NCBI GenBank assembly: GCA_963681505.1
Contig: OY811983.1
Coordinates: 1,663,501-1,727,500, forward strand
Direction: 5' to 3'
From: Eunapius fragilis
Lineage: Eukaryota > Porifera > Demospongiae > Spongillida > Spongillidae
DNA length: 64,000 bases
Shown: piece after piece, positions 1 to 64,000 of the stretch
How the letters are laid out: the number at the start of each line of letters is the position of its first letter
How positions within the stretch are numbered: position 1 is the first letter of the stretch
Position numbers and translations under genes: made by a program
The notes under the pieces: model-generated
Database searches by the model: none
Seen by the model: only the letters and a program-made list of their open reading frames with translations
Told to the model about the DNA's origin: nothing

Positions 1-2272
1 TCAATGTTAAGCGCAGAAACCGCGCACCCGAAAAATAATTAAATTAAACCTCTTAGATCGGGTAACCCTCACAAGGCGTTCATTATTCCACAAATTTCGC
101 TGTGAATTCTCAACACGTTAATAACATGTAATAAAATTCATGCGTTGAATTGGGGTAGAGGATTCCAAAAAGCTAACTTTCACGTTAATAGAGCGAATCA
201 TACCGCTGCTTTTTTTTTTCGATCGGCGGACGACACACGCAAGTTGCAACTGGTTAGAAGAAGAAGGTAATTACTATACAGTAGTACAGTGTGATAGAGT
301 TAACATAAATACGTGCCACAGGGTTGTTTTGGAGATAAGATTTTCATTAATAGACGGAAAAAATGACAAAAACCTGATTTTGACCTCCTCGTATACTTAC
401 CGGTGTAGTGGCTACACGCTTACTGGAATCTATGAATTGACTAGTGCACGCTATAGTCAGATCATTTATACATGCCATTGACTGGTTTTGTAGTCAATAC
501 AAACACTGGTTCGTCTATAGATCTCGTCGCGTCTGACGTGACTAATAAATTTATATACATCTTTTGGCAGGATGTACAACGCAAGTCAACATAAGTTCAA
601 GTTGACTTGTCGCACAAAGCACAAAAAGATTGCAAGGGACAGTGCTTCTTTCTGCTTTCTGCTTTCTAACTGAGCACCGTATAATTTTTGTTAGTTCATT
701 ATTCAGCCAAACCAAAAGCCTACTGACTGTTCACTGTTGGATAGTTTTCAACAACAACCATCAGTCCAGTGTTTAAAATGACGCGCACTGATTCGAGCAG
801 TATCTGCTACGGGTGACGATATACTGTCGTGCTTAATGATACTGTTTAGTGCTGCAACTGAGTAAGTCATCTGCACGAATATATGACGGAAATATTAAGT
901 AAGAAACCAACAAAGCGATCTGGCCTGTTGAAACCGCCATTTTAATCAAGAATGGCATGGGCACCAGAACTTCACTGAGTGCACTCACTGCCTCCGTTTC
1001 CAATCCCTCTTCTAACCATAGAAAAATTTTATTCTATTTTTTATTCTGTTTCTAGGGATAATAGCTGCATGAGCGTGTTATTCTACATACTGCGTGATTA
1101 TTACCCAATGCTGAACAGCTATTTCTATAAATTGACTATAATCTCATTTCACTTACGCATAAATTATACTATCGTCCACCTCTATTTTATTCTATTGCAT
1201 AGAATAATTTTTTACCATCTATGTATCCCCCGTATCGCACTGCCTTAGTTCCACTTCAGCTTCCGCTCTTAACATTTGTGTTTGGGATTCTATTTGTAGT
1301 GTGATGCTATATACAATATCTGTGCACTGGATGTCTTAAAGAAACGTGGTTTTCACGATATTCTAAGTTAAAGTTTTTTTATTCTATTTTTTATTCTATT
1401 TGAGAGTTTCTAGGGCTATACTATCTATGGGTACTACTGGTAGCGGTATGACCCGCTAAGAACACTAAAACCGTTTCCGTCATCTAAGCTAGCGCATATC
1501 ATCGATCTGCTGGCAGATCCGGGGGGGGGGGGGGGGGGGGGGTTCCGGGGGTACCCCCTCATGAAATCTTGTTTGCTACCAATGCGCGGTTCGAAGAGGG
1601 TTGAGTGCGGAAGAACCTTTATAACAGTTTACTCTTTCTCCAGCTATTTTTTCGTTATGCATGCGCGAGTGCGCGGTTTTCCATATAAGTGTACCCTTGC
1701 CACCAAATGATTGTGGCTTAGTGGACGCTATTTATGCAAGCCACAATCAGTTCATGATGCTGAAGTTACTGGTGGCAAGGGCAGTTGATTGTCGACAGGG
1801 GCGGATCCAGGCTTGCTGTTTTTAATTGCTTCAAGTAAGCATGCAGTTAGTCTAGGATTTTTAAAATTTTGAACATTTAGACCAACTGTTAGCTTCAGCT
1901 ACAATATATAACTCGGTATTGCCGCAAGCATCCCTAAGGGAAGCCCAGTGCTTTTTAATCTGAACAATACCTTTGCTACTGCATGATTGAAACAAGGATA
2001 TTGCAGATGACCAAAAATAGAATCATTTGTAATCCTTGTAGCATCTGTTAAAGACTGTTGCATGTGTCAGGACCAAGCAAATGAAGGAATACATGCAGGT
2101 CATCAAATGAGGTTGGTGGAGGAGATACGAAGCTTAATGATAAAATGACCATTTAATTCATGTTAACTAATGTCATTTTACATTAAGAACCACTGCCACG
2201 AGAAAACATCAGCGGACTTGTCTCATTGCACTGCTGATCATAACAACAGTACTAGCTGCCTACACTGGCACC
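1..2272. other. Intergenic DNA with no gene recognised
   Basis: No open frame in this stretch resembles a protein I know. It is AT-rich, with two similar T-rich blocks (about 1026-1065 and 1372-1415) that both end in a TTTCTAGGG motif, and a run of about 22 G at 1520-1541. A stem-forming inverted repeat at about 1692-1785 is listed separately. A distal promoter or unconserved exons cannot be excluded. Confidence 0.5.
1692..1785. repeat. Imperfect inverted repeat / stem-loop
   Basis: Two nested complementary arm pairs are visible. The outer pair is CCCTTGCCACCA against TGGTGGCAAGGG, and the inner pair is ATTGTGGCTT against AAGCCACAAT. The spacer is short. It could be a very small MITE or a structured transcript end. 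No target duplication was identified. Confidence 0.5.
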
Positions 2273-2737
2273 ATGAGAAGAGGACACACTGGGACTGCTG
2301 AACACCTCCATACCCCCATGGCCAGTTATGATGATATGGAACAGAATAACAATGATGATAATATACCCCAAGATGATTATCACTACCTCATACCCCAAGG
2401 TGATGATCATCACCTCATACCCCAAGGTGATGATCATCACTTCATACCCGAAGGTGATGATTATCACCTCATACCCCAAGGTGATGATCTTGTACCACTA
2501 GATGATGACCCTATATCCCAAGATGATGACCACTGCCTCATACCCCAAGAGGAAAGCTGTGTGCAACATGATTCAGGGCCTGAACCATCTATCAGTAATG
2601 ATCAGAACCTTATGAGAGATGTTGTTATGGTAAGCTACTACTGTGAACAATGTATGCAGAGTGTGACAAATTTTGCTGGCAATGCAAAGCTACTAAATTA
2701 TATAAATTGTTCTGGGTATATAGCAATGGAATACTAA
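2273..2737 (+). CDS. Hypothetical Asp/His-rich repeat protein (possibly an exon of a longer gene)
   Basis: The open frame codes for 154 residues. The middle (about residues 33-95) is built from imperfect nine-residue units of the type IPQGDDHHL, four to six copies, encoded by a 27-bp DNA repeat. The C-terminal third is not repetitive and has a CEQC pair. A polyadenylation-like AATAAA lies about 40 bp past the stop (near 2779). I do not recognise a family. The repeat keeps frames open on both strands, so the mirrored minus-strand frame is a shadow and this one is only tentatively coding. The low-complexity acidic/His composition might bind metal, but that is speculation. Confidence 0.35.
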   Translation: MRRGHTGTAEHLHTPMASYDDMEQNNNDDNIPQDDYHYLIPQGDDHHLIPQGDDHHFIPEGDDYHLIPQGDDLVPLDDDPISQDDDHCLIPQEESCVQHDSGPEPSISNDQNLMRDVVMVSYYCEQCMQSVTNFAGNAKLLNYINCSGYIAMEY

Positions 2738-3337
2738 TAGTAAGTTTCTTGTTCATTGCTTACATGGGCATATTTCAATAAAAAGAAAAGGAATCCTTTC
2801 ATTAATAAAAAAATGTATGATTAATTTTTGTATCTTGTAATCTTGTAAATTTAATTATGGATAGTCCAATTTTGGATATGCAATGGAGGCTTTGTTAGAA
2901 AGTATATGCAAGTGCTCACATTCTTTAGATGTTCCAATGGAGTGCTGGAGATGAGAACACATCTAATGATGTAGATATACAGGAATACAAGCCATCCATA
3001 CAGGAGGCTCATGGTACATGTAATGGTCATTATATGAACCTTGTTATCTGAAGTCAATCAACCATCTGGATCAAAACTGAACTGTGTGTGTATGTGGTGG
3101 TGATAGAATTAGCATGCATATAGCCTGTTCAATGCATACAAATTTTGATGTTTTTATGGGTACCAACTCTTGGACAAACAAGTTGACACAGTATAGTCCA
3201 CAACCACAACATAAACGTGTGCGAGTGTGTTAGTGCATTTGAATTTACAACTGTTACAGAGATCTGGGGTGAAGCATGTTGCAAAGAAAATCACGAGACA
3301 GTGTAGTTATTAATGTCATTTGTAGTGGAGCCATTTT

Positions 3338-9699
<6,362 letters not shown>

Positions 9700-9973
9700 G
9701 GCTGAATCTAAATGACGCGCAATTTGACCGCTTTAATTAATCTTTTATTTCGCGGTTTGGCTGTTTTTCAATGGCCAATGACGTAATAAGTGTACATCAC
9801 ATGTACGCCATTTTGTTCCACACTGGTAGGGATAGTCTAGATATGCATGGTGCATGGCATGCATAGCCTTTGCGCTGTAAAGTGTAACTTGGAAAATTTG
9901 CTCCCAGTAGCATTATTGGGCTATCAACATCATTATGACCCACAACCAAATCATGTGAGCTGATCATCTTCCA

Positions 9974-10196
9974 CCCAGCAAAAAGTTCTTGGACAAGATT
10001 CCTGCCCAAGATCTTGACCAACTTGCCCAAGATCTTGCCCAAGGTGCCAAGATTATGCCGGCCAATTTCTGGCCAAGATCTTGGCCAAGATCTTACCCAA
10101 GATATGGCAAGATCTCAGCCTCCTGGCAAGATCTTGGCCTCCTGCCAAGATCTTGCTCTTCTTGGCAAGAACCTTGCCCAAGAACTTTTTGCTGGG
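9974..10196. mobile_element. MITE-like palindromic element
   Basis: The ends are inverted: CCCAGCAAAAAGTTCTTGG at the left and its complement at the right. Between them the sequence is made largely of repeated CAAGATCTTG palindromes. CCA flanks both ends (9971-9973 and 10197-10199), consistent with a 3-bp target duplication. It codes for nothing and sits just upstream of XAB2. Confidence 0.7.
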
Positions 10197-10199
10197 CCA

Positions 10200-10630
10200 A
10201 ATGATACTTAAATGACCCAACTACCACAAGTCTACCAGGATACGATCAGCAACCCCCTCTGACTAAATTGCATGGTGATACAGAAAAGGTCAAAACTTGT
10301 TATATCTCATAAACCACATTACCTCTGATCCTAATACTTCTAGTGGAGCAGGACTATAAATCTCATGGGTAAAATGCACCCTGGAGTGACAAGGCCTCGT
10401 CTGAGATTCAATACATAATGGTGGATAGCACACCTAGTTTTGCTCTCCTACCCCTTATAATGTACCCGACATATATGCACCCACTACCCACACCCATAAC
10501 CTAGTTCCTTATAAATACCCCACTACCCTAGCCTAACACCTTGTAATAATACTCACTACCCCCCTTCCCCCCCCCAAAATAGCCTATCCTTTTTAATACT
10601 ACCAACACCCAACCTACATCATTTATTTCC
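10200..10630. other. Intergenic DNA, nothing recognised
   Basis: No coding similarity or structured repeat was seen, apart from a short CCCCCCTTCCCCCCCCC-type tract near 10560-10576. Confidence 0.5.
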
Positions 10631-10819
10631 ATTTAGAATGCAAAAAGTGATTGATTTGCCATCATAAAATCACAGGTACAGAGGAGGAGTGGTTCCCATC
10701 AGTGTCCTCCAGACTAAGCAGCACTGTCAGTTAGGCCACAGACTTTCTCTCCTTATGGGCTAATGGACAAAGAAGTGAACACCTCATGCTGCCAGGGATG
10801 CTAAAAGCTCTCACCTCTA
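10631..10819 (+). pseudogene. Duplicated fragment of the INPP5E last exon
   Basis: This stretch is closely similar, in the same orientation, to 13849-14070, which contains the antisense of the last INPP5E exon. Shared landmarks are GGTTCCCATCAGTGTCCTCC and CTCATGCTGCCAGGGATGCT. The copy lacks about 45 bp that in the parent include the CaaX-coding end, and the short CTCATT insertion. It has no neighbouring INPP5E exons and cannot be functional as INPP5E. It runs directly into a XAB2 fragment. Confidence 0.85.
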
Positions 10820-11510
10820 GAACCAGCAAGATCATGATGCTTGTGAAGTAAGGGGTGTGGTCTGTGTATTTTTATGTGTGACCATGGTAACCGCTGTCCA
10901 CACGAGTGATGGGGCATCTGCTGAGATGGAAGAACTGGCCAAAGCCAACACTAACCCAGAGGAGATCAACATTGGAGATTCTGATGATGAAGATGCCAAG
11001 ATTGAAGGTGTGTACCCATCTCCTCACCACAAGGTCCTCCTCCTCTTGTGCCATCCTGTCCACATACATGTAGTACCTATAGCTGATATGTACCTCCTTG
11101 CCACACTCCCTTTCTTTCCACCTACCTCCGCTTCCTCCCCCTCCTCCCCACCCATCCACCCATGAGGTCAATTTGGAACAGCAGACCATTCCAAGTGCTG
11201 TCTTTGGTTCCATCCCAGAGGAGACTCAGAGGGAGGTCTTGGAGGGCAAGTCAGAGACTGGCCATGAAGAGGAAGGCCCAGTAGAAAATGGCTCCACTAC
11301 AAATGACATTAATAATTAAACAACTGCACTTGTCTTTCTTAGATTGCAACATGACAGCAAACCCTTCATGCACCCCAAATTTCTTTACCAGTCACACACA
11401 CACATATGCATATAGTTGTACAATGATCAACTTCAGATAACAAGGTTCATATGATAACCATTGCCATGAGCCTCCTGTATGGATGTCTGGAGCCAATCAC
11501 ATTTCTGTAC
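10820..11510 (+). pseudogene. Duplicated fragment of XAB2 last exons and 3' flank
   Basis: This is an inverted copy of roughly 2940-3760. It keeps the exon coding for ASAEMEELAKAN and NPEEINIGDSDDED (about 10915-11005) with splice-like flanks, then the exon with LEQQTIPSAVFGSIPEE (about 11170-11230), then the 3' flank. In the last exon a small length change after GGAGGTCTTGG moves the frame, so the native end RQRLAMKRKAQ is replaced by an acidic tail ending in TTNDINN at 11319. The upstream XAB2 body is absent. It could be a transcribed partial paralogue but is most simply a pseudogene. Confidence 0.85.
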
Positions 11511-11513
11511 TAC

Positions 11514-11890
11514 ATTCTCATCTCCAGCAATGTTCTCAAGGTTTCCCTCATTTCCAGCAATGTTCTCAAGGTCTCCCTCATTTCCAGCAATGTTCTCAAG
11601 GTCTCCCTCATTTCCAGCAATGTTCTCAAGGTCTCCCTCGTTTCCAGCAATGTTCTCAAGGTCTCCCTCATTTCCAGCAATATTCTCAAGGTCTCCCTCG
11701 TTTCCAGCAATGTTCTCAAGGTCTCCCTCATTTCCAGCAATGTTCTCAAGGTCTCCCTCGTTTCCAGCAATGTTCTCAAGGTCTCCCCCATTTCCAGCAA
11801 TGTTCTCAAGGTCTCCCTCATTTCCAGCAATGTTCTCATGGTCTCCCACATCTCCAGCAATGTTCTCATGGTCTCCCTCATCTCCAGCAT
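11514..11890. repeat. 30-bp minisatellite, about 12 copies
   Basis: Tandem units of the type TCCAGCAATGTTCTCAAGG plus 11 more bases are repeated with few changes. Because 30 is divisible by three, open frames appear on both strands (GDLENIAGNE on minus; AMFSRSPSFP on plus), but none has flanking support. The parental copy of this region at about 2945-2965 holds only one related unit. Confidence 0.95.
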
Positions 11891-12317
11891 AGCAGTTAAA
11901 TGGCTAAAAGAATGTCTAATTAGAACATCGGCTGCATGCTGACAATCATGTGAATAGTTCTTCCACTCCAACTAGCTAGAGGATAGTCATTTGTTGTGCC
12001 ACATAATCCCAAAAGGCCACACTCTGCTTGGTGGGCTTTCCCAGCCATGAGTTGTACCCAGTACATCGATCACCCAACCCAGCAGGCCCACACTCACTGC
12101 TGTGGTTATACAAACTACAAACCATGCATACTTTGGTAATTTGATTATGTGCGCTTATCTAAAGTTACTAACCACATTAGTTGAGCGTAGCCCGACCTTC
12201 GTGAAGGTCGGATACCAAACCCTCACAGTTTTTGTACAAGCTGCAACGGGGACTGCACGCGCAGTCCAATCAGAATGCAGCATTTCACTGCGGGCAATTA
12301 TCGCCCAATAAATATAT

Positions 12318-12568
12318 GGGGCAGTGCAAGAGAAATTCGGGCTTATGTAGGATTTTGAGAAAATTCCAAGACAACTAAAAGAAAGTAATGCTTGCCATTG
12401 AACTGTATGGCTAATTAAAAATTCAGCGCTTTGTAGCTCTCTGATACACTATCCAATTTTGGATGCGTAAGAACTGTTTTGTAGAGAGCGCTATTCTGTA
12501 TCCAAAAACTGTTAAATTTGAACACTTGAAAAAAATTGCAAAAGCCCAATTTTCTCTTGCACTGCCCC
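12318..12568. mobile_element. MITE with terminal inverted repeats
   Basis: The left end GGGGCAGTGCAAGAGAAA and the right end TTTCTCTTGCACTGCCCC are perfect complements, and the match continues with small changes for about 27 bp. The 251-bp element is non-coding. The flanks (AAATATAT and GCAGCTG) show no obvious target duplication. Confidence 0.75.
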
Positions 12569-12717
12569 GCAGCTGATAGTAAAAGCCAATCACTTAATTT
12601 ATACAATTATTCATTGATCTCGATTGTAAACATCATTGACAAATTGCTGTCATTGTTCACCTTAAGCCAATAAATTGGATTCATATACGTCGTTTCCCCG
12701 GCCCGCAAGTTTTGTGG

Positions 12718-13098
12718 TCATTTATATGGGGAGGTGTCCAATATGTGCACGCGCTGGTTGCCGCACATTATCGCTTGTACCTTCAAGAAGTCGTTATTTT
12801 CGCAGTCATCTTGGCTGTTGCTATATGTACTGGGAGTCTCCTGCCGGTCGTATTGGCGCTGCTGTTCCACTATGGTGCCAGGGATGCGCTGCGGTTGCTC
12901 AGCTATGGTGGGTAGGCCTGGGGTGCGCTGCTTTCCCATCTTCATACAAATAGCCAGCAGTAGTAACAGGGATACCACTAATAGCAGCACTAGTAGCTGA
13001 AGCTCACATGATGACTCGCAAGTCGGAGCACCCCCGTCGTGGTTATATGATCCGAGCATGTATGATGAAGCTGGAGATGAACATGACCAAAGTATCAT
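12718..13098 (-). CDS. Possible small single-pass membrane protein
   Basis: The open frame codes for 126 residues with one strongly hydrophobic stretch (about residues 34-51, LLVLLLVVSLLLLLAIC) followed by a basic stop-transfer MKMGKQR and a Gln/Pro/Ser-rich tail. No homologue is recognised. The plus strand is also partly open across the same DNA. There is no visible splice or polyadenylation support, so coding status is uncertain. Confidence 0.3.
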   Translation of the reverse strand: MILWSCSSPASSYMLGSYNHDGGAPTCESSCELQLLVLLLVVSLLLLLAICMKMGKQRTPGLPTIAEQPQRIPGTIVEQQRQYDRQETPSTYSNSQDDCENNDFLKVQAIMCGNQRVHILDTSPYK

Positions 13099-13389
13099 AA
13101 TAGATATGTACGCTGAGGTGTACCGTTTCTAGGTCTTCACACAGCTTTAAAACCAAACGTACTAATTGAAATTTAAAGGTACGGTGCCGTCCGTACCCAG
13201 ACCAACAGCTGCGGATGGATTACATCACCGCTACGTGATGTTTTATACCAGAAATTAGAAGTTGGCTGTGTATTATCGTAACTCTCTTGGAGAGAACTAT
13301 AGTCCATTTAAATGTACTAGTAGTCTCTCTCAGATAGTACGATACGGGGCCGGGGGAACATATGTCCCTGAGTGTAGGGATGACTAAAA

Positions 13390-13480
13390 TAGACAAGCGA
13401 GGTCCTCCCATCACATCAGAGGCTGGAGGTCCTCCCATCACATCAGAGGCTGGAGGTCCTCCCATTACATCAGAGGCTCA
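13390..13480. repeat. 27-bp tandem repeat, 3-4 copies
   Basis: Copies of GGTCCTCCCATCACATCAGA plus GGCTGGA are arranged head to tail. The surrounding 13100-13870 holds no recognised gene. A G run of about 22 lies at 13709-13731. Confidence 0.85.
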
Positions 13481-13874
13481 AGGTCCTCTTATCGCAGACC
13501 AAAAAACATGTTTAGAACTTTAGTGAGGTCATTAACCTCTAAAGGATCTCCATTTGAACATTGAAATCTTGTCTGAAGGGTGAAATAATGCCTACGTCAC
13601 TATGTAGTTTAGAGTGCCAAAAATGGCAGCTAAGGCATGATGTAAACAATGATAAAACCGTACCGTAAATTAACATAATTATGCAACAGAACTACCTATA
13701 AATGCCTGGGGGGGGGGGGGGGGGGGGGGGGGAACTATAACAACACAGCTCCTTAGTAGGTTCCGACCCAGCAAGCTGCATTACAATTATCCTTCATCAG
13801 TACAGGCTTTCTAACATTAACACATTGAATGACCAGGTTGACTATTTAGAATGTGGAAAGTGATTGGTTTGCCA

Positions 13875-16691
13875 TCATAAAATTGCACACACAGAACTGG
13901 TAATGTGTCTGCTTGTGGGATGGACTGGGGAGGAGTGGTTCCCATCAGTGTCCTCCAGACTAAGCAGCACTGTCAGTTTGGCCACAGACTTTCTCTCCTT
14001 GTGGGCTAATGGGCAAAGAAGTGAACACCTCATGCTGCCAGGGATGCTAGCTCTCATTAAAAGCTCTCACCTCTCATGTACACTTCCCTGTCAAATGATG
14101 CTATAGTGTCTGGGATGCTAAAGGAACAAGATTTCACCAATAGCCAGGCTGAGCCCCAAGGCACTTACCCATCAACATTGTTGTTAGGAGACAGCTCTGC
14201 AGTAAATACTGCACAGACTGGCCTAAGGTATATGGTTACCATGAGGTGTCTTTCAGGACGCGTGCTCTTACCTGTGATCTGAACACTGGACTGTTCTGCA
14301 GCTGTCATAGCCACACCCAATAATGCCACTCCCACTTTGGGACTTGAACAGGATGCGATCCTTGGAGGCACATTTACAAGAGGTCAGAAGAAAACCTGCT
14401 AATAATTTCCCAACCCACGTACAGTCCACGAGGGTGTCCTCCTCTTCTCTGAGGAGTCAAACACATCGGAATTTAGATCATACTTGTAAGTAGGGGGGAA
14501 GGAGATGGGCTGTTCAGAGAACCCGTGGAAGACATGCCCTGAAAGTAGAAGACAAGGGGAAAGAGAGTGAAGGGAGAGAAAGGGGCACAGCCGCACTAAC
14601 AGTCACCTTGTAGTATCTCCCGTGTCAACTGGTCTTTCAATAACAATTTCTGAAAATGAAAAGAGTTAAACAGGTTGTGATGACCTGTTCTTGAGTGCAC
14701 TAACTGTCCAGTTGGATTGAACTGTCATTTGGTCAGTTTCCTCACGACCAACGTCTATGCGGTAGTTCAAATCACCTACCCAGAACACATAATTTGGAAT
14801 TGCTGAAGTGTGTGCATGCATGTATGCAATTGCGCAGTAAGTACATATGTGTATGCACATATTACAGTCATCAACCTTGAGACTTACTTGTGCCATCCTT
14901 CGCTTCAAAAAAGCTTAAGTTGGTCATGATTCTCTGCACATCAGAGTTTCTCTCTGCAGCCTTGTCTTGATGAGCTATTGTTCACCCGCAGAGTGGCGGG
15001 ACACAGGAGAGGTGGGAAGAGAAGTGGGGAAGCAGGTATAGCAAAGGTAAGGGCAGGTGGTAGGGTGACATAGAGCTCTTTGAGGAAGTGACTGGCTCAC
15101 CTGTGAGGTGTGAGGTGACAAAGAGGAAGGAAGATCCAAACAAGGTGAAGCAGATGCCCACACCTCCCTTGGTCTTGATCGCACTGACTATACGGGTGGC
15201 GTAGCTTTCAGAGCTCACAGCTGGTGGATGAAGGAGGTTAGTGATGGTGGTGATACAGGATGTTACGTCCCCAACTAACAAGTAAAAATACACAATGCAC
15301 CATAAACTATGATCTCTGTGTTCATGTGCAGGTGTTAACGGTGACAAAAACGTATTGGATCAAGGTAGAATGGAGGTAGTAGAGTGGATCAATTGTTTTA
15401 CATAGCCTGTACCTCCTCCCCAAACAGACATGCACCTGAACAGAACCAGAGGAGATCTTTCCTCAGGAAGAAGATGAGGTAGATGACCCCCAGAGAGGCA
15501 GAGGTCACCATCACATAGTTGGGTCCCAGGGTCTGCTGGATGAGCACCTCCCACTCCTTCCTGTGGGGGGAGGAGGTAGGAAACAATGCTAAGACCCTCC
15601 GGGCCGGACGGGAGGGAGGGGAGGGAGGAGGAGAAGAGGAACAGGGTGCTCTATTTTGAGAAGGTGGAGGAAGGGCCGGGGGTATGTGGTTATCTGAACA
15701 CGGTCTTTTTGGTAAGAGGGAGGGGTCACGGGCATATACTAATACACACTGGAGGTGTACATGCATGTGTGTGCACATATGTGTATGAGTGGGTGCATGT
15801 GCATATATGCATATACAAGTACCTGGATGGAGTACTCTCCTGGGTACCAATCACATAGATGTCAGATGCCAGGGACTGGGTTGTGGGCAGAAGGACATCA
15901 TCCAATGACGTTGGGAGCTCCTGGGAGAGAAGATACGCAGTGCGTGAAGGCACAATGAGGTGCTGTCAAAACTAATATATGTACCCGTATCCTCGTACCC
16001 GCTCCTCGTGCATGTTCCAAGTGGCCGTGAAGATTCGGATCAGGTGGTCGGGAAAGTACGTCTCCAGCTGCTCAACCCCGCCCCTCTCCCACTTCGTGTC
16101 CACGGAGGGTTTACTGCCGCCCTTACGGAGGCTGGACGTCAGCAGAGGCGCGTGGATGGATGAGCTGAGCGAGCCATCGGTCAGAGAGGACTGAAGGCTG
16201 GTGGGGGTGGATGGTACGTTTGCCGGCACGTTTGCGCGGGACCGGGAGCGCGCAGAAGGGGGCGTGTGCTTGTCGCAAAGTTGGATCGACTCCTTTCGCC
16301 TCCAACGGGCGCTCCTGTCGAGCGTAGGGGCCCCGTCGGTGGCGTCTCCAGCCCGTACTGGTACGGGGGCCGAGCTGGCCATTCGAGGCACGAACACGTC
16401 GTCGCTGTCACCAGAGCTAGAGCTGCTCGACGGCCTGCGGTCCCAGGCGTCAGTCCGGACAGTGTGGGGTCTCCGAGGCGTCACGTTCGAAGACGAGAAG
16501 TGTCCTGGTGTGGAACTGGATACGACGTCGCTTGGTCGCCATGTGAAGACAGGAGAGGGCATGGTAGGAAGGCCATCGAAGTGCGTCCTGGGTACCAGAT
16601 CTTCGCAACTGCCAACATTCTCGTATGGAGTCACCTTATTCTTCACTCCGTTGGGCCTCAGCACCACTCTTCTGTGCTTCGGTTTATCCAT
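13875..16691 (-). CDS. INPP5E: Inositol polyphosphate 5-phosphatase E (INPP5E-like)
   Basis: The enzyme removes the 5-phosphate from PI(4,5)P2 and PI(3,4,5)P3 and in animals acts at the primary cilium. Exon 1 (from the ATG at 16691 to about 15980) codes for a Ser/Arg/Pro-rich N-terminus and then [16 protein letters not shown]. Catalytic-domain landmarks follow: DIYVIGTQE (about 15865), [16 protein letters not shown] (about 15480), [14 protein letters not shown] (about 15190), FLFVTSHLT (about 15120), [11 protein letters not shown] (about 14780), [11 protein letters not shown] (about 14480), RTPSW (about 14440), and CSDH joined across an intron to RPV (about 14270 and 14230). The last exon ends in VCAIL with a stop at 13875-13877, a CaaX prenylation box as in the family, although the terminal Leu differs from the Ser of the vertebrate CSVS. 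About ten exons. The start lies 59 bp from the NUBPL start. Confidence 0.9.
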
Positions 16692-16750
16692 AGCAACGAT
16701 ATTTAATTAACCATTTTTAATAATGGAGGCAATTTTTAATTTATTTTCCC
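16692..16750. promoter_or_regulatory. Bidirectional promoter interval INPP5E/NUBPL
   Basis: Only 59 bp separate the two divergent start codons. The interval is AT-rich (TTAATTAA, TTTTTAATAATGG, CAATTTTTAATT), with no clear TATA box. Transcription of both genes must start within or upstream of each other's 5' region, so shared control is inferred. Confidence 0.55.
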
Positions 16751-18507
16751 ATGAGGATGCTGTTGAATCGTTTCACCTGTGGTTTAGTTCGGCGACGCTG
16801 GGCGTCGTCTGAGCCAACCCCCGCCATGCTAAAAGGATTGCCCAAGAAGTGGCCTATTGCAGGTGTCAGCCATGTTGTTGTCGTGGCCTCGGCAAAAGGC
16901 GGCGTGGGCAAGTCGACCACTGCAGGTGCGTTGACCTCACTTTTTTTTGGTAGTCGTTGACTTTGTACCCACCTTGTAGTCAACCTAGCCCTGGGTATGG
17001 CGTCCGTAGATAAGGTGGTTTCTTATGGGCGCTCTCCAGCCTCAGCGAATCCTCCCAATGTCTTCACAACTAGGGCCTGTCTGTTGGGCTGCTGGATGCT
17101 GACGTCTTCGGTCCCTCCATACCCAGGATGATGAACCTCGCGGGGCAACCCGAGCTTTCGAAGCGTGAGTCACTGGGGGAGGGGGGTGGGGGGTGCAGCT
17201 TGAGTTTCCCGTCTTCTGTGGTATTATTCTCTGTGCCTCCTCTTTTGTGTAGAAGACAAAATGATCCCTCTGGTTAACTATGGCATCAAGTGGTTAGCAG
17301 CTTCTGACGCATCAGTTGAAACAGTACATAAGTATGCACATCCAAAACATCTACACACACACACACACAGCATGTCGATGGGGTTCCTTGTTGAGGAGAA
17401 GGCTGCCATCGTATGGAGGGGGTTGATGGTTATGTCAGCGATCCAGAAGCTCCTCAGGCAGGTGGACTGGGGGTCACTGGACATCCTGGTGGTGGACATG
17501 CCCCCCGGTACAGGGGACACACAGCTGACTATATCCCAGCAGATCCCAATTTCTGGTGAGGGCTGCTTGTAACTCACCCCTGCCAAACCCTCCCCTCCCC
17601 CCCCCCTCACTGTAGGGTCTGTGATAGTAAGCACTCCACAGGATGTGGCCCTGTCAGATGCTAGGAGAGGGGTGGAGATGTTCAAGAAGGTGCAGGTTCC
17701 TGTGAGTTGGCTGTGCACACTTGTTATTAGTGGTAATAGAATCAAGTCTGTAAAAATTCAAGATCAATAAATAGCAAAGCCTTTGATAATTAAGCCAATA
17801 CTTGAATCGCAATCAAGATTACAAACCAACTCTTGTTCGTCTATAAGTCCAATAAGAACCCCTCCTCATCGTGCATGTGTCATGTACATAATACTACAGT
17901 AACCCAGGTCTCATGCACATCCCCTCACACCTCTCTCTCTCTCCATTGTCTAGGTCCTTGGTGTTGTCCAGAACATGAGCTGTTACGTGTGTCCCAACTG
18001 TGGCCATCTTTCACACATATTTGGCAAGGATGGTGTGAGGAAGATGGCAGAAGAACTGGATGCAGACTTCCTTGGTAAATTCCAGCAGTAATGGCACCAC
18101 CTGATAACTACTAGTTAACCCCTTACATCCCTACATAAACCTTTCCCTACATAGGTTTAAACCCTTCCCCCCTACATAGGTTTAAACCCTTCCTCCTTAC
18201 ATAGGTTTAATAAACCCTTCCTCCATTACTCGCCACTCCTTGTCCTGTTATTTACCAGGTGACATCCCACTCCACCTGACCATCAGAGAAGGTTCTGATG
18301 CTGGCAAGCCAGTTGTTGTGTCTGACCCTCAAAGTCCCCAGGTACTACATGTAATGGAGGGGGGGGGAGGGGGGGGGGGTTCAAGAATGTTTGAAAGGTT
18401 GACACCTCCAAAAACTTTCTTCACAAAAGGCTGAGGCATACAAGACCATAGCCAGACGTGTACTTGACAAGCTGCCACACATAGCGGATCCATTCAAACC
18501 CAGATGA
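16751..18507 (+). CDS. NUBPL: Mitochondrial Fe-S assembly P-loop protein NUBPL (IND1)
   Basis: This Mrp/NBP35-family ATPase delivers Fe-S clusters to respiratory complex I in mitochondria. Nine exons join in phase: 16751-16925, 16980-17014, 17074-17164, 17253-17292, 17371-17555, 17616-17701, 17954-18074, 18259-18341 and 18430-18507, giving 297 residues, close to the family length. The N-terminus is Arg-rich and unacidic, as expected for a mitochondrial presequence. Motifs are the deviant Walker A GGVGKST (about residue 53), [29 protein letters not shown] and the cluster-binding CPNC pair in YVCPNCGH. It is divergent to INPP5E, and its stop lies 22 bp from the end of STEEP1. Confidence 0.95.
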
Positions 18508-18529
18508 CCCACAACAAACAGTTTGGCTG

Positions 18530-19538
18530 CTAGGTAACTTTGTCAATAAGCGTTCCCTTCTGTTTTTTGGATCGAACATGTTCTTCAATTGCTTTCTGAT
18601 TAAAGAAGATAGGAGGAGGGTAAGCACGAGGGGGGTAGGGAAGGTAAAGGGGACTTACCTGCTCAGCATAACGTTTCCTGCCCTCCTCTGTCCTCACCAC
18701 CTGCCTGTGGACAAGGCTGGCATTGGTTGCAAACGAGTCGGCGATCTCACGCTAGGGTGGGGGTGGGTAATAAGATGAGAAGGGGATGTTTACCAGGACC
18801 TCACCTGTTCAAGTTCTTCTTCCTCTTCATCGATGGTGGACACTGTTACAGTGCTATACTTGCCAAGATCTCTTGTGTGTTTTGTCATCATCACCTGTGT
18901 GTGTGTGTGTGTGTGTGTGCGCGCACATACACGTTGTATTTGTGGTGTGTACATGTATTCAGTGCGTGTGTGTGTACATTGAGGTCTGCATATTACCTTG
19001 CGTGAGCGAGGCTGCTGGCCATCACTCAGTACTCTGGGCTTAACCGTTGTGACCGGCTTGTCCCCGCTTTTAACTAGGCTACCGGGAAACACGAAGGTTA
19101 CTTTGACATCTGTGTTACTGTGTCTATAATATAAAGGCAAACTGCACCTACAAGTTGAAGGAAAACAGTGTTCACAAATGGTTTCCATTGAAGTGGACGA
19201 CTTACTTCTTGCATTTAAACCTGAATTGTTGTTCGATGCCTTGCGGTCTTTTAAGGAAGGTCGGACCCGCTGGCTCGCAGTACACCTTGTGAGCATTTCT
19301 TGCTACGTCAATCACCCTGGCGCCATCACGCTTCCGAAGAGGCAGCTTCTCGAGTGTCGAGTCTGAATAACCCCAAGACACGCTTGCTAAAAGACACAAG
19401 TTCGTAAAACAGCTAACCTAGAATAAGTGCCAACTGTCCGCAGACACAGTAGTACACGTAGAGCGGCGTGTCTCCTTCATACTCTTCCTTATCTTTGGTG
19501 TCTGTGCAAACGATACTTCGAGAAATAACTTTGGGCAT
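18530..19538 (-). CDS. STEEP1: STING ER exit protein STEEP1 (CXorf56 family)
   Basis: STEEP helps STING leave the ER in vertebrates, and the family is older than STING signalling. Exon 1 starts [16 protein letters not shown] at 19538 and contains the YYCVCGQ cysteine pair. Exon 2 (about 19398-19170) has [26 protein letters not shown] and KCKK. The next has [10 protein letters not shown] and VTFVFPGS, then [27 protein letters not shown] (about 18900-18800), and the end is [10 protein letters not shown]. All landmarks are in family order. It is head-to-head with CEP350 (170 bp between starts) and tail-to-tail with NUBPL. A (TG)n tract lies in the intron at 18897-18919. Confidence 0.93.
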
Positions 19539-19708
19539 CGCGTCAAAAAATAATAATATATGTTCGGTTTTCACAGGGTTAAGTTTCACTATTCAAAAAA
19601 AATAAATGTGGCCATAGTCACAAGCTTGAAAATTTGCAAGGGGACGCTGTTGTTTCCCTTAAACGAGAATAGGCTTGTGGAGCAGAGTAGGTTATTCTAG
19701 CCGTAGAC
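19539..19708. promoter_or_regulatory. Divergent promoter interval STEEP1/CEP350
   Basis: The 170 bp between the divergent start codons are AT-rich on the STEEP1 side (AAAAAATAATAATATATG) and hold no other gene. Shared promoter activity is inferred from geometry only. Confidence 0.45.
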
Positions 19709-22700
19709 ATGACTTCCGTACTTGGGCGCAAAGTTGGCGAACCGAGAATTGTGAGACGCTCGGAGTTGTCATCGGCGAAGCAGTCAGCAGTGCATGCCGG
19801 TGAGGAATCTGATGCTTATTGTTGCAAAATCTGGTCGTGTTTAGACTGGCCTAACTGGTTGATTAAGTGCGCATTAATGCTTTATGCATTAGGGCTAACG
19901 GAAGCATGGACATTGTTCGGAAAAGATAGTAGCGTGGTAAGTTTGTCTATACTTGCTGTGTTAACCAGACGCACACCTCGCATACAAGGCGTTCATCTCT
20001 CAGCAACAGAGACTGGAAAGAGCTGCTCAGAAGCAAGCTCCGGCGAAGGGCCTCAAGCCCAGCGCTCCGGATAAGGGCGCACGGTCCGCTCACACACAAG
20101 TTCCTCCCAACAGGAACGGTGTGAGGCTGGCCTGGGAGGACCCCGGGGTGACAGACACGACCGCCGCATCAGTACCTACTGGTCAGAAAGAAGACCGCAC
20201 GCGTCCAGTGGTCTCTTCAGCGAAGCAGCCGTTAAGGAAACCTGTATCCGTTACCAGCGCGGCGTCGCTACCGAACGGCAACCACGGCAACCTTCCCGGA
20301 CTTGTGCAGAAGTCCTTTCCTCCTTATTCCAATGCCCACGCCGTGTTTGGACCTCCCGTTGACTTCAAGAGTTCTCCTGCGCCACAACACGTTTCGATAC
20401 ATCCCCAAGATGTCAAACAGGTGGCTGAACCACTTGTAACTGTAATAAACGCCCAGGTCCCTGTTACCTCACAGGCTTCCATCGCGTCAGTTGAGCTCCC
20501 AGAAGGTAGGATTTAGGGGAGTGGGAGGAGTGGTGCTGATGTTTGACCCTGTGTGTGTGTTTGTGTGTGTATGTGTGTGTGTGTTTTTATTTGTGTGTGT
20601 TTGGGCAGCTACATTAGCTGTACTAAGGGCAAAGATTGAGAAACAGAAGCAAGTTGCACAGGCCACCAAAGCTTCCCTTCCCAGCAGCAGCAACCAGGAC
20701 CAGCGTGGATTCCAGGCCTTGCCAAAATGTGAGTGGTGAGAATTTTTTTTTAATAACCCAGTTCTCCCCCTCCCCCTTAGAAGGCAGGTATGCACTTCCA
20801 AGTTTTGACATTCCCCCTTCCCCCCCTTAATTTCCCAGCTTCTGTAAACACTACAGTGCTAGACTCATTCCGGCCGTTGCCCCCTTCTTCGCCCCCTCCT
20901 CCATCACCCTACCATCCCACACCAGAACTGCCCTCCAGGCAACTGCATGGCCCCTCAAGTCCTGTGCAGTTCAATGGGGAGGAGGAGATGGAGCCGGGCG
21001 CAGCCAGTTCGAATCGCTCCCGTGCCCTCCAGGAAAAAAAGCGGAAGACGACAGCTGTATCTGCCCCGCAAAGTTACAGTGGCTTCAGCACCCGTAAACC
21101 TCCCGGCAACCAACCCAACCCCCCACCCCCGCGCACTGCTCGTCCTCCTTTGTCAACCAGGTCCACCTCTGCACCTCTCCCCCCGCGAGGAAAACCCCCC
21201 CGGGAGAGCGCCGGTGGCCCTCAGAGGCGACCCCGGTCCACCAGGGCTGTAACGGACAGGGCGAAGCCTCCCATCTACCCTCGTCCCCCACCTCAGCCCG
21301 CTCCAGCCAGGGTCAGGAAGGTCTGCAAAACCTTGCCAGCAGCCGAGGGTGGCCCACACACCTCGGGCATAATCACTACCTCCTCCTGGAGGGAGGGGAA
21401 GAAGCTAGCAGAAACCATCTTGGCCCGAGACAGGGAAGGCCTCTCCTCAACCAACGGTCTTCCTTCTGTTGATGTTTCTACTGGTGTTCTCCCTCATGTG
21501 CCTGAGCATGGGGTAGGAGGAGCTGGTACTTTACTGGAAGGAGGGGGCAAGGATGTGGAAAGCATTAGTGGGGCAGAGGGCGGAGGGAGTTACTCAGGTC
21601 TTCCTGAGAGTGCTGTCAAGGTACTGCATGATCTAGGGGCAGATGAGGGAGGCCTTGCTGCCAACAGGATGCCCAAGATGGATGGTGAGGGACTCTGCAT
21701 ATTATTGGTGTGTGTATATTGTGTATTATCTCTTGTGCTCAGGGTGGATGGGTGAGGGATGTATAATTAAAAGCTTTTTCTGGTGTGTTTGTTGTGCTTG
21801 TGTGGGTGCTTGTGTGGTTTTTTGCAGGTGTGTTGTTTGTACAAAAGTAGATGTGGTTGCACCTGTGTTATGCTGTGTTGTGTAATTGTGATGTGTGTGT
21901 GTGTATGTGTGTGTACCTGTGTATGTGTGTGTGTGTATACATGTAGTGTGTGTGTGTATGTGCATGCATATATATATGTGTGTGTGCACACTCCACAGCT
22001 GGGGGATGTAGGAGTGCAATGATCAGCACACTTAGCTGGTGTGTGTACGTGTATCCACATGTGTGTGTACACGACATGGCTATTACTTGGGCACCTTATT
22101 ATTAGCGTGCACAAATCAGAGCAGTCACAAGATGATTGGCCTCCTATGACGTTCCCGCCAGGAATTGGATTGTTAACTTACAATAGCATGTTTGCTTACA
22201 TCACTCTCTTTATGTTGAATGGAGCATTAAAATGCTTTGGTTGTCTGATGTCCCCATTATTTACAAGCATACGTTTAATACATTTGTCTGTATGTATGTG
22301 TGTGCCTGTGTGTTGTATCAACAGATATCTGTATGCCTGCATGTGTATATGTGTGTGTATATGTGTGTGTATGTGTGTGTATATGTGTGTGTATGTGTGT
22401 GTATATGTGTGTGTATGTGTTTATGCCTGTGTGTATGTGTGTGCCTGTGTGTGTCTGTGTGTGTGTATGTGTGTGTGTCTGTGTGTGTATGTGTGTGTGC
22501 CTGTGTGTGTGTGTGTGTGTGTATGTATGTGTGTGTTGATGGCATGTCTGTTTATGTTTACATCCTGTGGAATTTTGTGACCTCTTTTAGTAGTGTTTAT
22601 GTACACATCATGTGTGCTTGTTGGAACATGCACGATACAAAGCAGTATGCAGCCGTAACTATGTTACATTCATTGTTGTAAAAATGCATGTCTGTGGGTC

Positions 22701-23054
22701 CATGTGACACAGCTGTTACATACATAGACGACTTCCATCCACAGCCATTACATTAAGGTACCCCTTTCTCTGTGCAGATGAGCAAAAGGCCAAGGTGCGG
22801 TCCCGACCTTGGAGAGAAGGAGCTGCCTTTCCTCATCAGCCATTGCCAAAGAAGGCCAAAGCTACCGGTATGCCTTGGATAGCTGCCATTGTTGTGTGGT
22901 GCCTCATTTCACCTGTAATTTGGTTCGTTACCATCAGAGCCTGTCGGTCAGCCTGCTAAGGTCAAGGAGCCCAATTTGGAGGTCAAGGTGAGATTCTCCA
23001 TCCCTTGTAGTGTAAATAAACAAGTGTAGCCAGGAAGTGTGGACATGGTGTGTG

Positions 23055-23117
<63 letters not shown>

Positions 23118-26100
23118 ATGGTTCTACACACGTACATGTGTGGACACATGTTGCATGTGTTGTATATGCCCATAAGTGGTTTGATTGTGGATTCTGAAGT
23201 CATATATCCAACCATCTTCAAGGAAATGGCTGTTTCCTTTCAACTAATAAACACACCTTGATAAAGAAAATTTTCCCAGTTTAGGTACTCACTTCTAAGA
23301 AAACTAATGCATTTTTTCCCCACCCATCTGTTTGTTTAACCATGTGATACGTTTTTTAGTTATCTTGGGCAAGCTTGCTATGTTCATCAATAACTACATT
23401 GATGCACAGTGAAGTGTGTACCTCCATGTTGGATGTCTCCATGAAGTGGAAGTGTACCCCGTATTGGTGTGGTCTGTACTTGAACAGTTCACCTTTTGTG
23501 ATAACTGTGCGTATTGTAGTACAAATGATCGATACTACTTTACACAAGAGACCCACATATGTTCACCTCCCATCACTTTTCATACCTAACACTGCTCTTC
23601 CATTCTACAGCAGTATCTTACTTGTATTTTTCTCTCCCCTACCTCCTCCACCTCTGTATGCAGAAGTTCCTTCTGAAGAAGCAGGAGTTACAAAAGAAGA
23701 AGGATAGGGAGGAGAAGTTGCTGAAGGAGAAAGCGCAGAAGGAGAAGGAGGAGAAATTGAAGGAACTCTATCAGCGACAGAGAAACATGGCCATTGCTGG
23801 CTCTCGCAATAAGCAGAAGCCTCAGCAGCAGTTTGAGACGCAATCATTGGCCTCATCTGGTGTGGTTCTTCCTTCAGCAGAAGACATGACTTCTGTAAGC
23901 ATGTGTGTATATGCATATCCGTGTATGCATGGGGATATGTGTGTGCATGTGTATGTGCCTATGTATGTGTGTGCTTGTGAGTGTGTGTGTGAATATAGTG
24001 AGCATAGATCAAATATGTGAGGATGCTGCATGGGAAAAGTAGTAAATATATGTGCAAGGGGAATGGGCCTAGTTCCTGTCACATGTACCTCCTCCTCCCC
24101 TTCTGTAGGACTCTGACTATCTTCATGATGACCATACTAGGTTGCTGCATCCCGCTTCAGGCTTGAATTCCTTCCACTCCCCACTTGAGTCAGGCCACCT
24201 CTCCCCCACCTCAAGCCTCGCGTCATCGCGGGACCATCTATCTGCCTCTTCCTCCACTTCCCGCATCCCTGTGCGGACCAGGCCTGGCTTACCTTTGGGA
24301 CCAATGAACTCAAGAAGAGTTGTCCATCCAACCCCCTATAACAACACCCCTTACCCCACCCCCTCATCAGGGCACGCATCTCGCAGCACAGTACCACACT
24401 CCCAGCTTTGGTCTTCTCATCCCCAGTCCCATCTCCAAGCTCGTCCCCCAACCTCCAAGCCAGCAGTGGTGTACCAGCTGCCTCAATCCAACCATGAAGA
24501 CAAGCTGAGGTCCCTCACCGAATCTGCCTTGAAGCTGAAGGAGCGCATTGCGCATGAAATGGAACAGCGGGAAACTGTAGACATGGCTGACCTTGGCACT
24601 GGCCCCACCTCCTTCCCTTCTGACCACACCTCCCTCCCTCCTGACCGCACCTCTGTGAGGCGTAACCTGATGGTCAGGATGACCTCGGCAGCCTCCCCGA
24701 GCGAGCTGCCGGGTGTGGGAAGCCTGCAGGAGCACGCCCAGACGTCCAGGAGGAGGGTGGAGGAGGAAGCTGCTGCGTCTAAAATCCAGGCTGCCTTCCG
24801 TGGGCACAGGGTGCGCAAGGGGTTAGGTGAGTGGGGCCGGCACAGGGACCCATCTGGAGCCGGAAACGACACTTCCGTCCCTGTTACCGTGGTCGCCACC
24901 ATAGTCTCTCCTGCCTCTCCACGGCAGGAGGGACTGGGCACTCGTACGAGTGGACTCGGGGTTGCTCCTACCCCGTGCAACCTTGGAACCCTCCCCCCTC
25001 AGGTGCCACCTTCCATACGTCTTGAAACTGCGCCACCTGCAGATCTCCCGTGGCAACAAACGGTAGGGGACGCGTACAGTGTAATCAACGTCTTCAATCG
25101 CCAGCAGGAGAAGCTGAGAGAGACTCTAGGTCTCCAAGGGGCAAGGCTACAACAGTCCCAAGGCTCCACCCATACCACCCCACAACCTCACGATGAGATG
25201 CGGTACTCCTACACACTGTCCTTTGAGCAGACCCCGGCAAGGGAAGGAGAGCCATTAGCCTATGGAAGCCAGACTTCAGAGAAGACAGCAGGCTCCCCTT
25301 CCAGGACGGGAACCCTTCAAAGTCAGCACGCCTCTGTACTTCCCTCCCCTCCTTCGCGTAACAACAACTCTAGTCAGACCACGCCCACCAACACACCTGT
25401 TTCCCGTCAAGTCACTCCCACCACTCATCAGAGTGCCGCAGCCCGTAGCAGTGTCCACGAAGAGGTGGACACCACACCACTTCAAGCGAGCAGGGGTCAG
25501 GCGACCCAACCTACAACAGTGGGGGAGGACGGGACTCCCTTGCTGTCTTCCCTCTCAGACTCCTCAGTGGTTGACGATCCCGCTGCTTCCTTACGCACAG
25601 AGCCCATGCAACGCTCGAGCATGGCTTCACCCACCCCTGCGCGAGAGGAGCTGTCACCAGTCGGGGGAAGGCTCTCACCTAGGTCGCTGCAACTGAAGCT
25701 CCAGACAGAACTCAACCTGCTCGAGTCGGTGGAAGAGTCAATGAGGCACCTCTCGAGTGTGGAGGAGACGAGGGCCGTTGCCATGGCGCAGAGCGAGGCA
25801 GCCACTCTGGCCCAGCTGCTGACCTCTGAGAAACAGCTGCGCGGGCAGGAGGTCGGGGCATTGCTTAACAGGACCAAGGCCGCAGAGGCAGAGAGGAGGA
25901 GGGAGGAGGAAGAGAGGAAGGGAGAGGCGCTGAAGGAGCAGGTGGAGAGGGTGGCGTCCGATACCAGGCGTCTTCAGGAAGAGACTGCACGCAAGGCTGC
26001 TGAGCACGCGGCCAAGCTGGCCAAACTCCACGAAGAGTCCTCCCAGGTGGCCCGCGACATAACCAGACAGATGGTGGAGGCGCACTCTGCTGCCACCGTT

Positions 26101-28060
26101 GCCATGGTGGCAGCTGCTCAGCAGCAGATGAAGGTTGCCCAGGACATGGCCACAAGCGTCGCCGTGGCAGCAACCAGGGAGGCGGTCAAGATTGCCCTAG
26201 GGGATAGGCCTGAGTCCAGGAAGACGCAGCTGACGTCGAAGAGCCCGCAGCGATCGTCACCCTCACTATCTCAACTATCTGCTCAACCCCTGTCACACCA
26301 ATATCAGAATGACTTTGAAAACAGTGTGTCTCTGCCGAGCCACAAGGGCTCCACCATGCATACCAACGTGGGATCCCAAGGAACCAGCCGGCCTATAAGC
26401 ACAGAACAAGGAGTGGATAGAACACTCCAGTCACAGACTGGAACCAGCCGGCCTATAAGCACAGAACCAGGAGTGGACAGAACACTCCAGTCACAGACTG
26501 GAACCAGCCGGCCTATAAGCACAGAACCAGGAGTGGACAGAACATTCCAGTCAGAGATTTTAACTAGGCAACCAAGTACAGAACCAGAAGCCATCAAGAC
26601 ATTCCAGTCGCAGACTGGAACCAGTCGACCTCCAAGCACGGAACCAGAAACCAACAGGACTCGACGATCCCTTGGAGTTACAAGTCCAGCTCCAAGCACT
26701 GTGGACACAGTCTCCGACATGGAGGAGGGGCAGCGTCGTGGGGACGAGGTGGAGACAGAGGAGGTGGAGGAGGAGGATCATGGAGGTGAGGACAGCGAGA
26801 GGGCATCACCTGTACTCACAGAGGAGGTTGACCAGGTCAGTGTGTAATGATTGTTTACGTGGGGGTGTAGAAGCACCTAATTTACTGTATGAACTTGTCT
26901 TCCTTCAGACTTCCAGGAGCCTCCATCAGAGGCCACTGCGAAGACAGCAACTGAGTTCTGTCGAGAACAGTGACTCAGAAGCTTTTGCATTGTCGCAGGG
27001 CGACCATTCCCCTTCTTCCACTCCATCTAGAGAGCACCATGCCAAGCAGAAGGGCGACTCCTTCTTCCTGTTCACGACGCGCATGGTGCAGCAGTACATG
27101 CACGAGGAGGAGCTGAGGGCCCAGCACCAGGCCACCCTGCTCCAGCTGAGAGAGAAGGCCATCAGGGAGAAGGCGCAGGCAGAGCTGGAGTGGCTGCGCA
27201 TCAAGAAGGAGAAGCTGGAGAGGAAGGGAGCCATCGAAATGATATCTGCACTGATGGAGAAGGAGAAGAAAGTGTTGAAGCAGCTGAAGCTTGAGCAGGT
27301 CTGTCTTTATCTTGTATCTTCATGCACGTGCAACAAACACACACACACACACACACACTTAAGCTCACCTATACAAATATGTATGTGCAGTTTTGATACT
27401 GGCACACATATTCCCCTGACCTAATAGCCATAGTTTGGGGGTGGGGGGGGGGGGGTTGGAGAGCTCTATGCTGACCTATAATCTATAATCTGATCACTTG
27501 AACTTGTACACATTGGATGCCATTCCTTTTATGGTATGCATTATATTTTTGTTTGCTAATTGACTGTTTTCCTTGTGCAATTGACTTCTTGTGATGGGCT
27601 ATATATCCCTCCCTTACTGTACATGTTAGGCTGTATATCCCTCCCTTACTGTACATGTAAGTCTATATATACCTTCCTTACTGTACATGTAAGGCTATAT
27701 CCCTCCCTTACTGTACATATAAACTACTGTACATGTTAGGCTATATCCCTCCCTTACTGTACATGTAAACTTCACTTGGTGAAATTATTACAGGCCTCGC
27801 ACTATGTACAGTAGTAATAATTATTAACTCAAATGAAGGATTCGTCAGTGACTTATTATGGATCATGATATTGGTGTTTCATATACTACACGTACATACT
27901 TATACAACAATTTAATCTTTAATCTACGTCAAATGTTAATAGAAGAGTGAGATCAGTTACAGCAGAACACTAAATGGTCTATGCTGTTGTCAGTACTGGT
28001 TAAGAACATAGTTTAATAGTACCCATACTGCTGTCTTCCAATGTTAATGCCACGCACACG

Positions 28061-28156
<96 letters not shown>

Positions 28157-28157
28157 T

Positions 28158-28218
<61 letters not shown>

Positions 28219-31200
28219 CTGAGATCAGGCGACTGAGGGAGGTGCAGAGACTGGCCAGCACAGAGCGTCATCTCATTCTCCAGCAGCACAAGGAGATAGG
28301 AAAACTGAACAGGTCCACTAACTACTACCGACAGAAGGTTAGGTGCTATGGGTCAGCAGGAGGAGACACAGTGGGACAGTCACCCACTCCAGACAGAGAG
28401 ATGAGCATCTCTCCTTCCCCCTCCCTGCGCCAAGATCTCAAGGTCAGTTTGAATGTGTGCTGGTCCATCTGATGTGGATACTGTGTGTGTAAGGGAGGTA
28501 GCCCCTTTCTGATGTGGGTGGTGGTGGTATGTTAGGGAGGTAACCCCTGACTGATGTGGGTGGTATGTAAGGGATGTGTCCCCTAACTGATGTGAGTGGT
28601 ATGTAAGGGATGTGTCCCCTAACTGATGTGGGTGGTATGTAAGGGATGTGTCCCCTAACTGATATGGGTGGTATGTAAGGGATGTGTCTCCTAACTGATG
28701 TGGGTGGTATGTAAGGAATGTGTCCCCTAACTGATGTGGGTGGTATGTAAGGGATGTGTCCCCTAACGGATGTGGGTGGTATGTAAGGGAGGTAACCCCG
28801 AACTGATATGGGTGGTATGTAAGGGATGTGTCCCCTAACTGATGTGGGTGGTATATAAGAAATGTGGTCGCTAACTGATGTGGGTGGTATGTAAGGGATG
28901 TGTCCCCTAACGGATGTGGGTGGTATGTAAGGGAGGTAACCCCGAACTGATATGGGTGGTATGTAAGGGATGTGTCCCCTAACTGATGTGGGTGGTATAT
29001 AAGAAATGTGGTCGCTAACTGATGTGGGTGGTATGTAAGGAATGTGGCCCCTCACTGCTGTCGGTGGTGTGTAAGGGAGGTAGCCCCTAACTGATGTGGG
29101 TGGTGGTCTGCTCTTGCCTTAGGATGCAGCTAGCCTGCACAGCTCCATCTCTGAGGACCTGACCCAGGAGCACACCTCAGCGGCTGTCCCGGCAGAGGAG
29201 CTGGAGCAGCGTGCCTCCACGCCCACATCCTCCATCTGCTCCCAAACGATGGAAGCACAACCATCCACCCCCAAGAGGCCAGAGACTGCTGGAGCAGATG
29301 CATCCATCACAACTGGCACCAAGACACCAACCACTGACTCTCCTACACTCAAGCAGCTCAAGAAGGCTGCATCTGCTGATGCAGACAAGTGAGTAAACCC
29401 GCCCCCCCCCCCCCCCCAAAAAAAAAACAAACTGTTTTTGCAGAAGAAGTGACCGGTGTACCACCTTCATGCTCCTTCAGGTACTTGGCACATCGGGAGA
29501 AGGTGTTGCTACGGCGACGGCAGGCGGCTGAAGCTGCCCTGAGGCAGCAGGAGAAGCTGTTGAAGAAGGAGCAGATGTTGGAGGTGGAAGAAGAGGAGGT
29601 TACCAAGCTGGTGGGTAAAGCACTGAGGTCCTTTGGGCAGAGGATGGAATCACACAGGAGGACAAAGGGCAGGAGTGGTGAGGCAGCTGCTAGTGAGACG
29701 AGTGCAGCCGAGGAGGAAGTGCCTGGGGAGGAGGAGAACACGCTACGTGCTGGAACTGATGACAGGAGGAGGCCAGACTCCACTGTGGTGCCAGCCTCAC
29801 CCAACCTGCCAAGTGCTTCGTTGAAAGAGGAGAGTGAACCACGTACCATTGCCTCTGAAGGTCCAAGCTACCCCAGAGAGAGTATTGAGGAGGTACTCAG
29901 CCAGCCTGAAGAGCAGATTAGTGAAGACCACCACCACCCTGAAGAGGAAGAGGAGCAGATTGAAGAGGAGGAACAAGTGAAGAACCACTCTGGACGTAGC
30001 CACACTCAGGGAAGCACCACAGTGGTGCACACTCAGCTGGACCACACTCAGGGAAGCACCACAGGGGTGCACACTCAGCTGGACCACACAGCCTCTAATA
30101 CTCACAGCGGTGGGACCCTCCCAAAAGTGACTCAGACGTCACATACCACCTGTGTGCGGGATGAGTACAATAATGACACGTTTGAGTCCTTCCACCCCAG
30201 CAGCAGCATACCCAAGCTTACATCCACACCTTCACAACATAGACTTTTTGCTGAAGAGGAAACCCTTAATATTGCAGAAAGTATCTCAGGTAATGGTAAT
30301 TGATGCACTTAATAACCTCACCCCCACCTGGGAGCTTTCTAATAGTCCTACCCCACCCCACCTGTGGGCTCTCTAATAGTCCTACCCCACCCCACCTGTG
30401 GGCTCTCTAATAGTCCTACCTCACCCCCACCTGGGAGCTTTCTAATAGTCCTACACCACCCCCACCTGTGGGCTCTCTAATAGTCCTACCTCACCCCCAC
30501 CTGGGAGCTTTCTAATAGTCCTACCCCACCCCACCTGTGGGCTCTCTAATAGTCCTACCCCACCCCACCTGTGGGCTTTCTAATAGTCCTACCCACCCCA
30601 CCTGTGGGCTCTCTAATAGTCCTACCCCACCCCACCTGTGGGCTCTCTAATAGTCCTACCCCACCCCACCTGTGGGCTCTCTAATAGTCCTACCCCACCC
30701 CCACCTGTGGGCTCTCTAATAGTCCTACCCCACCCCCACCTGTGGGCTCTCTAATAGTCCTACAAAACCCCACCTGGGGGCTCTCTAATAGTCCTACCCC
30801 ACCCCACCTGGGGGCTCTCTAATAGTCCTACCCACCCCACCTGTGGGCTCTCTAATAGTCCTACCTCACCCCCACCTGTGGGCTCTCTAATAGTCCTACC
30901 CACCCCACCTGTTCTCCCTTCTCACTGACCTGTACCTTTCGTCCCACCCTCCTCCCCTTACCTCTATGTTTAGAAGGTGCTGTGTCAGGAGTGAGTTCCG
31001 TTGAAGGTCGGATACGCGTCCTTAAGGAGCAGCTGGAGCAGCGGAAGAGAGAGGCTAGGAGACTACAGAGTGAGCAGAAGAGAAGGAAGAAAGCCATCCT
31101 GAAAGAGCAGGAAGAACAGCTGAAGAAGCAGCTTGAGGTGTGTATAGTGTGTAATGTGTGTGCATGTGTGTGTAATGTGTGTGCATGTGTGTGTAATGTG

Positions 31201-34200
31201 TTTGCATATGTGTGTAGTGTGTGTGCATGTGTGTGTGTAGTGTATGTATGTGTAGTGTGTAATGTGTGTGCATATGTGTGTAGTGGTGTGCATATGTGTG
31301 TAGTGTGTTTGCATATGTGCGTAGTGTGTGCATGTGTGTGTGTAGTGTATGTATGTGTAGTGTGTAATGTGTGTGTGCGTGTGTGTGTATGTGCATAGAC
31401 TATCTCCTTACCTACATAGGCTGTGAACAAGGTCATCTCCACTGCCAAGGCATCCTCCTTACCTCCTTCAGACATCTCCTCTTCTCATTCATCCACACCG
31501 GGTAGCCCATTGCCTGACCAGAACAGAGACAACACAGTGTATTCTTCTCCCTCGCACCCTCACACCCCACCCTCGTCTGCCGCAGAACAGCCTGTACCAG
31601 ATGAGGTCACCACACCTTCACACCCTCTAGAAGAGGCCACCACACCTTCACACCCTCTAGAGGAGGCCACCACACCCTCTCACCCTCCAGAGGTAGAGGA
31701 GGTCAACACACCCTCACATCCTCCTACCTACTCACAGTTCACACAGCCTCTTGAGGTGCAGAAATCATTATCCCATCACGATTCAGTGGAAGAGGTCCTG
31801 TCGGAGTCTGCTTGCTCATATTCTTCAGAAGGACAACAGGGGGGTCGACCAATGGGTGGGTCCCCCGGCGTGCTTCATCAGGAAGAGAAACTACCCTCAG
31901 AGATGTACACCAGTGAGACATTTGAGAGGCCATCCCAATCGTCACCATCCAGTGATAAGGTTGAGCTTGAGGAGGAACCCTCAGAGCTTGATGGGCACAG
32001 GACTGAAGCTGAGGAGGAACCCTCAGGACTTGATGGGCACAGGACTGAAGCTGAGGAGGAACCCTCAGAACTTGATGGGCACAGGACTGAAGTTGAGGAG
32101 GAACCCTCAGGACTTGATGGGCACAGGTCTGAACCTGAGGAGGAACCCTCAGTACTTGATGGGCACAGGACTGAAGCTGAGGAGGAACCCTCAGGACTTG
32201 ATGGGCACAGGACTGAAGCTGAGGAGGAACCCTCAGGACTTGATGGGCACAGGTCTGAACCTGAAAAGGAAAAATCTGTACAGAAGGGTACCATGCTCAG
32301 AGAGGAAGGTGATAGCATTGGCCATGGGCAAGGTGGAGAGAGGAACTTGGATGAAGAGGTTTTAGAGGAAGTTGAGGAGGAGGAGGAGGAGGATGACGAT
32401 GACTTCTATAATATGGACAAAATCAGACGGGATGGGCCACATAATTTAGAGGCTAGAGGGGAACCAGTGATGAAGGACAAGGAAGAAAGGGAGGAAGGTA
32501 AAACGGTAGTGGAGGAAGTAGAGAAGAAAGAGTTGCCAGAGGACGAGGAGAAAGAGAAAAGTGAAGAGGACGAGGAGGAGGGGGAAAGGGATGTAGAAGA
32601 AGTGGAGAAAGAGGAAAGCCTACTAGAGGAAGTGGAGGAAGAGGAGTTTGAAGAGCCTGAAGAAGAGGAAGAGAAGCATAGAATGACAGAAGTGATAGCT
32701 AAAGACATTGCTGCTGCTGATAACAAACTGCAATTGGACAGAGGTTCTACTACTACCTTTAAAGAGCTGGCAGTCCCTGAACATGGGCAGGAAGCGCCTG
32801 GGGCTCGGTCACCCATGGGGGTGGAGGCAGCCACAACTCCCCAGATATCCGAGATTGCAGAGGACGGGCCTGTAAGTCCCGAGCTGGCCGGTGATGTGGG
32901 TTCGAACCAGCCCGCCGATCTACCATCTGCACCATTGGTCGTTGAACTTCCAGGTAATGTCGGGGAGCAGCATTCAGCCTATCCATTAGCGAAGGACGTG
33001 GTCCAGGATTTGGCCAATGAGGCCTTCGAGACAATGTACCAGCTGTTCAGGTCAAGGCGTGGTCGTGCGGCCGTTCATGGCCAACCAGAAGACAAGCCAG
33101 CTGTGGTGGTGGTGAGGCAAGAGAGGAATGTTACCTTGACTCTGGAACAGAAGGCAGAGAAAATAACAGATGACCTGCTTGCACTGCTGGTTCGGTCTGA
33201 GAACATGTACGTGAATGGATTGCTGTCTGCAAGGGAGAACCAACAGTCCCCAGACCATGTTGATACCAATGGTCATACTGTTAGAGACGTCTCTCCACCT
33301 CTGTCACCTTCCGCAACATCCACTCTGTCACCTCTACACCAGCATCGGTTTGAGGCTGATATACATATGCCCCATTTGGAGTGTGTTGTAGTGCCTCCAC
33401 CGGGTGCCCATCCTTTATCGGGTACCCATTCTCCTCCACCGGGTGCCCATCCTTCATTGGGTACCCATTCTCCTCCACCGGGTGCCCATCCTTCATTGGG
33501 TACCCATTCTCCTCCACCGGGTGCCCATCCTTCATTGGGTACCCATTCTCCTCCACCGGGTGCCCATCCTTCCCAACAACTACTGCACCCTCAAGTTGAA
33601 TTGGCTCCTCCCACAGCTGTTGTCGACGCTCATCACATGGTGAATAGTGACCGCAGGTCTGTCAACACAGTGTGCGAGTATGCATGGCGCACCTTCCAAA
33701 GGATGGGAGTAGACCAACTACACACCACAGATATCCACAGATGCCCTCAGGAGCTTTACACAAAACTTTACAATGCCAAGAAACTTGGGTACGAGGAGGC
33801 ACAATGCAGACAGCACTATGTGGACCTGGTCTACAATATTGCCATGGATACTATCAAAGAATTTCACCCCAAACCGGTTCAGGAACCGGTCTGGTCACGT
33901 GGTTGCACCAAAGGTGGGAAGCTCGTCACCCGAGGCTTGAAGTCACAAGCTGAGCTTGCTCAGTTGCAGGACAAGGTATACGTGGCACTCTCAAGGGGAC
34001 AGACACCTTTGTCACTGTTGGGTGTGAGGTTCTTGAGTGGAGCAAAGAGGCCAGGAGGACGAGAGATTGACTTTGTGGACATGCTTCTGATCAAGGAGCT
34101 TCGAGAAGAAGAGCCTTCCTGGATAGATTACAGTCACGATGAAACTCAGGTCAAGTTATCAGTGGCTGATAGCATTATGGACGACCTTATCAAGGAAACT

Positions 34201-34251
34201 GTTGCGGTGTTGGCTGACATTGTGGGAAAACGCAGCAGGAAAATGAATTGA
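19709..34251 (+). CDS. CEP350: Centrosome-associated protein CEP350 homologue
   Basis: CEP350 is a large centrosomal/basal-body scaffold that anchors microtubules and supports centriole and cilium assembly. Exon 1 (ATG 19709, donor near 19801) joins the exon beginning AHLAYKAFISQQQRLER (about 19973). Later landmarks are an IQ motif AASKIQAAFRGHRVRKG (about 24775), LSPRSLQLKLQTELNLLESVEESM (about 25680), a long Ala/Glu/Lys coiled coil (25730-26190), FFLFTTRMVQQYMHEEELR (about 27064), LASTERHLILQQHKEIGKL (about 28250), LAHREKVLLRRRQAAEAAL (about 29485), and the conserved C-terminal block with VCEYAWRTFQRMG, LYTKLYNAKKLGYEEAQ and IDFVDMLLIKELREEE (33670-34130). I see no CAP-Gly domain, which vertebrate CEP350 has. 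Repeat arrays occur in exons and introns. Exact exon borders in the middle are not all determined. Confidence 0.88.
23058..23114. repeat. (TG)n microsatellite in a CEP350 intron
   Basis: An uninterrupted TG run of about 57 bp lies downstream of a small exon (EPVGQPAKVKEPNLEVK). Other TG-rich tracts lie at 20551-20610 and 21890-22540 in earlier CEP350 introns. Confidence 0.9.
26381..26660 (+). repeat. In-frame 60-bp repeats in a CEP350 exon
   Basis: Units coding for a 20-residue motif starting GTSRPISTEPGVDRT and ending SQT occur three times almost perfectly, with further degenerate copies (about five in all). The frame is kept throughout. They lie between the coiled coil and the acidic VETEEVEEEDH tail of this exon. 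Confidence 0.9.
28061..28216. repeat. (CA)n microsatellite reaching a CEP350 splice acceptor
   Basis: About 155 bp of nearly pure CA ends in ACACAG at 28217, directly before the exon AEIRRLREVQRLAST. The repeat therefore forms the 3' end of the intron including the acceptor. Confidence 0.95.
28490..29100. repeat. Intronic minisatellite, about 36-bp units
   Basis: Units containing GATGTGGGTGGTATGTAAGG and CCCCTAACT repeat about 16 times, with higher-order copies (blocks at about 28760-28880 and 28890-29010 match each other). It fills a CEP350 intron. The minus frame reading RGHIPYIPPTSV is a by-product. Confidence 0.95.
30325..30915. repeat. Intronic minisatellite, about 33-bp units
   Basis: Units built from CCCCACCTGTGGGCTCTCTA and ATAGTCCTACC repeat about 18 times and fill a CEP350 intron between the exon ending NIAESISG and the exon starting EGAVSGVSSVEGRIRV. 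Confidence 0.95.
31963..32270 (+). repeat. In-frame 42-bp repeats in the CEP350 3' exon
   Basis: Seven to eight copies of a 14-residue unit of the type EEEPSGLDGHRTEA are encoded by 42-bp DNA repeats, followed by a long Glu-rich region. The whole stretch keeps one open frame. Confidence 0.93.
33400..33575 (+). repeat. In-frame 39-bp repeats in the CEP350 3' exon
   Basis: Five copies of a 13-residue unit of the type PPPGAHPSLGTHS lie in frame just before the conserved C-terminal block. Confidence 0.93.
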
Positions 34252-34557
34252 AGATGACCTTGCTGAAGCACACAGGTAATGTAACTGACTCATTGGAGAC
34301 TGCAGAGGCTACCTCATGGCCATGCTTGGGCAGCGAGGATATTCTATTGTAGCAGCTGTAACATGAGCATTCCACACGGCAACAGGTCTTCATTGTGCAG
34401 CAATATTTGTTCGCAACTTCCAAATCATCATCTGTTTTTTTTTTTTCCGTCAGTTTTCATTTTTTACATTTAATTTTATAAATTCATTGCGTTAATTAAA
34501 CATGTTGTCCTAAACGGGTTAAATTTGATTTGTCCCACATTGTCGTGCATAAGAGAT
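34252..34557. other. Intergenic DNA between CEP350 and eIF2-alpha
   Basis: This contains the CEP350 3' region and the eIF2-alpha upstream region. A T run lies at 34434-34446 and an AT-rich stretch at 34460-34500. No gene is seen. Confidence 0.5.
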
Positions 34558-35731
34558 ATGACCGAGGGGAAGGTAACAACACAGCAGCTCTCTTGCCGCT
34601 ACTATAGACATAAGTATCCAAAGCTTGAGGATGTGGTTATGGTTAATGTGCGCTCCATCGCGGAGATGGGTGCATACGTGAGTCTGCTGGAATACAACAA
34701 CATTGAAGGAATGATTATGCTGAGTGAACTGTCCCGAAGGCGCATCAGGTCTATCAACAAATTGGTGCGCATCGGCAGGAATGAGTGTGTAGTCGTCATC
34801 AGGGTAGACGAAAGCAAAGGTAAGTTAAGTGGCAGACGAGGAGATTCCAACTAAGGCGCACTTTTTGCAGGCTATATTGATTTGTCCAAAAGAAGAGTGT
34901 CACCAGAGGAAATACAAAAGTGCGAAGAAAAGTTTTCCAAGGCGAAAACGGTAAAGACTTAAATAAAATTAAGAAAGAATGGCTGTTTACTTCATTTGGA
35001 TGTTAGGTTAACAGCATCTTAAGAAACGTGGCCAGTACACTCCAATATGACAGTGACCAGCTGGAAGACTTTTATGAGAGGACTGCATGGAAGTTAGAGG
35101 AGAAAAATGGAGTCCCAGGGAGTTCTTACGATCTCTTCAAGAAAGCCGTCACGTGAGGAAGCTTGCGGTGTTTTGTGTGTTGTGTTTAGCACATGTTGCC
35201 TGTTGGGGCACAGGAACCCGTCAGTCCTGGATGATTGCAAATTCAGAGAGGACAACGACGAGAAGAATGCGTTGCTGTTTAATATCAAACATCGGCTCAC
35301 ACCTAACCCCGTCAAAATCAGAGCAGGTTTTAATTATCATCATTATTTTCTCTTTGGTGACATGTCGTCTTGTTTATACAACACAGACATTGATGTCTCT
35401 TGCTATGGGTATGAAGGTATTGATGCAGTTAAGACAGCTCTGAGGGCCGGTCTGAAGCAGTCAACTGAAGACATGCCCATTAAGGTACACTCACTCCAGA
35501 CTGCAGTGTGTGGGGGGCTGAATTAATGAAGTGTCTTCCTTAGATCAACCTGATAGCTCCTCCCCAGTATGTCATGACTACTACAACTTTGGACAGAAAT
35601 GAAGGGATTGCAAGACTCAGTGCTGCCATCCAAGTGATCAGGGAGACCATTGAGGAAAATGAAGGGCAGTTCAACCTCAAAATGGAGGTTTGTGCTCTCT
35701 CTTTTAGTGTTGTGTTTGGAATGTGAGCCCA

Positions 35732-35773
<42 letters not shown>

Positions 35774-35932
35774 CCCAAGGTTGTAACAGATATTGATGAG
35801 GCGGAGCTTCAAAAGCAGATGGAAAAACTGACGCTCGAGAACCAGGAGGTTGCTGGTGACGACGATATTTCAGAAGGCGAACAAGAAGAGGTCGAAACAG
35901 CTGCGAAGGCCGAAACGGCTGTAAAGGAATGA
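34558..35932 (+). CDS. EIF2S1: Translation initiation factor eIF2 subunit alpha
   Basis: This is the regulatory subunit of the eIF2 ternary complex, which brings Met-tRNAi to the 40S ribosome. Seven exons join in phase (34558-34819, 34871-34950, 35007-35152, 35214-35326, 35387-35484, 35544-35687, 35774-35932) to give 333 residues. The S1 domain carries [19 protein letters not shown] and the stress-kinase target loop [12 protein letters not shown], in which the regulatory serine is residue 59 (Ser51/52 in mammals). Later landmarks are [45 protein letters not shown] and the acidic tail. The start was chosen as the only upstream ATG in frame. It gives about seven extra N-terminal residues compared with human. 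The last intron ends in a CA microsatellite. Confidence 0.97.
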
Positions 35933-35999
35933 AAATAGCACAACTAGACGCTGTGAAATCATTATCTGTACTTTGATTACATTGTGGTTTTAAGTTGCC

Positions 36000-38900
36000 A
36001 TGAGGCGGATTCAACTGATAGCGCTGTGTTGTGTCTTGGTTCGCTCGACGACTGCTGGTTCGCAGCTGCCGTGCTATGGAGTTAACGGTACTCCAGTTCC
36101 GTGCTACCCACCGTACGAAGATGCAGCAGCTGGTCTGGTTCCCACCGCCACCAGTACGTGCAGTTCGTCCGGTCCCGCGTGTGATAAGTGCTCCCCGTGC
36201 GATGCAAGCGTTCCCTCGCAGTCGCACGCGGCCGGTCTAGCGACGGACGGGAACTCCGTTACGTACTGGCAGTCCGCGAAAGTCTCGCCTGGTGAGAGCG
36301 TCAACCTCACGTTCCACCTCAGCGGGGCGTACGAGGTGAAGGAGGTGGCCGTGGAGTTTGTCGGACCACCTCCAAACGCTACTGCCGTTCTGACCTCTGC
36401 TGATGGAGGAAAGACGTTCAGCGCATTGCTGTCTTACTCCGCCGCGCTGTGTGGAGGGAAAGGCACGTGCACCGCGGTGACACTCCAGCTTCTGCCCGAT
36501 TCCCGCCAGAAGGTCACCTTCGCGCTTCGCCAAGACGCGGAGCCAGCAGACGCCATTCGACTCGGCCTCTACCCCGCCAGCGACCACGTCGCCGTAGCGA
36601 ACGTAAGCATCACGGCTCGCTGTGCCTGCAACGGGCATGCGTCTAGCTGCGCGAGAGAGGGCGGCAATGTCCCTGTGTGCAACTGCAGTCACAACTCCGA
36701 GGGAAAGCGGTGCGAAACGTGCTCGAGCGGGTACGGCAAACAGCCATGGTATTCTAGTGGTGGAGACTCCGCTACGGCATTCGTCTGTGAAGGTATGAAA
36801 TGGCATGCATGATTTGGCGTGAGGTGGTTGGGCGGGCAGAGCGATAAACACCCAAACCAGCTGTTGGTAAACAGCACGATGGGCTCCCAACCTCAGGAAT
36901 GTGGTGACGTAATGCCTGCTTCAAAACAGATTACTCCTCCCGCCACAACAAAAGCAACTGAATGTACAACTCGTTATTTTATTTACCCCCTCCTCCCCCT
37001 CCTCCCGCCCACAGCGTGCTCAGAATGTTACCAGGGTGTGGAACAATACCAGAACATGACTACGACAGTATTCAAGGTATTTGTGGAGCGAATGAATGCA
37101 ACCCTGTCCAGTGTTGACGTACTGGGAGAGCTGGTGAGATACCAGCAACTGATCCAGTCCCTACACCAGAAGGCAAAGTCATTAGCAGCTGAAGTGGTGG
37201 TATTGGTAAACAAGCAGAATGAATTCGTGACGCAGGATACTGCCTTTGACATGAGCACCATGGCGTATAAGACGAGCATCTTGACTGCGAACAAAGGTGT
37301 TGTTGGACTATCCGCCAGAGTTTCCATACAGTCTGCATTGCTTATTAACCTGGCCAACATAACCGATATGGTGGAGGTATTGGAGAAAACAATAACATCA
37401 CAGATACAACTGTCCTTGGAACTGCTTAATGAAACACAGCAAGCTGTAAGTCACTATTCTTTAAAATATTTCAGTTACTTTTTAATAGGTTTGACCATCC
37501 CTTACAGTTCCTTAAACTAGATGGTCTGGCTCGCAAGTCTGATGCAATATCCCGGGATCAGATGCTCCAGGCCCAAGGCCTTCTTGCCAGGGCACAGGAG
37601 ACCTTTGCCCTGGCCTCTGATGCATTCAGGCTCTCCCGCCTGGCTATCGTGCTTCAGAATGTCACAGTTGCAAATCTGGCCACGTTGGAGGCACACGATT
37701 TGATCACGCTTAACAATCTGTATTTGGAATCAAAGAGTAATTTTGAAAGCATACTCAAGAGCGCACCCGTTATCGCCAGTGACTCCCAGTCTCTCCTTAA
37801 CCAGACCCGTGACCCCACACCACCCGACTTTGATGCAGACATCCTGTACCTCTCCAACTGGGTGAGCCGGCTGACTGACATGTCCCAGACGCTGTGGAAC
37901 AGAACAGGTGACCTGACCACGGGGTTGCTTGAGGAGGAGAGCTCGTTCGGTGACCTGAACGCCACAGCACACCTGCTGCTGGACAGGAGTGTGGTCCTGC
38001 GTGAGCGGGCAGCCATCCTGGTGAGAAAGGCCGAGGGTGCGTTAAGGACGGCAGACACCACCGTACAAGGGACACAGGGAATCCTGCGCCAGTCCCTGGA
38101 TCTGTTGGACCAACTCAATGCAAGCCTGGTGAACCTGAGCAACTTCAAGTCCCAGTTGGACAGTCTGGTGGAAGGGATTGGCGCTGCACAGAGACGCTCA
38201 GGCCTTGCCCTCAGTGTGGCCAGTCAGGCCAACCTTACCCTCCTCCAGGCTGCAGTGGTGGTTGATGCCGCCCTTGGGAGTACTGAAGAGGCCACTCTGC
38301 TCCTCAACCAGGCGTACGTGGTAAGGGCCACTTCCTTACTGTCTTTTGCCAAACGTTTTGTGTGTATTTTTTGTCAGCCTGTGATCGTGCTATGACACCT
38401 TATAGAGAAGGTTGTAATGTTAAAATTGTTCCTCTACAGTACTGGACATATTTTGATGATGTCTTTCAACTTAACCTTCTCTTCTCCCTCACCATCCCTC
38501 ATCACCTCACCACCTCCCTCATCACCCTTCATCACCTCACCACCTACTCACCATCTCCCTCATCACCTTGCCACCTACTCACCACCTCCCATCACCTCAC
38601 CATCACCCTCTCCACCTCTCATCACCTCACCACCTACTCACCGTCACCCTCTCTACCTCTCATCACCTCACCACCTACTCACGTCACCCTCTCCACCTTC
38701 CTTACATTCCTTTCCCTTTTCCCCTTCTACCCCATATCCTTTTCACACACTAGGTAATCTCTCGCTCCCATGTGACGTCTTCCGTGACACACAACTCAAC
38801 AGAGGCACTTAAGACCCAGCTGAACTCCCTGGTCAACGTGTCCAACACTCTTCACACTGACTTGGATGTGCTGGGGAAGAGGGCCTCAGCGGACCGCGCA

Positions 38901-39260
38901 GCCATTGTCAATGCCTCCCTCAGTGCCAACCTGTCCTCCTCCAGAACGCTTCAGTTCAGAGAGAAGATTGCAGTAGCCAACAGCACTCTGTCGCAACTGA
39001 GGGCGGAGCTTAGCTCATTGCATCCTGTCCCTCCTGAGCGCATCTCGGGCATCAATGCCACCCTTGCCAGGTTGGAGGAGGAGGCTGTCCAAAACCAAGC
39101 CCTGATAAACATGACTCAGCAGCTCATATTACAGCTGGAAACTTCTGCCAAGCAGCTGGAAGATAAGTACACCACGTTGAAGCAACAGAGAGACCTTCTC
39201 CAGCAGATTTTGAACAACTTGAGTAATCTGGACTGTCGCAAGCAGTACAGTGCTCCTTAA
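36000..39260 (+). CDS. Short laminin gamma-like chain (LN, one LE, coiled coil)
   Basis: This is an extracellular basement-membrane-type chain. Four exons join in phase (36000-36792, 37015-37445, 37508-38320, 38751-39260) to 848 residues. There is a signal peptide (residues 1-20, LIALCCVLVRSTTA). A laminin N-terminal domain starts with CYGVNGTPVPCYPPYEDAA, including CDKCSPCDAS and TYWQSAKVSPGESVNLTFHL. One LE-type EGF module follows (CACNGHASSCA to CETCSSGYGKQPW). The next exon starts ACSECYQGVEQYQ, the usual start of the gamma coiled coil, and about 580 residues of helix-rich sequence with many N-glycosylation sites follow. A lone Cys lies eight residues from the end (LDCRKQYSAP), as in gamma chains. 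The usual run of further LE modules and the L4 domain are missing, and intron 1 (222 bp) is too small to hide them. Confidence 0.85.
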
Positions 39261-39419
39261 ATGGAGTTCTTGTTGTGCTATACACAGAGCTGGTATGTTA
39301 TTTTAGCATTACTTTGTGTGACTCTTTTAAAAGATGGGTGAATGAAGCCTTAAAAGCCACTCTATACTTCCTACCCTTCACTGTATTGAATGATCTGTTT
39401 TGAAGTCTGTACTGTCACT

Positions 39420-39480
39420 TTATTATTATGAAATAAAAATCTCGGAAATCTTAATTACGAGATTTCCCAATAACTTTAAA
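39420..39480 (+). terminator. Putative polyadenylation region of the laminin-like gene
   Basis: An AATAAA signal lies near 39431. It is followed by a short inverted repeat (AAATCTCG ... CGAGATTT), about 170-200 bp past the laminin stop and upstream of the next start. Confidence 0.45.
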
Positions 39481-39503
39481 ATTAATGTTATTAATTATTG
39501 TAT

Positions 39504-40010
39504 ATGGTAAACACGTGCGGAATGGCAGGTGCGGGAAGAATTAACAAGCCAAAACGGGTAAGTTTTCAGAACAGACCTAAACACTGTGGCGAATTTAACT
39601 TGACGGCTTGCATTGGCGGCAATATTAAGCACACGAAGAAGACTCATCGAAAGCAGGTACACGAGAGAAGCGAGGAGACATTGAAGAACACAACGGACGA
39701 CAAGCTTAGACAATGCAGGTAGGTAGCCCATTCGACGTTCATTGTTGCCTAACGTACACGGGTGTTAAAAAACTGGATTATAGGACCAACCCTCGGGCTA
39801 ACGTCAAGCTATCAGGGAAAAAGAGACGTCTCTTAAAGAAAGCAGTCGGCAAGGCGTTGGAAACCCAGGGTTCGATGGAAGGTGAGTGCTTAACGGTTAA
39901 AAAATAAAATAAAACCAGAACAAACAGCTTTACACTTCTTCAACTTCTTCATTCCAGTTAGTCGTCCAGTGAACAGTCAGACAGAGTTGGGAACAATGGA
40001 GGTGGCCTGA
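39504..40010 (+). CDS. Small basic nuclear-type protein, C11orf98-like
   Basis: The N-terminus MAGAGRINKPKR (ATG 39522; an in-frame ATG also at 39504) and the block RANVKLSGKKRRLLKKA match the human C11orf98 motifs GGKINRP and RANITLSGKKRRKLL in order. An intron at about 39719-39783 (GTAGGT to TTATAG) and another at about 39882-39957 join to give the end TMEVA, with a stop at 40008-40010. A GTAAGT at 39558 could begin a further intron, but the frame is open through it, so the region between residues 12 and 40 is uncertain. Function in this family is not established. It converges with the FAM194-domain gene. Confidence 0.6.
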
Positions 40011-40011
40011 A

Positions 40012-42703
40012 CTACGCACAGAATCTCCATGCACTCTCGTTATGTGTGTCATTATGTGTGTAGTTTCTCACGCTGGCGCAGATACAATGAATCATCCCAT
40101 TTCTTCTTTTTATTATTTTTTTTTTTAAAGAAAAAAGAAAAACACGAGCATATCTGGAGGAGTAGTTTTCCCTAGCACTGTTCAGGGTTAGCACTGCCTT
40201 GTCCTCCTCAGTCTTTGTGTGTGCTGCAGCTTTCCCAGCAGTTCACTGCAGTTTTAAATGGTGCAATGGTCCCTTACAACAACAGCAACTGTGTGTACCT
40301 TATTCTTGCTTTGGTGTTGCTAAGGTTTCCTTCTACTGCATCCTCATTCTTCAAGTCCGCCTGGTCCTCTAATCTCAGCCCGGGCTGGGCCTGCTAAAAA
40401 AAAAGCCCCACCCCCACTCCCCTTGCTAACAAGTATGTTTGTACTGTGGGTGGAAAAACGTACCTGTCCCCGGCTGGTGGAGAACTGAATGTGACTATTG
40501 TCAGCAGCGAAACTTAATACAATGCAGTCCTGCGGCAGGGAAGGGAGAGAGGAAGTACGTCTGTCGGTCGCAGACGTCATGTGAGGTAACTTGCCTGGTT
40601 GCTACAACGTATTGTTATTGCTTTGTTCAGCTGCAGTGAAATTGGCTGGAGAAGGGCGGGGTTAGCTCCACCCATCCAGGTCCATTTCCTCTTTACTGAC
40701 TGGTTGTCATCAAAGATGGTGCCTTGGTAAGGAGTGATGACCAGTTTGGTGGTTCCATTGGGATTGCAGCATGTCATGCGTCCGCTATCTTCCAACGTAG
40801 CAAGGACCAGATGTCTGTCATCATCCTGCCGACGAGAGAGGGAGGGAGGGAGAGAGAGGGAGGGAGGGAGGGAGGGAGGAAGGGGAGGGAGGGAGGGACA
40901 ATATCATAGGAGGGATAGGGGAGTAGGCATGAAGATGTTACCTCAAACACCAGGTACCCCAGAATTCCTTGGCTTATTGCATATATCAGGATCGCGATGC
41001 GGCCAGAATTGTAACTGTATTGATTGTGGTGCTAAGGGATCCAACCTTCTTTTATTTGGCTGACTGCTGTGAATATTCTAAACAACAGATTGCTGCCACA
41101 GAGAAATGGCTAAGTGAAGGATACTAGCATTGGCCGGTCATGTCTGGTAGGATGGTGGTGAATGGTCTGCCATTAGGGTACTGCTGTACCTTCAGTGGAC
41201 CCTTGTTCCCAGAGAGAACATAGTCATTTTAAAGTTAGATTTGTATGAAGCCATACCTTAACTGCTGGTGGTGGTGGTGGGTTGGGGGTGATGGGGGCGA
41301 GTTTGGTGGGGTGCGTGATTTCAATGTTGCCAGGCAACAGTTTGGGAATGTGTCCCTTTGCTTGTGCCTTGTTGGGTGTTCGGGTCGCCTCATCCTGGGC
41401 CTGGGGACTGACCATCCAACCCGTTTCCAGTATTCCGGGAGACAGGAGTGAGAATTCAATAGTCTTGGTGTGTTTAGTTACTGTGTGCAGTAGAAGGTGA
41501 GGGGATGGTACTTTGTGTCAGGTTTGACTAACAAGAGTGGAAACTTGTGCTTTGCAGAAACTTTACTTTCTGCTCCTCCCACTTCCGTTTTCGTATCATC
41601 CTAATCACACACAGTACAAAAAGCAATCGTGTTATTAAACCAATTGTATTAGTCAGTTATTGTGCAACGTTCACTTATTAATGGTCAGTTACCCCTCACA
41701 TGGCCAATGCTCTCTCTTCAGCAGTCTTTTGAACCTTTGTTGATTTCCTATCAGAGCTAATTTTGATCCCTTTGACCTTGCTGTGTGCTCCATTCTTGAG
41801 CATTTGTCTCGTGGAGGCAGCTACTAGGATGTTGAACTCCCTGTAGTCATCGCAACAAAAGCTGGTGATCTGGGGGGTTGGGCCACGATATTATTTTTAC
41901 ATGAACAATACATACATGTACAAATCTACTTATTAAACGTAGCTACAGTAACATAACATAATACATTAAACTAAGCACTAAGTCAAAACGTTGGGGCAAA
42001 CTATTTTCATTATGGCTATATACTGCTAACCTCTGCGCTATCTGCTAATGACCCCAGGAGGCTAAGACGCGGGATTTTCTTGCCACAGAAGTCGCACGCG
42101 ACCATCACCGCCTCCCTGTTGCTACTGTCGAAGGCCACCGTCTGTACGTTAGCCGGGGGGTGGGTGGGGTTACGCTGGCGAGGTTTCCTCTTAGACTTGT
42201 GATTAGCGGAGAGGCTGAAGTACTTGCTGGCGAGGGCCTCCGACTCTCTGAGGTACTGCAGAACGGCAGGAAGAGGAATGCCGCGCGTGTTTATCTCCGG
42301 CAGCCTTTCCGCTCCAGCGCCCTCATCGTCCTCGCTGCTGTCGCTGGAGAAGCATAGGTTCTCCAACTCTGCAAGCGGTGTGGCCCCGCCCTCTGGTTGG
42401 TGTAGGAGGGGTAGATGAAGCTCTTTATCATCGGTAGGAACGGGAACGGTGTTATCCGGACCTTCCGACTCGCTGACGAGGCCGTCTGTGATCTCTGAGT
42501 GTGGCCGTTCTCGAGGTGTGTTACTATTTGAGGCTGGGGGAAGGAAAGGTCCGTGGTCGGTTAATATTGTTAGCAAGTAAACTGCCTATACATTGTGCGT
42601 TGCTCAGCAGTGGGAAGCATTCGTTGCCAATATCTTTATATCGCGCAATTAGTAGCATGTCCTGGATCCAGCTCCATGCCGTTTGCGTCTCCACTGACGG
42701 CAT
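40012..42703 (-). CDS. FAM194-domain protein, ERICH6-like
   Basis: The proposed start is MPSVETQTAWSWIQDML (42703). An intron (about 42584-42541) joins to a Ser/Glu-rich exon with a CDFCGKK motif (42540-42030). Further exons carry ITSFCCDDYREFNILVAASTR (about 41870) and GHIPKLLPGNIEITHPTKL (about 41350). The diagnostic FAM194 domain follows: SGNKGPLKVQQYPNGRPF (about 41200), LAVFEDSGRMTCCNPNG (about 40800), SVKRKWTWMG (about 40700) and SHIQFSTSRGQVRFST (about 40500). These match the glutamate-rich 6 proteins, whose function is unknown. Intermediate exons and the C-terminal end (taken as the frame stopping at 40012) are not certain. Confidence 0.65.
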
Positions 42704-42963
42704 GTGTACAGCCCCGCCCGTTCTGTCTGCAAGCACGTGACTCGTTCGGCCTTAGGTAATTTAATGACGAGCAATTAAACGCGTTTGCAGTCACGTGCAG
42801 TTCTTTTGAATCAACAGATTTCTTACTATGGAACCGATCACCCAAAACTCTAACTCCATACACGCACATGGAATATAAACACGGCTTGCGCATCTCTTCT
42901 GAGAAGTTGTGAACTTTGACATCTTTAATGAGGTTAGCTAAATTTGATCAAAAAATACCTAAC
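42704..42963. other. Upstream region of the FAM194-domain gene
   Basis: Nothing beyond the presumed promoter is seen. No clear TATA or initiator was identified. Confidence 0.4.
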
Positions 42964-43133
42964 GGGGCCGTTCATAAATTACGTCACGCAGAAGGGGGGA
43001 GGGGGGGGTATCAGCCAGTGTGACGATGTAACATTAAGCATACGTCAGTATGGGATAATGTGTGACGAGGGGGGGGGGGGGGGGGGGGTCCATAATGGTC
43101 AAAAATTGCGTGACGTAATTTATCAACGGCCCC
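42964..43133. mobile_element. 170-bp MITE with terminal inverted repeats
   Basis: The left end GGGGCCGTTCATAAATTACG and the right end CGTAATTTATCAACGGCCCC are inverted copies with small differences over about 27 bp. AAC flanks both sides (42961-42963 and 43134-43136), suggesting a 3-bp target duplication. Two G runs lie inside. The element is non-autonomous. Confidence 0.8.
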
Positions 43134-43136
43134 AAC

Positions 43137-43758
43137 CACGATGTTATATGAAATCAATCAGAGGTTTTTAAAAGTGCCCGATGCTAGTCCCGAGTAACTA
43201 GTCAGTTGAAATTTCTGGTGCCGCTTTCTCTGGTAGGCACCTACAGAGATAATAACGCGTCATAGAACTCAATTTCATGTCTTAAATACATCAGAAAGTT
43301 TATGTGTGCAAGGTGCAGCTATTAAGATAGCACACATCAGAGCAACCAGTTTTCCATTATCTATCGTAGAACCCTTGTGAATTCAATTCAGGGGTAGGTT
43401 AGGGTTCACTAAATGATTACACTGAAGCCAGGCAATACAGTGTAAGTGCAAACCCATAACTACTGTTATATAAAGATGGTTAGGGTATAAGCTTAAGTAC
43501 GGGGTAAGTTCCAATTTTCCCCATCCCTCTTCCAGAGGGATGGCACCTCATGCTCCTTGGTAAGTGGAGCTTAAGGGGTGGGGGTAGATAGTAGATTAGG
43601 ATGGGGTAGATAGGTAGGATTCTCACCACTCTATCTACACCCTATCCTAATCTACCCCCCACCCCATCCTAATCTACCCCCCACCCATCCTAATGTACTA
43701 TCTACCCCCACATCCTAATCTACTATCTACCCCCACCTCATCCTAATCTACTATCTAC
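43137..43758. other. Intergenic DNA with a C-rich minisatellite at its right end
   Basis: No gene is seen. From about 43575 to 43758 there are repeats of CATCCTAATCTACCCCCCAC and inverted copies of it (GTAGATTAGGATGGGG), able to fold. The large kinase-bearing element is inserted in this array: a similar CACCCCATCCTAATC lies just past its right end at 53660. Confidence 0.7.
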
Positions 43759-44247
43759 TACGGTGGCCCTGGAGGTCGCGCGACCAAACATTGCACGACG
43801 CGCGGTTTTTGCGATTGAACAATGTAGCAACGGTCCGATTCTGCGATCAAGCAACGACCCGATTCCGCTATCTAACAACGGTCAATTTTTGAGATCTAAC
43901 AACGGTCAATTATTGGGATCGAACAACGGTCAATTATTGGGATCTAACAACGGTCAATTATTGGGATCTAACAACGGTCAATTATTGGGATCTAACAACG
44001 GTCAATTATTGGGATCTAACAACGGTCTATTTTTGGGACCTAACAACGGTCTATTTTTGAGATCGTACAGCAGTCCATTTCTCCGGCCAAACGTAGTATG
44101 GTATATATAACGTGCATGACGTCATATACACGCAATGGCAAAAAGGTCAGCTAAATAGTATGGATATGGTTCACAGAGACGATCCTGTAGTCAACCGTAA
44201 GTTATGGCGTATCACCATCAGCCAAGAATGTGCATGTATACGCACAT
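43759..44247 (+). repeat. Left terminal inverted repeat of the kinase-bearing element
   Basis: This 489-bp arm matches the complement of 53177-53641 almost base for base. It contains an array of 24-bp units (CAACGGTCAATTATTGGGAT plus CTAA), with five perfect central copies and several diverged ones, so CAACGGTC recurs about a dozen times. The arm is open in one frame because 24 is a multiple of three, but coding is doubtful. Its inner end contains the same integrase-like coding piece as the right arm. Confidence 0.92.
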
Positions 44248-44390
44248 GCATGCAGGACTAATAGTGCGATACTGGAGACAACAGAAGACACTCCTGGCCA
44301 TACTCGCGTATCTGCGGCTAGTTCACCACGTGGCTATTGGGTAAGCGTGTATGATGGAGGCTACAATTAGCGCAGGACCAGTAAACTAGG

Positions 44391-44505
44391 GGAGCATCAC
44401 TATAACTTCAGGTTGACATGGCTCAAGAAAAGGCTCTCTGCACTGGGGCTAAAACGGCGTAAGGTTGTGGAAACACGCCTTACACTAATACATCAGGCTA
44501 TTAAG
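44391..44505 (+). pseudogene. Integrase N-terminal (helix-turn-helix) exon fragment
   Basis: The stretch codes for HHYNFRLTWLKKRL and SALGLKRRKV, which resembles the DNA-binding start of integrase-core transposases found in many invertebrate genomes. A GTCAGT donor follows at 44506. The continuation of this protein is not found on this strand. The catalytic part is on the opposite strand at the right end of the element, so the gene is broken or rearranged. Confidence 0.5.
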
Positions 44506-44565
44506 GTCAGTACTTTGCGAATATACAGAGTGGTGTGACGTGTCCAATTTGAGGAGCCATAGAAT

Positions 44566-45764
44566 GAGTTGCAAACGTCGGCACCACCAGCGCTGCCCCC
44601 GCCGGCGCTCCTGGCGGCACAACCAGCAGCGATACTCCCGCCGCCACCACCACCAGCTGCGCTCCCTCCGGTACCACCGCCGCCTGTGCTCTGTCACGAA
44701 AAATTTGGTCCGGGGGGGAAATCGGTCCGGCCGGACCAATTTTGGCGACCAAAAGTGGTCCGGCCGGACCGAATATGATGCCAAAATTTGTCCGGTTAAT
44801 CCAAAATTGGAACGGGCACATAAATACCTCGTACACGTGGAGATTAGTCTTATTCTATGTGAAAATGGATTATTTAAATGGGAACCTAGTAGAAGAAGCA
44901 TATGAGTACTTGGTAAGAAATGTGTACCCTGTGGGTACAAGCGTATAGGTAGTGTTCGCCACCCGCGAGTACCGATGTCGGTTGTCTTGAATATACAGCA
45001 AACATGAGGGATAATTATATAAACATACCTGATTCCAAGAGATTTCCAGCTCTCACTCTATACTAATACAGCTTCTTTTATTCAAAAACGTGCTCCGTAC
45101 GAAGGAGAACAACAGTTTATCCAATTAAGCGGATTTCTGGTATAGTCGCCAGTGCGGTTGGTCTTTCGCCACGTCAGTATGGTTGCAGTGTTCGCCACCA
45201 CCCTGCATTTCGTTGTTACGTAGCGTATGGTAGGTGGATTGTAACACAACATTGCTTAACCAAGTTAACCGTTTGAAAGGAAATGTCGCGAACACCCCCC
45301 CTCCCCACTATACCTGACGCTACGCTAGCACGCAAGCGTTATATAATTCATCACTCTCCCTTTATTACTTGCATGTGTACGTGGCGCCACGAAAGAAACT
45401 TACAATTATAACGTTGTAAGTAGCCAGCTGAAAAAAAAAAGCTTGGACACACTTTGCATGTATTGTTACTCAGTGATCGAATAGCGGACCGTTTTTGGCA
45501 AGTCAGGACCACTTTTGGCGGACAAATATAGTCCGGTCGGACCGTTTTTGGCGACCAAAAGAGGTCCGGCCGGACCAATTTTGGCGACCAAAAGTGGTCC
45601 GCCGGACCACTTTTAGGTAGGACCACTTTTGCCGTGACAGCTCCCTCCCTGGCCTGCATGGCCACTGCCACCCTGGCTGAATGCAGCATAGCGGGGAGGC
45701 CGGGGACCGGGAGGAGGACGTCCCCGCAGGCGACGAGGGCGCGGGCGAGGACAATTAATAATTA
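44566..45764 (+). pseudogene. Proline-rich exon split by an insertion
   Basis: Codons from 44566 give a Pro/Ala-rich sequence (APPALPPPALLAAQ, then AILPPPPPPAALPPV). It is cut at 44690 by the 950-bp element and resumes at 45641 or 45643, where one frame continues as PPWPAWPLPPWL. Which frame was used before insertion depends on the size of the target duplication. The parent gene is unknown. It could be the tail of the element's transposase or a second cargo gene. Confidence 0.4.
44691..45640. mobile_element. 950-bp inverted-repeat element nested in the kinase-bearing element
   Basis: The ends are CTGTCACG at left and CGTGACAG at right, followed inward by complementary GGTCC-rich blocks. Both ends carry repeated GTCCGGCCGGACCAATTTTG and GGCGACCAAAAGTGGTCC segments, themselves palindromic. 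CT at both flanks may be a 2-bp target duplication. The interior shows no transposase, so it is non-autonomous. Confidence 0.75.
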
Positions 45765-46332
45765 ACACAACTAATTCATTAATTAAATATGTATTATTAT
45801 TGAACAGGAATACAAGATGCAGCAGAATACACTAATCAGAATAAATGCACTAAATAACGAATGCTATTATTAATACATACATACATATCCAGACACACTG
45901 AGACACACTGGCTATGAAAGTGACAATGAGGAACTATCCCCCTCCTGAAGGGAACAGCCACATCTTAAGAGGAGGGCTCGGGCATTGTACAATAATAATA
46001 ATTATTATTAAAGTTATTTGTTATTGCATTAAGAGATAAAAGGGATCGTTCAAATTCTATATGCTCTTCCTACATTTCATTGACTACTATACTGCTATGA
46101 CAGGGTGAAAAAAAAAACTATGAAACAAGTATGTGTTTAGAAGGGGGAGTTGCCGACAGGCAGGTGGCTAGACCTACTTTAACCTTAGACAATGTTTCCC
46201 TTTTAATGCCATATATGCTTTCCGATGCTACATCAATTGTAAGCAGGGGGTAGGTGCACAACCATTCGCCCTTCATCAAAACATTAAACATTTGTTTTTT
46301 TATTTTACTCCCTAAACAAAAACACTTAATGA
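45765..46332. other. Non-coding left-arm spacer of the kinase-bearing element
   Basis: AT-rich sequence with ATAATAATAATTATTATTA near 46000. No coding similarity seen. Confidence 0.5.
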
Positions 46333-46335
46333 TTA

Positions 46336-49300
46336 GGCCAAGCAAACTTGATTATTAGTTTCTCGTCCGCCGGTTTTCAAGAAAGGATGCGGGCGGGCGG
46401 TAATTATTCATTATTCATTATTCTATTTGTTCATTATTTTACATTGGATGCTATAGCTAGAAGTTTTAATAAAGATGTGCACGCGAAATACGATTGCAAA
46501 CGACACATGCACAAAACATTCATGGCCAGTCATCAAACAATAGACTTCCTTCTTTTGATATGCTCCTTCGTTTGGTTGCACACAGAACACATGGGGTAAG
46601 AAGACTCTGAGACTTTTACTAAGTCGGCTGTTGCAGCACAGTGCACACAGATGTCTTCAAATCCAGCTGAATAATATAATGCTTCAATTACATCCCCACA
46701 CCAGTGATCACGAACCACTACACCTGATAAGCTCTCAGGAAGTGAAAGATCATCAAAGGATGCTCCACATGAGTATGAAACATCTTCCAGAATGGATTGC
46801 AAAGTACTACGTTCACCAACTGAGAGTTTTCTTTTTGAGAATACCAAGCGCCACATGTTGCATTCTTCACACTGAATAACTGTTCCAGTGTTGTTTATGT
46901 GCTGCACGCTTGGACTGAAAGAAAGAGGTTTTGCCTTTAATTTTCCCTTCAGCGAAGGGCGGTCTTGCTCAGTAGTGTCACGGGTAAAAACTTGGTCAAA
47001 TGGCAAATAGTGACCATCTTCCTGCATAAGTGGATCAGGAAGAAACCGTAGCTTTTCAAAACTAGATTTGTCCATCCGTAGTGGCTTGCAGATTGTACAC
47101 CTTTCTTGCCCACACTTTTTTATGCAGAATGTATAATGATGCATCTGGCAACAGTGACCAAGGAAGGCTTGAAGCCTTTGTTTGTCATTTGTTTTATCCT
47201 TGGTAGTATCATTATTAGAAAGAGATGGGTCAATCTGTAACAGAATTTCCCAAAAGCTTCCATGTCTCCGTCAGAACATGCTGATCGAACTTCGAAGTGC
47301 TTACCTTTCAACTCCAACCTTTGCATGATGCCTGACAGAAGATCTATAGGCTGCAATATTGACTCTGTAATTTCCTTCTTGTACTGCTCTCCAGTTGAGC
47401 GAACTTGTTTTAGTGAGTTACAATTCCTCAGTGCTTTTTCAGCATCGGTATTCATTTCCTTTCGCATGAGGCCTATGGATTGAAGTCCCAGATTTACCAC
47501 ACTCATGATCCTTTCAACAGGGTTTCGCCAAGACTGGTTTGGTGCTGTCCTTGCTGCACACAACAGATCCAGATTCAAATTAAGAAAAAGTGCTATAAGA
47601 GACAGCTGTGTTGAGACATATGTGAGCCGATGATCTGGTCCACCATCTGTGTACAAAAACATGATGGACTTATGACCTATTTGTCTAGTTAACCATGAGT
47701 TGAGTTCAGCTCCATGTCTCATGGGTGATGAGGGTTGAAAGACTGCATCTTTAAGCATGACACAGACTTGACCATCATACCAAGAACCATCGATGCTTTC
47801 TGGAATATCAATGCGAAAGAGGACACTAGGGATTATGCTAAAGCGAGTAAAGTCATGATCACCAACTTGAAAAACCTCCTGTAGTGAGATAATGACCCTG
47901 CGACCTCTTTCAGCAGCTGCAACTGGGAAATTGGGCTCACCAACTTTGATTCTATGCTTATCATCAAGACAGATAAATAGGCTTTGACTCTTGAAGAGCA
48001 ATGCATATTCTCGCATATAACGGAAGATTGCAGCACAGTAGTATTCATCAATGTGTGTTTTCCTGAATTGCCTCTTTTGGACCATCATCTTAACAGGTAA
48101 ACGTTTGTAGTACTGTTCAGCGGTATTTGTACGTGGATTCTGTGGATAAAATTGCAAGCGCAAAAACTGCTGGGAGGGGATAGGTGTTCCAAAAGATCTC
48201 TGACAGATATAGCACGCGCTAAATAAGTAGCATTGTCATGTCGGCGTTCATGCACAGCAGTACATTCCTGCAGGTAAGATTCACATTTCTTCCAGAAAAC
48301 ATTGTACTTGTCACTTTGTTTCAAATTGAGAGCACGGAGATCAACAAGTAGGTCTGGATCTTCCATTAGAAGTGCTTCTTGCAACCGTTGGTCAATTTCA
48401 GCTTCATGAGTGTTGAGTGATGCACTATGATCACCTATGGATGTGAGTAAAAGTATTAATGAGTAAATGGTATTTACATATACTGTACAAGTACACTGGT
48501 TATGTGTTATATGGGTGTGAGTTCAAATGGTAATCATGTGTGTGTGATCCAGCACTCACCAGTCAATTCCCTGTAGATCTCACGAAGGACATATGGTTTA
48601 GCTGATGAACTGATCAGACCAAATTTATTAATGAATTCTCTTCTCATGCTTCGAGTATGGTACACGGGAAGCTGATCCAAGATTAACCTGATAATTCTTT
48701 GGTTCTCCACCATAGCATTCTCAAAACTGACATGTGGTGGGATTTTCCAAACATAGTGATAGTTTCCAATGTTGGATCCAAAAGATTTAGTGAGCATGAT
48801 GCACCTAATTGGAAGCCCTTTCTCCACTTCCTTAATGTACGTATATCGCTTACGTTTGTCAACTGGGGCAAAGTCATTAACAAAAATGGGCTTGTAACTC
48901 TCTATTTTCTGCAGCTCATCAATAATTCCATTCAGTAGTATGGGATGCATGCTCATCCCTTGTGTTTATAACAGCAAATGACAGATCATCTGAAGCAACT
49001 TCCACTTGAATCTCATTATGCTTTTGCACAGATCTATTCTTCTCCATTAGTTCAAAACCATAACTCTCCAATGCTTCAGCTAAAGCTTCAGTGGCAGTTC
49101 TAATAGTAGCCCACCCTTGTGTTTTCATCCATGGGCACAGAAGAAAGTTTTTGAGGTTACCTGCATGCAATCTCAGTATATCAGCTTTTAAGTTGGAGTG
49201 AGATCTCTTCCGGTGCTTAGTAAGCTCTGGTGTATTGTAGCCAGAGCTTAATACAATGGCAACGACTAGCAAATGTTTTGTGGTGTCCGTCTATGTACCA

Positions 49301-49941
49301 CAGGCATTGCTGGAGTTCCATTAGGAATTTTTGACCATGTGATCTACCACCAGTGCTCCACTCCCATCCCTTATTCTCAAAAAAGGAAACAAGGTCATTG
49401 AACAACTTGTCCTTCTTGTTTCTTTCCTGGATTTTTAATGGTAGCGTTGCCTTATCTACTGTTTTCTGAGAGGCCATCAAAACCTCAAACGCATTGGGAA
49501 GTGTTGAAGAAGCTGAGGCTGATTGAGCATCTTCATGAACGGTCTGTGACACGATGAACTTAACATGCTGACCAAACATTGCGCAAACATCGTCGACGTT
49601 GAGCTGCTCATCCACAATGCTTAACGAATCTTTCGTAAGGCCAATATGAACTTTATCTAGGAATGAATATGACAGTTCTTCATCGATAACAAGACGAGGA
49701 TGAGCTCCGGCGACAATTTTAGAAAACAGTGAAGAAAACGTCAGACCCGTCTCCACTTGAACGACTGTCCATGGTATATGGGTCTTGTAAGCCCCTGAAA
49801 CAGTCAAATTAATACGCGGCATGGCACGTCCTATATTGTCACGTGATGAGTGTATGAATAATAAAATAATGAAATTTGGTGCGTGGCTCCAAAAAATGAT
49901 GCGGGCGGGGACGAGAAACTAATAATCAAGTTTGCTTGGCC
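46336..49941. mobile_element. DNA transposon with a DDE transposase, nested insertion
   Basis: The 3,606-bp element has terminal inverted repeats starting GGCCAAGCAAACTTGATTAT (about 33 bp matched) and a 3-bp TTA duplication (46333-46335 and 49942-49944). It carries one transposase gene on the minus strand. The insertion lies only about 50 bp upstream of the kinase start codon of the surrounding element. TTA duplications are known for PIF/Harbinger elements, but the transposase does not look like that family to me. Confidence 0.88.
46533..49822 (-). CDS. Large DDE-type transposase of an unnamed family
   Basis: About 1,000 residues are spread over five or six exons. N-terminal landmarks are MPRINLTVSGAYKTHIPW (49822) and WYIDGHHKTFASR (about 49260). 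The middle exon starts near 48956 (HPILLNGIIDELQKIE) and another near 48430. The catalytic part (48163-47250) has FICLDDKHRIKVGEP, LYTDGGPDHRLTYVS and NPVERIMSVVNLGLQ, giving a plausible D-D-E triad with the spacing of RNase-H-fold transposases. A Cys-rich C-terminus (CGQERCTICKP, CEECNMW, CSVCNQTKEHIKRRK) suggests zinc binding. Near 47250 the reading appears to shift by one base: the downstream family-like frame (through LGHCCQMHHYTF) is not in phase with the catalytic exon. This copy is therefore probably inactive. Confidence 0.75.
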
Positions 49942-49994
49942 TTATTCTTTTAATTGCCGCATTTTTGCATTCATCATTTGTTACAACTGAACAT

Positions 49995-52212
49995 ATGTCG
50001 AAGGAGGATAGTCGCGATTCCCTATTGCATGATGCATCTTTCCAAGATGATTTGCGTACAGCCCTCAAACGCGCAATCTCAGCGCGACTACCATCTGCAA
50101 CAGCGAACTCCGCGCGGCGCGGACAATCGCCGCCGCCGTCGTCGTCGTCGTCAGGAAAATCTCAACAATCACTGCAAGCCCCGCAGAGAAAACGCAAACC
50201 GGAGGAGAGCTATGAAGACCTACTAAAGTCGTATAACGATCTCACATCCTCGAAACGTTGTGCAAACTTTGCAAGTAAGAAGAAGAAGAAGAAAAATGAA
50301 GTGCCATCAAAAGACGAAGATTCCTGGTTACACAAGTATGCACAATCCATTGGTTCGCGTTTTTTACATGCATCTTGGCTTGTATTCGTGGTGGCTTCCC
50401 TCCTTTTTTCTTTACACTGCTATGCATGTAGATGTCAGTTTGCAGGATGGTAAAAACAAAGAAAGGGGACAGCTATAGGCGCCACGGTGACACTTTCAGG
50501 GTGTCGGGATTCTCACTTAGTGACTCATATGCTGCTGTTATTCGGATAGCTGCAGCTCCACTCCTGGAGAAAAAAGTGAACTATGACATGTGCTGTCTAA
50601 TCGTGTCACAAGCCCGAGTCGTCAACCTTCCTCTGGAAGCTGGTGCGTGGACACTGGGGATGTTTTTACAAGGACTTGGGGGCCTGGTAAAGGCTAAAAG
50701 GCTTATTCTAGGAGTATGCATGCCTGAAAATAGTGTAAGTTACAAACCTTCATGCAGCTCAGTTAGTGCAGTTTTTCTACATTGTACAGGAGTCAACCAA
50801 CAGTGAAACGGCAGGTATTAAATTACTTGGTGTGACATGTATATTATATTTTGACGGCCAAGGAATTAGTCAATATGTATGAGATTTGTACACATTCCTT
50901 TATAGAACTTGAAGATAGCACCAGACGTAAGCCGATGTCACCAATGAGCATTGAAAAAGAAGACCTAAATGCAGATGCCAGAGGTGGTTGCAACTGAGAA
51001 AAATGTAAGCATATATACTTACTACTTTTTGTAAATAGCTGAAGTTAGGAACGGCCTACAACACTTCTCTGCCCCAATCATTGATCTTACACAAAGTAAT
51101 TTGTAATCTCTTTGTGTATACACAAAAATAATTTTTTCACCATGATGTCATTGCTGTTTTAACAAGGAAAAGAAACTACATGCATTCCAGGTACATGTGT
51201 ATGAATAGTGAATGTTTTATGTATATTCTACACTACAATTTAATACAGAGGGGCTGGTGATAGAATTTGAGAACCTTATAATTGGGAACAACATCGGAGT
51301 TGGCAGTTGGGGGGTTGTTTGTAAAGGTGACTATCTTGGCACTGAGGTGGCCATAAAGATGATAACCATACCGGATGAAGGCCTTACGAAGAAAACACTT
51401 ACTGAAGTGTTAATTTTAAGGTAAGTGTGTTCAAGATATTAACATGGCACTGTCAATTACAGTGCAATAACAACAGAGAGTTGCGGCACCCCAACATTAT
51501 CACCCTTATGGGTGCATGCAAGCATGTGAACCAACTGCTGATCATCATGAACTATGTAGATGGTTGCAATCTTGATCAAGCCATTTTTCAAAATACCCTT
51601 GTGGTTAGTATGTTTGCAATGGGAATGTAACCTGGTGTATGAAACTTATTTCCAGATGGAAGCTGTTCAAATCAGCAGCTTAGCAAAGCAAGTCACAAGG
51701 GCACTTGCTTATATGCATAGCCATGACCCTGTTGTGATCCACCAGGACTTAAAACCTGCCAATGTTATGGTAAGGACATGCATGTATTGCCAGAATGTCA
51801 TTCATATTCCATTATACAGGTTTCACGAGAATATCACGCATATGTGTGTGACTTAGGGGTTGCCAAGTTACAGGACCAGTTGGCTTCAATTAAAACATCG
51901 AAAGGGTCTGGTGCAGGGACTGCGCCTTACAAAGCACCAGAGATGTTTATGGATGCCAAACGATCATGGCAAGCAGATGTTTATTCATTAGGATGCCTGC
52001 TCATAGAGTTGACTACAAGAAATCGAGTATGGGGGAACCTAGATGCAGGGCAGATCTGTACCAAGGTGTGTGGCACATATTTGATAGCCCCTCAACAACC
52101 TTCAACGTCTGAAGTTCCCCCAACATACCGTGAACTGTGTGAACTTTGTACACAGGTAAAGCCAGCCGAAAGACCGACAGCTATACAAGTATTAAATCGA
52201 CTGAGCAAGTAA
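49995..52212 (+). CDS. Protein kinase carried by the inverted-repeat element
   Basis: Eight exons join in phase (49995-50335, 50446-50734, 50790-50814, 50906-50983, 51249-51420, 51477-51603, 51656-51769, 51820-52212) to 512 residues with no stop. Residues 1-120 are low-complexity and end in a Lys cluster (nuclear-signal-like). Residues 120-210 form an unrecognised domain (SYRRHGDTFRVSGFSLSD to GGLVKAKRLIL). The kinase domain covers about 252-512: glycine loop IGVGSWGVV, VAIK lysine 281, catalytic loop HQDLKPANV (Asp375, with Gln for the usual Arg), DLG instead of DFG (Asp393), and APYKAPEM. All catalytic residues are present. The closest general type is TKL. It lies between the two arms in plus orientation and reads toward the integrase exons. 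Confidence 0.85.
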
Positions 52213-52447
52213 TCAATATCTGTGCTCAATTGTAATGTGTATCTGGTACATAACCTGTTCATATATAATACATAAAAACAAAAGCTAGGTAAGAGTAAAC
52301 AAACTTGCAATTCACAGCTGTAATTTGATTCTGTGAAAAATCAATAAGGGACAAAATTGAATCTGCCAACACTTGGAACTCCGAAGGATAAAAAGGCCGG
52401 AGATCTACATCAATAGACTTTACCATAAACACGTGTACACATCCATG

Positions 52448-52498
<51 letters not shown>

Positions 52499-52660
52499 AC
52501 AGTCACATACATGTACACGTATAAATGAAAATGGGTGACCACAACAGACAATCAAATGTCAGATCGATTTTAGCACATGCACCATGTAAATATGACACAC
52601 TTATACAACATACACAAACATGTAAACATGCAGCATGCACAGATGCATGCATATATGCTA
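52213..52660. other. Non-coding stretch with CA microsatellite
   Basis: The stretch has a (CA)n run at 52449-52500 and ACATGTACAC-type repeats. The second half of an integrase catalytic domain would be expected here on the minus strand, but I find no sequence resembling it. Confidence 0.55.
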
Positions 52661-53312
52661 TCAAGACCTGTGACTACCTTCCAATTTTACCACTGCATCC
52701 AAAAAGAACTTGACCACCACATTTGGGTCATTGTTAGTGGAAGTTAGTTCCAACCAAAGGATCTTCCGTGAGAACCTGGAGGAATCATATTCATGCGTGT
52801 ACATTAATATTATGAAGCTAGATATGTACAAATATTTACCCATCAATACAAGCATGAATTGGAAAGCCAAAAGGTTTCAACTTGTCATACCCGTCGATGT
52901 GCCAACACCAGTTTGGACCCTGCAATGAAAACAAGTATATAGCGGCATGAATGATGGTGGCAATTCGTTGCTTTGTTCACGTAGGTTCTCCTTGTCAGTC
53001 TTTTTACTCTACGTAGCCGTGAGCCAACAGGATCCATTACAGCAAGTAGCATCATCACAGTTGATCTAGATGAGTGAAGACAGTGATCATGTGTACCCAG
53101 CTCACTTAAATATGCATGGGGCACCTCTTAATGGTGTATCCGTACTTCATTTGAAGCAATCGCCACATCGCCCGGTATGTGCGTATACATGCACATTCTT
53201 GGCTGATGGTGATACGCCATAACTTACGGTTGACTACAGGATCGTCTCTGTGAACCATATCCATACTATTTAGCTGACCTTTTTGCCATTGCGTGTATAT
53301 GACGTCATGCAC
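52661..53312 (-). pseudogene. Truncated integrase-core (rve-like) transposase
   Basis: Exons read leftwards. ACIRTYRAMWRLLQMKYG (about 53200-53140, overlapping the inverted repeat) is followed by LLAVMDPVGSRLRRVKRLTRR (about 53050-52985), GPNWCWHIDGYDKLKPFGF (about 52918-52860) and FSRKILWLELTSTNNDPNV (about 52785-52725). The WHIDGYD motif holds the first catalytic Asp of an integrase-type DDE domain. The second Asp and the Glu were not found downstream, so the catalytic domain is incomplete. The family occurs widely in invertebrate and fish genomes as integrase core domain proteins. Confidence 0.7.
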
Positions 53313-53641
53313 GTTATATATACCATACTACGTTTGGCCGGAGAAATGGACCGCTGTACGATCTCAAAAATAGACCGTTGTTAGGTCCCAAAAATAGACC
53401 GTTGTTAGATCCCAATAATTGACCGTTGTTAGATCCCAATAATTGACCGTTGTTAGATCCCAATAATTGACCGTTGTTCGATCCCAATAATTGACCGTTG
53501 TTAGATCTCAAAAATTGACCGTTGTTAGATAGCGGAATCGGGTCGTTGCTTGATCGCAGAATCGGACCGTTGCTACATTGTTCAATCGCAAAAACCGCGC
53601 GTCGTGCAATGTTTGGTCGCGCGACCTCCAGGGCCACCGTA
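53177..53641 (-). repeat. Right terminal inverted repeat of the kinase-bearing element
   Basis: This 465-bp arm is the complement of the left arm. The 24-bp length difference equals one unit of the internal repeat (four perfect central copies here, five on the left). Its outer edge is followed by a C run at 53642-53656 and then by minisatellite-like sequence. Confidence 0.92.
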
Positions 53642-54007
53642 CCCCCCCCCCCCCCCTCGCACCCCATCCTAATCTTAGCTAGCTAAGTGCTGAATATTAT
53701 AATTAACTGTGATAGTAATTAAATTTTTATCTTTAAATTATAACGCAGTGAAATATACAATTCGAATTCAGACCAGAGTTCATTTGGAATTCACCTTGAA
53801 ATAAAATGCAAGATGACCGCCGATGTAAGAGCCATTTTTTTAAAGGGGGAAACTTTATTGTGTACACAAATGCTCATGAAATGTGTATATACATGCACCT
53901 TAATTTCACGATGTGGATACACATGCAGTGATGCAGGCAAGCATTAATTATATAGCCGACTCAGGCTCAGCTCAGGAAACTGTCCGAAAAGTTCTAAATT
54001 TTCAGCT
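53642..54007. other. Intergenic DNA with C run
   Basis: A run of about 15 C is followed by CACCCCATCCTAATC, matching the array left of the large element. The rest is AT-rich and holds the 3' region of the 7TM receptor gene. Confidence 0.6.
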
Positions 54008-54973
54008 TTATAGTTGGATCTCGTCCGTTGTCGTGTGGGTTCCTCGTTCACCTAACAGTCTACCACCTAAGAACCTTGCAGCCATCCTTCGTATTCGCTT
54101 ATGAACAACGAGAATCGAGGCTAGTGTAGTCGGGTACGACGCGTCATTAAGATGTCTAGAAAGTATTAAGATTACATCAACTGCATCTTGATTTCCGTGT
54201 AAAAGACGGGTCCCCAGAAAGAATATAAGTACTGAAGCCAATCTGAAAGTTGTGTACAAAAGTATATTGAATACATTTATCTTGACAATAGATATTGCCA
54301 ATGACTTTTCCTCATTTAAGGGTTGAATGGTGGACTTTTTTACTTTGTAGCATGTTAGCACGGAGAATACAATCGTCAAAACCAGAGGTAATGTATAAGC
54401 AAGAGGAAGCCACGCTGCTAAGTTGATTGTACCATACAAATCATTCGCATATCTGCAATGAGATGCTCTGATCGTAATGGATTTGAGACTATCAAAAAAT
54501 ATGCACGACATGCCGATGCTGGCTATGATCATGGACAGCAAAGCAAAGTAAACCCATTTAGAAGAGACTGTCCTTCCATGTTTTAAAACCAAGAACTGAA
54601 AGATGGCTGCAACTCCCACGCTCAGTGCAATGATCGAATGAAAACTGAAGTAGAGGAGGGTATAGATATTGTACGTCGGAATTGATGTTCCGCATTCTCC
54701 CATAAAAGGAATGTCCGTAATTGAACTTATGTCCCAAAGAAGCCCATAGCTTGTTACTGCTGCTAGACTAAACAGTGCCATAGCCAAATAAATAATGATT
54801 ATTGGTGACAGTCCGGATGGCTTCTTATCCTTCCAAATGGCCACAATTATTATTATTCCGAGGACTACGGTCGGGACAACGATAAGAATAATGTGAAGAT
54901 ATGTAACGACTGGCAAAAGAACAGAAGCTTGGCCTTGGGTGTAATTGGTGGTTTCATTCTGCGAATCTCTCAT
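54008..54973 (-). CDS. Seven-transmembrane receptor, single exon, family unassigned
   Basis: The frame codes for 321 residues from MRDSQNETTNY (54973); a frame extension to 55054 exists but reads unlike a receptor N-terminus. N-glycosylation sites NET and NYT lie before TM1 (LLPVVTYLHIILIVVPTVVLG). Seven hydrophobic segments can be counted, ending with VDVILILSRHLNDASYPTTL and a basic RIRRMAARF tail. Cys in GECGTS before TM3 and in SHCRYAND could form the usual extracellular disulfide. There is no DRY motif after TM3 (KHGRTVSS) and no NPxxY in TM7. The ligand is unknown. It may belong to a lineage-expanded receptor group. Confidence 0.75.
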   Translation of the reverse strand: MRDSQNETTNYTQGQASVLLPVVTYLHIILIVVPTVVLGIIIIVAIWKDKKPSGLSPIIIIYLAMALFSLAAVTSYGLLWDISSITDIPFMGECGTSIPTYNIYTLLYFSFHSIIALSVGVAAIFQFLVLKHGRTVSSKWVYFALLSMIIASIGMSCIFFDSLKSITIRASHCRYANDLYGTINLAAWLPLAYTLPLVLTIVFSVLTCYKVKKSTIQPLNEEKSLAISIVKINVFNILLYTTFRLASVLIFFLGTRLLHGNQDAVDVILILSRHLNDASYPTTLASILVVHKRIRRMAARFLGGRLLGERGTHTTTDEIQL

Positions 54974-55190
54974 TTTGACTGCAAGAATAGTAAAGAGACA
55001 TTTATTCACACATGAATGATAGTTAATGTGTGTAGCTCTGCAGGGTACCCACAATCAAGGAAAATTAAATCTAGCTATATTATTATAATTACATACACAG
55101 ATACATTAATTACGTTCATGCCAGGCAACCTTTGCAATGGCATGTTGCCTCAGTAACTATGTGATGGCCAATCATTGGTATTATTATTAT

Positions 55191-55411
55191 AGTCCGGGAC
55201 AGCATCGAGGAAGTAAAAAAAATTTTACATGTAGAATCAAAATATGATATTTAATTTTGGACGCGGTACTGAAATATTGTCAAACTGAATACTGTTACGC
55301 TATATAAGTCCATACATAGCTGACATATTCATATTTTACCGAATTGTGGTGATTGATTTGCTATGAATACATGCTACATAAACGTATACTTCCTCGATGC
55401 TGTCCAGGACT
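55191..55411. mobile_element. 221-bp MITE
   Basis: The left end AGTCCGGGACAGCATCGAGG and the right end CCTCGATGCTGTCCAGGACT are inverted repeats with one difference, extending to about 25 bp. The interior is AT-rich and non-coding. The target duplication is unclear (AT-rich flanks). Confidence 0.8.
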
Positions 55412-56401
55412 TTAATATTGGACTGTTAGGTTGTTTATGATTTGGATTACATGAACACATACATTACTTATTATACACATGCAAAGGCACATGCTGATAG
55501 CAGTTAGGAGGGTGGGAGCTCCCTGGCCAGGATGGCTCTGGTGATGGATCAAACCAGTCATATTTAACCTGCCATAAATCTCTGCCACCACTGATGACTT
55601 GGGTGAATGGCCAGGTAGGATGCCAGCCTGGGGGCCTCCCCAATCACCATACGTCTCCATTATTATTATTATTATTATACATAACATGAATATACAGAAA
55701 CAACACTGGTTAAATACAAAGTACAGCTTTACAGTACACGAGCTATCCTAGAGAGGAGAGCTGTAGCATTTGCCCTGACCAGGTGGAGATTCAGTTGGCC
55801 ATAGATCTCATTAAGTACGATGGACTTCGGCCGACACATGGAGGTGGCAAGTCTTGAGGCTACAGAGGAGATAATGGCAGTGGCTTCTTTTCCCCAAGCT
55901 CCATATGTTTCAACGACCATAGGGACACATACCCATCCTAGATCTGAGCACTTGGGGTCATTGGTGTGGTGTTTCCTAGACTCAGTGGCCTGGGCAGCAG
56001 CTGTGGCCGACACTCCCGCTTCCAACAAAATAACAGGGTTTAGCAGTGAGGTGATGGACACATATCTAATGCTGCTGTTCTGCCCAAGAACCAGTTAGGA
56101 AGAATTATGTCAGCTGGACGGGTCTTACTGTGGTCTCTACTTAAGTTGTTGCCGACTTCCACCTTAACCCCTGTGTGAGCCCTATAACATGTCTCCACCA
56201 GGGAAGCCCAAGAATCTCCATATTGGGCTTGTCCGATTTCTTAATGTCCAATGGGAACATGTCAAGACCATGTCGGTTAAACACCTCACACTTAGGCAGG
56301 TTGATGATAATACCCGGAGCAGGGCCTTCCTCCTGGAGCAGAGTCAATATCCTGCATAAGGAAGGCCTTGGGCCAGCCACAGCCCCATCATCCACTGCCT
56401 A
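55412..56401 (-). pseudogene. Decayed reverse-transcriptase remnant
   Basis: Pieces in retroelement order on the minus strand are DDGAVAGPRPSLCRIL, with the Asp-Asp of an RT active site, and INLPKCEVFN (56395-56230). Next come GVSATAAAQATESRKH, LGWVCVPMVVETYGAWG and IYGQLNLHLVRANATALL (56010-55735). A second diverged METYGDWG copy lies at 55660-55560. The pieces are in different frames with stops, so the copy is dead. The same protein family is represented on the other strand at 57700-57856 and 63814-63930. Confidence 0.7.
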
Positions 56402-57690
56402 AAGAACCCCATTATTCGGATGACCTCACTTCACTTCACTAATGCACCACTTTATGTACTCTAAGAACAAGAATGTGTATCCCAAATCAGTGTACTATGT
56501 CACTCCTCCACCTTTTGCTAATGGGTTGTTTCAACAATAGGTACCAGCAAGTTACAATTTGGACACACAAAATGTTCTTACACTGGGCCCAAATATGTTC
56601 AAATATTTGTATGACTATGAGGTTACTTACAATGGTCAGTATTGCACTTGTATTATCTACAATCGTAATCAAGGTGATTTTGATCCACACCACATGCATG
56701 AATGGTGAGGCAGATTATTGTCATTTAGTGAGCATGTATGCATATATGCACTTGGCGTTCAAAGAGTTAACCTCCATGTAGTGAGAGCCATGCTACTGCC
56801 ATCCTCACCAGTTTAACTATAGGTTATGCTTATGTTTATGTTTGTACTTCTGGATATTAAAGTCAGGCCTAGCAAAACAACACGCGTTAATCGTTAGATT
56901 AAAATCGTTTGCCCTTCCAATCCAAAACTCACATATCAGTTGCGCATCATACCATGGCTGATGATGAGCTCTAAAACAAATTTCGGCTGCACATCGCTGT
57001 GCATGTCCACGCGCACAAAAGAATGAAGAGCTTTCTATAAAGTACAAGTCGCACCAAAACTAAGAAAGTCCGCTTTGTTTCTTCGAAAAGGTTGGGAACG
57101 CAACGAGGATGATGACAATTCAACTGAGATAATGCATTATCTCTGATTATATTACGTTACGCGTTGGTTTCCAGTCCATGTAATAATTAATAGCCCTCGA
57201 TGCCACCAATTTTCTCGTATCTATATAGTTAGAGAAAGTTTTTAGTTAGCTTTAAAATTGTTTCATTAATTTAATTTGCTTTTGCTCATGCCCAACTCAC
57301 TGAAAATGCTATTCGCCATAGCGACGATACAAAGATCCGATTCTCGGTTGTCTCCGCGAGTCACTTTATTAAAAATTATGCTGCATCAAATCCTATATGG
57401 AACCTGCTTCCGCGGCAGTTTCCGATTGTGTCGCTAGGCCATTTTGTATACGCTACAGATTCAGTGTTCGCATACGCGCGCACACAAAGCATCAGCCGGT
57501 ATAATGTTGTAGGGTGAAGAAACACCACAGGGAAAAAAAAGCGTCGAATGATTTAGAAATCATTTAGAAATCATTGCGCGATTGAACAGAGAATCCACAC
57601 TGACACAAAGATCATATGTTTGTGCACAGTTGAGTACACTCACCTCCTTCCTGGGCAACAGCGCAACAGTAAAAATGGCACTTTACTGTA
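56402..57690. other. Intergenic DNA, nothing recognised
   Basis: AT-rich sequence without recognisable coding similarity. The open frames present (for example 56473-56781 +) lack family features. Confidence 0.5.
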
Positions 57691-57699
57691 AGTGTTTAA

Positions 57700-57856
57700 A
57701 TTGTGTTTTCCGGCAAAGCGGTTTCCGCCTCGGCATACCTATGAGGTCGAGGCCATTCCAAATGTCCCGGTGGCAATAGAGACGACTGGAGTGTTTGGAC
57801 CAAGGACAACTGAGTTCCTTTAAGAGTTGGGTCATCGGTTGAGGCAGGTACCTGGT
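57700..57856 (+). pseudogene. Reverse-transcriptase C-terminal remnant, left half, split by the LTR element
   Basis: The frame reads YEVEAIPNVPVAIETTGVFG and then, after an in-frame stop, ELGHRLRQV. It resembles the C-terminal part of the retroelement protein type also found at 55412-56401. It continues at 63814 after the LTR retrotransposon, which proves the LTR element is younger. Confidence 0.65.
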
Positions 57857-58177
57857 TGTAGCAAATGTGATTGACTGTGGCCTCGCATGCACGCGCTGCG
57901 CGAGAACTTCCGAGTTGGAAGATTCTCAAATAGCCAAATCACAACGGTACACACAAAACATAAAGCACACACTCAGCATGCAACCACTGCTTGCCAAGTT
58001 CCCACAACCTCTCTGCTCTGCCCGGTTGTCACAGCTTTTAATAGTGCCGGTCCATCACGTGCGAAGATGCTTCTAGAAGCTCCTATACAATCAGGGACAT
58101 ATACAGTCTGCTTTAAGTCCAGACATCTAAAAATTTACACCCACACTTCTATTATACCTATAACAGCAATCACTACA
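57857..58177 (-). repeat. 3' LTR of the gypsy element
   Basis: This 321-bp LTR runs TGTAGCAAATGTG to AATCACTACA on the plus strand, with TG/CA ends. It has about 50 bp (roughly 57989-58040) that the other LTR lacks. Confidence 0.93.
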
Positions 58178-58186
58178 CTTCTCCCT

Positions 58187-59255
58187 TCACAAGCCATATC
58201 GTTCTGGGGGCCGATGAGGTCGGTTAGATCGTCGGAGGATAGGTGCAGGTTCAGGAGCAGGTACAGGTCTGTAATCATGGTCCGCCCTATGCTGAGGCTG
58301 GGGTGGTAAAAGCTGAGCATCAGCCATCGGTGGTATTGGCGGCTGCTGCTCTGGAACTGGAGGCATGTTAGGATCTAGGGGCCCAACGTCCTCTACATCT
58401 TGCTCCTGAGACATGATAGTCTCCTTTCTACCATCTGTGGCATCATGATTTCTACTCCTAACATGGTCAATGTGGTAACGACTCTCTTTACCATCTTCCA
58501 ATTTAACTAACACCGTCACAGGCCCCTGTACTGAACTAATAACTCCTGGTATCCATTCCCTCCTCTATGGTTCAGGCAATGCACCCGTTCTCCCACCATA
58601 AAAGTACGGTGACTCGCCTTCTGATCATGATCGTCTTTTTGCCTTTCCTGTTGCTGCTGTACTTGATTCTTCAATGATGGAAACACAAAATCCAAATGAG
58701 ACTTTGGTTTTCTTCCTAGTAACAGCTCTGCCGGTGATTGCCCCGTAGTTGAATGAGGGGTCAACCTATACTGGAATAAAAATCGAGCCAGACAAGTTTC
58801 AACATCACCTGTCATTCGTTTGAGGCCATTTTTTAGAGTCTGCACTGCACGTTCCGCCAAACCATTTGTAGCAGCATGGTAGGGTGCACTTCTCACATGT
58901 CGGAACCCATTAGCCTTGGCAAAGAACTGGAACTCTGCACTTGTAAATGCTGTACCATTGTCAGACACTAAAATGTCTGGTAGCCCGTGAGTAGCAAATG
59001 TGTGTCTGAGTACTCGCATTGCCTGCTGAGAGGAAGGTGAAGAGACAACAGCAGCCTCCATCCATTTGGAATGGGCATCCACTATGATGAAAAAAGTTTT
59101 CCCCAAGAATGGACCAAAAAAATCAACATGCAATCGAGCCCAAGGTTTGGAGGGCCACTCCCAAGGGTGAAGGAGGGACTTTGGTGGTGTGTTACGAGTA
59201 TCCTGACATGCTGTACAAGACTTCACCTTATTTTCCAATTCTGCATCCACTCCAG
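58187..59255 (-). pseudogene. Gypsy integrase and C-terminal region
   Basis: A zinc-like pair CTACQD (about 59210) is followed by the core with WARLHVDFFGPF, ILVSDNGTAFTS and GLAERAVQTLKNG, i.e. D, D and E of the integrase triad. STTGQSPAELLLGRKP follows, then a Pro-rich tail (PPIPPMADAQLLPPQPQ). The tail frame overlaps by a few bases with the integrase frame near 58516. A stop at about 59258-59256 separates it from the RNase H part upstream. Confidence 0.85.
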
Positions 59256-59256
59256 G

Positions 59257-60944
59257 CTACCATACTACACTTCTAGCTAATGCTTTCATCCTTGCAATGC
59301 CAGGATGCCCCTCATGCAGCATTTTGAGTATGGGTTCCCTACCCGGAGGAGGTACCACAACACGGCTACCCCAAAGGACACATCCATTGTGAACACTGAG
59401 TTCATACCTCCGCTGCATATATGGCTTAAACTCCGGATCCAGTTGTGACTCCCATCCCTGCAGCACCATGCGTCTTACCATAGACAACAACGGGTCTGTA
59501 TTGGTCCACTTCCTGATAGCTGAGGCTGTCACTACAGAATCAGCATCTGACAGCATCTGGAGCATGAGAACAGTGTCCCCTGGGATAGGAACCTCCAAAG
59601 GAGCCTCTCCCACTGGTAGTCTGGTAAGTGCATCCACATTACCCTGGTCTTTCCCTGCTCTGTATTCCATGTGGTATCTGTATGCACTTAATGTCAATGC
59701 CCATCTCTGAATCCGTCCAGAGGCCATGGTTGGGACTGGTTTCTGCTCATTGAAAAGGAACTGTAAAGGTTTGTGATCAGAAAGTATTAAAAACTCCCTT
59801 CCATACAAGAACAGATGAAATTTCTTCACACCCCACACCACTGCCAAACCTTCCTTTTCAATCTGCGAGTACTTTTTCTCAGCAGGAGCGAGAGACCGAG
59901 AGGCGTAGGCTATTGGTCGGTCCGTGCCGTCTTCATAAACATGTGACAAGACTGCTCCAATGCCGTAAGGGGAAGCATCACAAGAAATGGCTAGTTTTCT
60001 TCCAGGATCAAAGTGCACCAACAAAACATCTGAATTTTGCTTTCTGAAATGCATCAGCCTGTTCCTTTCCCCAGTGCCATGGCTGATGTTTAGCCAGTAA
60101 CTTGTACAATGGTGCCAAGGTGTAGGCAAAAACTTTGAGTAATAATTAACTAACCCTACGAATGACTTAAGCTGTGTGACATCACAAGGGGCAGGTGCCC
60201 TCAAAATAGCCTGCAGCTTTTCTTGTGTCGGTCTGATTCCCTCCCCTGAGATGTGGAATCCCAGGTACTCCACATTGGACATCATGAATTTGCATTTTTC
60301 CTTCTTTAAATTTGCCCCGACCTGCCGCAGACGAGATAGGACTTTCGCCAAAGTTTCCATGTGCTCTTCTCTTGACGAGAGTGCCACCAAAATATCATCA
60401 ATGTATACCTGAACGTGGGGAATATCCTGCTAAATTCCTTCCATCGTTCGTTGGAAAGTAGCCGGGGCTGCTGCAACGCCAAATAGCAACCGGTTATAAC
60501 GAAAGAGGCCCTTGTGTGTGGAAATGGTCACAAGCTCTTTCGACTCTTCCTCTAGCTAGCTGCAACTGCAAGTAAGCGTGCGACAGGTCCAGTTTAGAGA
60601 ACACTTAAGCTCCCGTCATGGACGCCAGCACATCATCTATTCAGGGAAGGGGATAAGACAGCACTATTAACAGTAAGTTTATAATCCCCACATAACCGTA
60701 AACTCCCATCGGTTTTTACCACCGGTACCACAGGAGCGGCCCATTCCGAGAATCTCACTGGCTCTATGACACCATCTCTTTGTAAGCGCTCCAGTTCTTG
60801 CTCCACTTTATCTCTCAGAGCGTACGGAACTGGCCGTGGTTTGTAAAAGCGCGGTTTGACCGTCTTATCCACATTGATCTTAACTCGAATTCCCGCTAAC
60901 AATCCAAGCTTCTCTTCAAACAGTCTGGCATGTTTCTCCAGCAA
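59257..60944 (-). pseudogene. Gypsy reverse transcriptase and RNase H, interrupted
   Basis: N-terminal RT motifs (KPRPVPYALRDKVEQEL, EWAAPVVPVVKTDGSLRLC) lie at 60880-60690. The YIDDIL active site (about 60405) and LGFHISGEGIRPTQEKL (about 60260) follow, then RNase H with CDASPYGIGAVLSH and SQIEKEGLAVVW (59980-59850). Stop codons near 60650-60600 and 60432 and a frame change between the two RT halves make it non-functional. Confidence 0.88.
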
Positions 60945-60970
60945 TTGCTCAATACGTCACTAGAACCTAC

Positions 60971-61281
60971 CAGGGGCGTATTTAGGGGGGGGGGGACTCC
61001 GGGGGCTCGGGCACCCCCCTCCGTCTCCGTCTCAAGAATGAATACAAGAATGGGCGTGGTTGCCAAAAAATTTTGCGCTAGCTCCTCAGCACCCCCCTCC
61101 AGCACATTCTGGATGCGCCTGCCCCCCCCCCCCCCCCTTTTCGTATCGGGCCAGAAACCGACAGCACCCCCCCCTGCTATTGTATCGGACCAGAAACCAA
61201 CAGCACCCCCCCCCGCTTTTCGCATCGGGCCTGACCTAGCTTAAGCACCCCCCCCTCGCTGAAATCTTGGATACGCCACTG
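60971..61281. mobile_element. 311-bp MITE inserted in the gypsy element
   Basis: The ends CAGGGGCGTATTTAGG and GGATACGCCACTG are roughly inverted. CCTAC flanks both sides (60966-60970 and 61282-61286). The interior has C/G runs and repeated GCACCCCCC and CGTATCGGGCCAGAAACC motifs. The ends are hAT-like in appearance, but a 5-bp duplication is short for hAT. Confidence 0.7.
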
Positions 61282-61289
61282 CCTACATA

Positions 61290-61775
61290 AAACAAAGAGA
61301 GGTTAATTTTAAGCTCACTCAGCCAGTCTCGACCTATCAGCGAGGGTCCGCGCCCCTGCACGACGAGTAAGTCCAAGGAGCAATAATACTGGCCTCCATA
61401 CTGCATGTCAACGAAAATCTTTCCAACGACATTGATACTTTCCCCCGTGTAAGTGCGCAACGAGATGCCACTTTTCTCCAACGCAGGACGTCTTGCCCGA
61501 GGCCAAACACGCTGGTAAGTACTCTCGCTAATAAGGGAGACCACCGCTCCAGTATCCACTTGCATCTGCAAAGGAGTACCGTTTACCGTCAAAACCTGTA
61601 CCAGAGGCATTCGAGACTTGCTAGACGATAACTTATACAAGGCATATGTCTCTGTCTTCTCCCCGTCCATGGACTTCTTGCCACTCTGTTCATCCGAACG
61701 TCCGTCGTCACGAGTGCCTTTGTTGCCCCCATCTCCATGGCTGCGACAAACTCGAGCCACATGACCTTGCATGGG
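61290..61775 (-). pseudogene. Gypsy aspartic protease and gag zinc-knuckle end
   Basis: QGHVARVCRS looks like the second half of a CCHC knuckle (about 61770). It is followed by VLTVNGTPLQMQVDTGAVVSLI, the DTGA active site of a retropepsin (about 61575), and by GRDWLSELKINL (about 61315). The first half of the knuckle is missing because of the insertion to its right. Confidence 0.85.
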
Positions 61776-62950
61776 TTGATTTATTTTTAACACGTTACAG
61801 AAGAACGGTGTGAATCTGCTGGCCATTCCAGCTACTGAGCCTAGCAAATATGCTAGGCGACTTATGCAATCATTGTTTACGGATGAGGAGATGTCAAAAT
61901 CGTTGTATAAAAAAAAAATCAGATCAATGTGAAAAGCTAAACCTTTCTCCTAAACGAGTAGCTCTTATTGAAGGTAAGTATGTAACGAGTGCACTACAAT
62001 TTAAGGGATACATTGGGACAGTAAAAGGATTAAAGATACGATGGGAAATGAAGGATAGCTTGAGGGATAAGCACAAGAAGGGGGTAATAAAAAGAATGTG
62101 TATATAATTAAAAATATATTTTGTGCATCATCTTTGTGGTGTAATAAAGCTTTGTAATTTTTGTCATTTTTAGAGTGCATAGAAGTCAAATTTGGAAAAG
62201 GGACTATGATTTGCAAAGGAAATGACATAATAACTAGCTGCAACCAAAATGCCTGGACATTTTAAAGAAAGTGAGAGGAAACTCAAAGTGAACTATATGT
62301 AACATTGAAAGGAATGTATTTTTGTATTTGTAATTTTTTGGTTAGTACATTTATATATATGAATCTTGTACAAGAAAGCTTTAATATATCTTTTAAGAAT
62401 ATGTTCAAATGAATCTTATAGATCATAAGGGATTCCTTTACGTATCCTGGTCCCCAATTTTCTTGCATTCCAGGAAATGAAATACAATTAACTGACTAGG
62501 AACTAATTTCATGGATGAGCCTATAAGAATTGTTCAAGGACCGTGTAAGATTCTTTACATAAGTTCCTGTCGGATCCTACAGGATTCCTAATGAGATCTT
62601 GATCCCAATTTCTTGCATCTTGTAAGATTCCTATAGTATTTAGTAATAGGATCTTGTAAGAATCCTGTAAGAATTATACAAGTTCCTTTAAGATACCTTC
62701 AAGATTCTTGTAAGAAACTTATCAGATCCTACAGGATTCCTAATTAGATCTTGGTCCCAATTTCTTGAATCTTATAAGATTCCTGTAGGAATTAGTAATA
62801 GGATCGTGTAAGAATCATACAAGTTCCTTTAAGATACCTTCAAGATTGTTGTAAGAAACTTATAAGATTCATATCAGATCTTATGGGATTCCTAATAAGA
62901 TCTTGGTCCCAATTTCTTGCATATTCTTAACTCATTATAATTCTTACAGG
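61776..62950 (+). mobile_element. Insertion in the gypsy element with BEN-domain-like fragment and repeats
   Basis: After a CAG acceptor-like site (about 61800) the plus strand reads NGVNLLAIPATEPSKYARRL and MQSLFTDEEMSKSLY. Then, one base out of phase across a run of ten A, it reads DQCEKLNLSPKRVALIE up to a GTAAGT donor (61975). A second exon-like piece (about 62174) adds ECIEVKFGKG. This resembles a BEN domain and its splice structure. From 62340 to 62950 there are degenerate repeats with AGGATTCCTAATGAGATCTT and CCCAATTTCTTGC. Borders are approximate and no target duplication was found. Confidence 0.55.
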
Positions 62951-63538
62951 ATTTTTTGCTAGGGGATGAACAGGGGTACCTTCTGAGTGTTGGAGTTCCT
63001 GAACATTCTTTTCCGCCAGCTCAGACGTCTGAGCCAATCCAAACGCCTTGACGAAGGTGAGACCTGCTTCGGCTAACAGCCTTCGCTGTACCCTGACATC
63101 CCGAATGCCACATACAAGACGGTCCCGTAGCATATCCTCCAGAGAATTCCCGAAGTCGCAATGCTCTGAGAGTTTACGCAGCTCAGCGACAAACTACGAT
63201 ACCGACTCCCCGTCCCTCTGCGACCGCGAGTTGAAATTGTAGCGTTGCACTGTAACAGATGGGGAAGGGCAAAAATGAGTGCGAACAAGTGTTACCAAGT
63301 ACTTGTCTGAAGGTTTTCCAGGTGCCACCAGGTTGCGTATCAATTGGTACACGGAGCAGCCGCAAACGCTAAGGAGGACAGCTCTGCGTTTGCCTTCGTC
63401 ATCGATGCCGTTAGCCTGAAAGAATTGTCCCATGAGTTCGCAATAGCATGTCCAGTCCTCCTGTCCTTCTTGAAATGCCCCTAAAGTTCCCAGGAGCGCC
63501 GCCATCCACAACAGAAGCTAGTTTCCCTCGTCGCCAAT
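62951..63538 (-). pseudogene. Gypsy gag-like region
   Basis: Downstream of the 5' LTR (gene orientation), the frame has LGTLGAFQEGQEDWTCYCEL and MGQFFQANGI, YQLIRNLVAPGKPSDK and, in a second frame, LRDRLVCGIRDVRVQRRLL. This is the pattern of invertebrate gypsy gag capsids. A stop and a frame change near 63190 interrupt it. The rest is lost at the insertion. Confidence 0.8.
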
Positions 63539-63808
63539 TGTAGCAAATGTGATTGACTGTGGCCTCGCACGCGCTACGCCAGAACTTCCGAGTTGGGAAG
63601 ATTCTCAAATAGCCAAATCACAGCGGTACACACAAAACATAAAGCACACACTCAGCATGCAACCATTTTTAATAGTGTCGGTCCATCACGTGCGAAGATG
63701 CTTCTAGAAGCTCCTATACAATCAGGGACATACAGTCTGGCTGCTTTAAGTCCAGACATCTAAAAATTTACACCCACACTTCTTATACCTATAACAGCAA
63801 TCACTACA
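63539..63808 (-). repeat. 5' LTR of the gypsy element
   Basis: This 270-bp copy matches the other LTR but lacks about 50 bp in the middle and differs at scattered sites, so the element is not a fresh insertion. Confidence 0.93.
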
Positions 63809-63813
63809 CTGGT

Positions 63814-64000
63814 GAAGCTAACTCCTATGCTTTACCTTACCCAGAGACTATCAGTTGTCGTCCAACGGGGCAATGCAGCTTCCATGTTGGGGACAATGAA
63901 AGTGGATAGTGAGGATGGTCCGTGTACTTTTCCACAATTTAATTTCTCGTCTTTCTATTTATACATGGAGGACCTTTTGGGCTCGAATGTCAATGTTGCA
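63814..64000 (+). pseudogene. Reverse-transcriptase C-terminal remnant, right half
   Basis: GEANSYAL is followed, one frame away, by QRLSVVVQRGNAASMLGTMK. This continues the remnant cut at 57856. Beyond about 63930 nothing more is recognised, and the window ends. Confidence 0.6.

Follow-up and report, generated by a model that had tools for sequence, protein, structure and literature searches.

Kinases have rarely been described as resident parts of DNA transposons. In fungi, the TET+ families of the IS3EU superfamily have, according to the part of the report available to us, TAYGG..CCRTA ends, 6-bp target site duplications (TSDs) and, in all families, an alpha-kinase gene opposite in orientation to the transposase, with a TET/JBP gene lying between the two (PMC12730594). 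IS3EU/GingerRoot elements are characterized, in the accessible portion of another paper, by TA..TA ends, usually 6-bp TSDs and an integrase-like DDE transposase, and the main text of that paper does not contain the word kinase (PMC10045372). The TBE elements of Oxytricha, which belong to Tc1/mariner, encode a zinc-finger/kinase ORF (57kD) that is less conserved than the other TBE ORFs and has a dN/dS well below 1, as the available text of the source describes it (PMC4724952). Styx of Zymoseptoria and the fungal "Intons" are said to be IS3EU-derived and to carry extra coding sequences, and in the portions of the two papers at hand no kinase is described as part of these elements (PMC10853768, PMC3520738); the predicted kinase that the Styx paper mentions belongs to the host genome, where it is a duplicated gene (PMC10853768). 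An initial annotation of the locus studied here knew of no described DNA transposon family defined by a kinase of its own, a view that the fungal TET+ IS3EU families (PMC12730594) and the Oxytricha TBEs (PMC4724952) contradict.

We analyzed a 64,000-nucleotide stretch of the sponge Eunapius fragilis (the window), in which two arms in opposite orientation do enclose an open kinase gene at 43759-53641, as that annotation had reported. The segment between these coordinates is very probably a decayed member of a cut-and-paste transposon family of IS3EU/GingerRoot type, in which the full-length form encodes both an integrase and a Raf-like (TKL) kinase. Its features are the following:

43759..44247, + strand: left terminal inverted repeat (TIR), 489 bp, first letters TACGGTGGCCCTGGAGGTCGCG, with 24-nt tandem repeats
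44236..44580, + strand: remnant of integrase 5' exons in the left arm region, stops present (tblastn with Ephydatia muelleri P0009)
44691..45640, strand not given: inserted repeat of ~950 bp with palindromic GTCCGG motifs
46336..49941, - strand: nested transposon, 3.6 kb, with a 37-bp TIR
49995..52212, + strand: kinase gene, 8 exons, from GT/AG chain enumeration, 495 codons in the example model
49995-50274, 50439-50734, 50790-50814 and 50906-50986, + strand: example kinase exons 1-4
51249-51420, 51477-51603, 51656-51769 and 51820-52212, + strand: example kinase exons 5-8
50439..50734, + strand: kinase exon 2, which encodes the conserved N-terminal domain and is without a Pfam match
52673..53067, - strand: 5' exons of the rva_4 integrase, first catalytic D included (tblastn with E. 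muelleri proteins)
53177..53641, - strand: right TIR, 465 bp, last letters CCGTA, with 24-nt tandem repeats

Aligned with each other, the two arms, previously put at about 0.47-0.49 kb and near-identical, show a single mismatch and 24 gap positions, the latter equal to one repeat unit. We consider it unlikely that the inverted repeat is an assembly artefact, since the genome contains 48 arm matches and the terminal motif occurs at 464 places with ≤2 mismatches, compared with none for the reversed control. The earlier description of the element as twice invaded was also borne out. One invader is the ~950-bp repeat, for which the genome yielded 909 candidates, 40 of them scored. The other is the 3.6-kb transposon, whose TSD, read from the junction letters, is TTA, and whose transposase-like ORF at 47120-48235 encodes 371 aa. 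The ORFs filling 46.5-49.9 kb are unrelated to the integrase: they are housed in this insertion with its own TIRs and have relatives at many other places in the genome. What resembles a large transposase at 46.3-49.9 kb is thus the separate nested transposon. No target duplication was found around the window copy itself.

Our restricted GT/AG enumeration from 49995 to 52212 gave 24 eight-exon chains open from ATG to stop, and the kinase measures 490-495 codons in the 12 models given out of the 24. The eight exons and the open frame of the initial annotation thus stood, while its length of 512 codons was near but not equal to ours. The protein retains the lysine of VAIK as well as HxD, DxG and APE, and Pfam Pkinase (PF00069) matches the last-exon ORF with an E value of 1.5e-15. 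Its nearest solved structures by sequence are CTR1 (1.9e-36), TAK1 and B-Raf, a likeness that we take to place the element kinase in the Raf-like TKL group. All four motifs were recovered by script patterns at 11 of 17 kinase loci; of the six misses, some reflect unretrieved exons or the limits of the patterns (the letters are HQDV and DMG in L043 and L046), and others are damage, as in the lysine exon of L054 and L056. Several kinase copies carry stops or damaged exons (e.g., L041, L043, L046, L048, L054 and L056), with the stops at L041, L043, L045, L046, L048 and L054 lying in exons or in mis-retrieved stretches.

The element's own integrase begins inside the arm, and its exons match E. muelleri proteins bearing Pfam rva_4, an integrase core. 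In the window copy we found only 5' exons, the second-D and E exons being absent from our searches of it, which agrees with the earlier view that this integrase is broken; the copy is probably unable to move by its own proteins. Exons with D, D and E are present at L009, L012, L032, L042 and L059, and at all five loci the integrase and kinase lie on opposite strands. The integrase of L009 and L012 is intron-rich. Its first-D exon falls within the long TIR of these copies and is consequently present twice, and the second-D and E exons sit between TIR and kinase, on both sides in L012, where one set has a stop. Judged by hit strands, integrase and kinase share a strand at the C2, C5 and C7 loci, and E. 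muelleri gene models that join the two fit such same-strand families. A single integrase-kinase fusion protein, as those models would have it, was considered and rejected: in L060 the reading frame is closed by a stop two codons upstream of the kinase ATG, so two adjacent genes are likelier than a fusion. Based on the ends, the TSDs and the Pfam rva_4 match, the integrase would be of the IS3/IS481-like DDE type of IS3EU.

To place the window copy among its relatives, we used the genome of 219 Mb in 24 contigs, in which the arm matches paired into the window and 18 fetched elements (20 stretches). TACGG..CCGTA ends occur in the window family and in the L060, C2, C6, C7 and C11 copies. Perfect duplications flank nine of the 13 arm-bearing elements with both ends readable (seven of 6 bp and two of 7 bp), as against 0/156 for mispaired flanks, and five of six further loci as well as L060 (CATATG) also have target duplications. 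The initial annotation had looked to recurrence of the same kinase between the same arms for support, and such copies exist at two other loci, L009 with a target duplication and L012 without; diverged kinases are found at further loci, between ends that share the motif. In L009 and L012 the kinase is 95% identical over the last exon. L009 spans 8187 bp; its 1839-bp TIRs match at all but one position, and its TSD is TGGTTC. Eight kinase-bearing elements have both ends placed. Five of these show a duplication (L009, L060, C2, C6 and C11, where for C11 the one of two possible right ends that yields a duplication was counted), and three do not (the window, L012/L013 and C7). In the ~9-kb stretches L059, L061 and L062 the TACGG..CCGTA ends were not found, and the tie between kinase and integrase there is therefore one of closeness only.

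Arms without the kinase, which had been named in advance, jointly with a conserved syntenic position of the kinase, as evidence against a kinase-carrying element, do literally occur: among the 18 fetched arm elements the kinase is in L009 and L012 only, and the other 16 gave no kinase match. Eight of the 13 both-ended elements are 3.0-3.7 kb long and lack the kinase segment, as expected for derivatives that have lost internal sequence; the longer elements L019, L023, L027 and L028 are without it too.

Comparison with the described systems, each limited to the part of the source available, shows both likeness and difference. The sponge elements share with the fungal TET+ IS3EU families their ends, the 6-bp TSDs and, at some loci, a kinase opposite to the transposase, but their kinase is PF00069 with another N-terminal domain rather than an alpha-kinase, and some sponge loci have integrase and kinase on the same strand (PMC12730594). 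The TACGG..CCGTA ends and 6-7 bp duplications are like those of IS3EU/GingerRoot, whereas TIRs of up to 1.8 kb or more that contain integrase exons are not (PMC10045372). The TBEs are likewise DNA transposons with a resident kinase-domain ORF, but the sponge element has 6-7 bp TSDs and an rva_4 integrase, not a Tc1/mariner transposase, while zinc fingers in the kinase ORF and the ciliate germline context are traits of TBEs only (PMC4724952). An alpha-kinase in the sponge elements was also considered and discarded, as none of the seven alpha-kinase places in the genome lies within 10 kb of the listed integrase rows or intronless rva_4 rows or, judged by eye, of a further set of matches listed. 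In the literature searched, which consisted of papers and not of Repbase entries, we saw no IS3EU element described as carrying a PF00069 kinase. As far as our literature searches reach, a Raf-like kinase with its own N-terminal domain in an animal IS3EU element is new.

The association of kinase and integrase extends beyond the window family. In a genome-wide search, 16 of the 26 kinases with at least 40% identity to the window kinase among the matches listed lie within 10 kb of the integrase type, a zone that makes up 0.54% of the genome, compared with 0/50 of the kinases less than 40% identical in the same rows. Adding five loci whose integrase was detected by tblastn raises the count to 21/26 among the matches listed. 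That tblastn covered the fetched loci and the window, and among the 50 dissimilar kinases only L057, where it gave none; since it was directed at the similar kinases and not at the 50 others, 16/26 is the even-handed figure. The kinase set consisted of 76 places down to ~61 bits among the matches listed; where a locus was hit in several exons the extra ones were dropped, and two rows were omitted (C15:5571973 and C3:7071099, <40% identity, ~61.5 bits). The integrase set consisted of 95 rows among the matches listed, mostly of higher identity; rows of 33-44%, mostly intronless, were omitted or moved to another list. Against 31 intronless rva_4 rows, neither group of kinases had a neighbor (0/26 and 0/50). 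One such intronless locus, L063, has a 521-aa ORF, and no recognizable kinase-like ORF was seen among ORFs of at least 80 aa in 4 kb.

The elements with both ends comprise three kinase families, namely the window type, L060 together with C2, C7 and C11, and C6. The L060 and L009 kinases are ~52% identical, and their elements have ends that agree little beyond the first 22 bp, a pattern expected if those 22 bp are putative transposase-binding ends. Several families contain near-identical sets of loci (e.g., four loci 99.6-100% identical over 3.4 kb). Between families, identity is ~0.40-0.56 for the kinase and 0.53-0.78 for the integrase in most pairs. We do not rely on the co-divergence of the two (r 0.46), as its 5000 permutations were the first in order and not random. 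In the kinase tree, the 19 element kinases fall on one side of a branch (99/96), a monophyly relative to the outgroups used, namely a host kinase and 20 matches from a single word-based search; the tree was flagged for long branches, and several of its element sequences are incomplete. The closest relatives found for both kinase and integrase are from the freshwater sponge E. muelleri. Within the tree, L060 groups with E. muelleri P0003 and relatives and L032 with P0001 (91/90). Some E. muelleri gene models join an element-type kinase with Pfam rva_4, and eight of the ten matches to the integrase part list both kinase and rva_4. The finding also cautions that, among the gene models of sponge kinases, some belong to transposons.

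We then asked how the kinase evolves. Over ~450 codons, pairwise comparisons among the window, L009 and L012 gave four synonymous and 15 nonsynonymous changes, five and 17, and one and seven, so that dN/dS within the window family is near 1 or above on small counts. For the kinase domain alone, the two comparisons with the window gave 0.73 and 0.81, and nine close pairs in other families had values of 0 to 1.68. In comparisons between families, dN lies at 0.25-0.52, and dS is mostly saturated (dN/dS in 13 of 16 L009 comparisons); the five computable interfamily values of 0.11-0.22 are rough, with dS of ~2 or more and three of the five sharing one family. The proposal that the open frame reflects selection accordingly fared differently at the two levels, with near-neutral change within the window family and constraint between families. 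Near-neutral change in the window family suggests that the frame is open because the insertion is recent. At the level of sequence, these values fit kinases that would be maintained through successive transposition and drift after insertion.

We take the kinase to be resident in the element and not captured by the host. Of the two origins first suggested for it, element cargo or host capture, residence in the element is seen at several loci. Retention at this locus for a host function would account for an open frame beside a broken integrase in a twice-invaded element, but change relative to the two sister copies is near-neutral on small counts, the compared exons of those copies are likewise free of stops, and arms only one mismatch and one repeat unit apart mean that the copy may be recent. 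With sister copies elsewhere and near-neutral change, the window kinase does not behave as a single fixed host locus under purifying selection, and we rejected host capture as highly improbable. Even less probable is that the kinase came from another mobile element nested within the arms. Although the window element does carry two unrelated insertions, at several loci kinase and integrase sit together within ends flanked by target duplications, and the nested 3.6-kb transposon, which might have brought the kinase, is missing in the kinase-bearing L009.

A stronger alternative, though in our judgment still an unlikely one, is that the element carries the kinase as a passenger, a gene captured long ago that has no role in transposition and perhaps acts on the host. 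Its faster divergence than the integrase between families in most pairs, the spread of many copies without it and a within-family dN/dS near 1 are all compatible with this. On the other hand, catalytic residues are kept in families ~50% identical, a second genome has relatives, several families include near-identical copies, and the five computable, if rough, interfamily dN/dS values are low. The recurrence of kinases in fungal IS3EU, sponge IS3EU and TBEs would favor a role in transposition over chance cargo.

Under the reading of a resident kinase that serves the element, the rva_4 DDE integrase would cleave at the element's TACGG..CCGTA ends and create 6-7 bp target duplications on insertion. 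The kinase may help the element; its most likely substrate would be the integrase or else a nuclear factor of the host, for which repair, cell-cycle or silencing factors are candidates, and such phosphorylation could time or permit transposition. More tentatively, and at somewhat less than even weight, we propose that IS3EU took up kinases at least twice (the fungal alpha-kinase and the sponge TKL kinase), that phosphorylation controls or licenses transposition and that the sponge lineage is a long-lived two-protein transposon. Two kingdoms with different kinases and the same transposase superfamily make it testable whether the kinase acts on the transposase or on the host, and a family of kinase-carrying elements lets one ask why a transposon needs a signaling enzyme.

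Lastly, we considered the N-terminal domain that accompanies the kinase. This domain spans ~95 residues with 12 invariant columns across families, and Pfam gave no match for it in five loci at E ≤10. Used alone as a query, it returned nothing at E ≤10 among 189 candidates, though P0001, P0003 and P0009 carry the domain. A fold model of P0001 has a mean pLDDT of 47.6, good at residues ~70-170 only (block means mostly 77-93, one 58) and poor over the kinase. The rows given by both structure comparisons were the kinase part or kinases. The modeled order of the N-terminal domain is strand-strand-helix-helix-strand-helix-strand, and to our eye the domain in this model looks ubiquitin-like.

When we compared the kinase-bearing copies, TIR length was found to differ from copy to copy, being 399 bp in L060 (an element of a diverged family with the same end motif), 1839 bp in the sister copy L009, and about 2.4 kb or more in the second sister copy, L012, and the TIRs of these copies included coding exons. 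Taken together, the varying length and the exons taken into the TIRs suggest arm growth by gene conversion.

Two further features lie inside the window element and one beside it:

44691-45640, repeat of about 950 bp with GTCCGGCCGGACC palindromes
46336-49941, nested 3.6-kb transposon, 37-bp TIR beginning GGCCAAGCAAACTTG, TSD TTA from the junction letters
54008-55054, minus strand, open frame of 348 aa

The repeat had 909 candidates genome-wide, 40 of which were scored. The nested transposon carries a transposase-like ORF with TDGGPDH, which found no match in the Pfam search; related ORFs occur at other genome sites, where the open frames are longer. Judged by eye, the 348-aa frame looks like a multi-pass membrane protein, and its Pfam search gave nothing above cut-off.

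Integrases of the rva_4 type are very abundant genome-wide (475 candidates, 150 scored). Among the matches listed, many are intronless, seven share one common score and a 521-aa open frame, and none of 31 intronless ones that were compared with the kinase list has a listed kinase within 10 kb. The E. muelleri gene model P0006 combines an integrase, an element-type kinase and a DNA photolyase domain, probably as a gene-prediction fusion.
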